Shown in pieces: positions 1 to 58,399 of a stretch of DNA of 58,399 nt. The stretch is from Porticoccaceae bacterium (GTDB lineage: Bacteria; Pseudomonadota; Gammaproteobacteria; Pseudomonadales; Porticoccaceae). The translations under genes and the position numbers were made by a program. The first letter of the stretch is position 1. Every line of letters starts with the position of its first letter. Location: positions 1 through 58,399 of the forward strand of contig JABJEX010000069.1 in NCBI GenBank assembly GCA_018663035.1, read 5' to 3'. The notes under the pieces are model-generated. The model was given only the letters and a program-made list of their open reading frames with translations. It made no database searches and was not told the DNA's origin.

Positions 1-2248
<2,248 letters not shown>

Positions 2249-2299
2249 GCTCTGAGCAAGCTGAGTCATTGTCAACAGTGACCGCGCACTCGTAGCTCG

Positions 2300-2316
2300 C
2301 CGACAGAGTTTGTCGG
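2300..2316 (+). terminator. Short hairpin after fadH
   Basis: CCGACA (2300-2305) and TGTCGG (2311-2316) can form a 6-bp stem with a 5-nt loop in the 256-bp gap after fadH. Only TTAA follows, not a real T-run, so it is at best a weak terminator or an RNA-processing hairpin. Confidence 0.3.
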
Positions 2317-2457
2317 TTAATAGCTTATTATCGAGCCCAGACTAAGGACTAACTGTTTAGCCTTCTATATAAGGTCTCTGTGACCAGGTCAGAGACAGGT
2401 CTGAAATAACCCAATAGACCGTAAATAGTTGAGATCTTTTTATATCGACATAACAAC

Positions 2458-2489
2458 TGCCACAACCTATGATGTGGCATCAATTTTTT
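2458..2489 (+). promoter_or_regulatory. Inverted repeat plus T-run just before the acyl-CoA dehydrogenase RBS
   Basis: TGCCACA (2458-2464) and TGTGGCA (2473-2479) form perfect 7-bp arms around an 8-nt spacer and are followed by TCAATTTTTT. The element ends right before the AGGAG ribosome site (2491-2495) of the gene at 2505. It could be an operator for a dimeric repressor, or an intrinsic terminator/attenuator that stops read-through from fadH or controls the dehydrogenase pair. The sequence shows the structure but not which role it has. Confidence 0.45.
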
Positions 2490-2504
2490 GAGGAGTGAAC
2501 ATCC

Positions 2505-3689
2505 GTGGATATTAAATTTTCAGCAGAGGATCTGGCATTTCGCGATGAGGTGCGGGACTTTTTTGCCCGAGAATACGACAGCGCAATAGTTGCCAAGCTG
2601 GGAAGCTCAGCGGGCACTGACTATAAAGAAGGCATAGTTGCCTGGCAGAAAAAACTCTACGCCAAGGGCTGGATAGCACCGGGATGGCCTAAGGAATATG
2701 GCGGTACCGGCTGGTCTACAACGCAAAAGTTTATCTATGAGACGGAGCGTGGCCTAGCAGGCATCCCAGATGTGGTTCCCTTTGGACTGAAAATGGTTGC
2801 TCCAGTTATCTATACCTTTGGTAGCGAAGAGCAGAAGGCACGATTCTTACCGCGTATCCTCGAGAGCGAGGATTGGTGGTGTCAGGGTTATTCAGAGCCC
2901 GGCGCAGGTTCTGACCTTGCCGCACTAAATACCAGTGCTGATTACGCTGGCGATAACTATATCGTCAATGGTCGTAAGATCTGGACCACCTTTGCCCAGT
3001 ACGCTGATTGGATCTTTTGCCTAGTGCGCACCAGCAAAGGCATGCGCAAACAGGAAGGGATTAGCTTTTTGTTGATCGATATGAAAACCCCAGGTATCAC
3101 CGTGAAGCCGATTGTTACCATCGACGGTAAGCACAGTCTCAACGAGGTTCTGTTCGAAGATGTAAAAGTGCCTACAGAAAATCTGATTGGCGAGCAGGAT
3201 AAAGGCTGGACCTACGCCAAGGCCCTGCTGGCCCATGAGCGCACTGGTATGGCTGAGGTGGCTGACTCCACCCGTATGCTCGATTCTCTGAAGTTGCGCG
3301 CACGGGTTGAGGTCAATGGCGGCAAGGCCATGATAGAGGACCCTATTTTCCAGATGCGACTTTCAGATATTGAAATGGAACTCATGGCTTTGGAATACAC
3401 AGAGCTGCGGGTGTTTGCCTCTATGGCGGCAGGGGGTATGCCCGGGCCTGAGTCATCACTGCTGAAAATTAAGGGCACTGAGATCAGTCAGGCGATTCAC
3501 GAGTTGCAGCTGCAGCTGGCGTCTTATTACGGTGGTGCATTGCCAGACAACCTGGATGCTGATGAGCTAGGCCATAACTTCGCCTTCGAGGCCCGCGGCA
3601 AATATATGTATGGCCGTGCCGCGACCATTTATGGTGGTTCCAATGAGGTACAGCGCAATGTTATCGCCAAGGCGGTATTGGGTTTATAA
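2505..3689 (+). CDS. Acyl-CoA dehydrogenase, catalytic subunit of a probable heteromer
   Basis: This is an FAD-dependent acyl-CoA dehydrogenase forming the alpha,beta double bond of an acyl-CoA. The 394 residues span the usual N-helical, beta-barrel and C-helical domains: W-C-Q-G-Y-S-E-P-G-A-G-S-D-L near 125, R-K-I-W-T-T at 157-162, and a C-terminal I-Y-G-G-S-N-E-V-Q-R-N. The glutamate of the common Y-E-G motif is glycine here. E245 in L-L-A-H-E-R-T-G lies where isovaleryl-CoA and long-chain dehydrogenases carry their catalytic base. The GTG start is chosen because AGGAG sits 9 nt upstream. The next gene is a second, catalytically incomplete dehydrogenase. Such pairs form alpha2beta2 enzymes in steroid side-chain degradation (the ChsE/FadE type), so a bulky or branched substrate is possible but unproven. 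Confidence 0.88.
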   Translation: MDIKFSAEDLAFRDEVRDFFAREYDSAIVAKLGSSAGTDYKEGIVAWQKKLYAKGWIAPGWPKEYGGTGWSTTQKFIYETERGLAGIPDVVPFGLKMVAPVIYTFGSEEQKARFLPRILESEDWWCQGYSEPGAGSDLAALNTSADYAGDNYIVNGRKIWTTFAQYADWIFCLVRTSKGMRKQEGISFLLIDMKTPGITVKPIVTIDGKHSLNEVLFEDVKVPTENLIGEQDKGWTYAKALLAHERTGMAEVADSTRMLDSLKLRARVEVNGGKAMIEDPIFQMRLSDIEMELMALEYTELRVFASMAAGGMPGPESSLLKIKGTEISQAIHELQLQLASYYGGALPDNLDADELGHNFAFEARGKYMYGRAATIYGGSNEVQRNVIAKAVLGL

Positions 3690-3739
3690 GCAGGCTCCCC
3701 AAGGGTTGAGCCAACGAAAGATTTCAGGAGTTATTACAG

Positions 3740-4882
3740 ATGAATTTTGATTTTACCGAAGAGCAAATTATGATCAAAGATAGCGTCTCGCGCTTTGTTC
3801 GTGATGAGTACGACTTTGACACCAGACGCAAAATTGTTGAATCAGAAGAGGGTATCAGCCGTGAATACTGGTCAATGTTTGCCGAGCTGGGCTGGTTGTC
3901 CGTGCCCTTTGCTGAGGAGTACGGTGGCTTTGGCGGCACAGTAGAAGATATTGCGGCAGTTATGGAAGAGTTGGGTAAAGGGATTGTAGTCGAGCCCTAT
4001 GCCTCTACCGTGGTGGTGTTTGGTGGTTTGTTGTCTGCCTCAGATAACAGCGCACTTAAAGCAGAGTTAATTCCCAGTGTGATCGATGGCAGCTGCATGG
4101 GTTCGCTGGCCTCTACAGAAGCTCAGTCGCGCTATGAGATGACTGATGTTGCAACTACTGCGACTGCCTGTGACGGCGGGTTTAAGATCAACGGCACAAA
4201 GACTGTGGTTGCCAACGGTGGTACCGCAGACAAGTTTATTGTGACTGCGCGCCACTCAGGCGGGCAGTTTGATCGCGCTGGCATCAATCTGTTTTTAGTG
4301 GACGCATCTGCTCCCGGCGTCGAGGTTAAGAGCTATAAGATGATGGATGGTCAGCGCGCTGCCACAGTCACCTTTAACGATGTACTGGTCAATGAGTCAC
4401 AGCTGTTAAACACAGCGGGTGAGGGTATGGATTTGATTGATCAGGTGATGCCACAGATTCTGATGGGTCTGAGTGCTGAGGCGCTGGGTATTATGTCGAC
4501 ACTTAACAGCACCACGGTTGAATACACCAAGGTCCGACAGCAGTTCGATACCCCGATCAGCTCGTTCCAGGTACTTCAACACCGCATGGTGGACAACTTT
4601 ATGGCCTGCGAGCAGACCAAATCTATGCTGTATCGGGCACTCTGTCAGGCGGGCGAAGATGACTCAGCTGCTCTACTAAAAACCGTGCATGCCCTCAAGG
4701 CTACTGTAGCGCGCTACGGCAAGTTAATCGGCGAGGAGGCTATTCAGATCCATGGTGGTATTGGCATGACCGATGAGTTAAACATTGGCCATTATGTTAA
4801 GCGCCTGATGATGATTAATGTGAGCTTCGGTGATGGTGACTTCCACCAGAAGAAATTCAATCAGCTGAGCTATTCTGCCTAG
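3740..4882 (+). CDS. Acyl-CoA dehydrogenase-like partner subunit
   Basis: This 380-residue acyl-CoA dehydrogenase family protein lies 50 nt downstream of the preceding dehydrogenase, with SD-like CAGGAG before ATG. It begins with the usual F-D-F-T-E-E-Q helix and has P-F-A-E-E-Y-G-G-F-G-G around 56-66. Its C-terminal domain has the FAD-contacting R-Q-Q-F-D-T-P-I-S-S-F-Q and Q-I-H-G-G-I-G-M-T-D-E motifs. There is no Y-E-G at the C-terminus, and the alternative catalytic-base position reads L-S-A-E-A-L-G rather than x-E-R. That suggests it supplies FAD-binding surface rather than the base. Pairing of a full and an incomplete subunit is the hallmark of heterotetrameric dehydrogenases. It probably works together with the upstream gene; the real substrate is unknown. 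Confidence 0.85.
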   Translation: MNFDFTEEQIMIKDSVSRFVRDEYDFDTRRKIVESEEGISREYWSMFAELGWLSVPFAEEYGGFGGTVEDIAAVMEELGKGIVVEPYASTVVVFGGLLSASDNSALKAELIPSVIDGSCMGSLASTEAQSRYEMTDVATTATACDGGFKINGTKTVVANGGTADKFIVTARHSGGQFDRAGINLFLVDASAPGVEVKSYKMMDGQRAATVTFNDVLVNESQLLNTAGEGMDLIDQVMPQILMGLSAEALGIMSTLNSTTVEYTKVRQQFDTPISSFQVLQHRMVDNFMACEQTKSMLYRALCQAGEDDSAALLKTVHALKATVARYGKLIGEEAIQIHGGIGMTDELNIGHYVKRLMMINVSFGDGDFHQKKFNQLSYSA

Positions 4883-4884
4883 GT

Positions 4885-5976
4885 ATGGAGCTCTCAGCAC
4901 TGTCAGCAGCGATTGGTCTGGGTGTCCTAGGCTGGCTGGGTTATCGGCAGCTGCGCAGGGAAGACCTTGCGCAGTTTGACCTGCCGCTAGGTAGGCTGAT
5001 ACAGACTGATGACCCCGAGTTTCAGCGCCGCTCTCAGGTGGCTATGGAAGACATTGTCCAGCGTCTAAAAAGTAGTCCCGCCAGGTCCAGTAAACTTTCC
5101 ATTAAGCAGCGTGTGCCGATTATGCGCGAGGCGATGGAGGACTTTTTTGGCGCGGCCGAAGCGCTCTGCGTCAGTGAGTTCAAGACGGTGGATGCCGGTG
5201 GCGTGCCTGCCGAATGGGTGGTGGCTCCAGGCGTAGATAGGGAGAATAACCGCCGCCTGCTGTATATTCACGGCGGTGCCTTCTTTGCGGGTAGCCCTAA
5301 GAGTCATCGGGTGATGACTAGTAAGCTATCTGAGCTAACCGGTTGCGCAGTGTTATCGATTGACTACAGATTAACCCCTGAGCACAGTCGCAGAGACTCT
5401 GCGGATGATTGCCGCAGCTGTTATGACTGGATGCTTAATAATGGGCCACAGGGTGAGCAGCCAGCAGAGGTTGTGCTGGTGGCAGGCGACTCGGCTGGAG
5501 GTAATCTCACGCTGATGTTGCTGGCTTGGCTACGCGATACGTCTCGCAGGCAACCCAATGCAGCCGTGGCTTTCTCTCCGGTTACAGACTGCCGCTACAG
5601 CAGCCCCAGCATTACCAGTAATCTCGAATCAGACCTGATGCTCAAGCCTCTGGCGGGCCAGATGGCCAAACTACCAAAATTTTTAATTCCACTTAGTGCG
5701 CGTTTAATTGCCCGAGATAATACCAGCGATCCAGTATTGTCGCCCTTGCTAGGTGATCTTGCCAATCTACCGCCAACGCTAATCATGGCGAGTGACACTG
5801 AGATTCTGCGTGATGATGGTAGGCGTTATGTGAACAAGGCTGTAGCCGCAGGGTCTACCGCTGAGTTTCTGTATTGGAAAGATATGCCCCATGTGTGGCC
5901 TATCTTCTACCCCCAGCTTCCCGAGGCAGATCAGGCGTTTGAGCAGGTGCAGGAGTTTGTAGGGCGTTACTGTTAA
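4885..5976 (+). CDS. Alpha/beta-hydrolase, hormone-sensitive-lipase family esterase
   Basis: This is a carboxylic-ester hydrolase of the HSL (bacterial family IV) group, 363 residues. H-G-G-A-F at 129-133 forms the oxyanion hole, and the nucleophile is S203 in G-D-S-A-G-G. The acid and histidine are likely in the A-S-D-T-E-I-L-R-D-D and M-P-H-V-W-P segments. A hydrophobic N-terminal stretch (about residues 3-20) could anchor it to the membrane or act as a signal. It starts only 2 nt after the stop of the dehydrogenase partner gene, so it is almost certainly in the same operon and may release the acid that is then activated and oxidised. Ester substrate and chain-length preference cannot be read from sequence. 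Confidence 0.88.
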   Translation: MELSALSAAIGLGVLGWLGYRQLRREDLAQFDLPLGRLIQTDDPEFQRRSQVAMEDIVQRLKSSPARSSKLSIKQRVPIMREAMEDFFGAAEALCVSEFKTVDAGGVPAEWVVAPGVDRENNRRLLYIHGGAFFAGSPKSHRVMTSKLSELTGCAVLSIDYRLTPEHSRRDSADDCRSCYDWMLNNGPQGEQPAEVVLVAGDSAGGNLTLMLLAWLRDTSRRQPNAAVAFSPVTDCRYSSPSITSNLESDLMLKPLAGQMAKLPKFLIPLSARLIARDNTSDPVLSPLLGDLANLPPTLIMASDTEILRDDGRRYVNKAVAAGSTAEFLYWKDMPHVWPIFYPQLPEADQAFEQVQEFVGRYC

Positions 5977-6040
5977 GGAAGCTTTTTATTAGGAAGCTTT
6001 TTGCTAGACGGCCTTTGGCTAGAAGGCCTTTTGCTAGAAA
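5977..6040 (+). repeat. Four degenerate 15-18 bp tandem units between convergent genes
   Basis: Four units can be aligned: 5977-5991, 5992-6009, 6010-6024 and 6025-6040. Each begins GGAAGCTTT or GGCCTTT, and the last three contain GCTAGA. The units contain the self-complementary AAGCTT and AAGGCCTT, so they could pair as hairpins. They lie between the esterase (plus) and the DUF1295 gene (minus) and may serve as a shared transcription end, or may simply be slippage products. Confidence 0.5.
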
Positions 6041-6102
6041 GCCGTTGCCTCCCCAGCCTTAAACCACAAACCGGCTCGGTAATGCCCAACGGCTCCTAAG
6101 GA

Positions 6103-6972
6103 TTACTGCTTGGGTCTGCGCAGCATCAGAGCTGGTGTTGAGTCAGTGTAAGCTCTAAATTCTGGATCATCTCCCCATTTTTTCTCAGCTAGTCTTTCCA
6201 GTAAGGGAATACCACTAATCTTGGTGAGCAGCACGTAGACAAAGATCGGTGAGATCATGGTGGCCAGCTGCCAGCCGGATAGCACAGGCAGAGCCAATAG
6301 TGCGAGGCCCAGCCAAAGGGTTATCTCGCCAAAATAGTTTGGATGTCTAGACCAGGCCCAAATTCCTGTGGTTATAAAGCGGTCGCGATTGGCTGGATCC
6401 TTTCTAAACTCTGTTTTTTGGCTGTCTGCAGCAACTTCAATTGCCATGCCGGCGATCCAGAGTGCGATGCCGAGATAACCCAGCACACCCAGTGGCGCCG
6501 AGGTGTCTGAAGTCAGCGCTGCAAGCCCTGCCGCCATAGTGACCAGCACCCATAGCCCGCCTAGGGTCCAGGTCATCAAAAACCACAGAAACTGGGTTTT
6601 CATCTGAATAAATCGCTTGTCCTGTCCATCTTTCTTGATGCGCCAAAATAGAAAGGATCCGAGCCGCAGTGCCCAGATGCCAATCATAGCTGCAATGATG
6701 ATGTCGCGGATATCCAGTGTCGGATTGAGCAGCAGAGCAGCAATCACCGTGGTGATGTATGAGATCGAGCCCGTAAGATCAAAATAATGCTCAGTCTGAA
6801 AGGCATAGGAGGGCGCAAAGACCGCCCAGTGAAGCACGAAGCCGATAGCTCCACAGATCAGAAACAGTGGCAGCCCCTGCAGCTGAATGCTGCCCTGACT
6901 GCCAGCTAAAATAATTAATGCGCCAATCATTAACGAGACGGCAATCCCTTTAATGCTATTCGCTTTTGTCAT
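6103..6972 (-). CDS. DUF1295 / steroid-5-alpha-reductase-like integral membrane protein
   Basis: This polytopic membrane protein of 289 residues has about seven hydrophobic segments. Near the C-terminus it carries F-I-T-T-G-I-W-A-W-S-R-H-P-N-Y-F-G-E, the signature of DUF1295, which belongs to the wider group of steroid 5-alpha reductases and isoprenylcysteine carboxyl methyltransferases. Members of this group act on lipophilic substrates inside the membrane using NADPH or SAM, but the bacterial DUF1295 branch has no firmly assigned reaction. The ATG has an AGGGG ribosome site about 6 nt upstream. It follows the second acyl-CoA dehydrogenase pair on the same strand after a 147-bp gap that contains a hairpin, so co-expression is possible but not certain. 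Confidence 0.8.
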   Translation of the reverse strand: MTKANSIKGIAVSLMIGALIILAGSQGSIQLQGLPLFLICGAIGFVLHWAVFAPSYAFQTEHYFDLTGSISYITTVIAALLLNPTLDIRDIIIAAMIGIWALRLGSFLFWRIKKDGQDKRFIQMKTQFLWFLMTWTLGGLWVLVTMAAGLAALTSDTSAPLGVLGYLGIALWIAGMAIEVAADSQKTEFRKDPANRDRFITTGIWAWSRHPNYFGEITLWLGLALLALPVLSGWQLATMISPIFVYVLLTKISGIPLLERLAEKKWGDDPEFRAYTDSTPALMLRRPKQ

Positions 6973-7060
6973 TGTAAACCCCTGCTGGATTAAGACTTAT
7001 TTTTGTTGCTTAGTATACGAAACATGATGCCTGACTAGATCGTTTGACAGCAGTTTTTGA

Positions 7061-7082
7061 TGCCCCCTACAAGAAGGGGGCA
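7061..7082 (-). terminator. GC-rich hairpin after the minus-strand dehydrogenase pair
   Basis: TGCCCCCT (7061-7068) pairs perfectly with AGGGGGCA (7075-7082) around a 6-nt loop. It lies 37 bp beyond the stop of the dehydrogenase gene at 7120, read on the minus strand. No T-run follows directly in that direction, so it may be a weak terminator or an mRNA-stabilising hairpin before the DUF1295 gene. Confidence 0.45.
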
Positions 7083-7119
7083 GTGTCGATATTGCGGTCT
7101 GTAGATCTGATGGTCGTGC

Positions 7120-8250
7120 TTAGTCCAGTAACAGGGCTGCAAGATGACGGCGGTGATGCTGCGCGTCGCCATATTGATGTTGTTGCCATTGCCCGCGCCG
7201 CAGATACAGCTGGGCATCACAGTCATAGGTAAAGCCCATACCACCGTGGAACTGCACGGCACGGTCGCCAGCAAATAACAAGGCCTCAGTGGCCTGTGCC
7301 TTGGCCATTCGGCAGGCTATTTCGACATCAGTATCCACAGACGCGGCAGAGACTATGCTTGCAGCCTGATACAGCAGCGAACGTGAGGCCTCCATCTGCA
7401 ACAGAATATCCACAGTGGGGTGCTTGAGGGCCTGATAGGAGCCAATAAGCTTGCCAAACTGTATTCTGGTGGTCAGGTAGTCAACGATGCAATCTAGTGT
7501 AGCAGCGCAGCTACCTGTGGCCTCAGCGGCACTGAATAGGGCGCCGAGCAGTCTTATATCGCGCAGCGCGGCCTCGCCATTGGGAAGCAGAGCGCTAGCA
7601 TCAACTTCTACGCCACTAAAGTCTATATCGCAGGCGCGTTTGGTTTCGTCAATAAGCGTTTTTCTGTGCAGACACTCTGGCGCTAGCTGAGCCGCATCAA
7701 CAATAACAAGGCAGGCCTTCCCCTGATGGTTGGCAGACACAACAAAGAAGTCTGCGACCGAGGCATCACTAACCAGTAACTTACGGCCTGATAAGCGTAG
7801 CTTTTGATCTGAGGTCTCCAGAGTACATGCGCTCAGGGAGGCACCCCAGTCACTGTTATCCAGCACTGCCAATGTGCCTATGGCGCCCTCGACTATCTTG
7901 GGCAGCCATGTCTGTTTTTGTTGCTCTGAGCCGCCGCGAAGAATCGCCTGAGCTGCAAGGCTGGTTGATATTAGTGGGGCACAGTGCAAATGCCTGCCCA
8001 TGCTTTCAATGAGTGGGATAATCGAGCCCACACCTAGATCTGAGCCGCCGTATTGCTCAGGGATCGAAATACCAGTCCAGCCCAGAGCGACCATTTCATC
8101 CCAGACCTCAGGTAGATACCCTCTATCTGAGTCCAGTAGGCTGCGCACCACAGTTATTGGCGACTTATCTGCGCAAAATGCCTTGGCACTCTCCAGAATC
8201 ATTGCTTGCTCATCACTAAAGTTGAGCGTCATATTGGCTGTTCTTGTCAT
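7120..8250 (-). CDS. Acyl-CoA dehydrogenase-like partner subunit (second pair)
   Basis: An acyl-CoA dehydrogenase family protein of about 376 residues with typical N- and C-terminal helical domains: L-N-F-S-D-E-Q-A-M-I near the start, R-I-Q-F-G-K-L-I-G-S-Y-Q, and A-V-Q-F-H-G-G-M-G-F-T-Y. The C-terminus is shortened after Y-L-R-R-G-Q and carries no Y-E-G. It lies directly downstream of a full-length dehydrogenase (stop at 8266), which suggests the non-catalytic half of a heteromer, as in the first pair. The ATG at 8250 is preferred, with GGGAG about 11 nt upstream; the frame also allows GTG at 8262. Middle-domain conservation is weak, so FAD binding is likely to be shared with the partner. Confidence 0.83.
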   Translation of the reverse strand: MTRTANMTLNFSDEQAMILESAKAFCADKSPITVVRSLLDSDRGYLPEVWDEMVALGWTGISIPEQYGGSDLGVGSIIPLIESMGRHLHCAPLISTSLAAQAILRGGSEQQKQTWLPKIVEGAIGTLAVLDNSDWGASLSACTLETSDQKLRLSGRKLLVSDASVADFFVVSANHQGKACLVIVDAAQLAPECLHRKTLIDETKRACDIDFSGVEVDASALLPNGEAALRDIRLLGALFSAAEATGSCAATLDCIVDYLTTRIQFGKLIGSYQALKHPTVDILLQMEASRSLLYQAASIVSAASVDTDVEIACRMAKAQATEALLFAGDRAVQFHGGMGFTYDCDAQLYLRRGQWQQHQYGDAQHHRRHLAALLLD

Positions 8251-8265
8251 GATTTGGTCCACTCC

Positions 8266-9462
8266 CTAATCTTTTGGTAGGCCGAGCACATGCTCGCCGA
8301 CAATATTTGCCTGTACCTGGCTGGTACCACCACCAATGGTTGTGGAGAAGTTGTTTAGATAAGCGCGTTGCCAAAATCCACCATCAATAGCCTGGTCGTC
8401 TCCCACATACAGGGAACCCTGGGCACCCTGCAGGTTTAATGCGTACTGGCGCATTCGTCGAAAGAACTCAGTGCTACGCAGTTTGCTCGACAGTTGCAGT
8501 GAATTGGGATAATCCGCGCATAGCGCAGGTATATCGGCGCGCTGCTGAGCCAAATAGACGGATTTTTCTTCGATAAGGAACTTCACCAGATTGTCACGGG
8601 TGACTGGGTCTTTTAAAAGTGGTTGGCCGTCACGCTCCATATCCTGTGCCATGCGCAGCAGGTCTTCCATCATGATAGAGAGAATCTGTATGCCGCCAGC
8701 GGCACCGGTCTCTGCGCCACGCTCATATTGCAAAGTCTTCATCGCAATACGCCAGCCCTGACCTTCCTCACCCATGATGCAGTCAACAGGGATGCGGGCA
8801 TCAGTAAAGAAGGTCTCGGTAAAGCCGTATTCGCCGGTGAGCTTTTTGATCGGCGCAGTGCTAATGCCGTCGGCGTCCATCGGCGCTAGAAAGAACGACA
8901 GACCGTTGTAGCGCCGCTCGGCCTGGGTGTCGGTGCGCGCCAACAGGATCATATATTTGGCATAGTTGCCCATGGTGGTCCATATTTTACTGCCATTGAC
9001 TACATAGGCATCGCCATCACGCTCTGCACGGGTCTGTATCGCACCAAGGTCAGAGCCGTGATTGGGCTCTGAAAAACCCTGACACCATATATCCTCGGCA
9101 TTGAGAATACCTTTGAGGTATTTCTCTTTCTCGTAGTCAGAGCCTATATCCAGAATCAGTGGGCCCGCCCAGCCGAGGCCAATAACATTGAAGCAGATAG
9201 GCACTTGCAGGCGCCGCATTTCTTCGTCGGCGATGGTTTGATAGATGGGGGAGAGGCCGCGGCCGCCATACTTTTCTGGCCAGGCCATGCCCAAATAGCC
9301 AGCCGACCAAACTTTATGTTGCCATTCGCGAAGAAAGTCGAGTATGCGTTCTGAGCCCACTTCCATAAAAGTCTGAGGTAGTAAAAACCCTGGGTCAGCC
9401 GGGTTGTTATCCCGCAGCCATGCTGCGACCTCGGCGCGAAATTCTGTTAGTTCTGCTGTCAT
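8266..9462 (-). CDS. Acyl-CoA dehydrogenase, catalytic subunit (second pair)
   Basis: This 398-residue acyl-CoA dehydrogenase belongs to the same subgroup as the gene at 2505: W-P-E-K-Y-G-G-R-G-L at 61-70, W-C-Q-G-F-S-E-P-N-H-G-S-D-L at 126-139, and G-S-K-I-W-T-T. The C-terminal motif is I-G-G-G-T-S-Q-V-Q, lacking the usual catalytic glutamate. E247 in T-L-Q-Y-E-R-G-A occupies the alternative base position. It is the first gene of a leftward operon with its partner subunit. The 460-bp region upstream separates it from the divergent peptide transporter. A second heteromeric dehydrogenase in the same neighbourhood suggests different chain-length or ring-attached intermediates of one pathway; this is inference. 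Confidence 0.87.
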   Translation of the reverse strand: MTAELTEFRAEVAAWLRDNNPADPGFLLPQTFMEVGSERILDFLREWQHKVWSAGYLGMAWPEKYGGRGLSPIYQTIADEEMRRLQVPICFNVIGLGWAGPLILDIGSDYEKEKYLKGILNAEDIWCQGFSEPNHGSDLGAIQTRAERDGDAYVVNGSKIWTTMGNYAKYMILLARTDTQAERRYNGLSFFLAPMDADGISTAPIKKLTGEYGFTETFFTDARIPVDCIMGEEGQGWRIAMKTLQYERGAETGAAGGIQILSIMMEDLLRMAQDMERDGQPLLKDPVTRDNLVKFLIEEKSVYLAQQRADIPALCADYPNSLQLSSKLRSTEFFRRMRQYALNLQGAQGSLYVGDDQAIDGGFWQRAYLNNFSTTIGGGTSQVQANIVGEHVLGLPKD

Positions 9463-9922
9463 GCTTAGTTATCCCTTGGTGCGCGATTGCAGCAAATACC
9501 ATAGCTTGGCGCTCTGACAAGGTCTTATGAATTGGTGCCAATGAATCCGTATTTGACGCCAATTAGATAAACCACCATAGTATCTCTGTGCTGCCAGAAT
9601 AGCCTTGGCAATTCTGCTGGGCTTAGCTACCATCGGCAAGTGAAGTAAAGCATTAAGAATAAAAGATAATATATTGATTAATATGCAATTAATTTATATT
9701 TTATTGTTTAATTGTTCGGGAGTTTAGTAGCCTGCTCGCGGCCGTTTAAACAGCTTTTTATACAGCTGAGACCTAGCCTTATAAGTTTGTTGGAGTCGGT
9801 TGGCATCTGTGATTTACCAGCTGAAGTTGTCTGTGATAACCTGCCTTCCCTGAGGTTCGCTGAGAGATTCGGCGCGGCTGTAAAAAATAATAACTAATGC
9901 GATTAATTCAAGGAAATCTTCT
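9463..9922. promoter_or_regulatory. 460-bp divergent intergenic control region
   Basis: This stretch must hold the promoters of the leftward dehydrogenase pair and the rightward peptide transporter. It contains ATACCATAGCTTGGC at 9496-9510 and the near-palindrome ATTGGTGCCAAT at 9531-9542. Both have close partners upstream of the MaoC operon. An AT-rich segment lies at about 9655-9715. The only open frame (9712-9897, TTG start, no ribosome site) does not look like a gene. No RNA gene was recognised. Confidence 0.5.
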
Positions 9923-11659
9923 ATGAATGAGCCAGTTTCCCAGGCCCCATCAGGTGGTCAGTCCGATGAACGTACTATCCTTGGCCATCCCCGTGGCCTG
10001 GTAATCCTATTTTTAACCGAAATGTGGGAGCGTTTTTCGTTCTATGGCATGCGCGGTTTGTTGATTATCTATCTGACGCAGCACTTTCTGATGTCAGACG
10101 AGGCCTCCAGCATGCTGTATGGCGCCTATGGTGCTCTGGTCTATGTGATGACAATTATTGGAGGGTCGTTGGCCGATCGTTATTTGGGCACCAGAAAAGC
10201 GGTGACATTTGGCGCTATTTTGCTGACTTTGGGTCACTTTGGTATGAGTTTTGAGGGCGATGGCTCCCGACAGCTTATTCTGCATGGCGATAAGCAGTAC
10301 GAAATTCAGCTGGATGCCCGCGGCGGTGATGCCAAGCAACGCATTTTGACCGATCAGGGAATGTCCTATGTGACCTTTACCGAGACAACTATGGATATTG
10401 CTGAACCTGAAGCGGTTGGTTTGGCTGCCAGCATAAATCGCGATGAATTTACCATGCGTGTGGAGACTCAGGAGACCTATCTAAATATTCTCTACCTGTC
10501 TCTGGCGTTGATAATCGCTGGAGTTGGTTTCCTTAAAGCCAACATAAGTACGATTGTTGGCTCGCTCTATGGATTCGGCGACTCGCGCCGTGACTCAGGC
10601 TTTACGATTTTCTATATGGGTATTAATTTGGGGGCATTCTTGGCCTCTATTTTCTGTGGTTACCTTGGCATAGTACATGGCTGGAAATACGGCTTTGGTC
10701 TTGCTGGCATAGGTATGCTGCTAGGACTAATTATATTCTTGTCCTGCCAGAGCTGGTTGGATGGCAAGGCTGAACCACCAAACCCCGACAAGCTTAAAGA
10801 GGATGTCTTTTTGGGTATCAATGTTGAATGGTGCTGCTACCTAGTTGGGCTGGGCATCATTGTTGCGTCTATGGTGCTGGTCATGAATGCAGAGCTTATG
10901 GGCGGAATCCTGTTGCCTCTGGGTCTGCTTATGTTCGTCTGGTTGGTGAGTTTTGCGCTGATGAAGCTAGAGGGTGACGAGCGCTCGCGAATGCTGGCTG
11001 CAATCTATTTTGTGATGGCACAGATTCCGTTCTGGGCTCTGTTTGAGCAGGCTGGTTCTTCTCTAAACCTATTTACCGCACGCTTGGTTGATCGCGAGAT
11101 TATGGGGTGGTCTGTGCCTGGCCCAGTCTTCCAGTCTCTGAATGCTGGCTTTATCTTCATGTTCGCGCCGCTGATGGCCTGGCTTTGGATCTGGCTAGCC
11201 CGACGCAAGCTAAACCCATCGACACCGGTTAAATTTGCTATGGGCGTGGCGATGGCCGGATTGGGCTTCTTGGCCCTAGTAGCTGGCATGAAAGGATCTG
11301 GAGCGGTTGGTTTCACGCCTGTCATCTTTATCTTCCTGATCTACTGGATTCATACCATGGGTGAGCTGATGGTTTCGCCAGTAGGGCTGTCTGCAGTTAC
11401 CAAGCTGGCGCCTGCGCGGATTGTGGGTATGACCATGGGAGCCTGGTTCCTGTATTCCGGTCTGTCGAATTACCTGGCCGGAGTGATTGCACGCACTACA
11501 GGCGCGGAAACCATTGGGGGTCAGATGACCAATGTAGCGACCGCCAAAGCCGGCTATGTCGAGGTTTACTCGCAGGTGGGCTATATGGCTTTGGGTATTG
11601 CGCTGCTGATGCTTTTGGTGTCGCCAGCAATTAATAAAATGATGCGTGGTGCAGACTAG
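9923..11659 (+). CDS. POT/PTR family proton-dependent oligopeptide transporter
   Basis: An inner-membrane proton-coupled importer of di- and tripeptides in the major facilitator superfamily. The 578 residues begin with L-G-H-P-R-G-L and then E-M-W-E-R-F-S-F-Y-G-M-R-G, the classic POT helix-1 motif in which E-x-x-E-R-F-x-Y-Y couples proton and substrate. The second family signature is seen as F-Y-M-G-I-N-L-G-A-F. An extra soluble insertion of roughly 80 residues (about 108-190) lies between helices 3 and 4; it is longer than in E. coli DtpA-type members. The gene is followed after 38 bp by an ACE-like peptidyl-dipeptidase lipoprotein, suggesting a peptide-digestion and uptake unit. Confidence 0.93.
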   Translation: MNEPVSQAPSGGQSDERTILGHPRGLVILFLTEMWERFSFYGMRGLLIIYLTQHFLMSDEASSMLYGAYGALVYVMTIIGGSLADRYLGTRKAVTFGAILLTLGHFGMSFEGDGSRQLILHGDKQYEIQLDARGGDAKQRILTDQGMSYVTFTETTMDIAEPEAVGLAASINRDEFTMRVETQETYLNILYLSLALIIAGVGFLKANISTIVGSLYGFGDSRRDSGFTIFYMGINLGAFLASIFCGYLGIVHGWKYGFGLAGIGMLLGLIIFLSCQSWLDGKAEPPNPDKLKEDVFLGINVEWCCYLVGLGIIVASMVLVMNAELMGGILLPLGLLMFVWLVSFALMKLEGDERSRMLAAIYFVMAQIPFWALFEQAGSSLNLFTARLVDREIMGWSVPGPVFQSLNAGFIFMFAPLMAWLWIWLARRKLNPSTPVKFAMGVAMAGLGFLALVAGMKGSGAVGFTPVIFIFLIYWIHTMGELMVSPVGLSAVTKLAPARIVGMTMGAWFLYSGLSNYLAGVIARTTGAETIGGQMTNVATAKAGYVEVYSQVGYMALGIALLMLLVSPAINKMMRGAD

Positions 11660-11697
11660 TTCTGCACCCCGATTACCGCTGATTATTTGGAAATCTT

Positions 11698-13488
11698 ATG
11701 AAATTAAAACTTTTAACCATGCTCGCAGCCGTACTGATCTTGACCGGCTGCGGTCAGTCTGCACCAACAGAAACTGCTGCAGAATTTGTAGCCCGTATGG
11801 AGCGCGAGGGTGCTGAACTCTCCAAAGAAGCTGGTGCAGCCTACTGGGTGCGCAGTACCTATATTACCCCTGACACTGCAATCTTGGCAGCTAAGGCGGG
11901 TGAGCGCGGTCTGGCGTTTGAAAGTGCTATGGTCAAGCAGGCCAAACAGTATCTGGGTACGGATATGGATCCTGCGACAGCGCGTGCTATAGAGTTGATG
12001 CTTCGCGGATCGCCGGCGCCAGCGCCCGATGACGAGGCGTTACGTGCTGAGCTTGCGCAAATTCTCACTGATATGGAAGGTCAATACGGTTCCGGTGAGT
12101 ACTGTAATCAGGCTGGTGAATGTCGCCAGCTTCAGGAGTTGGAGGCGGTGCTTGCTGAGTCTAGAGATTACGACGAATTATTGGATGTCTGGCAGGGTTG
12201 GCGTCAGGTGTCACCATCGTATCGCAGTCAGTACCAGCGCTTTGTTGAAATTGCTAATTTGGGTGCTGCCGAGATGGGGTATAAGAACCTAGCGGAGCTG
12301 TGGCAGGGTGGTTACGATATGGAGAGCAACACCTTTACCATAGAGTCCAGACGCCTCTGGGATCAGGTGAAACCATTCTATGACCAGTTGCACTGTCATG
12401 TCAGAGCCAAATTGAGCGAGACCTATGGTGCGGAAAAAGTTGCCTTGGATAAGCCCATTCCTGCTCATCTACTCGGCAACATGTGGTCGCAAACCTGGGA
12501 TAATGTCTACGATATTATGGAGCCCTATCCAGGTGTGGCATCTGTAGATATCACCGCAGCCTTGCAAGAGCAGGGTTATGACGAGGTGCAGATGACTCAG
12601 GCTGCGGAGGGTTTCTTTACCTCTCTGGGTCTGCCGGCGTTACCCGAGAGTTTCTATCGCAACTCACTGCTCAAAAAGCCACAGGATCGCAATGTGGTCT
12701 GCCATGCCAGTGCCTGGGATCTGGGTAATGGCAATGACCCACGTATCAAGCAATGTGTCGAGATCACTGCTGAGCAGTTCGGTACCCTGCACCATGAGCT
12801 CGGACATATTTACTACTATCTGATGTACAAAGATCAGCCTTCGGTCTTTAAGGGTGGCGCCCATGATGGCTTCCATGAGGCTGTGGGAGATACGGTTCAG
12901 CTGTCCATGACACCAGCTTATCTGCAGACGAAAGGGCTGATGGGTGATGCGGAAGAAAGCTATGAAGCTACCATTAACCAGCAGATGAAGATGGCATTGG
13001 AAAAGATCGCCTTTTTACCCTTTGGCAAGATGATTGACGAATGGCGTTGGCAGGTTTTCTCTGGCGACATATCGCCGGAAGACTACAATGCAGGTTGGTG
13101 GAAGCTGCGCGAGCAGTATCAGGGCATTGCTGCACCTGTCGCCAGATCTGAGGCCGATTTTGATGCTGGCGCTAAGTACCATGTGCCAGGTAATACGCCG
13201 TACACTCGGTACTTCCTATCATTTATCATTCAGTTCCAGTTCCACAAGTCACTCTGTGAGGCTGCTGGACAGGATGGTCCGTTGCATGAATGCTCAATTT
13301 ACAATAACAAGGCGGCTGGCGAGAAACTGGGCAATATGTTGGCGATGGGGCAGAGTCAGCCTTGGCCTGATGCCATGGAGGCTATTACCGGACAGCGCGA
13401 TATGGATGCCAGTGCGATTATCGACTATTTTGCACCGCTCAATAGTTGGTTGGAGGAGCAGAATAAGGATCGCTCTTGCGGCTGGTAA
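11698..13488 (+). CDS. M2-family peptidyl-dipeptidase (ACE homologue), lipoprotein
   Basis: A zinc peptidase of family M2 releasing dipeptides from peptide C-termini; bacterial homologues of angiotensin-converting enzyme occur in Xanthomonas and marine proteobacteria. The 596 residues start with a lipoprotein signal ending L-T-G-C (C18). The mature enzyme is therefore lipid-anchored, facing the periplasm or lodged in the outer membrane. The zinc site is H366-E367-L-G-H370, and the third ligand is in G-F-H-E-A-V-G-D near residue 394. Length fits single-domain family members. It sits 38 bp behind the peptide transporter and ends in a strong terminator, forming a two-gene operon that makes and imports dipeptides. 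Confidence 0.94.
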   Translation: MKLKLLTMLAAVLILTGCGQSAPTETAAEFVARMEREGAELSKEAGAAYWVRSTYITPDTAILAAKAGERGLAFESAMVKQAKQYLGTDMDPATARAIELMLRGSPAPAPDDEALRAELAQILTDMEGQYGSGEYCNQAGECRQLQELEAVLAESRDYDELLDVWQGWRQVSPSYRSQYQRFVEIANLGAAEMGYKNLAELWQGGYDMESNTFTIESRRLWDQVKPFYDQLHCHVRAKLSETYGAEKVALDKPIPAHLLGNMWSQTWDNVYDIMEPYPGVASVDITAALQEQGYDEVQMTQAAEGFFTSLGLPALPESFYRNSLLKKPQDRNVVCHASAWDLGNGNDPRIKQCVEITAEQFGTLHHELGHIYYYLMYKDQPSVFKGGAHDGFHEAVGDTVQLSMTPAYLQTKGLMGDAEESYEATINQQMKMALEKIAFLPFGKMIDEWRWQVFSGDISPEDYNAGWWKLREQYQGIAAPVARSEADFDAGAKYHVPGNTPYTRYFLSFIIQFQFHKSLCEAAGQDGPLHECSIYNNKAAGEKLGNMLAMGQSQPWPDAMEAITGQRDMDASAIIDYFAPLNSWLEEQNKDRSCGW

Positions 13489-13793
13489 TTGACTTCAGGG
13501 TCATAAAAATAAAAAAGGCAGCCCAGCGGCTGCCTTTTTTACATTGGGCGTTCCAGATATTTATGGCATCATAAGTGCCAATTTAATGCCGATACCATAG
13601 TTGGCTAAAACGCTAGATTTTTGGCATCTGCAAACCATAGATAAAATTAGTTTCAGTGATAGCGGTTGTGTAGTGCAGTATTTATCATAAAGGCAGTTTT
13701 TCGGGTCGTTGGGTTATTGCAGGCGACAATTTAACAATCAGGTACTGAGCGGGGTATTCGCCTCATAAATCAGACCAACAGAGGAATAAGGCT
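13489..13793. promoter_or_regulatory. 305-bp intergenic region: terminator plus MaoC-operon control region
   Basis: After the terminator at 13511-13540 this region holds the probable promoter of the MaoC / SDR / thiolase operon. Visible elements are the inverted repeat TGGCA-N7-TGCCA (13564-13580), GTGCCAAT at 13575-13582 and ATACCATAGTTGGC at 13592-13605. The last two resemble elements in the 9463-9922 region. No small gene was recognised. Confidence 0.45.
13511..13540 (+). terminator. Rho-independent terminator after the M2 peptidase gene
   Basis: AAAAAAGGCAGCC pairs with GGCTGCCTTTTTT around a 4-nt loop. It has a clear T-run on the plus strand and, by symmetry, on the minus strand. It ends the transporter/peptidase operon. 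Confidence 0.92.
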
Positions 13794-14255
13794 ATGCCGC
13801 AGGTAATTAAGAAATCAGAGATTGAGCAATATATCGGCCATGTTTGCGAGCCAACTGATTGGTTCGAAGTCACCCAGCAGCAGGTCAACGAGTTTGCTGA
13901 ATGTACTCTCGATCGTCAGTTTATCCATGTCGACCCAGAGGCGGCCGCTAAAACCCCGTTTGGTGGCACCATTGCCCATGGTTTTTTGACCCTATCCATG
14001 CTGTCTTATTTTTCTGAGAGCTACAACCTGCTTATCGAGGGCATCTATATGGGTGTCAATAAGGGTTTCGATAAGGTGCGCTTTGTAGCCCCTGTGCCTG
14101 TGGGTAGTAAAATCCGTTGTCATGCGACAGTGTTGGATATTAGCGAAAAACGCCCGGGCCAATATGATTTCAAGGTTGAGGTCTCGGTTGAGATTGAAGG
14201 TGGTGATAAACCAGCGCTTGTCGCTGAGTGGCTCAGCGTGCAAATGGCCAAATAA
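13794..14255 (+). CDS. MaoC-like (R)-specific enoyl-CoA hydratase
   Basis: A hot-dog-fold hydratase of 153 residues adding water to trans-2-enoyl-CoA to give (R)-3-hydroxyacyl-CoA. The catalytic pair is visible as D40 and H45 in L-D-R-Q-F-I-H-V-D-P, followed by T-P-F-G-G-T-I-A-H-G-F. This matches the Asp/His layout of PhaJ-type hydratases and the MFE-2 hydratase domain. Ribosome site GAGGAA lies about 7 nt before ATG. It is the first gene of an operon with an MFE-2-like dehydrogenase and a thiolase. Together they would cover hydration, oxidation and cleavage, so this is effectively a split multifunctional enzyme type 2. Chain specificity is unknown. Confidence 0.88.
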   Translation: MPQVIKKSEIEQYIGHVCEPTDWFEVTQQQVNEFAECTLDRQFIHVDPEAAAKTPFGGTIAHGFLTLSMLSYFSESYNLLIEGIYMGVNKGFDKVRFVAPVPVGSKIRCHATVLDISEKRPGQYDFKVEVSVEIEGGDKPALVAEWLSVQMAK

Positions 14256-14305
14256 CAAAATTCAGGGCAGCAGTTTTAAGGAAATAGTTTTTAAGGAAAC
14301 AGAGT

Positions 14306-15217
14306 ATGAGTATTAATTTTTCAGGAAAAGTCGCCATTGTTACTGGCGCTGGTAATGGTCTCGGCCGCTCTCATGCACTGGCACTGGCCGAGCGCGGTGC
14401 CAAAGTTGTGGTCAACGACCTAGGTGGCGCCAGAGACGGTACCGGCGCGTCCTCAGATGCTGCTATGGAAGTGGTGGCCTTAATCGAAGCTGCTGGTGGT
14501 GAAGCCTTTGCCCACGGCGCTAATGTAGCCAAGTTTGATGAGGTGCAGGACATGGTCAATCAGGCCATGGATAAGTGGGGCCGCGTTGATATTCTGATCA
14601 ACAACGCAGGTATTTTGCGCGATAAGTCGTTTGCAAAGATGGATCTAGCGGATTTTCAGTTGGTGATGGACGTACATCTGATGGGGTCTGTGAATTGCAC
14701 CAAAGCAGTGTGGGATATTATGCGCGAGCAAAATTACGGCCGCATTGTCATGACTACCTCCTCCAGCGGAATGTACGGTAACTTTGGCCAGACCAACTAT
14801 GGTGCGGCCAAGATGGCGGTGCTTGGTTTTATGAATACGCTGGTGCTTGAAGGCGGCAAAAATAATATCCACGTCAATGCGCTGGCACCCACTGCAGGGA
14901 CACGTATGACCGAAGATCTGATGCCCCCAGAGGTGTTGGGTATGCTCACCGCAGAATCTGTTACTGCAGGGGCATTAATTCTTTGCGATGAAAAAGCGCC
15001 AACTAGAACTATTCTCTGCGCCGGTGCCGGCGGCTATGCCAAGTCTACTATGTTTGAGACAGATGGCATCTTTATGAGCAAGGACGAACAGACCCCCGAG
15101 GCTATTCTAGCCCGCTGGGATGAACTGACTGACGAGACAAACCAGCAGGCGCTGGAGTCGGGCGGAAAGCAGACTGAGAAGTTTTTAATGAAGGCGATGG
15201 CGGCGCTCAAAGCCTAG
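14306..15217 (+). CDS. Short-chain dehydrogenase, MFE-2 / 17-beta-HSD4-like 3-hydroxyacyl-CoA dehydrogenase
   Basis: An NAD(P)-dependent Rossmann-fold dehydrogenase of 303 residues, with T-G-A-G-N-G-L-G-R at 13-21 for cofactor binding, N-N-A-G at 99-102, and catalytic Y165/K169 in N-Y-G-A-A-K with serines at 152-154. The segment [13 protein letters not shown] and the C-terminal extension beyond the usual 250 residues are typical of the (3R)-hydroxyacyl-CoA dehydrogenase unit of peroxisomal MFE-2. The upstream MaoC hydratase would supply its (R)-hydroxyacyl-CoA substrate, and the downstream thiolase would use its product. The stereochemical assignment comes from family resemblance and context. 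Confidence 0.87.
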
Positions 15218-15264
15218 CTGTCAATCCAAACCAGAACAACGACTATTTAACCAAGGATAATACT

Positions 15265-16446
15265 ATGAAAGAAGCAGTAATCGTTTCAGCCGCTCGAACC
15301 CCAATTGGTAGAGCATTTCGCGGTGCATTCAATGATCTTGAGTCACCCTCTATGAGTTCTCATGCCATAACCGCAGCTGTCGCTCGCGCTGGTGTTGATC
15401 CAGCTGAGATCGAAGACTGCATTATGGGTGCAGCGATGCAACAGGGTACTCAGACCATGAATCTGGGTCGCCAAGCGGCTTTGGCAGCTGGCCTGCCTGT
15501 CTCTGTTTCTGGTATGACGGTTGACCGACAGTGCTCTTCTGGCCTGATGGCTATCTCTATCGGAGCCAATAATATTACTAATGATGGTTCTCAGGTGATT
15601 GTTGCCGGTGGCTGTGAAAGTATCAGCCTGATTCAAAACGAAAAGTTTAATGCCCATCGTGTAGCGGATCCGCTGGCCATGAAGCATGCGCCGCTTATTC
15701 ATATGCCTATGTTGGATACAGCTGAGACTGTGGCCAAGCGATACAATATCTCTCGTGAGGTTCAGGATGAGTACGCGGTGATTTCTCAAGCGCGCACCGC
15801 AGCGGCTCAGCAAGCGGGTTATTTTGCCGACGAAATTGTACCAGTGACGGCGACAAAGCTGGTGACCAACCGTGAAACCGGTGAAGTTAGCAAGGAAGAG
15901 GTAACCCTGTCCCTAGATGAGGGCAACCGTCCAGGTACTTCTTTAGAGAACCTGCAGGGTCTCAAGCCAGTGCGTGATGGCGGCTGTATTACTGCTGGTA
16001 ATGCCTCTCAGCTTTCTGATGGTGCGGCTGCAGTCGTTCTTATGGAGGGTACACTGGCATCACAGCGCAATTTGGAGCCGCTCGGTGTGTATCGTGGTAT
16101 GGCAGTTGCAGGCTGTGAGCCAGATGAAATGGGTATTGGCCCAGTGTTTGCTATACCTAAGCTTTTGCAGCGTCATGGCTTAAAGATGGATGATATCGGC
16201 CTTTGGGAACTAAACGAAGCCTTTGCAGTGCAGGTCCTGTACTGCCGTGACAAGCTAGGTATTCCCATGGAGCGACTGAATGTCAACGGCGGCTCGATCT
16301 CAATTGGCCACCCATTTGGTATGAGTGGTGCGCGTATGGTGATGCACGCCTTGATGGAAGGTAAGCGTCGCGGTGAAAAGTATGTGGTTATTACCATGTG
16401 TGTTGGTGGCGGTATGGGTGCTGCTGGCCTATTCGAGGTTCTGTAG
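15265..16446 (+). CDS. Thiolase (acetyl-CoA C-acyltransferase)
   Basis: Thiolase of 393 residues that cleaves 3-ketoacyl-CoA with CoA to acetyl-CoA plus a shortened acyl-CoA. The acyl-accepting C90 lies in V-D-R-Q-C-S-S-G-L. The other family motifs are [19 protein letters not shown] with the catalytic histidine, and the second cysteine in M-C-V-G-G-G-M-G. Length matches degradative and biosynthetic thiolases (390-400). It is the third gene of the MaoC/SDR operon, with AAGGATAA before the start and a terminator 29 bp after the stop. That places it in degradation of the same substrate rather than in polyester synthesis, for which no phaB/phaC neighbour is seen. Confidence 0.92.
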
Positions 16447-16474
16447 GGCACAGTTCAGTCCTGTAGGTAATCTT

Positions 16475-16510
16475 AACGCCATCGATTCTCTTCAGGGTCG
16501 GTGGCGTTTT
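16475..16510 (+). terminator. Rho-independent terminator after the thiolase operon
   Basis: AACGCCATCGA (16475-16485) and TCGGTGGCGTT (16498-16508) form an 11-bp stem with one G-U pair and a 12-nt loop. TTTACATTT follows. It closes the MaoC/SDR/thiolase operon. Confidence 0.85.
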
Positions 16511-16544
16511 ACATTTAGGCTGTAAATAATTTGGACAACAACTA

Positions 16545-16863
16545 ATGAGAGCCGATAGCCATCAAAATGATCTGTTTAGGGTTATCCAAGAATCGCCATG
16601 GTTTTTATCCGCTTAGGGTGCGTCTGGCAGGGCGTCTGCTGAGTTTAATTGGTGACTATGGTGTCACCACTGATGAGGGTACCTATCTCGATGTACAGCT
16701 CAGTCAGAATGACTTTGCGCGCCTCTGCTTGGGGTCGCGGCAACGAATAAATAAAATCTTTCGCCAGTGGACTGAGCAGGGTATCTTAGAGATGCAGGCT
16801 GACCGCTACATGATTTTTGATGTGACTGCCCTGCAGCGAGAGATTAGCCTCGAAGAACTATAA
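16545..16863 (+). pseudogene. Crp/Fnr-family regulator with internal deletion (sensor domain lost)
   Basis: Two pieces of a Crp/Fnr-type regulator lie back to back in different frames. From ATG at 16545 the frame reads 23 residues ending Q-E-S-P-W-F-L-S-A before TAG (16614-16616). S-P-W-F is typical of the first helix of this family. From about 16600 the other frame reads P-L-R-V-R-L-A-G-R-L-L-S-L, then L-S-Q-N-D-F-A-R-L-C-L-G-S-R-Q-R-I-N-K, the Crp-type winged helix-turn-helix, ending at 16863. The roughly 140-residue cyclic-nucleotide-type sensor domain and dimer helix are missing. The second piece has an ATG at 16567 but no good ribosome site. It could still be made as a 98-residue DNA-binding fragment, but a broken gene is the simpler reading. 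Confidence 0.65.
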
Positions 16864-16880
16864 ATAATATCAGGGGTAGT

Positions 16881-18899
16881 ATGAAAAGCTTACAGACTTG
16901 CCAGTTTAACTCAATCTCATCTGGGCTGAGTGCAATACTCATTGCTGCGCTGTTGCTGTCCGGTTGTGACAGGCCCAACGAGCTGACGTTATCTCCCGCC
17001 GCATCTGAGAGCAATAGTAAAGCTGCAAGTGCCTTTACCATTGCCCATAACCAAGACTTCGTTAAAGATCTGGATCTCGATGATCAGCAAGATTTTGAGG
17101 ACGCTATGCGCGGCATGCTGGCAGCGGCACCCAACGAGGCGGTGTTCAGTGAGTCTGGTGTGCAGGTCTGGGATGCAGGCGCCTACGACTTTATTAATGG
17201 CCCGGCGCCCGACACAGTAAATCCCAGCCTTTGGCGGCAGGCTAAGCTAAACAATATTCGCGGTCTCTTCGAGGTTGCTCCGGGCATCTACCAGCTGCGT
17301 GGTTTTGATCTTGCCAATAGCACATTGATTAGGGGAGAGACAGGTTGGATCTTGGTGGACCCATTGACAACACTTGAAACCACCGAGTCGGCTATGGCGT
17401 TTGCCGAGCAGCACCTAGGCAAAATAAATCTTAGTGGCATCATTTTTACCCATAGTCATATCGATCATTTTGGTGGCGTACTGGCGTTGATTAACGCCGA
17501 ACAAGCGGCGGCTAATAAGGTGCCTATTATTGCTCCTTCCGGCTTTATGGCTGAGTCTACCAGTGAAAACATTATTGCTGGGCCCGCAATGACCCGGCGT
17601 GGCAGCTATATGTTTGGCAATGGACTGGAGCGCTCTGTTACAGGCCATGTCGATACTGGCCTCGGCAAACAGGTTGTCTATGGCAGCACGTCTATTCTCC
17701 AGCCGACGGTGGTTATAGACCGTCCCGAAAGCTCAATGACCATAGATGGCGTAGCCTTTGATTTTTTCAATATGCCCGGCTCAGAAGCGCCAGCGGAATT
17801 GACTTTTTATCTGCCCCAGCACCGAGCATTCTGTGGTGCCGAGGTGCTCTCTCATGTGATGCACAATGTGTTGACTCTGCGCGGTGCCAAGGTGCGTGAT
17901 GCGCTACTATGGAGCGACTATATTGGCCAATCTATTGAGCGCTTAGATGATGTGGAGATCTTTTTTAATAGTCACCATTGGCCAACCTGGGGGCACGAGC
18001 GCATCATTACACAGATGCAACAACAGCAGGATATGTACAAGTTTATCCATGATCAGACAGTGCGGCTGGCCAATTATGGCTATACCCCCAGAGAGATCGC
18101 CGAAAAGCTTCAGTTACCCAAGAGTCTAGCTGGTAACTTTCATCTCAGGGGTTATTACGGCACCCTCAGTCACAACAGTAAGGCGGTTTATCAGCATTAT
18201 TTTGGCTGGTATGAAGGCAATCCGGCACAGCTCAACCCATTGCCGCCCGAAGAGTCTGCGCGGCGTTATGTGGAGTTTATGGGGGGCTCCAAAGCCATAC
18301 TTGAGCGAGTGGCGCTATCGATACAGCGTGGAGAGTATCGCTGGGTTGCCGAGGTGCTAAATAAGGTGGTTTTTGCTGAGCCGGATAATACCGCGGCAAA
18401 GTTACAGCTAGCTGAGGCTTATCGCCAGCTGGGCTATCAGGCTGAATCTGGGCCCTGGCGAGATATCTATCTCTCCGCGGCAATTGAGCTGACTGAAGAG
18501 AGGTCCAGAGGATATTACGACCCAGTATTTGCCAAAGCATTTCTACAGCAGGTGCCACTCGACCAATTTATGAAGGCTCTGACTGTACGTCTGGACGCTG
18601 ATAAGGCCGACTCAGAGACCATGGTGCTAAATGTATTGTTTACTGAGCAGCAGAAGAACTATGTGCTGACTTTGCGTAACTCGGTGCTTCATTATCAGCA
18701 AAAGCCGCCCAGAGCCGATGCCGATGTGAGCCTTGCCCTTAGTAAGCGGCTATTTGTGGATATATTGATTGGTCAGGTATCGGCGCCTCAGCTGATAACC
18801 AGTGATGAGATTGAGGTTGATGGCAGTGTATTAAAATTACTGAAGTTCTTTTCATTGTTAGGGGGCAGCAATGATAACTTCAATATAGTCACCCCCTAA
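16881..18899 (+). CDS. Alkylsulfatase, metallo-beta-lactamase fold, lipoprotein
   Basis: Type III alkylsulfatase of the SdsA1/YjcS family, cleaving linear primary alkyl sulfates such as dodecyl sulfate to alcohol plus sulfate. Of its 672 residues, the first part is a signal with lipobox L-L-S-G-C; the cysteine is near residue 29, which implies a lipid anchor. The metal motif is T-H-S-H-I-D-H with H191, H193, D195 and H196. Later come A-E-V-L-S-H-V-M-H-N and H-H-W-P-T-W-G. The central dimerisation region (R-Y-V-E-F-M-G-G) and C-terminal SCP2-like domain are present, and the length fits the family. AGGGG precedes ATG. The released alcohol could feed the beta-oxidation genes nearby. Confidence 0.9.
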   Translation: MKSLQTCQFNSISSGLSAILIAALLLSGCDRPNELTLSPAASESNSKAASAFTIAHNQDFVKDLDLDDQQDFEDAMRGMLAAAPNEAVFSESGVQVWDAGAYDFINGPAPDTVNPSLWRQAKLNNIRGLFEVAPGIYQLRGFDLANSTLIRGETGWILVDPLTTLETTESAMAFAEQHLGKINLSGIIFTHSHIDHFGGVLALINAEQAAANKVPIIAPSGFMAESTSENIIAGPAMTRRGSYMFGNGLERSVTGHVDTGLGKQVVYGSTSILQPTVVIDRPESSMTIDGVAFDFFNMPGSEAPAELTFYLPQHRAFCGAEVLSHVMHNVLTLRGAKVRDALLWSDYIGQSIERLDDVEIFFNSHHWPTWGHERIITQMQQQQDMYKFIHDQTVRLANYGYTPREIAEKLQLPKSLAGNFHLRGYYGTLSHNSKAVYQHYFGWYEGNPAQLNPLPPEESARRYVEFMGGSKAILERVALSIQRGEYRWVAEVLNKVVFAEPDNTAAKLQLAEAYRQLGYQAESGPWRDIYLSAAIELTEERSRGYYDPVFAKAFLQQVPLDQFMKALTVRLDADKADSETMVLNVLFTEQQKNYVLTLRNSVLHYQQKPPRADADVSLALSKRLFVDILIGQVSAPQLITSDEIEVDGSVLKLLKFFSLLGGSNDNFNIVTP

Positions 18900-19046
18900 G
18901 AGGCTGTGCTGATAGTTGCGATTAACTATCTAATACGCGGGGTGCTATGGTTAGCTGCGTTTTTGTCACTGGTGGCGCTATTGCTGCTACTGCTCTGACC
19001 TTTGATAATAATAATCTGGGCCGAAGCCCAATAAGTGAGATAAATT

Positions 19047-19970
19047 TTGACTGATAACAGTAGCCTATTCGGGCATCAAGAAACCAAATTTTTGCAGTCT
19101 AATGGCCTGAAAATGGCTTGCCAGAGCTTTGGCGAGCCCGCCAATCCCGCCATTATTTTAGTAGCAGGGCTCTACAATCAGCTGGTTAGGTGGCCGGTGG
19201 AGTTCTGTGAGTTACTCGCGGCCAGAGGTTTTTTTGTTATTCGTTTTGATAATCGCGATATTGGCTTGACCGATAAAATGGACGGCGCTAAGGCACCGAG
19301 TTTTTTACGGCTGCTGTTGCGTCATTATTTACGGATTCCGGTTGAGACGCCCTATACCTTAGATGATATGGCCGCGGATACTGTGGGTATTTTGGATGCC
19401 CTAGATATTAGCCAGGCTCATATTGTTGGGATGTCCATGGGGGGGATGATTAGCCAGCTGGTGACGGCAACCTATCCAGATAGAATACTGAGTCTCACCT
19501 CTATCATGTCAACGAGTGGAGAGCGGGGAAAGGGCATTCCTTCTCTTAGGGTTTCCGCTGCTATGCTGCGGCCGGTCACTGAGCAGCGCAGCGCTCTGGA
19601 TAACGCTGTGGATATTTGGCAGATGATCGGAAGTCCTGCCTATCCAATGAGCGACCAAGAAGTGCGGGCTCTCGTTATGGCAGAGCACAGTCGCTCCACT
19701 AATCCAGCCGGCTATATGCGGCAAATAGCCGCTATACGTGCTGCGCCCAGACGCAAAGCGCTGTTAAAAAGCATCAGAGTGCCGACGTTGATTATTCACG
19801 GCAAACAGGATCTGTTAGTGCCAGTCAACGGTGGTATTGATACAGCTCGACATATACCTCAGGCGCGGCTAGCACTTTTTGACGGCATGGGCCATACATT
19901 ACCCAAGGCTCTGCTGGGGCAATTTGTAGAGCTAATTGTGGAGAATTCCGCTAGGTCTCTGAACAATTAA
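19047..19970 (+). CDS. Alpha/beta-hydrolase
   Basis: A 307-residue alpha/beta-hydrolase fold protein. It has V-A-G-L-Y-N-Q-L at the oxyanion strand, R-F-D-N-R-D-I-G-L, nucleophile elbow G-M-S-M-G-G-M, acid in I-H-G-K-Q-D-L-L-V-P and histidine in G-M-G-H-T-L-P. The R-F-D-N-R-D-x-G motif is common in the branch that includes aclacinomycin methylesterase-like (RdmC-type) hydrolases. Substrate is unknown. The frame starts with TTG at 19047 after GTGAGA; ATG codons only occur further in, past conserved sequence, so the TTG is kept with some doubt. It lies 147 bp after the alkylsulfatase gene on the same strand. Confidence 0.83.
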   Translation: MTDNSSLFGHQETKFLQSNGLKMACQSFGEPANPAIILVAGLYNQLVRWPVEFCELLAARGFFVIRFDNRDIGLTDKMDGAKAPSFLRLLLRHYLRIPVETPYTLDDMAADTVGILDALDISQAHIVGMSMGGMISQLVTATYPDRILSLTSIMSTSGERGKGIPSLRVSAAMLRPVTEQRSALDNAVDIWQMIGSPAYPMSDQEVRALVMAEHSRSTNPAGYMRQIAAIRAAPRRKALLKSIRVPTLIIHGKQDLLVPVNGGIDTARHIPQARLALFDGMGHTLPKALLGQFVELIVENSARSLNN

Positions 19971-20063
19971 ATCGATAAATTTAGACGATAGAGTAGAGAC
20001 ACTACGCTAAGAAGCTTTGTATTATTACGCTCATAACAAGAGCATAAACCTGAGGATATTTTC

Positions 20064-21410
20064 TTGGAAACATTTGGCGCGTTAAGCTTGATTCCTACTG
20101 CTGTGGTTATCGCCATTGCGGTGTTAACTCACCGACCAATTTTAGCGTTGCTAGCTGGTGTAATCGCAGGGCTGCTGCTTATTGAGCCTGTCGAGGTGAT
20201 TACTGGTGTGGCCGATCTCAGCCTTGAGATTATGATGGATGAGACCATCGGCTGGGTAATTATGGTCTGTGGGCTAATGGGTAGCCTGATCATGCTGCTG
20301 ATTCGAACAGGTGCAGCGACCTCGTTTGCCAATAGTCTTGCTGCCAGAGCTAATTCCCGTAATAAATCTCTGCTGGTGACCTGGTTTTTGGGTATGGCCA
20401 TTTTTATTGATGATTACCTAAACGCCATAGCCATTGGCTCGTCTATGAAAAAGGTGACCGACCGCTTTAAAGTCTCGCGCTCAATGCTGTCCTACGTGGT
20501 GGATTCAACCGCTGCGCCCACCTGCGTTATAGTCCCAATCTCAACCTGGGCTGTGTATTTTGCTGCAGTGCTGGAGGACACCGGTGCCGCCGGCGCTGGC
20601 GAGGGTCTACGCATGTATATCTCAGGTATTCCCTACATGTTCTATGCCTGGATAGCGATCATTCTGGTGCCTTTAGTTGCAACTGGACGCTTTCCGTTGC
20701 TCGGGCCAATGAAACATGCTGAGGCGATGGCAGGGCAAGGTAACCTAGCGCTCGAAAAGGTTATGGAGTTCGATGCAGGGCCAGAGCAGGTACAGAGTGG
20801 CGCCACACTTTGGACCTTTTTGTTGCCGCTGGTTTCGCTGATTGGTTTTTCCTGGTATTTCGATGTCGATCTTTTAAAAGGTGTCATGGTCACACTGGCT
20901 ATCACTGTGCCGATGATGGCACTGCAGGGGCTATTGCCATTTAAGTCGGCGCTGGATGCAGTTATGGATGGCTTTAAAATAATGTTGCCACCACTGGCGG
21001 TAGTGGTGTCTGCATTTATGTTTAAAGCTGTAAATGACCAGCTTGGCTTACCTCAGTACGTAATCGATTCGGTAACCCCATTGATGTCACCACTGATGCT
21101 GCCTCTGATCACGTTTATAACCATGGCATTGGTTGCCTTTGCCACAGGTTCATCTTGGGGTGTATTTGCCATCGCGATTCCCATTGTAATGCCCTTAGCA
21201 GCGACCATGGATGTTTCTCCAGCATTAATGATTGGTGCACTGTTATCTGCCAGCTCATTTGGTAGCCATGCCTGTTTTTACAGTGATTCCACTGTCCTGG
21301 TAGCCCAGAGCACTGGGACGGGGGTTATGGAGCATGCCCTCAGTCAGCTCCCCTATGCACTGATAGCCGCCGCTCTGGCTGGCCTACTTTTTGTCGCTGT
21401 TGGTCTGTAA
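20064..21410 (+). CDS. NhaC-type Na+/H+ antiporter family protein
   Basis: An inner-membrane transporter of 448 residues with around ten to twelve hydrophobic segments. Family features include G-M-A-I-F-I-D-D-Y-L-N-A-I-A-I-G around residues 112-127, containing paired acidic residues in a membrane helix, and T-A-A-P-T-C-V-I-V-P-I-S-T-W followed by a late S-S-F-G-S-H-A-C-F-Y-S-D-S-T. These match the NhaC/Na+:H+ antiporter-like group, whose members exchange Na+ with H+ or, in some cases, organic acids. The start is TTG, preceded by TGAGGATATT. It converges with the thiolase gene on the other strand. Sodium export would suit a marine bacterium; the actual ion is inferred. Confidence 0.83.
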   Translation: METFGALSLIPTAVVIAIAVLTHRPILALLAGVIAGLLLIEPVEVITGVADLSLEIMMDETIGWVIMVCGLMGSLIMLLIRTGAATSFANSLAARANSRNKSLLVTWFLGMAIFIDDYLNAIAIGSSMKKVTDRFKVSRSMLSYVVDSTAAPTCVIVPISTWAVYFAAVLEDTGAAGAGEGLRMYISGIPYMFYAWIAIILVPLVATGRFPLLGPMKHAEAMAGQGNLALEKVMEFDAGPEQVQSGATLWTFLLPLVSLIGFSWYFDVDLLKGVMVTLAITVPMMALQGLLPFKSALDAVMDGFKIMLPPLAVVVSAFMFKAVNDQLGLPQYVIDSVTPLMSPLMLPLITFITMALVAFATGSSWGVFAIAIPIVMPLAATMDVSPALMIGALLSASSFGSHACFYSDSTVLVAQSTGTGVMEHALSQLPYALIAAALAGLLFVAVGL

Positions 21411-21570
21411 CCTGAGGTAGTTGTGCGCTGTTTTAACTCAAGGGTCTGTGCCTAGATGCTGTGATAGTTGGTTTGAGCAGCTAGCAGGCTGTGGCTGTTA
21501 TAACTCGCAGAGCGAGGAAGAGGTAAAGGGCAGGGCTTGTTATATAAACTAGTTATACAAACTAGTCGCA

Positions 21571-21607
21571 TAAAAAAGGGGCCTGACGCTAAAAAACGTA
21601 AGACCCC
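21571..21607 (-). terminator. Rho-independent terminator of the FadI-like thiolase gene
   Basis: Read on the minus strand, GGGGTCTTACG pairs with CGTCAGGCCCC (two mismatches) and is followed directly by TTTTTT. It lies about 80 bp beyond the stop at 21686. Confidence 0.85.
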
Positions 21608-21685
21608 TAGGGGGAGAAAACCGGTTAGTCGCTGCTGAAGCAAGATTGTATCTGTAGAGTCTTGATACAGCTGACCTCGCTAAAA

Positions 21686-22993
21686 CTACCTCTCGATAAT
21701 GGCGGTGACACCTTGACCGCCAGCAGCGCAGATAGAAATAAGACCACGGCCGCTCCCTTTTTGTTCCAATAATTTTGCCAATGTTGCAATTATTCTTGGC
21801 CCAGTCGCCGCAAACGGATGACCTGTAGCCACACTTGAGCCATTCACATTAAGTTTTGAGCGGTCGATGCTGCCCAGCGGAGCATCCAGACCCAATTTGT
21901 TCTTACAGAAATTTTCATCTTCCCAAGACTTGATGGTGCAAAGTGCCTGAGCCGCAAAGGCTTCATGAATCTCGTAAAAGTCAAAATCCTGAAGTGTTAA
22001 CCCTGCGCGTTTCAGTAGTCGGGGCACTGCATAGGCGGGCGCCATCAACAGCCCTTCGCTCTGTTCGCCCTGGCTATAAAAGTCTACTGCCGCTACTTCG
22101 CTATGGGTCAGGTAGGCTTGCACAGGTAGGTTGCGCTCGGTGGCCCATTCTTCGCTAGCCAGTAATACTGCCGCGGCGCCATCGGTTAATGTGGTTGAGT
22201 TTGCTGCGGTGAGCGTGCCATTTTCACGATCGTAGGCCGGCTTGAGCTTTGCCAGTTTTTCCAGTGGCGTGTTGCGCATAATGCCATCTTGGGTGACCCC
22301 ATTAAACGGCGTGATCAGGTCATCAAAGAAACCATTGTCGTAGGCAGCCATCAGGTTCTGGTGGCTATTGTAGGTGAGCTGGTCCTGCTCTTCACGGCTA
22401 ATGCCCCATTGTTTTATCATCAGTTCACAGTGCTGGCCCATCGAGAGTCCGGTGCGTGGCTCTGCATTGGCTGGCAGTGACGGAACTATAAAGCTAGGCC
22501 GGATGCTAGCCAGTGCACTGAGACGCTGTCCCAATGTTTTGGCGCGATTCAACTCCAATATCATTTTGCGGTAGCGCTCGTTAAGTGCGATAGGTGCGTC
22601 ACTGGCGGTATCTGTGCCACCAGCAATTCCTGAGTCTATCTGGCCCAGCGCAATTTTGTTGGCAACCAGTATGGCCGCTTCCAAACCAGTGCCGCAGGCC
22701 TGCTGCACGTCATAGGCAGGGGTCTGCAAAGACAGTCCCGAATCAAGTGTGGCCTCTCGGGCCAGATTAAAATCTCTGGAGTGCTTCATTACGGCGCCGG
22801 CAGCAACTTCGCCAAGGCGTTCACCTTCAAGATCAAAGCGCTGCACCAAACCTTGAAGCGCAGCGGTTAGCATCTCCATATTGCTGGCGTCAGAATAATA
22901 GGTGTTGCTGCGTACAAAGGGAATTCGGTTGCCGCCGACCACGGCTACTTTGCGAATAGAGTCCATAGATAAGTCCAACGTAGTTTTAATCAT
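21686..22993 (-). CDS. fadI: FadI-like 3-ketoacyl-CoA thiolase
   Basis: Thiolase of the FadI / mitochondrial trifunctional beta-subunit type, 435 residues (E. coli FadI 436). It starts with a conserved V-A-V-V-G-G-N-R-I-P-F segment, has the catalytic C100 in D-V-Q-Q-A-C-G-T-G-L, E-I-H-E-A-F-A-A-Q, N-V-N-G-S-S-V-A-T-G-H-P-F and the second cysteine in S-I-C-A-A-G-G-Q-G. The usual FadJ partner is not beside it. Instead the divergent gene is a high-molecular-weight FabG, an arrangement familiar from other proteobacteria and actinobacteria in which FadI-like thiolase and FabG4-like reductase act together. Translation may begin at the first ATG or at M10, just before D-S-I-R-K-V-A. Confidence 0.87.
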   Translation of the reverse strand: MIKTTLDLSMDSIRKVAVVGGNRIPFVRSNTYYSDASNMEMLTAALQGLVQRFDLEGERLGEVAAGAVMKHSRDFNLAREATLDSGLSLQTPAYDVQQACGTGLEAAILVANKIALGQIDSGIAGGTDTASDAPIALNERYRKMILELNRAKTLGQRLSALASIRPSFIVPSLPANAEPRTGLSMGQHCELMIKQWGISREEQDQLTYNSHQNLMAAYDNGFFDDLITPFNGVTQDGIMRNTPLEKLAKLKPAYDRENGTLTAANSTTLTDGAAAVLLASEEWATERNLPVQAYLTHSEVAAVDFYSQGEQSEGLLMAPAYAVPRLLKRAGLTLQDFDFYEIHEAFAAQALCTIKSWEDENFCKNKLGLDAPLGSIDRSKLNVNGSSVATGHPFAATGPRIIATLAKLLEQKGSGRGLISICAAGGQGVTAIIER

Positions 22994-23183
22994 TTATTTT
23001 AGTGTAGAGGCTTTATACCAGCCGCTCTTCAGGGCATGGTAACTAATGCGACCCTAGAAGAATAGGGGGTTAATGGTGATTAGCCAATGGCACTAAGTCT
23101 GGTGTTGTTGTCATTTAGGTCAATCCCAGTTTTTAAGCTGAGGGTAGAATAGAGGTTTTCTATTCAAGCGCGGGACTAAAAGT

Positions 23184-24521
23184 ATGTCGGACACCTATCT
23201 AGAGATTGCCAATTCATCACTGGGCAGAAAGATTTTTTCCGCCATGGGGCTGCCAGAGCCAGTTGCGCTTGTGCGTGAGGATCCGCAGCAGCCTCATCGG
23301 ATAGTGGGTCAGGGTTTATTCGGGGCTAGCCAGGGTGCAGTCTATACCAGCCAAATTAAGGCCGTGCTAGAAAACAGTGGTATGGAACTCTGTGAAGAGG
23401 GGGCTCAGATTAGCGGAAATCTTATTTTTGATGCCTCAGGTATAAGCTCCGCGGAGCAGAGTACCCAACTCTATGAGTTCTTCCACAACAATCTCAGCTC
23501 TCTGGGTCGCTGTGGTCGCGTGATTCTGATAGGGCGTAAGCCCAGTGCTTCAGAGTCTGTCGAGCAGGCCACAGTGCAGCGCGGCCTCAATGGCTTTGTA
23601 AAATCATTGGCCAAAGAGATTGGCCGCAAAGGCGCCACAGCAAATTTATTGTTGGTGGATCATGGCGGTGAGTCTGCATTAGAGGCGCCGCTGCGTTTCC
23701 TACTGTCGGCCGGCTCAGCATTTATGAATGCTCAGGTTGTAGTGGTCAGTGCGCCTGTGGCATCTATAGAGGCCGATTGGGCAAGACCGTTGGCCAATAA
23801 AACACTATTAGTCACTGGTGCTGCGCGCGGTATTGGCTTGGCTATTAGCCAGGTTTTTGCCAGAGATGGAGCGCGAGTAATAGGTGTAGATGTGCCCCAG
23901 GCCGAAGCGGAGCTGCAGGCCCAGATGCAGGCCATAGGCGGGCTAGCGCTGCCACTGGACATTACGTCTGAGGATGCAGCTCAGGTTCTGCGGGATTTCT
24001 GTTTGCAGCAGGGGCCGAGCCTGCAGGGCATTGTCCACAATGCTGGTGTCACCAGAGATAAGATGCTGTCGCGAATGACGGACCACCAGTGGAATATGCT
24101 GATGCAGGTCAATCTCGGCAGTGTTCAGCGTATCAATAAGGCTCTGTTAGACACTCAGCTTTTAGATGATGGTGGAAAAATTATTGGTGTTGCCTCTATC
24201 AGCGGTATTGCTGGAAATCTGGGTCAGACCAATTATGGATTTTCAAAGTCGGCGATTATCGGCATGGTCGACAGCCTCGCTGAGCCCTGTGCGGCAAGAG
24301 GTATTACGGTCAATGCAGTGGCGCCTGGTTTTATTGAAACTCAGATGACGGCTGCGATTCCCTTTGTTACTCGACAAATGGGGCGTCGCCTATCATCTCT
24401 AGGGCAGGGCGGTCTGCCCATTGATGTGGCGGAAGCCATAGGGTTCTTTGTTAGCCCTCAGGCGGCTGGCATTAACGGTAATGTGGTGAGAGTCTGTGGT
24501 CAGAGCCTCTTAGGCGCCTGA
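23184..24521 (+). CDS. High-molecular-weight FabG (FabG4-like 3-oxoacyl reductase)
   Basis: A 445-residue reductase with two Rossmann-like parts. The N-terminal part (about 1-200) lacks a working cofactor motif. The C-terminal SDR domain has L-V-T-G-A-A-R-G-I-G near 212, H-N-A-G-V-T-R-D, a catalytic serine in G-V-A-S-I-S-G-I-A-G and Y/K in N-Y-G-F-S-K-S-A. This two-part layout defines HMwFabG proteins such as mycobacterial FabG4, which reduce 3-oxoacyl-CoA (or run in reverse) and may use NADH. The divergent FadI-like thiolase shares the 190-bp intergenic region, so the two are likely co-regulated. Direction in vivo is uncertain: the catabolic neighbours suggest oxidation of 3-hydroxyacyl-CoA. 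Confidence 0.88.
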   Translation: MSDTYLEIANSSLGRKIFSAMGLPEPVALVREDPQQPHRIVGQGLFGASQGAVYTSQIKAVLENSGMELCEEGAQISGNLIFDASGISSAEQSTQLYEFFHNNLSSLGRCGRVILIGRKPSASESVEQATVQRGLNGFVKSLAKEIGRKGATANLLLVDHGGESALEAPLRFLLSAGSAFMNAQVVVVSAPVASIEADWARPLANKTLLVTGAARGIGLAISQVFARDGARVIGVDVPQAEAELQAQMQAIGGLALPLDITSEDAAQVLRDFCLQQGPSLQGIVHNAGVTRDKMLSRMTDHQWNMLMQVNLGSVQRINKALLDTQLLDDGGKIIGVASISGIAGNLGQTNYGFSKSAIIGMVDSLAEPCAARGITVNAVAPGFIETQMTAAIPFVTRQMGRRLSSLGQGGLPIDVAEAIGFFVSPQAAGINGNVVRVCGQSLLGA

Positions 24522-24543
24522 TTTAACCTACCAAGAAATTTCA

Positions 24544-24571
24544 AGCACGGGGAGATGAGTGCCTCCGTGCT
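24544..24571. terminator. Hairpin between convergent FabG-like and dapD genes
   Basis: AGCACGG (24544-24550) pairs with CCGTGCT (24565-24571), extended by two further pairs. No long T-run follows on either strand, so it is a likely but weak bidirectional transcription end. Confidence 0.45.
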
Positions 24572-24588
24572 CTGCCTGATTCTGTTGC

Positions 24589-25614
24589 CTAGTTAGAAGC
24601 GTGCAAGCTCTCGTTGAGCTCAACAGCGCTCTTATTCGTCAAGCATTCTACGCTGCCGGTGACTGAGTTGCGGCGGAAAAGTAAGTCTGACTTACCTGCA
24701 AGATCCCGAGCTTTTACCTTGCCGATTAGCTGTTTCTGATCATCCAGCATGCTGACCACAGTGCCCGCGGTAATGTAAAGGCCCGCCTCTAGAGTACAGC
24801 GATCACCCAGTGGAATTCCCAGTCCAGCATTGGCGCCCAGTAGGCATTTTTCGCCCATGGAAATTACCATGCTACCACCGCCTGATAGGGTGCCCATAAT
24901 TGAAGCGCCGCCACCCACATCAGAGCCAGCGCCACAAAAAACACCAGCAGAGACGCGTCCCTCAACCATGTTGGGGCCTTCTGTGCCAGCATTGAAGTTG
25001 ATAAAACCTTCATGCATCACTGTGGTTCCCTCACCCACGTAGGCGCCCAGGCGAACTCTCGAGGTGTCGGCAATGCGTACACCGCTGGGAACCACGTAAT
25101 CAACCATCTTGGGAAACTTATCGACACAGTCTACGCTGAGCGGAAGGCCAGCCAAGCGCGCCTGTAATACCCGCTCTGGTAGCTCCTCTATATCTATGGG
25201 GCCAGCGCTAGTCCAGGCTACATTTTTTAATACCCCGAAGATACCGCTGAGATCAGTACCATGGGGCTTTACCAAGCGATGGCTGAGCAGGTGCAGCTTT
25301 AGATAGCCCTGAGGTACAGAGGCTGGTGCACTGTCATTGGCGAGCATAACGGCGACTAGAGGCCGGCCGGCGCCTAATAGGCTGGTGACTGCAGCAGCCT
25401 GGTCTGAGTAACCATTGGCCTGCAGTGCTGATTGCAGTGCCGATAACTGTTCTGTACTGGGCTCAACCTCAATGTCCGACCCCAATACGCTGGCCAGAAG
25501 ATCGCCGAGTGCCGCTGGCGGATTTAGTAAGGGTCTTGGATAGTAGACTTCTAGCCACTCACCGCGGCTATTTTTTGTGCCAACGCCTAGGGCGAAACTG
25601 TATAGATTGATCAT
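24589..25614 (-). CDS. dapD: Tetrahydrodipicolinate N-succinyltransferase (DapD)
   Basis: DapD transfers succinyl from succinyl-CoA to tetrahydrodipicolinate in the lysine / meso-diaminopimelate pathway, in the cytoplasm. The 341 residues match the longer Pseudomonas-type DapD (about 344), not the 274-residue E. coli form. The start S-F-A-L-G-V-G-T-K-N-S-R-G-E-W-L-E-V and the hexapeptide-repeat region (P-N-M-V-E-G-R-V-S-A-G-V-F, G-A-G-S-D-V-G-G-G-A-S) show this. It is the last gene of the leftward dap group; dapC is two genes upstream. The left-handed beta helix implies a trimer. Confidence 0.95.
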   Translation of the reverse strand: MINLYSFALGVGTKNSRGEWLEVYYPRPLLNPPAALGDLLASVLGSDIEVEPSTEQLSALQSALQANGYSDQAAAVTSLLGAGRPLVAVMLANDSAPASVPQGYLKLHLLSHRLVKPHGTDLSGIFGVLKNVAWTSAGPIDIEELPERVLQARLAGLPLSVDCVDKFPKMVDYVVPSGVRIADTSRVRLGAYVGEGTTVMHEGFINFNAGTEGPNMVEGRVSAGVFCGAGSDVGGGASIMGTLSGGGSMVISMGEKCLLGANAGLGIPLGDRCTLEAGLYITAGTVVSMLDDQKQLIGKVKARDLAGKSDLLFRRNSVTGSVECLTNKSAVELNESLHASN

Positions 25615-25635
25615 GCTTGTGCTCTACGTAAAAGG

Positions 25636-25995
25636 TTAAAGGTTAAAAATATCTTGGTACAACTCGGGCTTGAAGCCGAGGGTAATCAGGCCATTGTGAT
25701 CCAAAATTGGCCGCTTGATCATGGCTGGGTGTTGGATCAGTAGGTCAGTTACATTGTCTGAATTGGTGCTGTCTTGAATGCTCTTATCCAGCTTGCGCCA
25801 GGTGGTGCCACGCCGATTAAGTACGGCCTCCCAGCCAGCCTGCGCAATCCACTGTTCAATGAGTTGTCGAAGCTGATTGGTATCCAGACTTTCGCTGCGC
25901 AGATCTTGAAACTCATAGTCTAAGCCATGCTCGCTAAGCCAGTTGCGAGCCTTTTTGACGCTGTCGCAATTTTTTATACCGAAGACTGTGGTCAC
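25636..25995 (-). CDS. ArsC/Spx-family protein (YffB-like)
   Basis: A small thioredoxin-fold protein of 119 residues in the ArsC/Spx family. It starts V-F-G-I-K-N-C-D-S-V-K-K-A-R-N-W-L with a single N-terminal cysteine (C10), and has F-K-P-E-L-Y-Q near the end. This matches YffB, a glutathione-dependent ArsC-like protein of unsettled role that is commonly linked to dap genes, as here (22 bp before dapD). There is no arsenic-resistance context, so arsenate reduction is unlikely to be the main job. Confidence 0.88.
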   Translation of the reverse strand: MTTVFGIKNCDSVKKARNWLSEHGLDYEFQDLRSESLDTNQLRQLIEQWIAQAGWEAVLNRRGTTWRKLDKSIQDSTNSDNVTDLLIQHPAMIKRPILDHNGLITLGFKPELYQDIFNL

Positions 25996-26068
25996 TTTTT
26001 GTCGCTTCCTTGTTGAGTGCTAGAGATAATTGTAGGTGCCTTTGCAAGCGCTAAGCATAGCAAATGCT

Positions 26069-26722
26069 TCATGGCTTGTGAGCTTTAAAGGGGGTCTTGC
26101 GATTAGGGTAGCAGGTGGTGCAGATGTCGCAGACCCGGCCATCACAGCCGCGGGCGGAGCAAAACTCCCGTCCATAAAAGATAATCTGTAAATGCAGCTT
26201 GTTCCAGCTTTCCTTTGGAAAGAGTTTTTTTAAGTCGCGCTCGGTATGGCTGACATTTTTCCCTTTGGTGAGACCCCAGCGTTGCGCCAGTCGGTGTATG
26301 TGGGTATCCACCGGGAAGGCCGGATGACCAAAGCCCTGAGACATCACCACGCTGGCGGTTTTATGGCCCACCCCGGGCAGGGTTTCCAATGCTTCAAGGC
26401 TATCGGGAACCTCGCCATCATACTGTTCTACTAGAATTCTAGAGAGATTAGAGATTGCGCTGGATTTTTGCGGCGCCAGTCCGCAGGGACGGACAATTTG
26501 ATAAATTGTATCCAGAGGTACTTGCTGCATATCAAAAGGATTGTCAGCCTCTGCAAATAGCGCCGGTGTTACCTTATTGACCCGCTCATCTGTGCATTGG
26601 GCGCTGAGCAATACGGCGACCAAGAGTTCAAAATTGTTGCGGTGATCCAGGGGCACAGGGGTCTCTGGATATAATTCCTCAAGACGCTGGAGGATAAATT
26701 CGGCACGTTGCTTTTTTAACAT
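26069..26722 (-). CDS. nth: Endonuclease III (Nth), with atypical C-terminal cysteine spacing
   Basis: Base-excision-repair glycosylase/AP-lyase removing oxidised pyrimidines. The 217 residues carry the helix-hairpin-helix L-P-G-V-G-H-K-T-A with catalytic lysine and the catalytic aspartate in F-P-V-D-T-H-I-H-R. The family normally ends with a C-x6-C-x2-C-x5-C 4Fe-4S site. Here the C-terminal segment has five cysteines spaced C-x4-C-x4-C-x2-C-x2-C (F-C-S-A-R-G-C-D-G-R-V-C-D-I-C-T-T-C), so cluster ligation is altered or uncertain. It follows dapC by 8 bp on the same strand, whereas in E. coli nth sits with the rsx genes. Function as a glycosylase is still very likely. Confidence 0.92.
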   Translation of the reverse strand: MLKKQRAEFILQRLEELYPETPVPLDHRNNFELLVAVLLSAQCTDERVNKVTPALFAEADNPFDMQQVPLDTIYQIVRPCGLAPQKSSAISNLSRILVEQYDGEVPDSLEALETLPGVGHKTASVVMSQGFGHPAFPVDTHIHRLAQRWGLTKGKNVSHTERDLKKLFPKESWNKLHLQIIFYGREFCSARGCDGRVCDICTTCYPNRKTPFKAHKP

Positions 26723-26730
26723 CTTTGAGC

Positions 26731-27942
26731 CTATTCCCGATGATCCAAACTCTGCACATAGAGTTTAATCCGCTCAGCAGCCTCAATGCACTGTTGTTTG
26801 TCCGCCACTAACGCCATGCGCACGCGGTTCTTGCCGGGATTTCCACTTGCGGTGGTGCGTGATAAAAACTGACCTGGCAACACGGTGACATGTTGCTCAG
26901 CCAGCAGGCCTCGCGCAAACTCTGCATCGTCTATTGGGGTTTTAGGCCATAGATAGAAGCTGGCTGTGGGCGCTGTGAACTCCAAGCAATCTTTCAATAT
27001 CTCTGTAACAGCTGCAAATTTCTCACGGTACATGGCGCGATTTTCTATTACGTGAGTTTCATCACTCCAAGCGGCTATAGACGCCTCTTGGACTGGCAGT
27101 GAGAGCGCACAGCCATGATAGGTGCGGTAGTTTAAAAACTGTCCGATCAACGATTTGTCGCCAGCAATAAAGCCAGAGCGCAGGCCCGGTAGGTTGGAAC
27201 GCTTGGAAAGGCTGTGAAAAACCACGCAGCGACTAAAGTCAGTGCGGCCTAGTTGTTGACAGGCATCTAAGAGGCCCAATGGTGGGTTGTCTTCATCCAG
27301 ATAGACTTCTGAGTAGCATTCATCGCTGGACAGCACAAAGTCGTAGCGATCAGCCAGGTCTATGGCCTGTTGATATTGGGCCAATGACATGACCGCTCCA
27401 GTAGGGTTTCCCGGCGAGCAGAGTTGTAGCAGCTGGCATCGCTGCCACAGTTCGGCTGGCACGGCCTCTAGGTCTGGGATATAACCACCATCTTGATCGC
27501 AGTTTAGGTAATGGACCTCAGCGCCGGCCAGGAGGGCTGCACCCTCGTAGATTTGATAAAACGGATTTGGTGAAACCACCAAAGCTCCGTCTTTGCTGGC
27601 GTCGACAACCGCCTGAGTAAAGGCGAACAGTGCCTCTCTGGTGCCAGCTACGGGCAGTACCTGTTGCTCGGGATCCAAACTTGCGCTGGGTAGCGAGAAG
27701 CGCCGCTCGAGCCAGTCGCAGATTACTTTACGTAATTCGATACTGCCTTTGGTCGTTGGATACTGTCCTAACTTATCTACCGCATCGCGCAGGCGCTGCT
27801 TAACAAACTCTGGCGCCGCATGTTTTGGTTCGCCTATGGATAGAGCGATGGGCTCGAGGTGTGTGGGATAGTCTAAGTCAGCGGTGAGCTGTCTAAGCTT
27901 CTCAAAGGGGTAGGGGTGCAACCGGTCTAGGTTAGGGTTCAT
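26731..27942 (-). CDS. dapC: Succinyldiaminopimelate transaminase (DapC)
   Basis: PLP-dependent class I/II aminotransferase of 403 residues making N-succinyl-LL-diaminopimelate. Its start M-N-P-N-L-D-R-L-H-P-Y-P-F-E-K-L-R is the DapC-type signature. C-S-P-G-N-P-T-G-A-V near 164-173, S-D-E-C-Y-S-E-V-Y for PLP contact, and the Schiff-base lysine in H-S-L-S-K-R-S-N-L-P-G are visible. It sits 15 bp after glnD and 8 bp before nth in one leftward operon, the same gene neighbourhood (map, glnD, dapC, dapD) as in Pseudomonas. Together with DapD it covers the central succinylase branch of lysine synthesis. Confidence 0.95.
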   Translation of the reverse strand: MNPNLDRLHPYPFEKLRQLTADLDYPTHLEPIALSIGEPKHAAPEFVKQRLRDAVDKLGQYPTTKGSIELRKVICDWLERRFSLPSASLDPEQQVLPVAGTREALFAFTQAVVDASKDGALVVSPNPFYQIYEGAALLAGAEVHYLNCDQDGGYIPDLEAVPAELWQRCQLLQLCSPGNPTGAVMSLAQYQQAIDLADRYDFVLSSDECYSEVYLDEDNPPLGLLDACQQLGRTDFSRCVVFHSLSKRSNLPGLRSGFIAGDKSLIGQFLNYRTYHGCALSLPVQEASIAAWSDETHVIENRAMYREKFAAVTEILKDCLEFTAPTASFYLWPKTPIDDAEFARGLLAEQHVTVLPGQFLSRTTASGNPGKNRVRMALVADKQQCIEAAERIKLYVQSLDHRE

Positions 27943-27957
27943 AGTTATCTCGTGGGG

Positions 27958-30696
27958 TTACAGCCATATCTGGTTATTTTCTCTACCTGAACTCTGCTGG
28001 TCATCGCGATTGCGACTGTCCAACTCTCGGCAAATCGTTTCCTGTAACTCTTTGCTGAAGGTCATGTCCGTAAGGGGCTTATTGTGCTGATCGGTCAGAT
28101 AGAAGGTATCTTCAACACGCTCGCCAAGGGTAGTGATTTTTGCATTGTAAAGGTTCAGGTTATAACGCAAAAATATACTGGCCAGATGGGCAAGTAGCCC
28201 AGGTCTATCTGGCGTAATAACTTCCAGTACGGTGGTATCTGTCTCAATATCATTGCGCAGCGATGCGACGGTTTTGAGGGTAAAGTTTTTTAACTGCCGA
28301 GGTGTGCGGCGTGATATTTCTGTGCTCACCGACCCTGGGTTAACGATGCCTAGGCGCAAGCTGTTGGTGACCTGTTTGCACAGCCGCTGATTGGCTCCAA
28401 TGGGCCGGTCCTTTTCGTCTAGCACGTAAAACACGTCAAAGGCTCTGCCGTCGCTGGTAGTGTGCAGGCGCGCGTCCTGAATATTAAGCTGCATCTTATC
28501 CAGCACCGCAGCAATAATCGAAAAGATATTCTGCCGCCCGGTGGTATGCACAAAGATTTGCGTTGCGACTGGTATCTCAATGCCCACGTCACTCATGACA
28601 ATCACTGGGCTCTGTGGATCTGGGTTGGCGATAATTGCCTTGGTAAAACTAGAAATGTCCTCAACTCGCTCACGCAGAAAGAATTCCTGATCCACATCGC
28701 TCCAAACCCCGAGGGCCTGATCCTCGGCAACCTGTTCTTCAAGCAGTAGCCTCAGCGCCGCTGTCTTTGCATAGTTGACCCAAGACACCCTGTCCACGGG
28801 CACGCCAAGGCCCTGTTGTAATGCACGCTTAGTCTCAAAATAGAGGTTGCGCATCAACGAGCCTTTCCAGTCAGTCCAGAGTCTTGGATTGGTGGCATTA
28901 ATATCAGCAACGGTCAGCACATAGAGCATATCCAGGTGCATCTGGTCTCCGCAGTGCTTTGCAAATTTGTAAATCACATCCGGGTCAGAGGTGTCTTCGC
29001 GCTGAGAGATGGTGGACATTAGTAGATGATTTTCTACTAGCCACTGAAGCAATTTAATTTCCTTGCTGCGAAGTCCATGACGTTCGCCAAAATCCGCTAT
29101 GTCGGCAGAGCCTAATATAGAATGATCCCCACCACGACCCTTGGCGATATCATGGTATAAAGCGGCGATAATCAGCAGTTCCGGCTTGGGCTGGTTTTTA
29201 AAGATATGTGCGGACACTGGGAACTGCTCTGCGACCTCTGGGCGAGCCAGCAAGCGAATGTTGCGCACGACCTGAAGCGTATGCACATCAACGGGGTAAA
29301 TATGGAATAGATCATGCTGAGTTTGGCCGACGATTTTACCAAACTCGGGGAGATAGCCACCTAAGATGCCGTAGCGATTCATTCGTTGCAGCTGAATAGA
29401 GAGTTTGTACGGCGCCCGCAGAATACGCATAAACAGTTCGCGATTGACGGTGCTGGCTCTAAACTCATCGTTGATTAGATTGCGATGCAAGCGTATTTGA
29501 CGAATCGCGGATGCGCGAATGTCCTTGATGTTTTTGTTTTCGCCCATGATCGCAAATAGCTCTAGCAGTGCAGAAGGCTGGTCGCGAAATACTGTCTCGC
29601 TGGTTGTATCAAGATAATCATCACGGATCACAAAGCGTTGATTAACCGCTGTAACCACCTTGGTTTTATCTTTGCGATAGATGGCTTCGTCGAGGTACTG
29701 CAGCAGCACATCGGTTATTTCGCGAATTGACAGTACAGCTCTGTAGTAGCGCTGCATAAATTTTTCTACGCCCAGTCGTCCATCGCTGTCTTTGTAGTCA
29801 AACATCACAGCAAGCTTGCGTTGATAGTCAAATAGCAGGCGCTCTTCTGGGCGTCCAGCAATTAGGTGCAGGCCATAGCGCACCTTCCAGAGAAATTCTT
29901 CCTCGCGACGCAGGGTTAGGTACTCTTCGTCTGAGAGAAAGCCCTTGTGCACCAACTGGGAGCGTCTATGGACATCAAAGTGGCGTTTGGCTGTCCAGTT
30001 GATTAGTTGGATATCTCTCAGTCCGCCAGGGGCTTCTTTTACATTGGGCTCAAGATTGTATTCGGTGTCGTCATGCTTGCGATGGCGGGCGCGCTGCTCA
30101 TCGATTTTGCCGCGGTAAAAATCGCTGGATGACCAGATTTTTTTTGGCCCGGTCTTCTTTAGCATCGCCTCGCGAAGGGCGCTGTCGCCCCGTAGCAGTC
30201 GGGTTTCCATCAAATTGGTGGCCACGGTTATATCAGCTCTTGCCTCATCGACGCACTGAGATAGCGAACGCACACTGTGACCAATCTTTAACTGTATGTC
30301 CCAGAGGAAGGTGAGAAACTGCTCGATGCTCTGGCGATATTTCTGCGGGCGATTGCGTCGCATCAGGATCAATAGATCTATATCAGAGTGGGGATGCAAT
30401 TCGCCACGGCCATAGCCTCCTACAGCTATCAGGGAGATATTGTCGTCCCACTCAAAGCGATTCCAAGCGTAGCAGAGCATGATGTCGGCAAACTGAGCGG
30501 ATTCATTGACTAGCGTGTGAACCTCTTCGCCTTCATGGAAGCGATTGTTAAAGTGGCTCTGCGCTGCGCTGAGGGCATTGCGAAATACGGTAACTGGGTC
30601 TCCGCTCGCCAGGTCGCGGGAAAAGCGTTTCTCGTCAAAGAATAGAGGGACAGAAATTCCTGGCGGCAATTCTAGCGGTTGGTAATTGGCGGACAT
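27958..30696 (-). CDS. glnD: [Protein-PII] uridylyltransferase/uridylyl-removing enzyme (GlnD)
   Basis: Bifunctional sensor of glutamine that adds UMP to PII proteins when nitrogen is scarce and removes it when glutamine is high. Of 912 residues (E. coli 890), the nucleotidyltransferase domain shows G-G-Y-G-R-G-E-L and H-S-D-I-D-L around 90-107. The HD hydrolase domain has L-Y-H-D-I-A-K-G-R-G-G-D-H-S near 515. Two ACT domains follow, beginning near V-F-V-H-T-T-G-R-Q (about 708) and V-I-T-P-D-R-P-G-L-L (about 818). All catalytic motifs look intact. It lies between map and dapC, as in other gammaproteobacteria. The glnB/glnK targets are not in the window. Confidence 0.96.
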   Translation of the reverse strand: MSANYQPLELPPGISVPLFFDEKRFSRDLASGDPVTVFRNALSAAQSHFNNRFHEGEEVHTLVNESAQFADIMLCYAWNRFEWDDNISLIAVGGYGRGELHPHSDIDLLILMRRNRPQKYRQSIEQFLTFLWDIQLKIGHSVRSLSQCVDEARADITVATNLMETRLLRGDSALREAMLKKTGPKKIWSSSDFYRGKIDEQRARHRKHDDTEYNLEPNVKEAPGGLRDIQLINWTAKRHFDVHRRSQLVHKGFLSDEEYLTLRREEEFLWKVRYGLHLIAGRPEERLLFDYQRKLAVMFDYKDSDGRLGVEKFMQRYYRAVLSIREITDVLLQYLDEAIYRKDKTKVVTAVNQRFVIRDDYLDTTSETVFRDQPSALLELFAIMGENKNIKDIRASAIRQIRLHRNLINDEFRASTVNRELFMRILRAPYKLSIQLQRMNRYGILGGYLPEFGKIVGQTQHDLFHIYPVDVHTLQVVRNIRLLARPEVAEQFPVSAHIFKNQPKPELLIIAALYHDIAKGRGGDHSILGSADIADFGERHGLRSKEIKLLQWLVENHLLMSTISQREDTSDPDVIYKFAKHCGDQMHLDMLYVLTVADINATNPRLWTDWKGSLMRNLYFETKRALQQGLGVPVDRVSWVNYAKTAALRLLLEEQVAEDQALGVWSDVDQEFFLRERVEDISSFTKAIIANPDPQSPVIVMSDVGIEIPVATQIFVHTTGRQNIFSIIAAVLDKMQLNIQDARLHTTSDGRAFDVFYVLDEKDRPIGANQRLCKQVTNSLRLGIVNPGSVSTEISRRTPRQLKNFTLKTVASLRNDIETDTTVLEVITPDRPGLLAHLASIFLRYNLNLYNAKITTLGERVEDTFYLTDQHNKPLTDMTFSKELQETICRELDSRNRDDQQSSGRENNQIWL

Positions 30697-30750
30697 CAGG
30701 TTAAGTTCTCAGGCTAATGGGTTTATCAGGTCGAGGCGGTACTGCTGACC

Positions 30751-31521
30751 TTAGAAAGACTCCTCGGTACGTGCCGTGAAGACTTCGACACCATCAGCGG
30801 TAACCAGCATAGTGTGCTCCCATTGCGAGGAAAGCCTGCCATCTCGAGTTTCGACGGTCCATCCATCAGGCTTAAGCTTGGTGCCATGCTTGCCGGCGTT
30901 AATCATAGGCTCGATAGTAAAAGTCATACCCTCGAGCAGTTCTAGCCCTGTGCCGGGCCGCCCGTAATGCAACACTTGCGGTTCCTGATGAAACTCATCA
31001 CCAATACCATGACCACAGTAGTCGCGAACCACTGAGTAGTAGCTAGCCTCTGCATGGGTCTGGATTGCGTGGCCAATATCACCGAGGCGAACGCCAGGTC
31101 TGACCAGCTCAATGCCTTTGTAGAGACATTCCTGAGATATTTTAATCAGTCGATCGGCATGGCTTGCGACCTTGCCTACTCTAAACATCTTGCTTGTGTC
31201 GCCGTACCAACCGTCTTTGATCACTGTGACGTCTATGTTGATGATATCGCCACTTTTTAGAACTTTTTTCTCTGAGGGAATGCCATGGCACACCACTTGA
31301 TTTACCGAGGTGCACACGGACTTAGGAAAGCCACGATAGCCGAGACAGGCGGGGATGGCTTTTTGTATATTAACTATATGCTCGTGACAAATTCTATCCA
31401 GCTCTTCCGTGGTGACCCCGGGTAGGACATACTCGCCAATTAGCTCTAGTACTTCCGCGGCCATTCGGCCAGCGATACGCATCTTGGCAATCTGCTCTGG
31501 GCTTCGAAGCTTTACGTTCAT
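30751..31521 (-). CDS. map: Methionine aminopeptidase, type I (Map)
   Basis: Removes the N-terminal methionine from new proteins; essential and cytoplasmic. About 256 residues from the ATG at 31521 (M-N-V-K-L-R-S-P-E-Q), which has GAGA a few bases upstream; the frame continues to a TTG at 31533 but gains nothing conserved. The five metal ligands are visible in N-I-D-V-T-V-I-K-D-G, G-D-T-S-K-M-F, C-G-H-G-I-G, T-I-E-P-M and Q-W-E-H-T. It is divergent from rpsB, as in E. coli, so the 346-bp region between them carries both promoters and the S2 leader. Confidence 0.96.
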   Translation of the reverse strand: MNVKLRSPEQIAKMRIAGRMAAEVLELIGEYVLPGVTTEELDRICHEHIVNIQKAIPACLGYRGFPKSVCTSVNQVVCHGIPSEKKVLKSGDIINIDVTVIKDGWYGDTSKMFRVGKVASHADRLIKISQECLYKGIELVRPGVRLGDIGHAIQTHAEASYYSVVRDYCGHGIGDEFHQEPQVLHYGRPGTGLELLEGMTFTIEPMINAGKHGTKLKPDGWTVETRDGRLSSQWEHTMLVTADGVEVFTARTEESF

Positions 31522-31867
31522 TGCGATTCTCAAACAGTGATTATGGCCGCTATTGTACGCATCAAACCGCCGATGAGGGAGTGTCTGGGCAATATTTCCT
31601 TATCAACTGGGCAAATAACCTTGAGGCTGATCCTGAGTTCGCAATTGACTGGCGCCCAAGCTACTTATTTTCTCTGATTTTTTCTTTATATGGCTCTGAC
31701 CTTATGGTATAAAGCGCGCCGTTGTAAGGATGTCCTTGCAACTTTATTGAAACTAAACGACACACACATTCCGACACGATAGTCTGGGTGCCTGTTAAGC
31801 AAGAGTTAGAACGCTTTATGGGTTGATTATTGGGGGATGTGGAGGCTTAACCCCAAGAGGAAAAATT
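31522..31867 (+). promoter_or_regulatory. map/rpsB divergent region with structured rpsB leader (t44-like position)
   Basis: An extended -10 promoter (TG at 31705, TATAAA at 31708-31713) with a GC-rich discriminator GCGCGCC points toward rpsB. It is followed at once by a 9-bp hairpin with 4-nt loop at 31721-31742. A second stem pairs TTGGGG (31830-31835) with CCCCAA (31851-31856), directly against the GAGG ribosome site (31857-31860). In enterobacteria this leader (Rfam t44 location) mediates repression of rpsB-tsf by free S2 protein. The same arrangement here suggests the same control. No protein gene fits in this stretch. Confidence 0.72.
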
Positions 31868-32662
31868 ATGTCTACTGTCAGTATGCGCGATATGTTGCAG
31901 GCTGGTGTGCATTTCGGCCACCAAACCCGCTTCTGGAACCCCAAAATGAGCCAGTACATCTTTGGCTCACGCAATAAAGTCCATGTTATTAACCTTGAGC
32001 ACACTGTGCCAGCATTCAATGAAGCACTAGAGATTCTGCGTGTTGAAGCTGCTAAAGGTAATCAAATTCTTTTTGTCGGCACCAAGCGTGCTGCACAAAA
32101 CATTGTTAAAGAGCAAGCAGAGCGCTGTGGTATGCCCTACGTCAGCCATCGCTGGTTGGGCGGAATGCTCACTAACTATAAAACTATTCGTGCGTCTATT
32201 CGTCGTTTCCGTGAGTTGGAAGCGCAGGAAGCGGATGGCACCTTCGAAAAGCTGACCAAGAAAGAAGTTCTGATGCGCACGCGCTTGAAGGACAAGCTCG
32301 AAGCTAGCATCGGTGGTATCAAAGACATGAATGGTCTGCCGGATATTTTGTTTGTAGTTGATGTTGATCACGAACGAATTGCTATTAACGAAGCTAACAA
32401 GTTGGGTATCCCAGTTGTAGGTATCGTCGATACTAACAGTGATCCCGATGGCGTTGATTACGTCATTCCTGGCAATGACGATTCAATCCGCGCGATCAAG
32501 CTGTATGCTGCCTCTGTTGCCGATTCTGTTCTTGAGGGCAAGGCGCAGTCAGCAACCATAACCAGCAAAGATGAATTCGTTGAAGAAGTCGCTGAAGTAG
32601 CGCCAGCTGCTGAAGTTGCTGCTCCTGCGGAAGCTGATCCTAAGGAAGCTGCAGCGGAGTAA
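31868..32662 (+). CDS. rpsB: 30S ribosomal protein S2
   Basis: Small-subunit protein S2, 264 residues. The start [19 protein letters not shown] matches the family, and AGAGG sits 8-12 nt upstream. The open frame extends 15 codons further back, but that extension runs through the leader stem and is not family-like. [18 protein letters not shown] near 187-204 is conserved. The last 30 or so residues are a low-complexity Ala/Glu/Pro tail ([13 protein letters not shown]), longer than in E. coli. It is co-transcribed with tsf across an attenuator hairpin. Confidence 0.97.
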
Positions 32663-32703
32663 CTTCCACTGGAGCCCATTGGGTACTGTAAAGGTAATAA
32701 GAT

Positions 32704-32726
32704 AAAGGGGGGCGCTGCCCCCTTTT
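32704..32726 (+). terminator. Attenuator/terminator hairpin between rpsB and tsf
   Basis: AAAGGGGG pairs with CCCCCTTT around a 6-nt loop, with a TTTT tail. A partial terminator here would set the ratio of S2 to EF-Ts transcripts, as is known for rpsB-tsf in E. coli. Confidence 0.85.
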
Positions 32727-32760
32727 CTCCAACTGATTAAATGTTTTAGAGAGGAATACA

Positions 32761-33624
32761 ATGTCACAGGTAACAGCATCTTTAGTGAAAGAGCTGCGAG
32801 ATCGCACTGGTTTAGGCATGATGGAATGCAAAAGAGCACTGGTTGAAGCCGGTGCTGATATTGATAAGGCTATTGAAGAGCTGCGCAAGTCCAGCGGCAT
32901 GAAAGCAGCCAAAAAAGCCGGCCGCACGGCTGCTGATGGAATCGTTATGTTCAAAACCGATGGTTCCTATGGTCTGGTTTTGGAAGTGAATAGTGAGACT
33001 GATTTCGCTGCTCGCGACGAGGGCTTTAAAGGCTTTGCTAACGCTGTAATGGATGCGGGCTTCTCTGCCAAGCAAACTGATATAGCAGCATTAATGGCCG
33101 ATGGTCTAGAATCAGCGCGTGAAGCACTGGTGCAGAAAATTGGTGAAAACATCTCCGCTCGTCGTGCCGACAGCTTAGAGGCGCCAGTGGTTGGTGGTTA
33201 TGTTCATAGCAACAATCGTATCGCTGTACTTGTTGGTCTTTCGGCCGGCAACGAAGAATTGGCTCGCGATGTTGCTATGCATGTTGCAGCAGTTAACCCT
33301 GCAGTAGTAAGCTCTGATCAGATGCCGGCAGAGCTAGTTGCCGCTGAAAAAGAAATTTTTGCAGCTCAGGCTCGCGAGAGTGGCAAGCCAGAAGAAATTA
33401 TTGAAAAAATGATTGGCGGTCGCATCAGCAAGTTCTTGAAAGAGAGCAGCCTGGTTGACCAGCCCTTTGTTAAAGACCCAGACATCACTGTAGGCAAGTT
33501 GGTTGCTGCGCAGGGTGCCGAGGTTGTGTCCTTTATCCGTTATGAAGTGGGTGAGGGTATTGAAGTTGAAGAAGTTGATTTTGCTGCAGAAGTAGCCGCA
33601 CAGGTTGCAGGTGCCAGTGAATAA
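32761..33624 (+). CDS. tsf: Elongation factor Ts
   Basis: Guanine-nucleotide exchange factor for EF-Tu, 287 residues (E. coli 283). The N-terminal UBA-like domain has [19 protein letters not shown] near 9-27, and the core begins with the T-D-F-A-A-R-D motif that contacts EF-Tu. AGAGAGGAAT precedes the ATG. It is followed by pyrH after 15 bp, the conserved order in gammaproteobacteria. Confidence 0.98.
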
Positions 33625-33639
33625 TTAAAAGGAGCAAAT

Positions 33640-34371
33640 ATGCCAACCACCGGTAAGGAGAAAAAGTACAAACGTATCCTCCTCAAGCTCAGTGGTGAAG
33701 AGCTGATGGGTGAAGAGGGCTTCGGGATTGATCCCAAGGTTCTCGATCGTATGGCACTTGAGATAGGCCAACTTGTAGGCATTGGTGTACAGGTTGGATT
33801 GGTTATCGGTGGCGGCAATTTGTTTCGCGGAGCAGCGCTGAACGCAGCTGGTATGGACCGGGTTACCGGTGACCATATGGGTATGCTGGCAACAGTCATG
33901 AATGCCTTGGCTATGCGTGATGCGCTGGAACGCACCAATATTTCCTCCCATGTAATGTCAGCAATCCCCATGAGCGGTGTTGTAGAGCATTATGATCGTC
34001 GTCGAGCTATTCGCTATATCAAAGATGGCGACGTGGTTATCTTCTCTGCGGGTACAGGCAATCCATTTTTTACCACAGACTCTGCAGCCTGCCTGCGTGG
34101 TATCGAAATTGATGCCGATGTGGTGCTAAAGGCCACTAAGGTCGATGGTGTGTACAGTGCAGATCCCATGCTTGACCCCAACGCTAAGCTTTATGATCAT
34201 CTAACCTACGATGAGGTGTTGGATAAAAAGCTCGGCGTTATGGATTTAACTGCTATCTGTCTGTGCCGCGAGCATAATATGCCGCTGCGAGTATTTCGGA
34301 TGTCAAAACAGGGAGCTTTACTCAATCTAGTGGTTGGTGGTGCCGAGGGCACTCTAATCGAAGAGGGATAG
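33640..34371 (+). CDS. pyrH: Uridylate kinase
   Basis: Hexameric UMP kinase making UDP for nucleic acids and for UDP-sugar precursors of the envelope. The 243 residues have the amino-acid-kinase fold: L-L-K-L-S-G-E near 15-21, I-G-G-G-N-L-F-R-G for [21 protein letters not shown], and A-T-K-V-D-G-V-Y. Allosteric control by GTP and UTP is known for the family. AGGAG lies before the ATG. frr follows after 10 bp. Confidence 0.97.
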
Positions 34372-34381
34372 GGAGTTTTAA

Positions 34382-34939
34382 ATGATTAATGAACTAAAAC
34401 AAGACGCGGAAGAGCGAATGGCGAAAGCAGTAGATGCTCTGGGTGGTGCGTTTAACAAGATTCGCACTGGTCGCGCTCATCCGAGCATTCTCGATGGAAT
34501 CTCGGTTGATTATTACGGGGTGGACACCCCGCTGAGTCAGGCTGGCTCGATCGCTATTGAAGATGCCAGAACTCTCTCGGTCACGCCTTGGGAAAAATCT
34601 CTGGTACCAGCCATAGAAAAAGCCATTATGAAGTCTGATTTAGGTCTAAACCCCTCAACAGCAGGCGCGGTTATTCGTGTTCCACTGCCTGCGTTGACAG
34701 AGGAGACGCGCAGACATTATGGCAAACAGGCCAAATCGGAAGCTGAGGGAGCAAGAATTGCTATCCGCAATATCCGCCGCGATGTGATTTCCGATGTTAA
34801 GGATTTACAGAAAGCCAAAGACATCAGTGAAGATGAAGAGCGCAAGGCGCAGGATGATATTCAGAAAATCACTGATCGCTTTATCGGCAAAGTGGAAGAA
34901 GCTTTGGCTGCCAAAGAAAAGGATTTGATGGAGATCTAA
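34382..34939 (+). CDS. frr: Ribosome recycling factor
   Basis: Splits post-termination ribosomes together with EF-G. The 185 residues equal the family length. [13 protein letters not shown] near 28-40 and the [11 protein letters not shown] segment are conserved. GGGAG lies 7 nt before the ATG. uppS starts close after the stop, within the same operon. Confidence 0.98.
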
Positions 34940-34958
34940 TCTCCGGGTGAATAACATC

Positions 34959-35726
34959 ATGGCTGATCTCTCTATTGTGTCCCCGCATCCACTTAAGCAT
35001 GTTGCCATTATTATGGATGGCAACAATCGCTGGGCTAAGCAGCGTGGTTTGGGTGGAATCGCTGGCCACGAGGCCGGTGTTGAGCGTATCCGCGATACCC
35101 TTAAAGCGGCAAAAAAGAGCGGCATAGATACGATTACGCTATTTGCATTTAGTAGTGAGAACTGGAAGCGCCCAGAGCTCGAAGTTCGCGGGTTGATGTC
35201 GCTGTTTTCTTCCTACCTAAAAAAGGAAGCTAAATCCCTGAGGGATGATGATGTTTGCCTTAGAGTTATTGGTAATCGCAGTAACCTAAGTGATCGGTTA
35301 AAACGCCTGATTGACGACGCTGAACAGATGACAGCCAAAGGCCATTTTACTCTTAACCTCTGTGTTGATTATGGCGGTCGCTGGGATATTGCTCGCACCG
35401 CTCAAAAGCTTGCATCCGAGGTGCAGACCGGTCGGCTGCGGCCCTCAGACATCGACGAGAGTCTATTTGGTCGCTCTATGGAAGAGGGTGGCATCCCCGA
35501 ACCTGATCTCTGTATTCGCACTGCAGGTGAACAGCGTATTAGTAACTTCCTGCTTTGGCAGATGGCCTATACCGAGCTTTATTTCGCCGACTGCTACTGG
35601 CCTGACTTCGATGCTAGCGCACTGGATATGGCAATTACCGAATACTACTCACGACAGCGACGGTTTGGATTGCGTGGCGATGGTCTAGTACCCAAGCGGG
35701 ACTCAGACGAGCCTCTTCATGCTTAA
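34959..35726 (+). CDS. uppS: Undecaprenyl diphosphate synthase
   Basis: Cis-prenyltransferase adding isopentenyl units to farnesyl-PP to make the C55 carrier lipid for peptidoglycan and O-antigen. I-M-D-G-N-N-R-W-A-K-Q-R-G near residue 20, with the catalytic aspartate, F-A-F-S-S-E-N-W-x-R-P, and the late R-T-A-G-E-Q-R-I-S-N-F-L-L-W-Q motif are all present. The frame also opens at GTG 34947. ATG 34959 is preferred because GGGTGA lies about 9 nt upstream of it. The 3' end overlaps cdsA by 8 bases. Confidence 0.96.
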   Translation: MADLSIVSPHPLKHVAIIMDGNNRWAKQRGLGGIAGHEAGVERIRDTLKAAKKSGIDTITLFAFSSENWKRPELEVRGLMSLFSSYLKKEAKSLRDDDVCLRVIGNRSNLSDRLKRLIDDAEQMTAKGHFTLNLCVDYGGRWDIARTAQKLASEVQTGRLRPSDIDESLFGRSMEEGGIPEPDLCIRTAGEQRISNFLLWQMAYTELYFADCYWPDFDASALDMAITEYYSRQRRFGLRGDGLVPKRDSDEPLHA

Positions 35727-36546
35727 ACAGCGAATATTTACCGCCCTGGCAATGGTTGCCGTTCTTCTAGTCCTGCTGCTGACGCTGTCACCGCTTTGGT
35801 TTAGTTTGGTCATCATGCTGCTGGTGGTCGTGGCTGGCTGGGAATGGACCAACCTGATTAAAGTCGACAGCTCCTCCGGCAAGGCCGGGTATTTAGTGGC
35901 GCTATTAGCGGTACTATTAACCACGGGTTATTGGCTAGGGCTTTTCGGTGCCTTTGATTTTGGGCTCGCACAATCTATCAGTTACTGGGCTGTGGGACTC
36001 TGGGCGGTTATTTTCCTTTGGGTGCAGGGGTACCCCAGCAGTGCGATCCTGTGGTCGCCGAAGCTGGTTTTAATCGCCCTTGGGATACTTCTGTTGACCT
36101 TCACCTGGGTGGCTGTAGCTACTATTTTGCACGCTGAGCAGGGGCGGTGGCTGCTGCTATTGGCCATTGTTGTAGTAGCCTTGGCGGACATAGGTGGGTA
36201 CCTAGCTGGCCGCCTCTTTGGCAAGCATAAGCTGGCGCCAGTGGTTAGCCCCGGTAAGACCTGGGAGGGCTTTGCTGGTGGTATTTTTCTAGAGTTGGTT
36301 CTTATCGCTACGCTACTTTGGTTGAATCTTGGACAGACTCTGTCAGCACTGTTGATATTGATTATCCCTGTGGCGCTTTACTCTGTGTTGGGTGACCTGT
36401 TCGAAAGCATGATCAAGCGCCACAGTGGCGTGAAAGACAGCAGTCAATTATTGCCTGGTCATGGCGGTGTACTCGACCGAATTGATGGCTTTATGGCTGC
36501 ACTACCATTATTTAGCCTGCTACTTATCCAGACCAGTCCATTCTAG
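35719..36546 (+). CDS. cdsA: Phosphatidate cytidylyltransferase
   Basis: Integral membrane enzyme making CDP-diacylglycerol from phosphatidic acid and CTP, the entry to all phospholipids. The 275 residues have about eight membrane segments and the C-terminal signature S-P-G-K-T-W-E-G-F-A-G-G, followed by L-G-D-L-F-E-S-M-I-K-R and K-D-S-S-Q-L-L-P-G-H-G-G-V-L-D-R. It overlaps the end of uppS, suggesting translational coupling, and is followed 3 bp later by dxr. Confidence 0.96.
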   Translation: MLKQRIFTALAMVAVLLVLLLTLSPLWFSLVIMLLVVVAGWEWTNLIKVDSSSGKAGYLVALLAVLLTTGYWLGLFGAFDFGLAQSISYWAVGLWAVIFLWVQGYPSSAILWSPKLVLIALGILLLTFTWVAVATILHAEQGRWLLLLAIVVVALADIGGYLAGRLFGKHKLAPVVSPGKTWEGFAGGIFLELVLIATLLWLNLGQTLSALLILIIPVALYSVLGDLFESMIKRHSGVKDSSQLLPGHGGVLDRIDGFMAALPLFSLLLIQTSPF

Positions 36547-36549
36547 GTT

Positions 36550-37728
36550 ATGCAAACTATCACTCTGCTAGGTGCAACTGGCTCTATTGGTGAAAGCACA
36601 CTAGACATCATTGGTCGACATCCAGATAAATACGCTGTTTTCGCGCTTACCGGAAACCAGCAGATTGAAAAGTTGGCTGCGCAGTGTCTGCGCCATAATG
36701 CTGAGTATGCAGTAGTTAATGATGCACTGTCGGCCTCTAAATTAGAGAGTCTCTTAGCAAATCTCAAAGCCCCCACCAGGGTACTGTACGGCGTTGATGC
36801 GCTCTGTCAGGTCGCTAGTGCTGAGTCTGTGGATACGGTGATGGCGGCTATTGTGGGCGCTGCAGGGCTTGTACCCACACTCGCCGCGGTCAAGGCGGGC
36901 AAAAAGATTTTGTTGGCAAATAAAGAGTCTCTGGTGATGGCGGGCGGTCTGTTTATGGACGCCGTCAAAGCATCTGGTTCTCTGCTGCTGCCAATAGATA
37001 GTGAGCACAACGCTATTTTTCAATGTTTACCTGCCAATTATCAGGGGGCAGACGCAGCTGGTGTTAGCAAGTTGCTACTGTCAGCGTCAGGAGGTCCATT
37101 CCGAGGCTGGTCGGTTGAGCAGATGCTGTCAGTTCAGCCAGAGCAAGCCTGTGCTCACCCCAACTGGAGTATGGGGCGCAAGATCTCCGTGGATTCGGCT
37201 TCGCTAATGAATAAGGGTCTCGAGCTTATAGAAGCCTGCTGGCTTTTTGATGTGGCGCCCTCACAGATTGAAGTAGTCGTGCACCCTCAGAGTGTGATTC
37301 ACAGCCTAGTACAGTACACAGACGGCTCGGTACTTGCACAGCTTGGTAATCCCGATATGCGCACACCTATAGCGCACGCCTTGGCCTGGCCTGATCGTAT
37401 TCTTTCCGGTGTGGAAAACCTAAACCTGTTTGAGATAGCGCGACTAGACTTTGAGCAGCCAGATTTGGCGAGCTTCCCCTGTCTACAGCTAGCATTTGAT
37501 GCTGCTGCAGCGGCTGGTGATGCGCCTGCTATTCTTAATGCAGCAAATGAGATTGCTGTGCAGGCATTTCTCGATCGGCGTATAGGCTTTACCCAGATCG
37601 CACAGGTTGTAGACAATAGCCTTCAGGGGCTAGATTTTAGTGAACCAGACTCGCTTGATGCAGTCCAAGAGTCCGATCAAAAAGCTCGCCAGCACAGCAT
37701 GGCTTACATTACCCAGATCGAGTCCTAG
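36550..37728 (+). CDS. dxr: 1-deoxy-D-xylulose 5-phosphate reductoisomerase
   Basis: Second enzyme of the MEP isoprenoid pathway, converting DXP to MEP with NADPH and a divalent metal. The 392 residues include N-terminal [17 protein letters not shown], metal ligands in [10 protein letters not shown], and S-G-G-P-F-R in the flexible loop. The product chain feeds uppS, located two genes upstream. Spacing to rseP is 3 bp, so this is one operon. Confidence 0.97.
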
Positions 37729-37731
37729 TCT

Positions 37732-39090
37732 ATGGAGTTGTTACAAACTATTTTTTATACCTTTATCGCCCTTGGCGTTTTGGTGACCTTTCATGAGTTT
37801 GGTCATTTTTGGGTGGCGAGACGCTGTGGCGTCAAGGTAGAGCGTTTCTCTATTGGCTTCGGCACTCCGCTACTCAGATGGCGTGATAAACAGGATACTG
37901 AATTTGTGCTGGCGCTGCTGCCCTTAGGTGGTTATGTCAAGATGCTCGATGAGCGAGAGGGAAACGTATCTGAAGAGGATTTGGCTTTTTCATTCAATCG
38001 CAAATCAGTTTGGCAGCGTATTGCGATCGTGCTTGCTGGTCCTGTTGCTAACTTCCTGTTGGCCATTGCTGCGTTTTGGCTGATTTTCCTTTCCGGGGAA
38101 CAGGGTTTAGCGCCTGTGGTGGGCGACGTCAAAGAGGACTCCCTCGCCAGTCGCTCCGGTTTTGAGCCCGGTATGGAAATTATCGCGGTTAATGGCATTG
38201 AAACCGGCACCTGGAGCGCGGTTTCGCGACAACTTTTCCCCTTTATAGGAACCAGTGGTGAAATTCCGCTTACGGTTACCTACGCTGATTCTGATCTCAG
38301 ATACGATCTGTCAATTTTCATTGAAAGCTGGCTGAGGGACGCTGAAGACCCATCGCCGCTTCGTGAGTTGGGAATTAGCGCGCCCTTTGTTATGGACAGT
38401 CTGAGCCTAGCTGTGGTGTCGGAAGATGGCGCCGCTTATGCGGCTGGTCTGCGAGTTGGCGACCAGCTACTAACGCTTAATGGCGCAGAGATTAAGGACA
38501 TCAATCAGTTTATTGAGTATATCGCTGACAGCGCAGGTACTGAGGTCGAGCTTGGTATCAAACGTCAAGAGCAGCTTCTTACTATAGCGGCAAGTCCCAG
38601 AGCTACCGAACGTGAGGGACAGTTGGTCGGCCAGCTGGCTGTGCAGTTAGCATCCAGTGGAAAGTACCCAGACGAACTTGTCCGCAAAGTTGATTACAGC
38701 ATTTTGGGCGCGGCTGTGCGTGGTATCAACGAGACATTAGACACGTCTGTCTTTGTAGTTAAGTCTATAGGCAAGCTATTGGTTGGCGATCTATCGCCAA
38801 AAAATCTCAGTGGCCCAATCACTATCGCTAAGGTGGCGGGAGATAGCGCAAAATCTGGATTAGACAATTTTATTCGCTTTGTCGCTATTCTCAGTATAAT
38901 GCTCGGCGTTATGAATCTATTGCCTGTCCCTGTATTGGATGGTGGTCATCTGATGTATTACTTAATTGAGGTGGTAAAGGGTTCTCCGGTGTCAGATCAG
39001 GTTCAGATGCTGGGGTATAAAGTAGGATTTGCCATGTTGATGGGGTTAATGGTTTTTGCCACTTACAACGATGTTACGCGGACATTTTAA
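37732..39090 (+). CDS. rseP: Site-2 protease RseP
   Basis: Intramembrane zinc protease cutting anti-sigma factor RseA and clearing signal-peptide remnants in the inner membrane. The 452 residues carry H21-E22-F-G-H25 in the first helix, two PDZ domains in the periplasmic part (about 110-300), and N-L-L-P-V-P-V-L-D-G-G-H in the late membrane helix with the third zinc ligand. All active-site motifs are intact. Location between dxr and bamA is the standard envelope-biogenesis order. Confidence 0.96.
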   Translation: MELLQTIFYTFIALGVLVTFHEFGHFWVARRCGVKVERFSIGFGTPLLRWRDKQDTEFVLALLPLGGYVKMLDEREGNVSEEDLAFSFNRKSVWQRIAIVLAGPVANFLLAIAAFWLIFLSGEQGLAPVVGDVKEDSLASRSGFEPGMEIIAVNGIETGTWSAVSRQLFPFIGTSGEIPLTVTYADSDLRYDLSIFIESWLRDAEDPSPLRELGISAPFVMDSLSLAVVSEDGAAYAAGLRVGDQLLTLNGAEIKDINQFIEYIADSAGTEVELGIKRQEQLLTIAASPRATEREGQLVGQLAVQLASSGKYPDELVRKVDYSILGAAVRGINETLDTSVFVVKSIGKLLVGDLSPKNLSGPITIAKVAGDSAKSGLDNFIRFVAILSIMLGVMNLLPVPVLDGGHLMYYLIEVVKGSPVSDQVQMLGYKVGFAMLMGLMVFATYNDVTRTF

Positions 39091-39128
39091 ACCGCAAAAT
39101 ATAACTAATAACTGGGTTTAAGTATTTC

Positions 39129-41477
39129 ATGAAGCGACTCTTATCAGGCCTCTTTTTAGTCCTATTTTCTCTTTCATTTACCGTCCGTGCTGCGGTCTTT
39201 CAGGTCGAGGATATTCGTATTGAAGGCCTTCAGCGCGTGTCTGCGGGCACTGTGTTTGCCTCGCTGCCTGTAGGCGTGGGTGATTTGGTGGATGAAACTG
39301 GTATTCAGGACGCTACAAGATCTCTTTTCCGCACTGGCTATTTTGCCGATGTGGTCATGGCCCGTGAGAATGGCATACTCGTGATAGGCCTGGTTGAGCG
39401 CCCTGCGGTAACCGAGATCAATCTCGAGGGTAACAAAGCTATTGAGACTGATCAGCTTCTCGACGCACTGCGCGATAACGGCCTAGCTGAGGGGCAAATC
39501 TTTCGGCAAGTTATTCTGGAAGGCATGACGCAGGAGTTGCAGCGGCAATATGTATCTCAGGGTCGCTATGGCGCTCTGGTTAAAACCGAGGTTAAGCAGC
39601 TGCCACGCAACAGGGTGGCGGTGAACATTGATATTGATGAGGGCGACGTTGCAAAGATTCGCCACATTAATATAGTCGGCAACAAAGACTTTAGTGAAGA
39701 AGAGCTGTTGGATACCTTCGAGCAGAACACCACTGGATGGTTATCTTGGATTTCTAGTGATGACAAATATGCCCGTGAAAAACTCTCTGGCGATCTTGAG
39801 AGTCTAGAAACCTTTTATCTGGATCGGGGTTACCTGAAATTTGAGGTTGAAAGCACCCAGGTATCAATCAGCCCTGATAAAGAGTCTGTATATATCACCA
39901 TCAACATCGATGAAGGCGATGTTTATAAGATCAGTGGGATTGAGCTGTCTGGTGAGCTAAAGATTAGCGAGCCCCAGGCTAGGGCACTGATTTTGATGCG
40001 TGAGGGGATGATTTTCTCTCAGGCTCTGATGACCACCTCCAGTGAATATATCACCCGTCGACTCGGCAATGAGGGCTATACATTCGCCGAAGTTCAGGGC
40101 TACCCAGAGGTCGACGAAGAGGATAAAACCGCCACAGTCACTTTTGTGGTTACGCCAGGTATGCGAGCCTATGTGCGCCGTGTTGAGTTCCGTGGTAACA
40201 CCAAGACAGCAGATGAGGTGTTACGTCGAGAGATGCGTCAAATGGAAGGTGCCTCTGCAAATAACGCGCTGATTGAACTTTCAAAGGTGCGCTTAGAGCG
40301 TCTAGGCTACTTTAAAGAAGTCAGTGTCGAGAATCTGCCGGTTGCAGGCAGCAACGATCAGATTGATGTTGTTTACAGCGTCGAAGAGCAGCCCTCTGGG
40401 TCTGTGGGCGCCAGCGTCGGATATGCTCAGGGGAACGGTCTGATTCTGGGCGGTAACCTCAATGAAAACAACTTCCTTGGTACAGGTAAGCAGGTGGGTG
40501 TGGGTATTAACCGCAGCACGTACCAGAGTTCATTGAACTTTAGCTATACCGAGCCCTACTTTACGGTTGATGGTGTTGGTGTGGGTTACAGTGTCTACGC
40601 TCGAGAGACCGATTATGATCGTATCAACGTTGCAAGCTTTTCGACCAATACCTATGGTGCCACCGTTAACTGGAGCTACCCGATTTCCGAGATACAGCGC
40701 ATTGGGTTGGGGCTTGGTTACGAGAACCTAGACCTTAAAACAGGGCTATATGCCTCTCGAGAAATTGCAGACTTTGTTGATGCCAATGGCGACAATTTTG
40801 ATGTCTTTAGCCTTAATGTGAACTGGATGAAGTCCACATTAAACCGCGGTATTTTTGCAACCAGAGGTTCCTCGCAGCGTCTTAATTTAGATCTTACGGT
40901 ACCTGGCTCTGGTCTTGAGTATTATAAATTCGTGTACAGTGCTGAGCATTTACGTGGGCTCACTAACACCCTGACTCTTAAACTTAGAGCCGATCTAGGC
41001 TACGGCGAGAGTTACGGCGAAACCACTCAGTTGCCTTTCTTTAAAAATTTCTACGGCGGTGGCTTTGGCTCTGTGCGCGGCTTTAAGCGAAATACTCTGG
41101 GCCCGCAGGACACACCCTGTAACTTTAGAGACCCTCCCTGTAATACGTCGTTTATAGATGATCCAGACCCCATTGGTGGTAACGTTAAAGTAGAGCTTGG
41201 AGCCGAGGTTATCTTCCCGCTACCATTCCTCAAAGACCAGCGTTCGGTGCAGTCATCACTGTTCTTTGATGCGGGCAATATCTTTAACACCAAGTGTGGA
41301 GAGAGTCAGATTAGCTGTTATAAACCAGACGTAGGAGAAATGCGCTATTCTGTAGGTCTAGGAGCCACCTGGTTAAGTGGGTTTGGTCCTATTACGTTCA
41401 GCCTTGCCAAGCCGCTGAATGCAAATGAGTTTGACGAAACTGAGGTATTTCAGTTTTCTTTAGGTAATCAATTTTAA
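39129..41477 (+). CDS. bamA: Outer membrane protein assembly factor BamA
   Basis: Core of the BAM complex that folds beta-barrel proteins into the outer membrane. Of 782 residues, a signal peptide ends near V-R-A-A, five POTRA domains span about 23-420 (first seen at V-E-D-I-R-I-E-G-L-Q-R), and a 16-strand barrel ends in F, with Q-F-S-L-G-N-Q-F as the C-terminal insertion signal. G-G-F-G-S-V-R-G-F in the barrel is the conserved lid-loop VRGF motif. Cysteine pairs in C-N-F-R-D-P-P-C and C-G-E-S-Q-I-S-C may form external disulfides. Confidence 0.97.
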   Translation: MKRLLSGLFLVLFSLSFTVRAAVFQVEDIRIEGLQRVSAGTVFASLPVGVGDLVDETGIQDATRSLFRTGYFADVVMARENGILVIGLVERPAVTEINLEGNKAIETDQLLDALRDNGLAEGQIFRQVILEGMTQELQRQYVSQGRYGALVKTEVKQLPRNRVAVNIDIDEGDVAKIRHINIVGNKDFSEEELLDTFEQNTTGWLSWISSDDKYAREKLSGDLESLETFYLDRGYLKFEVESTQVSISPDKESVYITINIDEGDVYKISGIELSGELKISEPQARALILMREGMIFSQALMTTSSEYITRRLGNEGYTFAEVQGYPEVDEEDKTATVTFVVTPGMRAYVRRVEFRGNTKTADEVLRREMRQMEGASANNALIELSKVRLERLGYFKEVSVENLPVAGSNDQIDVVYSVEEQPSGSVGASVGYAQGNGLILGGNLNENNFLGTGKQVGVGINRSTYQSSLNFSYTEPYFTVDGVGVGYSVYARETDYDRINVASFSTNTYGATVNWSYPISEIQRIGLGLGYENLDLKTGLYASREIADFVDANGDNFDVFSLNVNWMKSTLNRGIFATRGSSQRLNLDLTVPGSGLEYYKFVYSAEHLRGLTNTLTLKLRADLGYGESYGETTQLPFFKNFYGGGFGSVRGFKRNTLGPQDTPCNFRDPPCNTSFIDDPDPIGGNVKVELGAEVIFPLPFLKDQRSVQSSLFFDAGNIFNTKCGESQISCYKPDVGEMRYSVGLGATWLSGFGPITFSLAKPLNANEFDETEVFQFSLGNQF

Positions 41478-41497
41478 AAATAGTTAGGAGAAGTATT

Positions 41498-42028
41498 GTG
41501 GGTAATGTGAAAGCATTTATTTTGGTTTTGTTAACTGGTCTTTTTGCACTGACGTCTGTTCATGTGGTTGCCGAAGATAAGGTTGCTGTAATTGATGTTA
41601 ATACAGCTATTTTTGCCTCTGCTGCGGCTCAGGCTCGCATTAAAGAGTCAGTAGAGAGTGCAGATTTCGTCGCTCTCAAGGCCAAACTTGACGGCGCTAG
41701 TGCGGATTTTCAGGCGCTGGCTAAAGAAGCAGAAAGCAAGCGTCTGACCTGGTCTCAGGATGAGGCTGCAGCCCACCAAAAGAAAATGGAATACGTCAAG
41801 GCTGACGCTGAGCTGGCTAGCCGTAAAATTCAGGCCGAACAGCAGCAATTGCAACAGCGTGTTCAGCAAGAGTTTATGCCTCAGTTACAGGTGGCTATTC
41901 AAGAAGTAGTGGCCGAAGAGGGTATTACGGTGTTGATTCGTCAGGAAGCGGTGATTATGGCTGCCCCAGCAAGCAACCTGACAGGCAAAGTTATCGACCG
42001 CCTGAACAACCCAAGTAAGCCTGAGTAG
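41498..42028 (+). CDS. skp: Periplasmic chaperone Skp/OmpH
   Basis: Trimeric holdase carrying unfolded outer-membrane proteins to BAM. The 176 residues start with GTG, chosen because TTAGGAG lies 7 nt upstream. They have a signal peptide of about 25 residues ending V-V-A-E, then K-V-A-V-I-D-V-N-T-A-I-F, and long charged helices (about 60-140) typical of the coiled-coil tentacles. Sequence conservation in this family is low, but position between bamA and lpxD settles the call. Confidence 0.92.
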   Translation: MGNVKAFILVLLTGLFALTSVHVVAEDKVAVIDVNTAIFASAAAQARIKESVESADFVALKAKLDGASADFQALAKEAESKRLTWSQDEAAAHQKKMEYVKADAELASRKIQAEQQQLQQRVQQEFMPQLQVAIQEVVAEEGITVLIRQEAVIMAAPASNLTGKVIDRLNNPSKPE

Positions 42029-42064
42029 CGCTTAGTCGCGTCCCAGTTTGGCTGCAACAATACA

Positions 42065-43093
42065 ATGAGTTTCGACTATTCTTTGGGCGAAATCGCCGAG
42101 TATCTCTCTGCGGAGTTGCGCGGTAACCCCGAGGTTCGCATAACCGGACTCAACACCCTGCAGTCTGCTGGTCCTGGGGAGTTGGCATTTCTGGCTAATG
42201 CTAAGTATCAGAGTCAGTTGCAGGATTGTCAGGCGCAGGCGGTACTATTGGTTGCGGCCCAGGCGGATGGGTATGCTGGAGACTGTTTAGTACTGGATAA
42301 CCCCTATCTTGGTTATGCCAGGTTAACAGCTTGGTTTGCCACAGAGCCAAAGCCGCAAATAAGCATTCACCCCAGTGCCGTTATTCACCCGACAGCAGTC
42401 ATTGCTGATGAGGTCAGTATTGGCCCCAATGTCGTGGTGGAGGCTGACGCGGTGATTGGTCGCGGTAGCTGCCTAGAAGCCAATAGTTTTGTAGGCGCTC
42501 GCACCCGTATTGGCGAGCGCTGTCGTATAGGCTCTAATGTCTCGATCTATCACGACGTGATTATGGGCACTCAGGTGCGTATTCACAGTGGCTCGGTGAT
42601 CGGCGCAGACGGTTTTGGTTTTGCTCCCGACGGGCAGGGTGGCTGGCAGAAAATCCATCAGTTAGGTGGAGTCTCTATAGGCAACAATGTTGAAATTGGT
42701 GCCTGTACCACCGTTGACCGTGGAGCTCTCGAGGATACACGCATAGGTAATGGCGTTATTATCGATAATCATGTGCAAATTGCCCACAATGTTGTGATTG
42801 GCGACAATACGGCGTTGGCAGCTTATTCTGGTATTGCTGGCAGTGCGGTGCTAGGTCGCAACTGTATTCTTGGTGGCGACGCCTGTGTGGTAGGGCATGT
42901 GACACTGTGCGACAACGTGATGCTGACAGCCAGAACACTGGTCACTAAAAACATTACCGAGCCCGGCTCCTATTCATCTGGCACTACGCCGTTAATGAAA
43001 ACTGCGGCTTGGCGCAAAAATTCCGCGCGCATTGGTCAGCTCGATGATATGGCTAAGCGGCTAAAAACAATAGAAAAAAAAGACAATAATTAG
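42065..43093 (+). CDS. lpxD: UDP-3-O-(3-hydroxyacyl)glucosamine N-acyltransferase
   Basis: Third step of lipid A synthesis, adding an N-linked 3-hydroxyacyl chain from acyl-ACP. The 342 residues have an N-terminal uridine-binding domain with L-A-F-L-A-N-A-K-Y near 44-52. A left-handed beta helix of hexapeptide repeats follows (about 100-320), including the catalytic-histidine region Q-I-A-H-N-V-V-I-G-D, and a short C-terminal helix finishes the protein. It stands in the classic skp-lpxD-fabZ-lpxA-lpxB order. Confidence 0.97.
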   Translation: MSFDYSLGEIAEYLSAELRGNPEVRITGLNTLQSAGPGELAFLANAKYQSQLQDCQAQAVLLVAAQADGYAGDCLVLDNPYLGYARLTAWFATEPKPQISIHPSAVIHPTAVIADEVSIGPNVVVEADAVIGRGSCLEANSFVGARTRIGERCRIGSNVSIYHDVIMGTQVRIHSGSVIGADGFGFAPDGQGGWQKIHQLGGVSIGNNVEIGACTTVDRGALEDTRIGNGVIIDNHVQIAHNVVIGDNTALAAYSGIAGSAVLGRNCILGGDACVVGHVTLCDNVMLTARTLVTKNITEPGSYSSGTTPLMKTAAWRKNSARIGQLDDMAKRLKTIEKKDNN

Positions 43094-43150
43094 AGTCATG
43101 GACAGGTTAGGGAACCGGTTTACTAACTAGATATAAATTGGATTGTTTTA

Positions 43151-43597
43151 ATGAACGTAAATGAAATCATGGAGTTACTCCCGCATCGATATCCATTTCT
43201 GTTGGTGGATAGGGTAACTGAGATTGTGCCGGGCGAAAGTATCGTCGCCTACAAAAATATAACCATTAATGAGGATGTATTTAACGGCCATTTCCCCGGC
43301 GCGCCTATTTTTCCCGGCGTGATGATTATTGAGGCCATGGCTCAGGTATCAGGCTTGCTAGGCTTTGCAACCACAGGCGAAAAGGCTGACGATGGAAAGC
43401 TCTATCTATTTGCCGGTGTTGAAAAGGTGCGGTTTAAGCGTCCAGTGGTGCCCGGAGATCAGCTGGTATTAACCTCGGAGATTGACAAGGTAAAACGCAA
43501 TATCTGGCGTTTTAATACCACAGCCAAGGTAGATGGTAAGACAGCCTGTGAGGCGACCTTACTCTGTGCCTATCAGGATAGAGATACCTTAGCATGA
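43151..43597 (+). CDS. fabZ: 3-hydroxyacyl-ACP dehydratase FabZ
   Basis: Hot-dog dehydratase of fatty-acid synthesis, 148 residues. [15 protein letters not shown] and [13 protein letters not shown] with the catalytic histidine, then a glutamate in I-I-E-A-M-A-Q, are visible. It competes with LpxA for 3-hydroxyacyl-ACP, so its place in the operon helps balance membrane phospholipid and lipid A. It overlaps lpxA by 4 bases. Confidence 0.97.
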
Positions 43598-44361
43598 TTG
43601 ATCCAAGAGCCATTGTTGACCCATCGGCAGTGATTGGCGAAAACGTCAGCATCGGCCCCTGGTCGATTATAGGACCAGACGTCCAGATTGGTGACGGCTG
43701 CGAGATAGCGTCTCATGTGGTGGTTAAAGGGCCCACCATTATGGGCAGTAATAATAAAATTTATCAGTTCTCTACCATTGGCGATGATACGCCAGATCTC
43801 AAGTACAACGGCGAGCCGACTCGGCTGGTGATTGGCGATAATAATGTTATTCGCGAAGGCGTAACTATTCATCGTGGGACTGTGCAGGACAACAGCGAGA
43901 CGCGCATAGGCAATGATAATCTTCTGATGGCCTATGTTCATGTGGGGCATGACTGTATCGTTGGTGATCATGTGATTATGGTTAACAATGCGAGTATTTC
44001 TGGTCATGTTACGGTTGGAGATTGGACGATTCTTTCTGGTTACGCTTTGGTACATCAGTTTGTCCATATTGGCCCCCATTGTTTTATTGGTCCCGCTGCA
44101 TTTACCTACCATGATGTTCCTGCGTTTGTTACCGCCTTTGGCAGCCCTGCAGAGCCGCGCACGATCAATCGTGAAGGCTTAAAGCGCAGAGGCTTTAGCA
44201 CTGAGCAGATTGCGCTGGCTAATAAGGCCTACAAGTTGCTGTATAGACGAGGGCTACAGTTGGACGAAGCTATTAAAGCCATTGGTGACCTAGGCGATGA
44301 TGCGGTAATTAAAATGCTACTCAGCTCGCTCGAGAATTCAAGCCGCGGCATTATCCGCTAA
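43594..44361 (+). CDS. lpxA: UDP-N-acetylglucosamine acyltransferase
   Basis: First step of lipid A synthesis. The 255 residues have a left-handed beta helix: [14 protein letters not shown] at the start, the catalytic-histidine segment A-Y-V-H-V-G-H-D-C near 120, and G-F-S-T-E-Q-I near the C-terminal helices. Length and order fit E. coli LpxA (262). The TAA stop is immediately followed by the lpxB ATG. Confidence 0.97.
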
Positions 44362-45510
44362 ATGATGACCACTCAGCCAACGGTATTTGCCATGGTTGCG
44401 GGAGAGGCCTCCGGCGATATCCTTGGCGCAGACTTAATCCGTGCGCTTAAAACGCAATTCCCCAACGCGATCTTCGAAGGTATCGGCGGCCCAAAAATGC
44501 AGGCAGAGGGCTTTCAGTCCCACTTTGAGATGGATCGTTTGTCAGTGATGGGCTTTGTTGAGCCGCTTAAACGGTTACCTGAGCTGTTATCCATCAGGCG
44601 CAGTATCGTTGAGCGGTACCTTGTTCAAAAGCCAGCTGTCTTTATTGGTATTGATAGCCCTGATTTTAATTCTGGCATTGAGCAGAGACTGCATCGCGCT
44701 GGCGTGAAAACCGTCCACTATGTCAGCCCCTCTGTGTGGGCTTGGCGGCAGGGAAGAATTAAAAAGATTAAGAAGTCTGTAGATTTAATGCTCTGTCTGC
44801 TGCCCTTTGAAGCAGGCTTCTACAAACAGCATCAGGTGCCTGTTCGTTTTGTTGGCCATCCTCTGGCGGGGCAAATGGCCGAACAACCAGACACTCAGGC
44901 GGCGCGTTCTAGGCTTGGGCTTAACCCCGATCGCCCAGTGCTCTGTATTATGCCTGGCAGCAGATCCGGCGAAGTAGAGTTGCTTGGGGAGCTTTTTTTA
45001 GACACGGCCTGCGCTGTGCAGGCGCAATTAGGCACTGATTTGCAGCTGGTAATACCCGCAGCCAACCAGGCTCGGTATCAGCAGATAAGCGATATACTCT
45101 CGACTAAACAGGGTCTCAGCGTCGAGTTGTTGATGCAGAATTCGCATTTGGCCATGGAGGCTGCCGACGCAGTTTTGCTTGCTTCTGGCACCACTGCGCT
45201 CGAAGCGATGTTGCTCAAAAAGCCAATGGTGGTGAGTTATAGACTTGGCGCACTAACCTACAGATTGGTGTCACCATTTATTAAAACTCCCTACGCCTCA
45301 ATACCCAACCTGCTGGCCAATAAAATGCTGGTACCGGAACTTATTCAAGCTAATGCCTCAGTTGAACAGCTTACGCAGGCGGTGATTGATGCTTTTGACC
45401 CTGGCAATAGAGAGCAGTTGGTTGATCAATTTAGTCAGCTCCATCAACAGCTGCGGTTAGATTCTGGCGCTATTGCTGCCGATGCTATTGCCGAGTTAAT
45501 TGACCTATGA
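44362..45510 (+). CDS. lpxB: Lipid A disaccharide synthase
   Basis: Glycosyltransferase (family GT19) joining UDP-diacylglucosamine to lipid X. The 382 residues include [11 protein letters not shown] near 11-21, I-D-S-P-D-F-N with the catalytic aspartate, Y-V-S-P-S-V-W-A-W, and M-P-G-S-R-S-G-E-V near 195. It ends by overlapping rnhB (ATGA-type). This is a peripheral inner-membrane enzyme. Confidence 0.97.
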
Positions 45511-46151
45511 AAGGTGCAAAAGGCAACAAAGCCGATAAATTAAAGCCCTGGATCAAACCTGCAGGTGTCAACTTGCTAGCTGGCGTCGACGAGGTTGGTC
45601 GCGGCCCACTGGCTGGCGATGTGGTAACCGCTGCGGTTATTCTGCCCGCAGGTCACAGAATTGAGGGTTTGGCGGACTCAAAGGCGCTGTCCCCAACCCA
45701 AAGAGAGAATCTTTATAAGGATATAATCAGTCATGCCAGTTGCTGGAGCATAGGCCGAGCCTCAGTCGAGGAAATTGATCGCTTTAATATCCTTCAGGCC
45801 ACGCTTATGGCGATGCGCAGGGCGGTGATGGGGCTTAGGATTCAGCCCGACTATGTCGCTGTGGACGGCAACCGCGTGCCGCAGTGGGAGTATGCATCTG
45901 AGGCTGTAGTCAAGGGTGATGGCCGCGTAGAGGTAATCAGTGCAGCATCTATTCTGGCAAAGGTCGTTAGAGATCGAGAAATGCTAGAAATGGATGCTAA
46001 GTACCCGGGCTATGGCTTTGATAGCAATAAAGGCTACGGGACAGCGCAGCATCTAGAGGCGCTGCAACGCAAAGGTCCCACACCTATCCATCGGCGCTCC
46101 TTTGCGCCAGTCAGAGATGAATTACAGCTTGAGCAGTCATCTCTTTTTTGA
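45507..46151 (+). CDS. rnhB: Ribonuclease HII
   Basis: Removes ribonucleotides and RNA primers from DNA. The 214 residues contain the active-site [12 protein letters not shown] near 27-38 and further acidic residues in V-A-V-D-G-N-R. A basic N-terminal extension of some 15 residues ([10 protein letters not shown]) precedes the conserved core. It begins inside the end of lpxB. Unlike the common order, dnaE does not follow directly: a KAS III gene is placed between. Confidence 0.96.
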
Positions 46152-46279
46152 TGGTCGAGCGCAGCATCGAGTTAATTTGCTCTCAGGGGCGTAAAAAGCC
46201 AGTTAAGGCTTGAGTTCACAGCCGTCAGGCATTACATTCAAATGTATAAAAACAACCAAATAATTTGGGAATTATTGCA

Positions 46280-47371
46280 GTGAATTACGCACAGATTACC
46301 GGTTGGGGAAAGTATGCGCCGCCCCTCCTAATGACCAATGATGACATGGCAAAAATAGTTGAAACCAGTGATGAGTGGATATTCTCTCGCTCTGGTATTC
46401 GTCAACGTCATTACAGCCATGTTTCCACGGGCGAGATGTCATGGTTAGCCGCAGAGCGAGCACTGGCGGCAGCAGGCACAGATGCGGCAGATATAGATCT
46501 CGTGCTGTTGGGCTCAACGACCCCAGAAGAGATATGCCCCAATACGGCTAGCTTTATTAAAAACAAACTGGGTGCCACCAAGGCTGCGGCTTTTGACCTC
46601 AACTCGGCCTGTACCAGTTGGTTGTACGCATTGAATGTTGCCACAGATATGATCAAGGCGGGGTCCGTCAAAAAGGCGCTGGTTATAGGTGCAGAGCGTA
46701 TCTCGTTGGCCATGGACTGGAGTAAGCGTGAGTCCTGTTTTCTGTTTGGTGATGGTGCTGGCGCTGTGGTGATTGAGGCTACAGAGCAGAAGTCTGGTCT
46801 GCTCTCTGCACATATGAGTTGCGTTCCAGACAGTAGAGAGTGCTTGCATCTACCCAGCTGGGGCATGTCGCCGCTGCACCTTACTGGAGGCATCCATGTA
46901 TCGTTAAATTTTGAAGGCCAAGAAATCTTCAAAAGTGCGGTAAAAGGAATGGCGGATTCGATTGCCGAGGTGTTAGATCGAGAGGGTTTGACAGCGGCAG
47001 ATATAGATCTGTTTGTACCCCATCAGGCCAATGTGCGGATTATTCAATCTCTGGCTAAACGTTTGAATTTCCCGATGGAAAAAGTAGTCGTCTGTATAGA
47101 TGAATATGCCAACACCAGTGCTGCAGCAATTCCTCTGGCACTTTGTGACGCGCTGTCAGACGGCAGGGTCAAGCCGGGCATGAATATCCTTACCGCCTCA
47201 TTTGGCGCAGGCCTTACCTGTGGTGCTGGCGTTATTCGCTGGGGCGACAGGGTTGAGCCTGTCGGTCAGTCAGACGCTGAGATTCCACCTTATGAGGGTA
47301 CGGTGTTTGACTTAATGAAAGAGAGTTTTGCCTATTACGGGGTTGATGCCGAGCACCTGCTAACTAAATGA
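46280..47371 (+). CDS. Beta-ketoacyl-ACP synthase III family protein (FabH-like)
   Basis: Thiolase-fold condensing enzyme. About 363 residues from GTG 46280, with GGGA 9 nt upstream; the frame opens from TTG 46265. Family motifs are T-S-D-E-W-I-F-S-R-S-G-I-R near 29-41, the catalytic C111 in D-L-N-S-A-C-T-S-W, H in V-P-H-Q-A-N, and N in Y-A-N-T-S-A-A. The triad is intact. It is longer than E. coli FabH (317) because of a C-terminal tail after G-V-I-R-W-G. It lies between rnhB and dnaE and overlaps dnaE by 4 bases. It may start fatty-acid synthesis, or make a special ketone or ketoacyl product; which is not visible from the sequence. Confidence 0.9.
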   Translation: MNYAQITGWGKYAPPLLMTNDDMAKIVETSDEWIFSRSGIRQRHYSHVSTGEMSWLAAERALAAAGTDAADIDLVLLGSTTPEEICPNTASFIKNKLGATKAAAFDLNSACTSWLYALNVATDMIKAGSVKKALVIGAERISLAMDWSKRESCFLFGDGAGAVVIEATEQKSGLLSAHMSCVPDSRECLHLPSWGMSPLHLTGGIHVSLNFEGQEIFKSAVKGMADSIAEVLDREGLTAADIDLFVPHQANVRIIQSLAKRLNFPMEKVVVCIDEYANTSAAAIPLALCDALSDGRVKPGMNILTASFGAGLTCGAGVIRWGDRVEPVGQSDAEIPPYEGTVFDLMKESFAYYGVDAEHLLTK

Positions 47372-50300
47372 CCAAAGAGTTTGTCCATCTTAGACTCCAT
47401 TCTGAATACTCCCTAGTTGATGGGCTAGTACGTATCAAGCCGCTGGCCAAAAAGGTTGCGGAGGAGTTAATGCCCGCGGTCGCTCTGACCGATTTTAATA
47501 ATTTTTTTGGGCTGGTTAAGTTTTATAAAGCAGCGCAGGCAGTTGGTGTTAAGCCAATTGTTGGCGCTGATCTTTTGGTGCTAGATGAAAGCGGCGAGGG
47601 CAATCCAACACAGCTGGTGCTCCTGGTAGCCGATCTGCAGGGTTATCAAAATCTTACAAAGCTGGTTTCAATGGCCTATCAGGCTGGTCAGCGACAGGGC
47701 GTTCCCTATATTCGAAAATCTTGGCTTGCAGCTCATGCAGATGGTCTTATCGCTCTGTCTGGTGGTCGCCTTGGCGAGATTGGTGTCGCGCTCATTTCAG
47801 GGCGGCGAGCAGATGCAGAGCAGCTTTTGCGTGAATTTATGCAGCTGTTTCCCGACCGGTTTTACCTCGAGCTACAGAGAACCGGGCGAGCGGGAGAAGA
47901 GGATTATCTGCATGCCGCGGTGGATCTTGCCAGCCAGTATAGCTGTCCTGTTGTGGCTACTAATGATGTTCGCTTTTTGTCTACTGATGAATTTGAAGCC
48001 CATGAGGCCCGAGTCTGTATTCACGAGGGCCGCGCCCTAGATGACCCTCGCCGTGAAAGGCGTTATTCCGAGCACCAGTATCTGCGAACAGCCGCCGAGA
48101 TGGCTGAGCTGTTTTCAGATATTCCCGAAGCCCTGCAAAATTCTGTTGAGATTGCCAAGCGATGTAATTTGGATTTGAGGCTGGGTGAGTATTTTTTGCC
48201 CGACTACCCAATCCCAGATGGACTCACCATCAATGAGTTCTTTATCAAAGTTTCCGAGGAAGGTCTCGAAGCCCGTTTAGCAAAGCTGTTTGACACGGAG
48301 GCGGAGGGTTTTGCTGAGACCAGAGCAGTTTATCTCGAGCGACTAAAGTTTGAGTTGGATATTATTATCCAGATGGGCTTTCCCGGTTACTTTCTGATCG
48401 TGATGGATTTTATTGGCTGGGCAAAAGACAACCAGATTCCAGTAGGCCCGGGCCGTGGTTCTGGTGCCGGGTCGCTGGTAGCCTACGCGTTAAAAATTAC
48501 TGATTTAGATCCAATTGAATACGACTTGCTGTTCGAGCGCTTTCTTAACCCTGAGCGGGTCTCGATGCCGGACTTTGATATCGATTTCTGCATGGAAGGC
48601 CGCGATCGTGTGATTGCCTATGTATCAGAGCAATATGGTCGCGATGCCGTATCGCAGATTGTGACCTTTGGCACCATGGCCGCAAAGGCTGTGGTTAGAG
48701 ATGTGGCAAGGGTTCAGGGTAAGTCCTACGGTTTGGCAGACAAGCTATCAAAGTTAATTCCTTTCGAAGTCGGCATGACATTAGAGAAGGCCGTCGAGCA
48801 AGAGGAAGAGCTTGCGGAGTTTCTTGAGCAGGATGAAGAAGCCGGCGAAATCTGGAGTATGGCACTGCAGCTAGAGGGAGTGTCACGAAACTGTGGTAAG
48901 CACGCTGGTGGCGTGGTAATTGCACCAACTGTTATCACAGATTTCTCGCCCATCTACTGTGATGATACTGGCGGTGGTGTGGTTACCCAGTTCGACAAAA
49001 ATGATGTCGAAGAAGCAGGGCTGGTTAAGTTTGACTTTCTAGGTCTGCGTACCCTAACCATTATTGACTGGGCAGTGCGGATGATTAACCGTACTCGCAG
49101 CGCTAATGGTGAAGAAGCGTTGGATATCGAGAAAATTCCACTCGACGATGTCAGTACTTATGAGCTCATGCAGCGTGCAGAGACCACTGCGGTATTCCAG
49201 CTTGAGTCCCGCGGTATGAAAGAGCTTATTAAAAAACTTGGGCCGGATCGCTTCGAGGACATAGTTGCACTGGTTGCCCTGTTCCGTCCCGGGCCTCTGC
49301 AGTCAGGCATGGTGGATGATTTTATCAACCGCAAAAAGGGCCGGGCTGAGGTCAGCTATCCCCACATTCAGTATCAACACGACTGTCTAAAACCTGCTCT
49401 AGAGCCCACCTATGGAATTATTCTGTACCAGGAACAGGTGATGCAGATCGCTCAGGAAATGGGTGGCTATACCCTAGGTGGTGCAGACCTATTGCGTCGT
49501 GCCATGGGTAAGAAGAACGCTGCAGAGATGGCCAAACAACGCGAACTGTTTACCCAGGGTGCTGTCGCAAAGGGTTTTGCCGAAGACCTAGCTTCGAATA
49601 TCTTTGATCTGATGGAAAAATTTGCTGGCTACGGGTTTAACAAGTCCCACAGTGCAGCCTATGCTCTTGTAGCCTATCAGACAGGCTGGTTAAAAGCGCA
49701 TTATCCCGCCGAGTTTATGGCGGCGACTATCTCTTCTGACATGGACAAGACCGATAAAGTTGTTACTTTCATCGACGAGTGCCGTGCCATGAGTCTCGAT
49801 CTGTTGCCGCCAGATGTGAATCAGGGTCAATTTCACTTTAGTGTGGATCCCCAGGGCCGAGTAATCTACGGTCTGGGTGCCATTAAAGGGTTGGGTGAAG
49901 GCCCTGTTGAGAACATTATCGCCGCTAGAAGTGATGGTGGCCCCTTCAAGGATCTGTTTGACTTCTGTGCTCGTGTCGACGGGCGCAAGGTAAATAAGCG
50001 AGCGCTCGAGGCTATGATCCGCAGTGGTGCACTTGATGAGATTGGCCCAGATGGCGAGATTGGATATCGGCGGGCGGTAATGCTGGCGGCGCTCGACGAG
50101 GCTGTAAAGTTAGCAGAGCAGCAAGCGCGAAACGCCAGTAGTGGTATGGGCGATCTGTTTGGTGAGTCGATTGCCGAGAGTGCTTCAGAGATAAATTACA
50201 GTAGTTACAATGGCGCTAGGGCGCTCTCGGTGCGCGATCGACTCAACGGCGAAAAAGAGACTCTCGGGCTCTATCTGACGGGCCACCCCATCGATGAATA

Positions 50301-50868
50301 CGAAGAAGAGCTTCGCACTATGGTGCCAGGCCGTATAGCTGATCTTAGACCAGGCAAGGACAGTTCAACAGTAGCTGGAATGGTGGTCGGCATGCGCATT
50401 ATGAAAAATAAGCGTGGTGATAGCTTTGCATTCTTAACGCTGGATGATAAGAGTGGCCGAATTGAATTGTCTGTTTGGGCGGATAAATTCAATGCTTATC
50501 GGGATATTCTTAGCAAGGATGCGCTGTTGGTTATTCAGGGCGCTGTGTCTGAGGATTCATTTACAGGCGGTCTAAAATTAGTAGCGGAATCGATTCAGTC
50601 TATTTATGAGGCGCGCTGTAGCAAGCTTAATCGTCTTCACCTATCGGTGACTAAGTCGGAAGATACCACAGGCTGGGTGGATAGATTTCATCATATACTC
50701 AGCGATTTTAAAGAGGGTAATTGCCCGGTGACTGTTGAGTACGAGATACCCAGTGCCGCCGGAGAGTTAACCCTTAGTCGACAATGGCTGGTGCAGCCGA
50801 GAGACGAGCTAATCACCCGTCTCAGGGAAGATTTCGGTAAAAATAGCGTTACTTTGCACTATCATTAA
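47368..50868 (+). CDS. dnaE: DNA polymerase III alpha subunit
   Basis: Replicative polymerase of the DnaE1 type, 1166 residues (E. coli 1160). It has an N-terminal PHP domain (L-R-L-H-S-E-Y-S-L-V-D-G), palm motif G-P-G-R-G-S-G-A-G-S and catalytic aspartates in M-P-D-F-D-I-D-F-C near 398-406. It continues with fingers, a helix-hairpin-helix, the OB fold (M-R-I-M-K-N-K-R-G-D-S-F-A-F near 1010-1025) and the C-terminal tau-binding region. It is translated from an ATGA overlap with the KAS III gene. accA follows after a short gap. Confidence 0.98.
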   Translation: MTKEFVHLRLHSEYSLVDGLVRIKPLAKKVAEELMPAVALTDFNNFFGLVKFYKAAQAVGVKPIVGADLLVLDESGEGNPTQLVLLVADLQGYQNLTKLVSMAYQAGQRQGVPYIRKSWLAAHADGLIALSGGRLGEIGVALISGRRADAEQLLREFMQLFPDRFYLELQRTGRAGEEDYLHAAVDLASQYSCPVVATNDVRFLSTDEFEAHEARVCIHEGRALDDPRRERRYSEHQYLRTAAEMAELFSDIPEALQNSVEIAKRCNLDLRLGEYFLPDYPIPDGLTINEFFIKVSEEGLEARLAKLFDTEAEGFAETRAVYLERLKFELDIIIQMGFPGYFLIVMDFIGWAKDNQIPVGPGRGSGAGSLVAYALKITDLDPIEYDLLFERFLNPERVSMPDFDIDFCMEGRDRVIAYVSEQYGRDAVSQIVTFGTMAAKAVVRDVARVQGKSYGLADKLSKLIPFEVGMTLEKAVEQEEELAEFLEQDEEAGEIWSMALQLEGVSRNCGKHAGGVVIAPTVITDFSPIYCDDTGGGVVTQFDKNDVEEAGLVKFDFLGLRTLTIIDWAVRMINRTRSANGEEALDIEKIPLDDVSTYELMQRAETTAVFQLESRGMKELIKKLGPDRFEDIVALVALFRPGPLQSGMVDDFINRKKGRAEVSYPHIQYQHDCLKPALEPTYGIILYQEQVMQIAQEMGGYTLGGADLLRRAMGKKNAAEMAKQRELFTQGAVAKGFAEDLASNIFDLMEKFAGYGFNKSHSAAYALVAYQTGWLKAHYPAEFMAATISSDMDKTDKVVTFIDECRAMSLDLLPPDVNQGQFHFSVDPQGRVIYGLGAIKGLGEGPVENIIAARSDGGPFKDLFDFCARVDGRKVNKRALEAMIRSGALDEIGPDGEIGYRRAVMLAALDEAVKLAEQQARNASSGMGDLFGESIAESASEINYSSYNGARALSVRDRLNGEKETLGLYLTGHPIDEYEEELRTMVPGRIADLRPGKDSSTVAGMVVGMRIMKNKRGDSFAFLTLDDKSGRIELSVWADKFNAYRDILSKDALLVIQGAVSEDSFTGGLKLVAESIQSIYEARCSKLNRLHLSVTKSEDTTGWVDRFHHILSDFKEGNCPVTVEYEIPSAAGELTLSRQWLVQPRDELITRLREDFGKNSVTLHYH

Positions 50869-50949
50869 ACAATCAATGTTATATGGCTCTGGTAGTGTGT
50901 TGAAGAGATGTTAAAATACGCGCCAGCCACCTTCATGGACTCCCTGAAA

Positions 50950-51903
50950 ATGAATTTGAATTACCTTTCTTTTGAACAGCCAATAGCAGAGCTGGAAGCA
51001 AAGATTGAAGAGCTGCATTTAGTGGGTAACGACAACGAGCTCAATATAGCCGAGGAAGTCGCCAAGCTTCGAGACAAGTCCCAAAAGCTCACACAGAGCA
51101 TCTATGCCAAACTCAGTCCCTGGCAGGTTGTGCAGGTTGCTCGACATCCGCAGAGACCCTACAGCATTGATTATATCAAGCGTATCTTCACCGATTGGGA
51201 AGAGATGCACGGCGATCGACATTTTGGTGACGACAGTGCCATTGTTGGTGGCGTGGCCCGCCTTGATGGCAAGCCGGTTATGGTTATTGGTGAAGAGAAA
51301 GGGCGTGGTGTTAATGAGAAGGTAATGCGTAACTTTGGTATGCCTAAAGCCGAGGGCTATCGCAAGGCACTGCGATTAATGGAGACCGCTGAACGCTTTA
51401 AAATGCCTGTACTGACCCTTATAGATACCCCGGGAGCCTATCCCGGCATTGATTCTGAAGAGCGCAATATCTCCGAGGCGATTGCTCGTAATCTGGCGGT
51501 AATGTCACGCTTAAAAACACCGATTATCTGCACCGTGATAGGTGAGGGTAGCTCCGGTGGCGCTCTGGCAATTGGTGTGGGTGACCGGCTTAATATGTTG
51601 CAGTACAGCACCTACTTTGTGATCTCGCCTGAAGGCTGTGCCAACATAATCTGGAAGACCAGTGAAAAGGCTCCTCAGGCGGCAGAGGCTATGGGTGTGA
51701 CCTCTGATAATTTGCAGAAGCTAGGTATAGTTGACGAGACTATTCCTGAGCCAATGGGCGGAGCGCATCGCGATATCGAAGCAATGAGTCTAACGCTCAG
51801 ATCCCGCCTTAGCGAACAACTAGATGAGTTGCAGGCAGTGCCCATCGACGACCTATTAGAGCGCAGATACCAGCGCCTGATGTCCTACGGCAAACCGGAC
51901 TGA
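50950..51903 (+). CDS. accA: Acetyl-CoA carboxylase carboxyltransferase subunit alpha
   Basis: Half of the carboxyltransferase that makes malonyl-CoA, the committed step of fatty-acid synthesis. About 317 residues from ATG 50950: [16 protein letters not shown] matches the family start. Upstream in-frame codons to 50908 look like leader sequence. The crotonase-fold core shows [15 protein letters not shown], and [10 protein letters not shown] near 198-207. It follows dnaE, as in E. coli and Pseudomonas, and ends at a strong hairpin. Confidence 0.97.
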
Positions 51904-51908
51904 GCTAC

Positions 51909-51930
51909 TCAGGGCCCGGTCGGGCCCTGA
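51909..51930. terminator. Terminator hairpin after accA, between convergent genes
   Basis: TCAGGGCCC (51909-51917) pairs perfectly with GGGCCCTGA (51922-51930) around the loop GGTC. The following bases are T-rich only loosely (TTCCGATTAACTTTCTTT). It probably stops transcription for accA and for the minus-strand gene at 51937. Confidence 0.72.
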
Positions 51931-51936
51931 TTCCGA

Positions 51937-52632
51937 TTAACTTTCTTTAAGCACAGATATGGCGGCCAGAGCATCAGGGTCCTGAGACTTTAACTTGTTG
52001 GCTATATGGTGTTGGAAAAAGTAACAGAAATCGCCATTCTTATCGGCAGCATAAAGGCAATCGTCACCTGGTAGAACTGGCGTGCTATGCATAGTTTTTT
52101 CGTTGATTAGCATGGCTTGAACTGTGCCATCATGCAAAAGACGCCAGCTGATTACCTCTTTGAGTGTAATGCTTTGAAAGCCGTCAGCAGAGAGCACGGC
52201 ATGGGTGCCTATTCCATCTGGTACTTCCTGAATAACCTCTTGTCCGCTATCACACTGATATTCATAGTAGTCAGCTGCCGTTTCTAATTCGACCACCTTG
52301 TGAAGCGGTGCAGCGAAGAATAGTTCGTCAACACCCTGATCATAATAGCCTTGCCACTGGCCATTAAGGGGATCATTAATTTCATCACAGGCGATTAGCT
52401 GGTCAAGCCAAGGCACTAGCCCGACCACCTCACCATTGAGCTTTAGGCCCCATGCAAGGACTTTAACGGAAAAAAGCTTTTCTGGGTTTTCAGCATTGCT
52501 GTAGAGCATCTCGAGGCCGTCGAGTTCGGGTGCTATACGGATAAGTTTATTGTTAGAGAGTTCAGAGAGGGGTTTGCGTGTGAAGATATCAATCACATTG
52601 TCCATCGGGTGATCAAGCGCCGAGCTGGGCAT
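51937..52632 (-). CDS. Unrecognised acidic cytoplasmic protein
   Basis: I do not recognise this 231-residue protein. It has no signal peptide or membrane segment and is rich in Asp/Glu. It starts near M-D-N-V-I-D-I-F-T-R-K-P-L and contains V-L-A-W-G-L-K-L-N-G-E-V-V-G-L-V-P-W-L and a Y-Y-E-Y-Q-C-D-S-G-Q stretch. GGAGATG lies 6-8 nt before the ATG, so it is very probably translated. The gene is a single unit, convergent with accA and divergent from the gamma-glutamylcyclotransferase-like gene. The repeated 'W-L-D ... D-G' layout and tryptophans suggest two beta-rich repeats, but this is only an impression. Confidence 0.8.
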   Translation of the reverse strand: MPSSALDHPMDNVIDIFTRKPLSELSNNKLIRIAPELDGLEMLYSNAENPEKLFSVKVLAWGLKLNGEVVGLVPWLDQLIACDEINDPLNGQWQGYYDQGVDELFFAAPLHKVVELETAADYYEYQCDSGQEVIQEVPDGIGTHAVLSADGFQSITLKEVISWRLLHDGTVQAMLINEKTMHSTPVLPGDDCLYAADKNGDFCYFFQHHIANKLKSQDPDALAAISVLKES

Positions 52633-52850
52633 AAATACATCTCCTAAAGGCAGTTGATAGCAAAAGACACTAACACTAGATAAGGTACTCTAGAATTTAC
52701 TCAAGCACAACAATTTGTGTTTTTTACTCTATTTCAGATCGCACAAGCGCAAGATATTGTACAGGCGCAAGCAAATTTAACCGGCCCTACATTTTTACTG
52801 TAAAATTCTCTGTCGTCGACAACCTACAACAGCCAGGCAGGTCACTAACC

Positions 52851-53336
52851 TTGGACAACAAGTCAGCCCCTCAGTTTTATTTTGCCTATGGATCCAACAT
52901 GAACCCTGACCGGATGCAGGGGCGCGACATGACAGCGGTAAGTGCCGTGTCAGGATGGTTGTATGGCTTTGGTCTACGCTTTAACAAGCGCTCTCGTCAT
53001 GATGACAGTCTCGCCTGCGCAAATATCGTGTATGCCCCTGATGAGCAGATTCAGGGTGTACTTTACGAGTTGGCTTCAGGTGCGGAGATTATTAAGCTAG
53101 ACCCCTACGAGGGAGCGCCGCGTCGCTATAGCCGTGAGGTGTTCAGCGTGCAAACCAAAGCCGGTGCGAAGGCTGCCTGGGTGTATGTGGCCAACCCGGC
53201 GGTACTTGATAGTCAAATACTGCCTGCTCGCTGGTATATAGAGCATCTGCTTGCCGGCCGCCAGTATCTGTCGGAGGAGTATTGGCAAGCGATTGATAGT
53301 ACTGTCTGCCAAGCTGGATCAGTGAAATGGTCATAA
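52851..53336 (+). CDS. Gamma-glutamylcyclotransferase family protein
   Basis: A GGCT/AIG2-fold protein of 161 residues. Y-G-S-N-M-N-P near 13-19 is the substrate-cradling loop of the family, and Y-E-G near residue 83 provides the likely catalytic glutamate. These enzymes release 5-oxoproline from gamma-glutamyl amines or peptides, but many members are uncharacterised. The start is TTG, with CAGGT about 8 nt upstream; no ATG occurs before the conserved loop. It overlaps epmC by 10 bases, so the two are co-transcribed. Confidence 0.85.
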   Translation: MDNKSAPQFYFAYGSNMNPDRMQGRDMTAVSAVSGWLYGFGLRFNKRSRHDDSLACANIVYAPDEQIQGVLYELASGAEIIKLDPYEGAPRRYSREVFSVQTKAGAKAAWVYVANPAVLDSQILPARWYIEHLLAGRQYLSEEYWQAIDSTVCQAGSVKWS

Positions 53337-53899
53337 TGCCATCGCCATCGCTGAGCGATGATGTAAAACAGGTTATAGAGGTTTTTCAGCGGCTGTTTTT
53401 TGCGCCGTATGATACTGAGCTAATTGCCGGTGCAGACGAGCCTATTTATCTGCCAGCAACAAATCATGGTGATCAGATTAACCGTTTATATTTTCGCGAA
53501 GACTTTTTATCCAGTGCGCTCCATGAAACTGCACACTGGTGTATTGCCGGTGTAGATCGACGTCGATTAGAGGACTTTGGCTACTGGTATAATCCAGATG
53601 GCCGCACACCGGATCAGCAGCAGATTTTTGAGGTTGCAGAGATTAAACCTCAGGCCTTAGAGTGGATGTTTTCTGTCGCCTGTAGGCAGCCGTTTCGCCT
53701 TAGTGTGGACAACCTCAGTGCAGGTCAGGCTAGGGCAAGTGAAGGGTTTGCTCAGGCCGTTTCCCGGCAGGCCGTCCAATGGTGTGTTCCAGGTGCTTTA
53801 CCAGACCGAGCGGAGCTATTTATTCGCGGTCTAATGGATGCATTTGATAACAATGGGGTGATTGATCCACAGCATTACCAATTATATAGGCTGATCTAG
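53327..53899 (+). CDS. epmC: Elongation factor P hydroxylase EpmC
   Basis: Hydroxylates the beta-lysyl-lysine of elongation factor P, the last step of its modification. The 190 residues hold S-A-L-H-E-T-A-H-W-C-I-A-G (H-E-x-x-H metal site), D-F-G-Y-W-Y-N-P-D-G-R, and E-I-K-P-Q-A-L-E-W, all strongly typical of EpmC (YfcM). ATG 53327 overlaps the upstream gene; ATG 53336 is another possible start. The partners EpmA, EpmB and EF-P are not in the window. Confidence 0.92.
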   Translation: MVIMPSPSLSDDVKQVIEVFQRLFFAPYDTELIAGADEPIYLPATNHGDQINRLYFREDFLSSALHETAHWCIAGVDRRRLEDFGYWYNPDGRTPDQQQIFEVAEIKPQALEWMFSVACRQPFRLSVDNLSAGQARASEGFAQAVSRQAVQWCVPGALPDRAELFIRGLMDAFDNNGVIDPQHYQLYRLI

Positions 53900-53909
53900 A
53901 CTAAACAGT

Positions 53910-54815
53910 ATGCAAGCGTTTCTAATTGATTCTTCTATTTATATCTTTCGCAGCTATTTTTCGCTTCCGGAAAACTGGCACTCCCAAGATGCAAACTATC
54001 CTACACACGCAGTCTATGGTTTTACTGGGTTTCTATTAGATTTATTGCGACAGAAACAGCCGCAATATGTGTTCTGCGCCTTTGACGAAAGTCTAGGGTC
54101 TGGATTTCGCCATCAGCTGTGCGCTGATTACAAGGCCAATAGGGAGCTACCGGATGAGGCTCTGGCCTTTCAGCTGAATGCCTGCAGACAACTGTGCCGC
54201 GTCCTCGGAGTGACTGAAATGGCCTCTACTATCTTCGAGGCAGATGATCTTATTGGAGGCGTTGCTCACAAGGCGAGACTGGCTAGTGCTCAGCCGGTGA
54301 TCGTCAGTCGCGATAAAGATCTGACGCAGATTATTCAGCGCAATGATCTGTATTGGGACTATGGCAAGGCGCAGCCCCAAAGCCAAGCGCAACTAGAAGC
54401 TAAATTAGAGCTCGGCTGTAGCCAGATGGCTGACTATCTGGCGCTGACGGGCGACAGCAGTGATAATATTGCCGGCGTACCAGGTGTGGGTGCTAAAACT
54501 GCACGGCAGCTACTGTCGCATTTTCCCTCGGTGGACGCGGTCATGGAGCATCTAGATCAGCTTCAGGATTTGCCGATTCGAGGGGCCAAAAAGCTTGCAG
54601 ACAGGCTTGATTCTCACCGACAGCAACTATTTCTATCTCGCCAGTTAGCGCAGATTGTCACCGATATGGAAGAGGCACCTGATTTGGCGGCCATAGGCTG
54701 GCAGGGAATTTACCAAGACGCCTTCGATATTTTTTGCGAAGATATGGGATTCGGCAACGCCTTTGCCGCTAGAGCGGCCGCACTTAAACAAAGGCAGCTT
54801 AGCCCGCTAGGATAA
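53910..54815 (+). CDS. 5'-3' exonuclease / flap endonuclease (Xni-like)
   Basis: Nuclease of the FEN/PolI 5'-3' exonuclease superfamily, 301 residues. Metal-binding aspartates are seen in F-L-I-D-S-S-I-Y near 4-11, A-F-D-E-S near 63, F-E-A-D-D-L-I-G-G near 110, S-R-D-K-D-L near 133, and D-S-S-D-N-I-A-G-V-P-G-V-G-A-K-T-A, which also contains the helix-three-turn-helix DNA motif. There is no polymerase domain, so it is a stand-alone enzyme like E. coli Xni/ExoIX, though longer. It lies 10 bp after epmC, before pdxB. Confidence 0.88.
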   Translation: MQAFLIDSSIYIFRSYFSLPENWHSQDANYPTHAVYGFTGFLLDLLRQKQPQYVFCAFDESLGSGFRHQLCADYKANRELPDEALAFQLNACRQLCRVLGVTEMASTIFEADDLIGGVAHKARLASAQPVIVSRDKDLTQIIQRNDLYWDYGKAQPQSQAQLEAKLELGCSQMADYLALTGDSSDNIAGVPGVGAKTARQLLSHFPSVDAVMEHLDQLQDLPIRGAKKLADRLDSHRQQLFLSRQLAQIVTDMEEAPDLAAIGWQGIYQDAFDIFCEDMGFGNAFAARAAALKQRQLSPLG

Positions 54816-54843
54816 TAGGCGGTTAACGCTGGAGACTACTATT

Positions 54844-55956
54844 GTGAAAATTATTGCTGATCAAAATATGCCCCTAGTAAAGGAGCTGTTCAGTGAGTTC
54901 GGCAATGTCGAGCTGCTTCCAGGCAGGGAAATTTGTAATGCGCATCTTCTGGATGCAGACCTGTTATTAGTGCGCTCTGTTACCAGAGTAGACGAAGAAT
55001 TGCTCGCTGGCACCAAGGTTAGGTTTGTCGGCTCTGCCACCATTGGGGTGGACCATGTAGATACAGCCTTCCTGAGTAGCGCTGGGATAGAGTTTGCTCA
55101 TGCACCCGGCTGCAATGCTGAAGCGGTGGTTCAGTATGACCTTGCCGTATTCTGTCAGCTTGTCCCAGACTGGCTCACGAAAACCATCGGCATTGTGGGT
55201 TGCGGCAATGTCGGTGGTCGTCTCTATCAGCGGTTATTAGATCTCGGTGTTAACTGTGTTGTTTACGACCCCTTCTTGGATAAGGGCAGGGTAGCTGATC
55301 TGGTTGAGTTCGACACAATTATCGACTGCGACATTATTTGTCTGCACACCCCTTTGACTCGCGGCGGCAAACACCCAACTTATCATTTGTTTAATGCCGA
55401 TGTGATAGCACGACTAAAACCAGACTCTGTGCTAATTAATGCAGGCCGTGGGGCAGTGGTTGATAATAAAGCTCTATATGAAGCGTTTAGAGCCGGTTTG
55501 TCTGCTCGGGTGGTGTTGGATGTCTGGGAGCCCGAACCGCTGATAGACCTAAATCTGTTGCCTTTTATTGCTATGGGTACACCTCATATTGCAGGCTACA
55601 GTCACGAAGGCAGAATTAATGGCACTCGGATGGTCTTCGAAGCGTTTAAAGGCTGGGCGGGCGTTAGTCCGGAAGTGGATTGCTTTGACGCTAGCATGCA
55701 ACAGCCAAAGCATCTCCAGGTTAATAGTCTTAGCGAGGGTATTTTAGCCAGCTATGATCCTGCATTAGACAGTGAACGTTTGGCGTTTGCACTTCGAGAT
55801 TTGGATCCAGGATCCACCGATGTTGCTACAGCCTTTGATCGACTGCGCAGAGAGTACCCAGTCAGGCGGGAATTTAGTTTCTATCAAGTTGCAGAAACTA
55901 ATGGCCAAAGTGAGAGTTTTAAAACGCTGGGTTTTACCCTCGGCAGGAACTCCTGA
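54844..55956 (+). CDS. pdxB: Erythronate-4-phosphate dehydrogenase (PdxB)
   Basis: Second step of the DXP-dependent pyridoxal phosphate pathway. The 370 residues form a D-2-hydroxyacid dehydrogenase fold. M-K-I-I-A-D-Q-N-M-P near the start is PdxB-like, G-I-V-G-C-G-N-V-G-G-R near 119-129 binds NAD, and H-T-P-L-T, I-N-A-G-R-G and the catalytic-histidine region T-P-H-I-A-G-Y-S are present. The PdxB-type C-terminal dimer domain follows. The start is GTG, with GGAG 9 nt upstream. It converges with the small gene at 55959. Confidence 0.95.
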   Translation: MKIIADQNMPLVKELFSEFGNVELLPGREICNAHLLDADLLLVRSVTRVDEELLAGTKVRFVGSATIGVDHVDTAFLSSAGIEFAHAPGCNAEAVVQYDLAVFCQLVPDWLTKTIGIVGCGNVGGRLYQRLLDLGVNCVVYDPFLDKGRVADLVEFDTIIDCDIICLHTPLTRGGKHPTYHLFNADVIARLKPDSVLINAGRGAVVDNKALYEAFRAGLSARVVLDVWEPEPLIDLNLLPFIAMGTPHIAGYSHEGRINGTRMVFEAFKGWAGVSPEVDCFDASMQQPKHLQVNSLSEGILASYDPALDSERLAFALRDLDPGSTDVATAFDRLRREYPVRREFSFYQVAETNGQSESFKTLGFTLGRNS

Positions 55957-55958
55957 AA

Positions 55959-56123
55959 TTAGTTTTGCTGTTTCTTTGCCTGCGAATCTGGGCTGTCCAG
56001 TTGGTCCAGAACAGACTGGATCATATCTTCGGTGATAGGAACCTCGGTGCCATTTTCATCGATAATAGCAGCACCATTGAGTTCTGGTTTGGGGTGCTGT
56101 TGGTTAGGTTTTTCCTTGGACAT
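55959..56123 (-). CDS. PA1571-like small protein
   Basis: A 54-residue gene, too short for most gene lists. The ATG at 56123 is preceded by GGGAGTGA, a near-perfect ribosome site 5-7 nt upstream. Its core G-A-A-I-I-D-E-N-G-T-E-V-P-I-T-E-D-M-I-Q-S resembles the conserved segment of the PA1571 family of Pseudomonas-group gammaproteobacteria, whose function is unknown. The rest is polar (Q/K/P rich). It sits 43 bp after the alaA-like ATG-proximal... operon end on the opposite side of pdxB, with only 2 bases between its stop and the pdxB stop; the alaA-like gene lies just upstream on the same strand's far side at 56166. Likely soluble. Confidence 0.8.
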   Translation of the reverse strand: MSKEKPNQQHPKPELNGAAIIDENGTEVPITEDMIQSVLDQLDSPDSQAKKQQN

Positions 56124-56165
56124 TTGAATCACTCCCTAATGATTAATTCGCTTATTTGCACTCTG

Positions 56166-57380
56166 TTAAGCCCGCAAACGGGCAAGGAAGTTTGCCAGTC
56201 TAGCAATGGACTCTCTCAACTGATCCTGGTCGGGCAGAAAAACAATTCGAAAGTGCTGCTGATCGGCCAAGTTAAATGCCGAGCCCTGAACCATTAAAAT
56301 ACGCTCTTCTTTAAGCAGCCTAAGAATAAAGTCTTCGTCATCTGTAATGGGATAGACAGTTGGGTCTAACTTGGGGAATAGATACATGGCGGACTTTGGT
56401 TTGACGCAGCTTACCCCAGGTATTTCAGTGATCAATTTGTGGGCAAGATCTCGCTGAGCCAGTAAACGCCCGCCTGGAAGGATTAAATCCTCAATACTCT
56501 GGCGCCCCCCCAGAGCAGTTTGTACTGCGAGCATCGCTGGTGCATTGGCGCAGAGGCGCATAGAGGCGAGCATCTCCAAACCTTCAATATAGCTTTTGGC
56601 TCTTTTTTTGGCGCCAGTTATTAACATCCAGCCAGAGCGGAAGCCTGCCAGGCGATAGGTTTTCGAAAGTCCATTAAAAGTAAGGCAAAGCACGTTTTTG
56701 ACTAGACTGGCCATTGGTATATGCTTAGCATCGTCATAGACAATACGGTCGTAAATTTCATCGGCAAACACAATAAGATTGTGGCGTTCAGCAATCGCTA
56801 CCAGTTGGTTTAACATACTCTGCGAATAGACAGCCCCAGTTGGATTGTTGGGGTTGATAATAACAATGCCGCGAGTATTAGCTGTTATTTTGCTCTCTAT
56901 ATCGCCTATGTTCGGCTGCCAGTCATTGTCTTCATCACAGTCGTAATGTACAGGTTTTCCGCCGCCCATGGAAACTGCAGCTGTCCATAGCGGGTAGTCA
57001 GGGGAGGGTATCAGTATCTCATCACCGGGATTGAGTAGGGCCTGCATAGCCATGATTATTAGCTCACTAACCCCATTGCCCATAATTACATCTTCGATAT
57101 CGATATTTTCAATACCCTCCGCCTGGTAACGTTGCATTACTGCCTTGCGCGCGGAGAATAGACCTTTGCTGTGGGAGTATCCCTGAGCGTCGCGGAGGTT
57201 GTGAATTACATCATGGATAATTTCATCGGGCGCATCGAAGCCAAAGGCTCCAGGGTTACCAATATTAAGTTTGATTATTTTCTGGCCCTGTTCTTCTAGC
57301 CAGTTTGCATGGTCAAGTACCGGACCTCTGATGTCATAGCATACATCGGCCAACTTGTGGGATTTGCAAAAATCAGTCAT
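56166..57380 (-). CDS. alaA: Alanine aminotransferase-like PLP enzyme (AlaA family)
   Basis: Fold-type I aminotransferase of 404 residues, close in pattern to AlaA (YfbQ), which makes alanine from pyruvate and glutamate. Visible features are Y-D-I-R-G-P-V near the start, N-I-G-N-P near 40, I-N-P-N-N-P-T-G-A-V near 177, F-A-D-E-I-Y-D for PLP contact, the Schiff-base lysine in F-N-G-L-S-K-T-Y-R, and the arginine of F-R-I-V-F-L-P near the end for the substrate carboxylate. It is transcribed leftward toward the PA1571-like gene. Substrate choice within this family is hard to read from sequence. Confidence 0.87.
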   Translation of the reverse strand: MTDFCKSHKLADVCYDIRGPVLDHANWLEEQGQKIIKLNIGNPGAFGFDAPDEIIHDVIHNLRDAQGYSHSKGLFSARKAVMQRYQAEGIENIDIEDVIMGNGVSELIIMAMQALLNPGDEILIPSPDYPLWTAAVSMGGGKPVHYDCDEDNDWQPNIGDIESKITANTRGIVIINPNNPTGAVYSQSMLNQLVAIAERHNLIVFADEIYDRIVYDDAKHIPMASLVKNVLCLTFNGLSKTYRLAGFRSGWMLITGAKKRAKSYIEGLEMLASMRLCANAPAMLAVQTALGGRQSIEDLILPGGRLLAQRDLAHKLITEIPGVSCVKPKSAMYLFPKLDPTVYPITDDEDFILRLLKEERILMVQGSAFNLADQQHFRIVFLPDQDQLRESIARLANFLARLRA

Positions 57381-57442
57381 TATTCGCTGTCGTATAGAAA
57401 GTAGAGTTTCGAATAGCCATTATAGACAGAACTTCCGATGTT

Positions 57443-58234
57443 TTGCGCTACCATGAAAAAATAATCAGAGCTTCATCGCAGACCGGTATCCTTATTCTCG
57501 CTCTATCTATCTTGGCCTATAGGGGAGACCTATTGAGCTGGGAGATTGCGCTGCTGGGACTGCTTGTCGGCCATGGCCTATGCATACTTGCTATCTGCTG
57601 CGTCTTTTATAACCTGATTGTGTATGACAGCAGCGGTAAATCAATTGCCGGAGAATAAGGTGTTCTCGTTGCTATCTGTGCTGTACCCGTAATTATGGGG
57701 TTTCAGATGGTTGGCGTTAGCGGCCTTCAGGCACCTTTGATTAACGATATTAGCACCGATATCAATGACCCACCCGTCTTTAAATCAGCGACGCTTCTTC
57801 GCACCAGTAACCATAACGGCGTTAGCTACCCAGCCGGCGACTATGGGGCTAAGCAGTTACAGGCCTATCCAGATCTTACCAGTGTCCACCTCGATGTGTC
57901 TGCGAATGTGACCTACCGGAGTGCGCGCTATACAGTTTCCCTGCGCGGCTGGCAGGTAATGATAGCTGATCAGGCTCAGGGTAAAATCGAAGCTGTTGTC
58001 ACCACCCTAGTGATGGGATTTAAGGGCGATGTAGTTATCCGAATCAGAGCTTTGGATAGTCAGCGGAGTGTCTTAGATATTAGGTCGTCATCAAGAGAAG
58101 GGGCTGGTGACCTCGGGGCAAATGCCCGGCGCACCCGTAAATTTTTAGTTAATTTCGAGTCTGTTTTAATAAAACAACAAAACGACTTAAAATATAGCGC
58201 TGTAAGGGTTGACACTGTTCCTGCTGCTACTTAG
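57443..58234 (+). pseudogene. DUF1499 membrane protein gene interrupted by one in-frame TAA
   Basis: Two open stretches in the same frame, 57443-57655 and 57659-58234, are separated only by TAA at 57656-57658. The first starts with TTG and encodes 71 residues with two membrane helices. After the stop the frame continues G-V-L-V-A-I-C-A-V-P-V-I-M-G-F (a third hydrophobic segment), then N-D-I-S-T-D-I-N-D-P-P-V-F and later R-S-S-S-R-E-G-A-G-D-L-G-A-N-A-R-R, the DUF1499 signatures. DUF1499 proteins normally have such an N-terminal membrane part joined to this domain. The likely reading is one gene with a nonsense mutation or sequence error. The ATG at 57695 could start only a shortened domain and has no good ribosome site. 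Confidence 0.75.
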
Positions 58235-58258
58235 AATGCGCGCCTCCTAGCCAGTCAC

Positions 58259-58334
58259 GTCCCGTTCGTCTAGAGGCCTAGGACACCGCCCTTTCACGGC
58301 GGTAACAGGGGTTCGACTCCCCTACGGGACGCCA
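58259..58334 (+). tRNA. tRNA-Glu (anticodon TTC)
   Basis: A complete 76-nt tRNA with CCA encoded. The acceptor stem GTCCCGT (58259-58265) pairs with ACGGGAC (58324-58330). The anticodon stem CCGCC/GGCGG encloses CTTTCAC, giving anticodon TTC. The T arm is CAGGGGTTCGACTCCCCT-like. The D arm contains the expected TAGAGGCCTAGGACA. Confidence 0.97.
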
Positions 58335-58343
58335 TTTTACAAG

Positions 58344-58359
58344 ATGCAATCAGTTGCAT
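58344..58359 (+). other. Inter-tRNA hairpin
   Basis: ATGCAA-TCAG-TTGCAT forms a perfect 6-bp stem with a 4-nt loop in the 27-nt spacer between the two tRNA genes. It may be a processing site for the shared precursor. Confidence 0.4.
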
Positions 58360-58361
58360 TT

Positions 58362-58399
58362 GCGGGAATAGCTCAGTTGGTAGAGCGGTACCTTGCCAA
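58362..58399 (+). tRNA. tRNA-Gly (anticodon GCC), cut by window end
   Basis: GCGGGAATAGCTCAGTTGG and the following bases to CTTGCCAA match the 5' half of bacterial tRNA-Gly(GCC): acceptor strand, D arm with AGCTCAGTTGGTAGAGC, and anticodon loop TTGCCAA. The 3' half lies outside the window. It follows tRNA-Glu in the same direction, so a tRNA operon probably continues. Confidence 0.93.

Follow-up and report, generated by a model that had tools for sequence, protein, structure and literature searches.

Remnant of a Crp/Fnr-family regulator gene upstream of an alkylsulfatase in a marine Porticoccaceae bacterium and the repeated loss of the gene within the genus

The window, which is the whole stretch of 58,399 nucleotides analysed (contig JABJEX010000069.1 of a Porticoccaceae bacterium), contains at positions 16545-16863 what appears to be a pseudogene. 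Both ends of a Crp/Fnr-family regulator gene of about 237 codons seem to be joined there by an out-of-frame internal deletion; we put the probability of this reading at about 0.88. The frame is disrupted when compared with the intact orthologues found at this locus, and eroded copies lie at the same place in five other genomes. The kind of event, a pseudogene in erosion, is well known; the series in this genus is neat and clear. The window is part of one draft genome of 2.0 Mb in 104 contigs, which also holds L011 and L012, two other Crp/Fnr-type genes with about 230-243 codons.

Results

Composition of the remnant

The features of the region, all on the + strand, are as follows.

15265..16446, +, thiolase family enzyme (Thiolase_N, Thiolase_C), intact, upstream neighbour
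16475..16508, +, terminator-like stem that follows the thiolase gene (15 pairs, 7 of them G-C)
16545..16616, +, 5' remnant of 23 codons that includes the original start codon and the first helix and stops at a frame-shifted TAG
16567..16863, +, winged helix-turn-helix remnant in a 98-codon open frame (HTH_Crp_2; profile match)
16596..16606, +, deletion junction carrying CCATGGTTT, placed by sequence comparison
16618..16860, +, part modelled as a Crp-type winged helix, with 81 residues when translated from the GTG that lies one base past the TAG
16881..18899, +, alkylsulfatase of the metallo-beta-lactamase type, intact, downstream neighbour (Alkyl_sulf_dimr E 1.7e-58, Alkyl_sulf_C E 9.1e-30)

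The preliminary description had placed a regulator remnant at 16545-16863, with a first helix and a complete Crp-type winged helix-turn-helix in different frames. These coordinates are correct, and the two frames and the domain are confirmed by Pfam and by a profile built from 13 full-length relatives. Frame A runs from ATG 16545 to TAG 16614-16616 and its 23 codons read MRADSHQNDLFRVIQESPWFLSA. It matches profile positions 1-24 with 8 bits (E 0.014), which is weak alone, and the 23-residue piece by itself has no Pfam match. The W-F pair lies at the same distance from the start in frame A as in the full-length protein of G006. The remnant in another genome, G021, begins similarly (profile 4-34, E 1.4e-5), which backs the N-terminal piece of the window. 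Frame B runs from ATG 16567 to TAA 16861-16863 and has 98 codons. It matches profile positions 152-233 with 135 bits (E 1.8e-41), and its residues 19-91 are assigned to HTH_Crp_2 (E 3.3e-10; 40.2 bits, with the cut-off at 27). From 16600 onward the regulator sequence is encoded in the next frame relative to frame A.

A model of the 81 residues read from the GTG has a mean pLDDT of 82.5, and its top structural matches are Crp C-terminal domains. The best superposition is on Gardnerella Crp (7ets_B, Z 13.6, 77 residues, 1.2 A), and the modelled domain also superposes on the C-terminal domains of GlxR, M. tuberculosis CRP and NtcA with Z of about 11 to 13. Unlike these regulators, the window copy has neither a sensor barrel nor a dimer helix, and a Pfam scan finds no sensor domain of the cNMP-binding type in it.

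Sequence comparison indicates that about residues 21-151 of the full-length protein are missing, which shortens the gene by about 395 bp net (131 codons plus two bases). The sensor domain is gone, as was claimed earlier, but the loss amounts to about 131 residues and not about 140. The deletion removes the whole sensor barrel, apparently of the nucleotide-binding type, and the predicted dimerization helix. The model of the full-length G006 protein predicts a long helix at 127-152, then a helix at 155-170, with the winged-helix domain beginning at 155. In the Crp/Fnr family the helix at the position of 127-152 makes the dimer. The window sequence resumes at residue 152 and helix 127-152 is absent. 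The string CCATGGTTT at the junction is also found on the N side in G058 and on the C side in G059, and the T run at the junction differs from G059 by one base. Slippage between short repeats is a plausible cause of the deletion, if the sequences of these relatives can stand in for the ancestor's letters.

The terminator scan returns two sites against 0.4 expected. The one other than the stem after the thiolase gene is a weaker stem within the remnant, at 16625-16641 (7 pairs, 3 of them G-C), and is probably due to chance.

Full-length orthologues and former context

A search of 50 genomes of the genus (SAR92/HTCC2207 clade; HTCC2207 is a member of SAR92) with the full-length G006 protein as query finds a full-length orthologue in four: G006 itself, G014 (85% identity), G058 (62%) and G059 (57%). 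Same-locus remnants aside, the remaining matches have at most 26% identity and are taken as different Crp-type genes. Both cNMP_binding and HTH_Crp_2 are present in all four full-length proteins scanned (G006, G058, G059 and one more distant relative), and the G006 protein matches GlxR chain 3r6s with E 5e-15.

All four full-length copies occur in the same cluster of MaoC, SDR, thiolase, second SDR, regulator and alkylsulfatase, except that the thiolase is a remnant and the alkylsulfatase is truncated in G058, and the second SDR is absent in G014. The preliminary description had named the lack of a full-length version in related genomes as part of what would speak against it. The opposite is found: the gene lies exactly between thiolase and alkylsulfatase in G014, and with one extra SDR in G006 and G059. 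The regulator gene of the window once stood in a lipid-degradation-type cluster with the order MaoC, SDR, thiolase, possibly a second SDR, regulator, alkylsulfatase and hydrolase, and it probably controlled part of this cluster.

That it once controlled one of its neighbours, as suggested earlier, is plausible but unproven, since G058 keeps the regulator though its thiolase and alkylsulfatase are remnants. The target of the G058 regulator may be a different gene, perhaps the second SDR next to it. By eye, no operator motif is shared by the inverted repeats around the gene starts of 13 relatives and the window, 14 in all. Among eight distant relatives (L096-L103), the start of an MFS transporter gene lies within 0.3 kb of the regulator in four and within 3.2 kb in six; in L103 an SDR and a thiolase are also found within about 5 kb of it.

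Erosion of the regulator across the genus

An alkylsulfatase-like match is present in 35 of the 50 genomes, and the upstream region is readable at 33 loci. The two left out are G044, where the contig starts inside the gene, and G060, where the match has 27% identity and is taken as another gene; the other 15 genomes are without the locus. The profile was run on six frames of the 33 gaps and of four further gaps. Accepted matches have E below 0.02, compared with 0.43 for the best match on the opposite strand and 3.9 for the next on the + strand. The 33 loci comprise four with a full-length gene, six with a remnant (the window included) and 23 without a detectable trace. The remnants retain the following profile positions.

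Window: 1-24 and 152-233
G003: 159-233
G057: 191-234
G043: 192-230
G021: 4-34, 118-137 and 209-233, in three frames
G042: 205-233, the weakest match (E 0.007)

The arginine of the recognition helix, which probably corresponds to a residue of E. coli CRP that contacts DNA, is replaced by W in G003 and by L in G043, and is therefore lost in two of the four remnants that cover this helix. G021 keeps residues 118-137, which are lost in the window, and has lost 138-208, a stretch largely present in the window. Since each retains what the other has lost, neither deletion derives from the other.

A tree of thiolase and alkylsulfatase was built from 32 rows of the genus and one outgroup, leaving out G058 for too few residues. 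The best tree implies eight losses of the regulator, or three if only well-supported branches are kept, on the assumption of ancestral presence and irreversible loss; several deep forks of this tree are weak and the outgroup branch is long. A tree of the winged-helix region places the G057 remnant with the full-length G058 and L095 copies (starred) and the G003 and G043 remnants with G006 and G014 (82/85, not starred), which fits vertical inheritance. Loss of this regulator recurs within the genus, and the window copy would be one recent step in it.

L095, which groups with G058 and G057, is a full-length orthologue on a contig labelled Rhodobacteraceae (NAT686). The bin may be mislabelled or mixed, or the gene may have been transferred.

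The gap between thiolase and alkylsulfatase also carries, in four genomes, a common GC-rich element of about 100 bp that looks like a dispersed repeat. Its 23-base core is exact in four of 112 loci and is absent from the window at up to three mismatches. The core is located as follows.

L023:1132-1154
L025:2374-2396
L026:171-193
L042:2325-2347

Discussion

Condition of the open fragment and alternative explanations

The 98-codon frame is open and undamaged, and the sequence that it encodes is well kept. The fragment retains 20 of the 21 residues that are invariant in the full-length relatives (columns with at least 8 of 9 rows filled). When the full-length copies are left out in turn, the result is 21 of 21 for six of nine copies, and 21 of 24, 18 of 20 and 20 of 25 for the remaining three, so the fragment is no worse than the full-length copies at these columns. 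Pairwise dN/dS is uninformative here, as 12 of 15 pairs show saturation at synonymous sites. A branch codon model gives an omega of 0.087 overall and 0.038 on the window branch against 0.093, which is not a significant difference (2 delta lnL 0.69). On the window branch, a neutral phase as long as about 0.1 substitutions per site is not rejected (lnL drop 1.2), while one of 0.17 is rejected (drop 3.4). Since synonymous sites are saturated, the codon model mainly reflects the period that preceded the deletion, and these values set only a weak upper bound. The simplest reading is that the deletion is fairly recent and that the winged helix-turn-helix may stay open only because further damage has yet to land.

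The same conservation could be expected if the winged helix were translated alone and, as a monomer or a weak competitor, occupied the former operator, which would put the alkylsulfatase under constitutive control. Translation would begin at ATG 16567 or, through re-initiation, at the GTG at 16618 that lies one base past the TAG. The predicted Crp-type fold (pLDDT 82.5) and the stop codon, with 17 bases between it and the alkylsulfatase ATG, are in keeping with such a product; however, the fragment no longer has the helix that occupies the dimer-helix position, and PMC6659574 reports monomeric FNR to be inactive for DNA binding. By eye, neither start is preceded by a well-placed Shine-Dalgarno-like site. 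An intact stand-alone winged helix is found in none of the five other remnants, as G003 and G043 carry W and L in place of the recognition-helix arginine, G021 is split over three frames and G057, G043 and G042 are without the first part, and 23 of the 33 alkylsulfatase loci have no detectable piece at all. A working mini-regulator is therefore very unlikely, and the constitutive or dominant fragment envisaged in the preliminary description is not supported. It is highly improbable, too, that translation of a sensor-less and dimer-less regulator makes the repeated loss of the sensor in the genus partly a change from sensed to fixed control of the alkylsulfatase before the gene disappears.

The gene's 3' end might instead be kept as DNA, serving as leader, promoter or translational-coupling sequence of the alkylsulfatase rather than as protein. 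The wing end beside the alkylsulfatase is retained in all six remnants, while a 5' end with the N-terminal helix is detectable in two (window and G021) and residues 35-117 in none. This bias can arise because the alkylsulfatase start adjoins, where deletions may cost more, and because weaker conservation and poorer detectability of the N-terminal region bias the count of surviving 5' ends; no selection on the fragment is needed. The thiolase genes eroded in G058 and G061 likewise survive as 3' tails, so the pattern is not special to the regulator. The 23 loci without detectable regulator sequence upstream of the alkylsulfatase also count against such a role, as does a scan for one promoter type, which finds no + strand promoter-like site in 16380-16960 and a single match, on the - strand, with 0.7 expected from chance alone. 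A role of this kind is unlikely. Collapse of a full-length gene by the assembler might be suspected in a draft of 104 contigs whose junction string is present at both ends in relatives. However, the shared string is only about 9 bases, usual assembly k-mers are far longer, and the five other genomes have eroded copies at the same place, which makes an artefact extremely improbable. A pseudogene formed by internal deletion is the best explanation of the region.

Relation to known systems

This pseudogene series resembles the graded erosion of Rickettsia pseudogenes, for which PMC2374718 describes a long frame in one species that corresponds to short fragments in others. It differs in that the genus is free-living and marine and that the scale is that of a single gene. 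Strain LSUCC0057 appears to belong to the same SAR92 clade as the genus of the window, and its automatic annotation reports 6 pseudogenes, according to PMC6588378. Short remnants like those described here are probably missed by such annotation. The portion of the open-access literature that was searched, on the Crp/Fnr sensor, dimer helix and DNA-binding domain, SAR92, HTCC2207, alkyl sulfatase and pseudogenes, yielded nothing on this gene.

Taken alone, the window copy would be a dead gene, but with the copies in related genomes it forms a clear natural series, in a free-living marine genus, of a regulator lost repeatedly where the neighbouring alkylsulfatase persists. If the alkylsulfatase is constitutive where the regulator is gone, the series could provide a test case for oligotrophic marine bacteria shedding regulation before function.

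Erosion at the locus also extends to the neighbouring genes. In G058 (L076), where the regulator is intact, only the last 36 codons of the thiolase and roughly the first 90 of the alkylsulfatase remain. G061 (L039) is left with almost the same tail of the thiolase (residues 358 to 392 or 393), perhaps as a result of one shared deletion, and the two genomes are adjacent (91/90) in a MaoC-SDR tree that took 16 of 34 rows.
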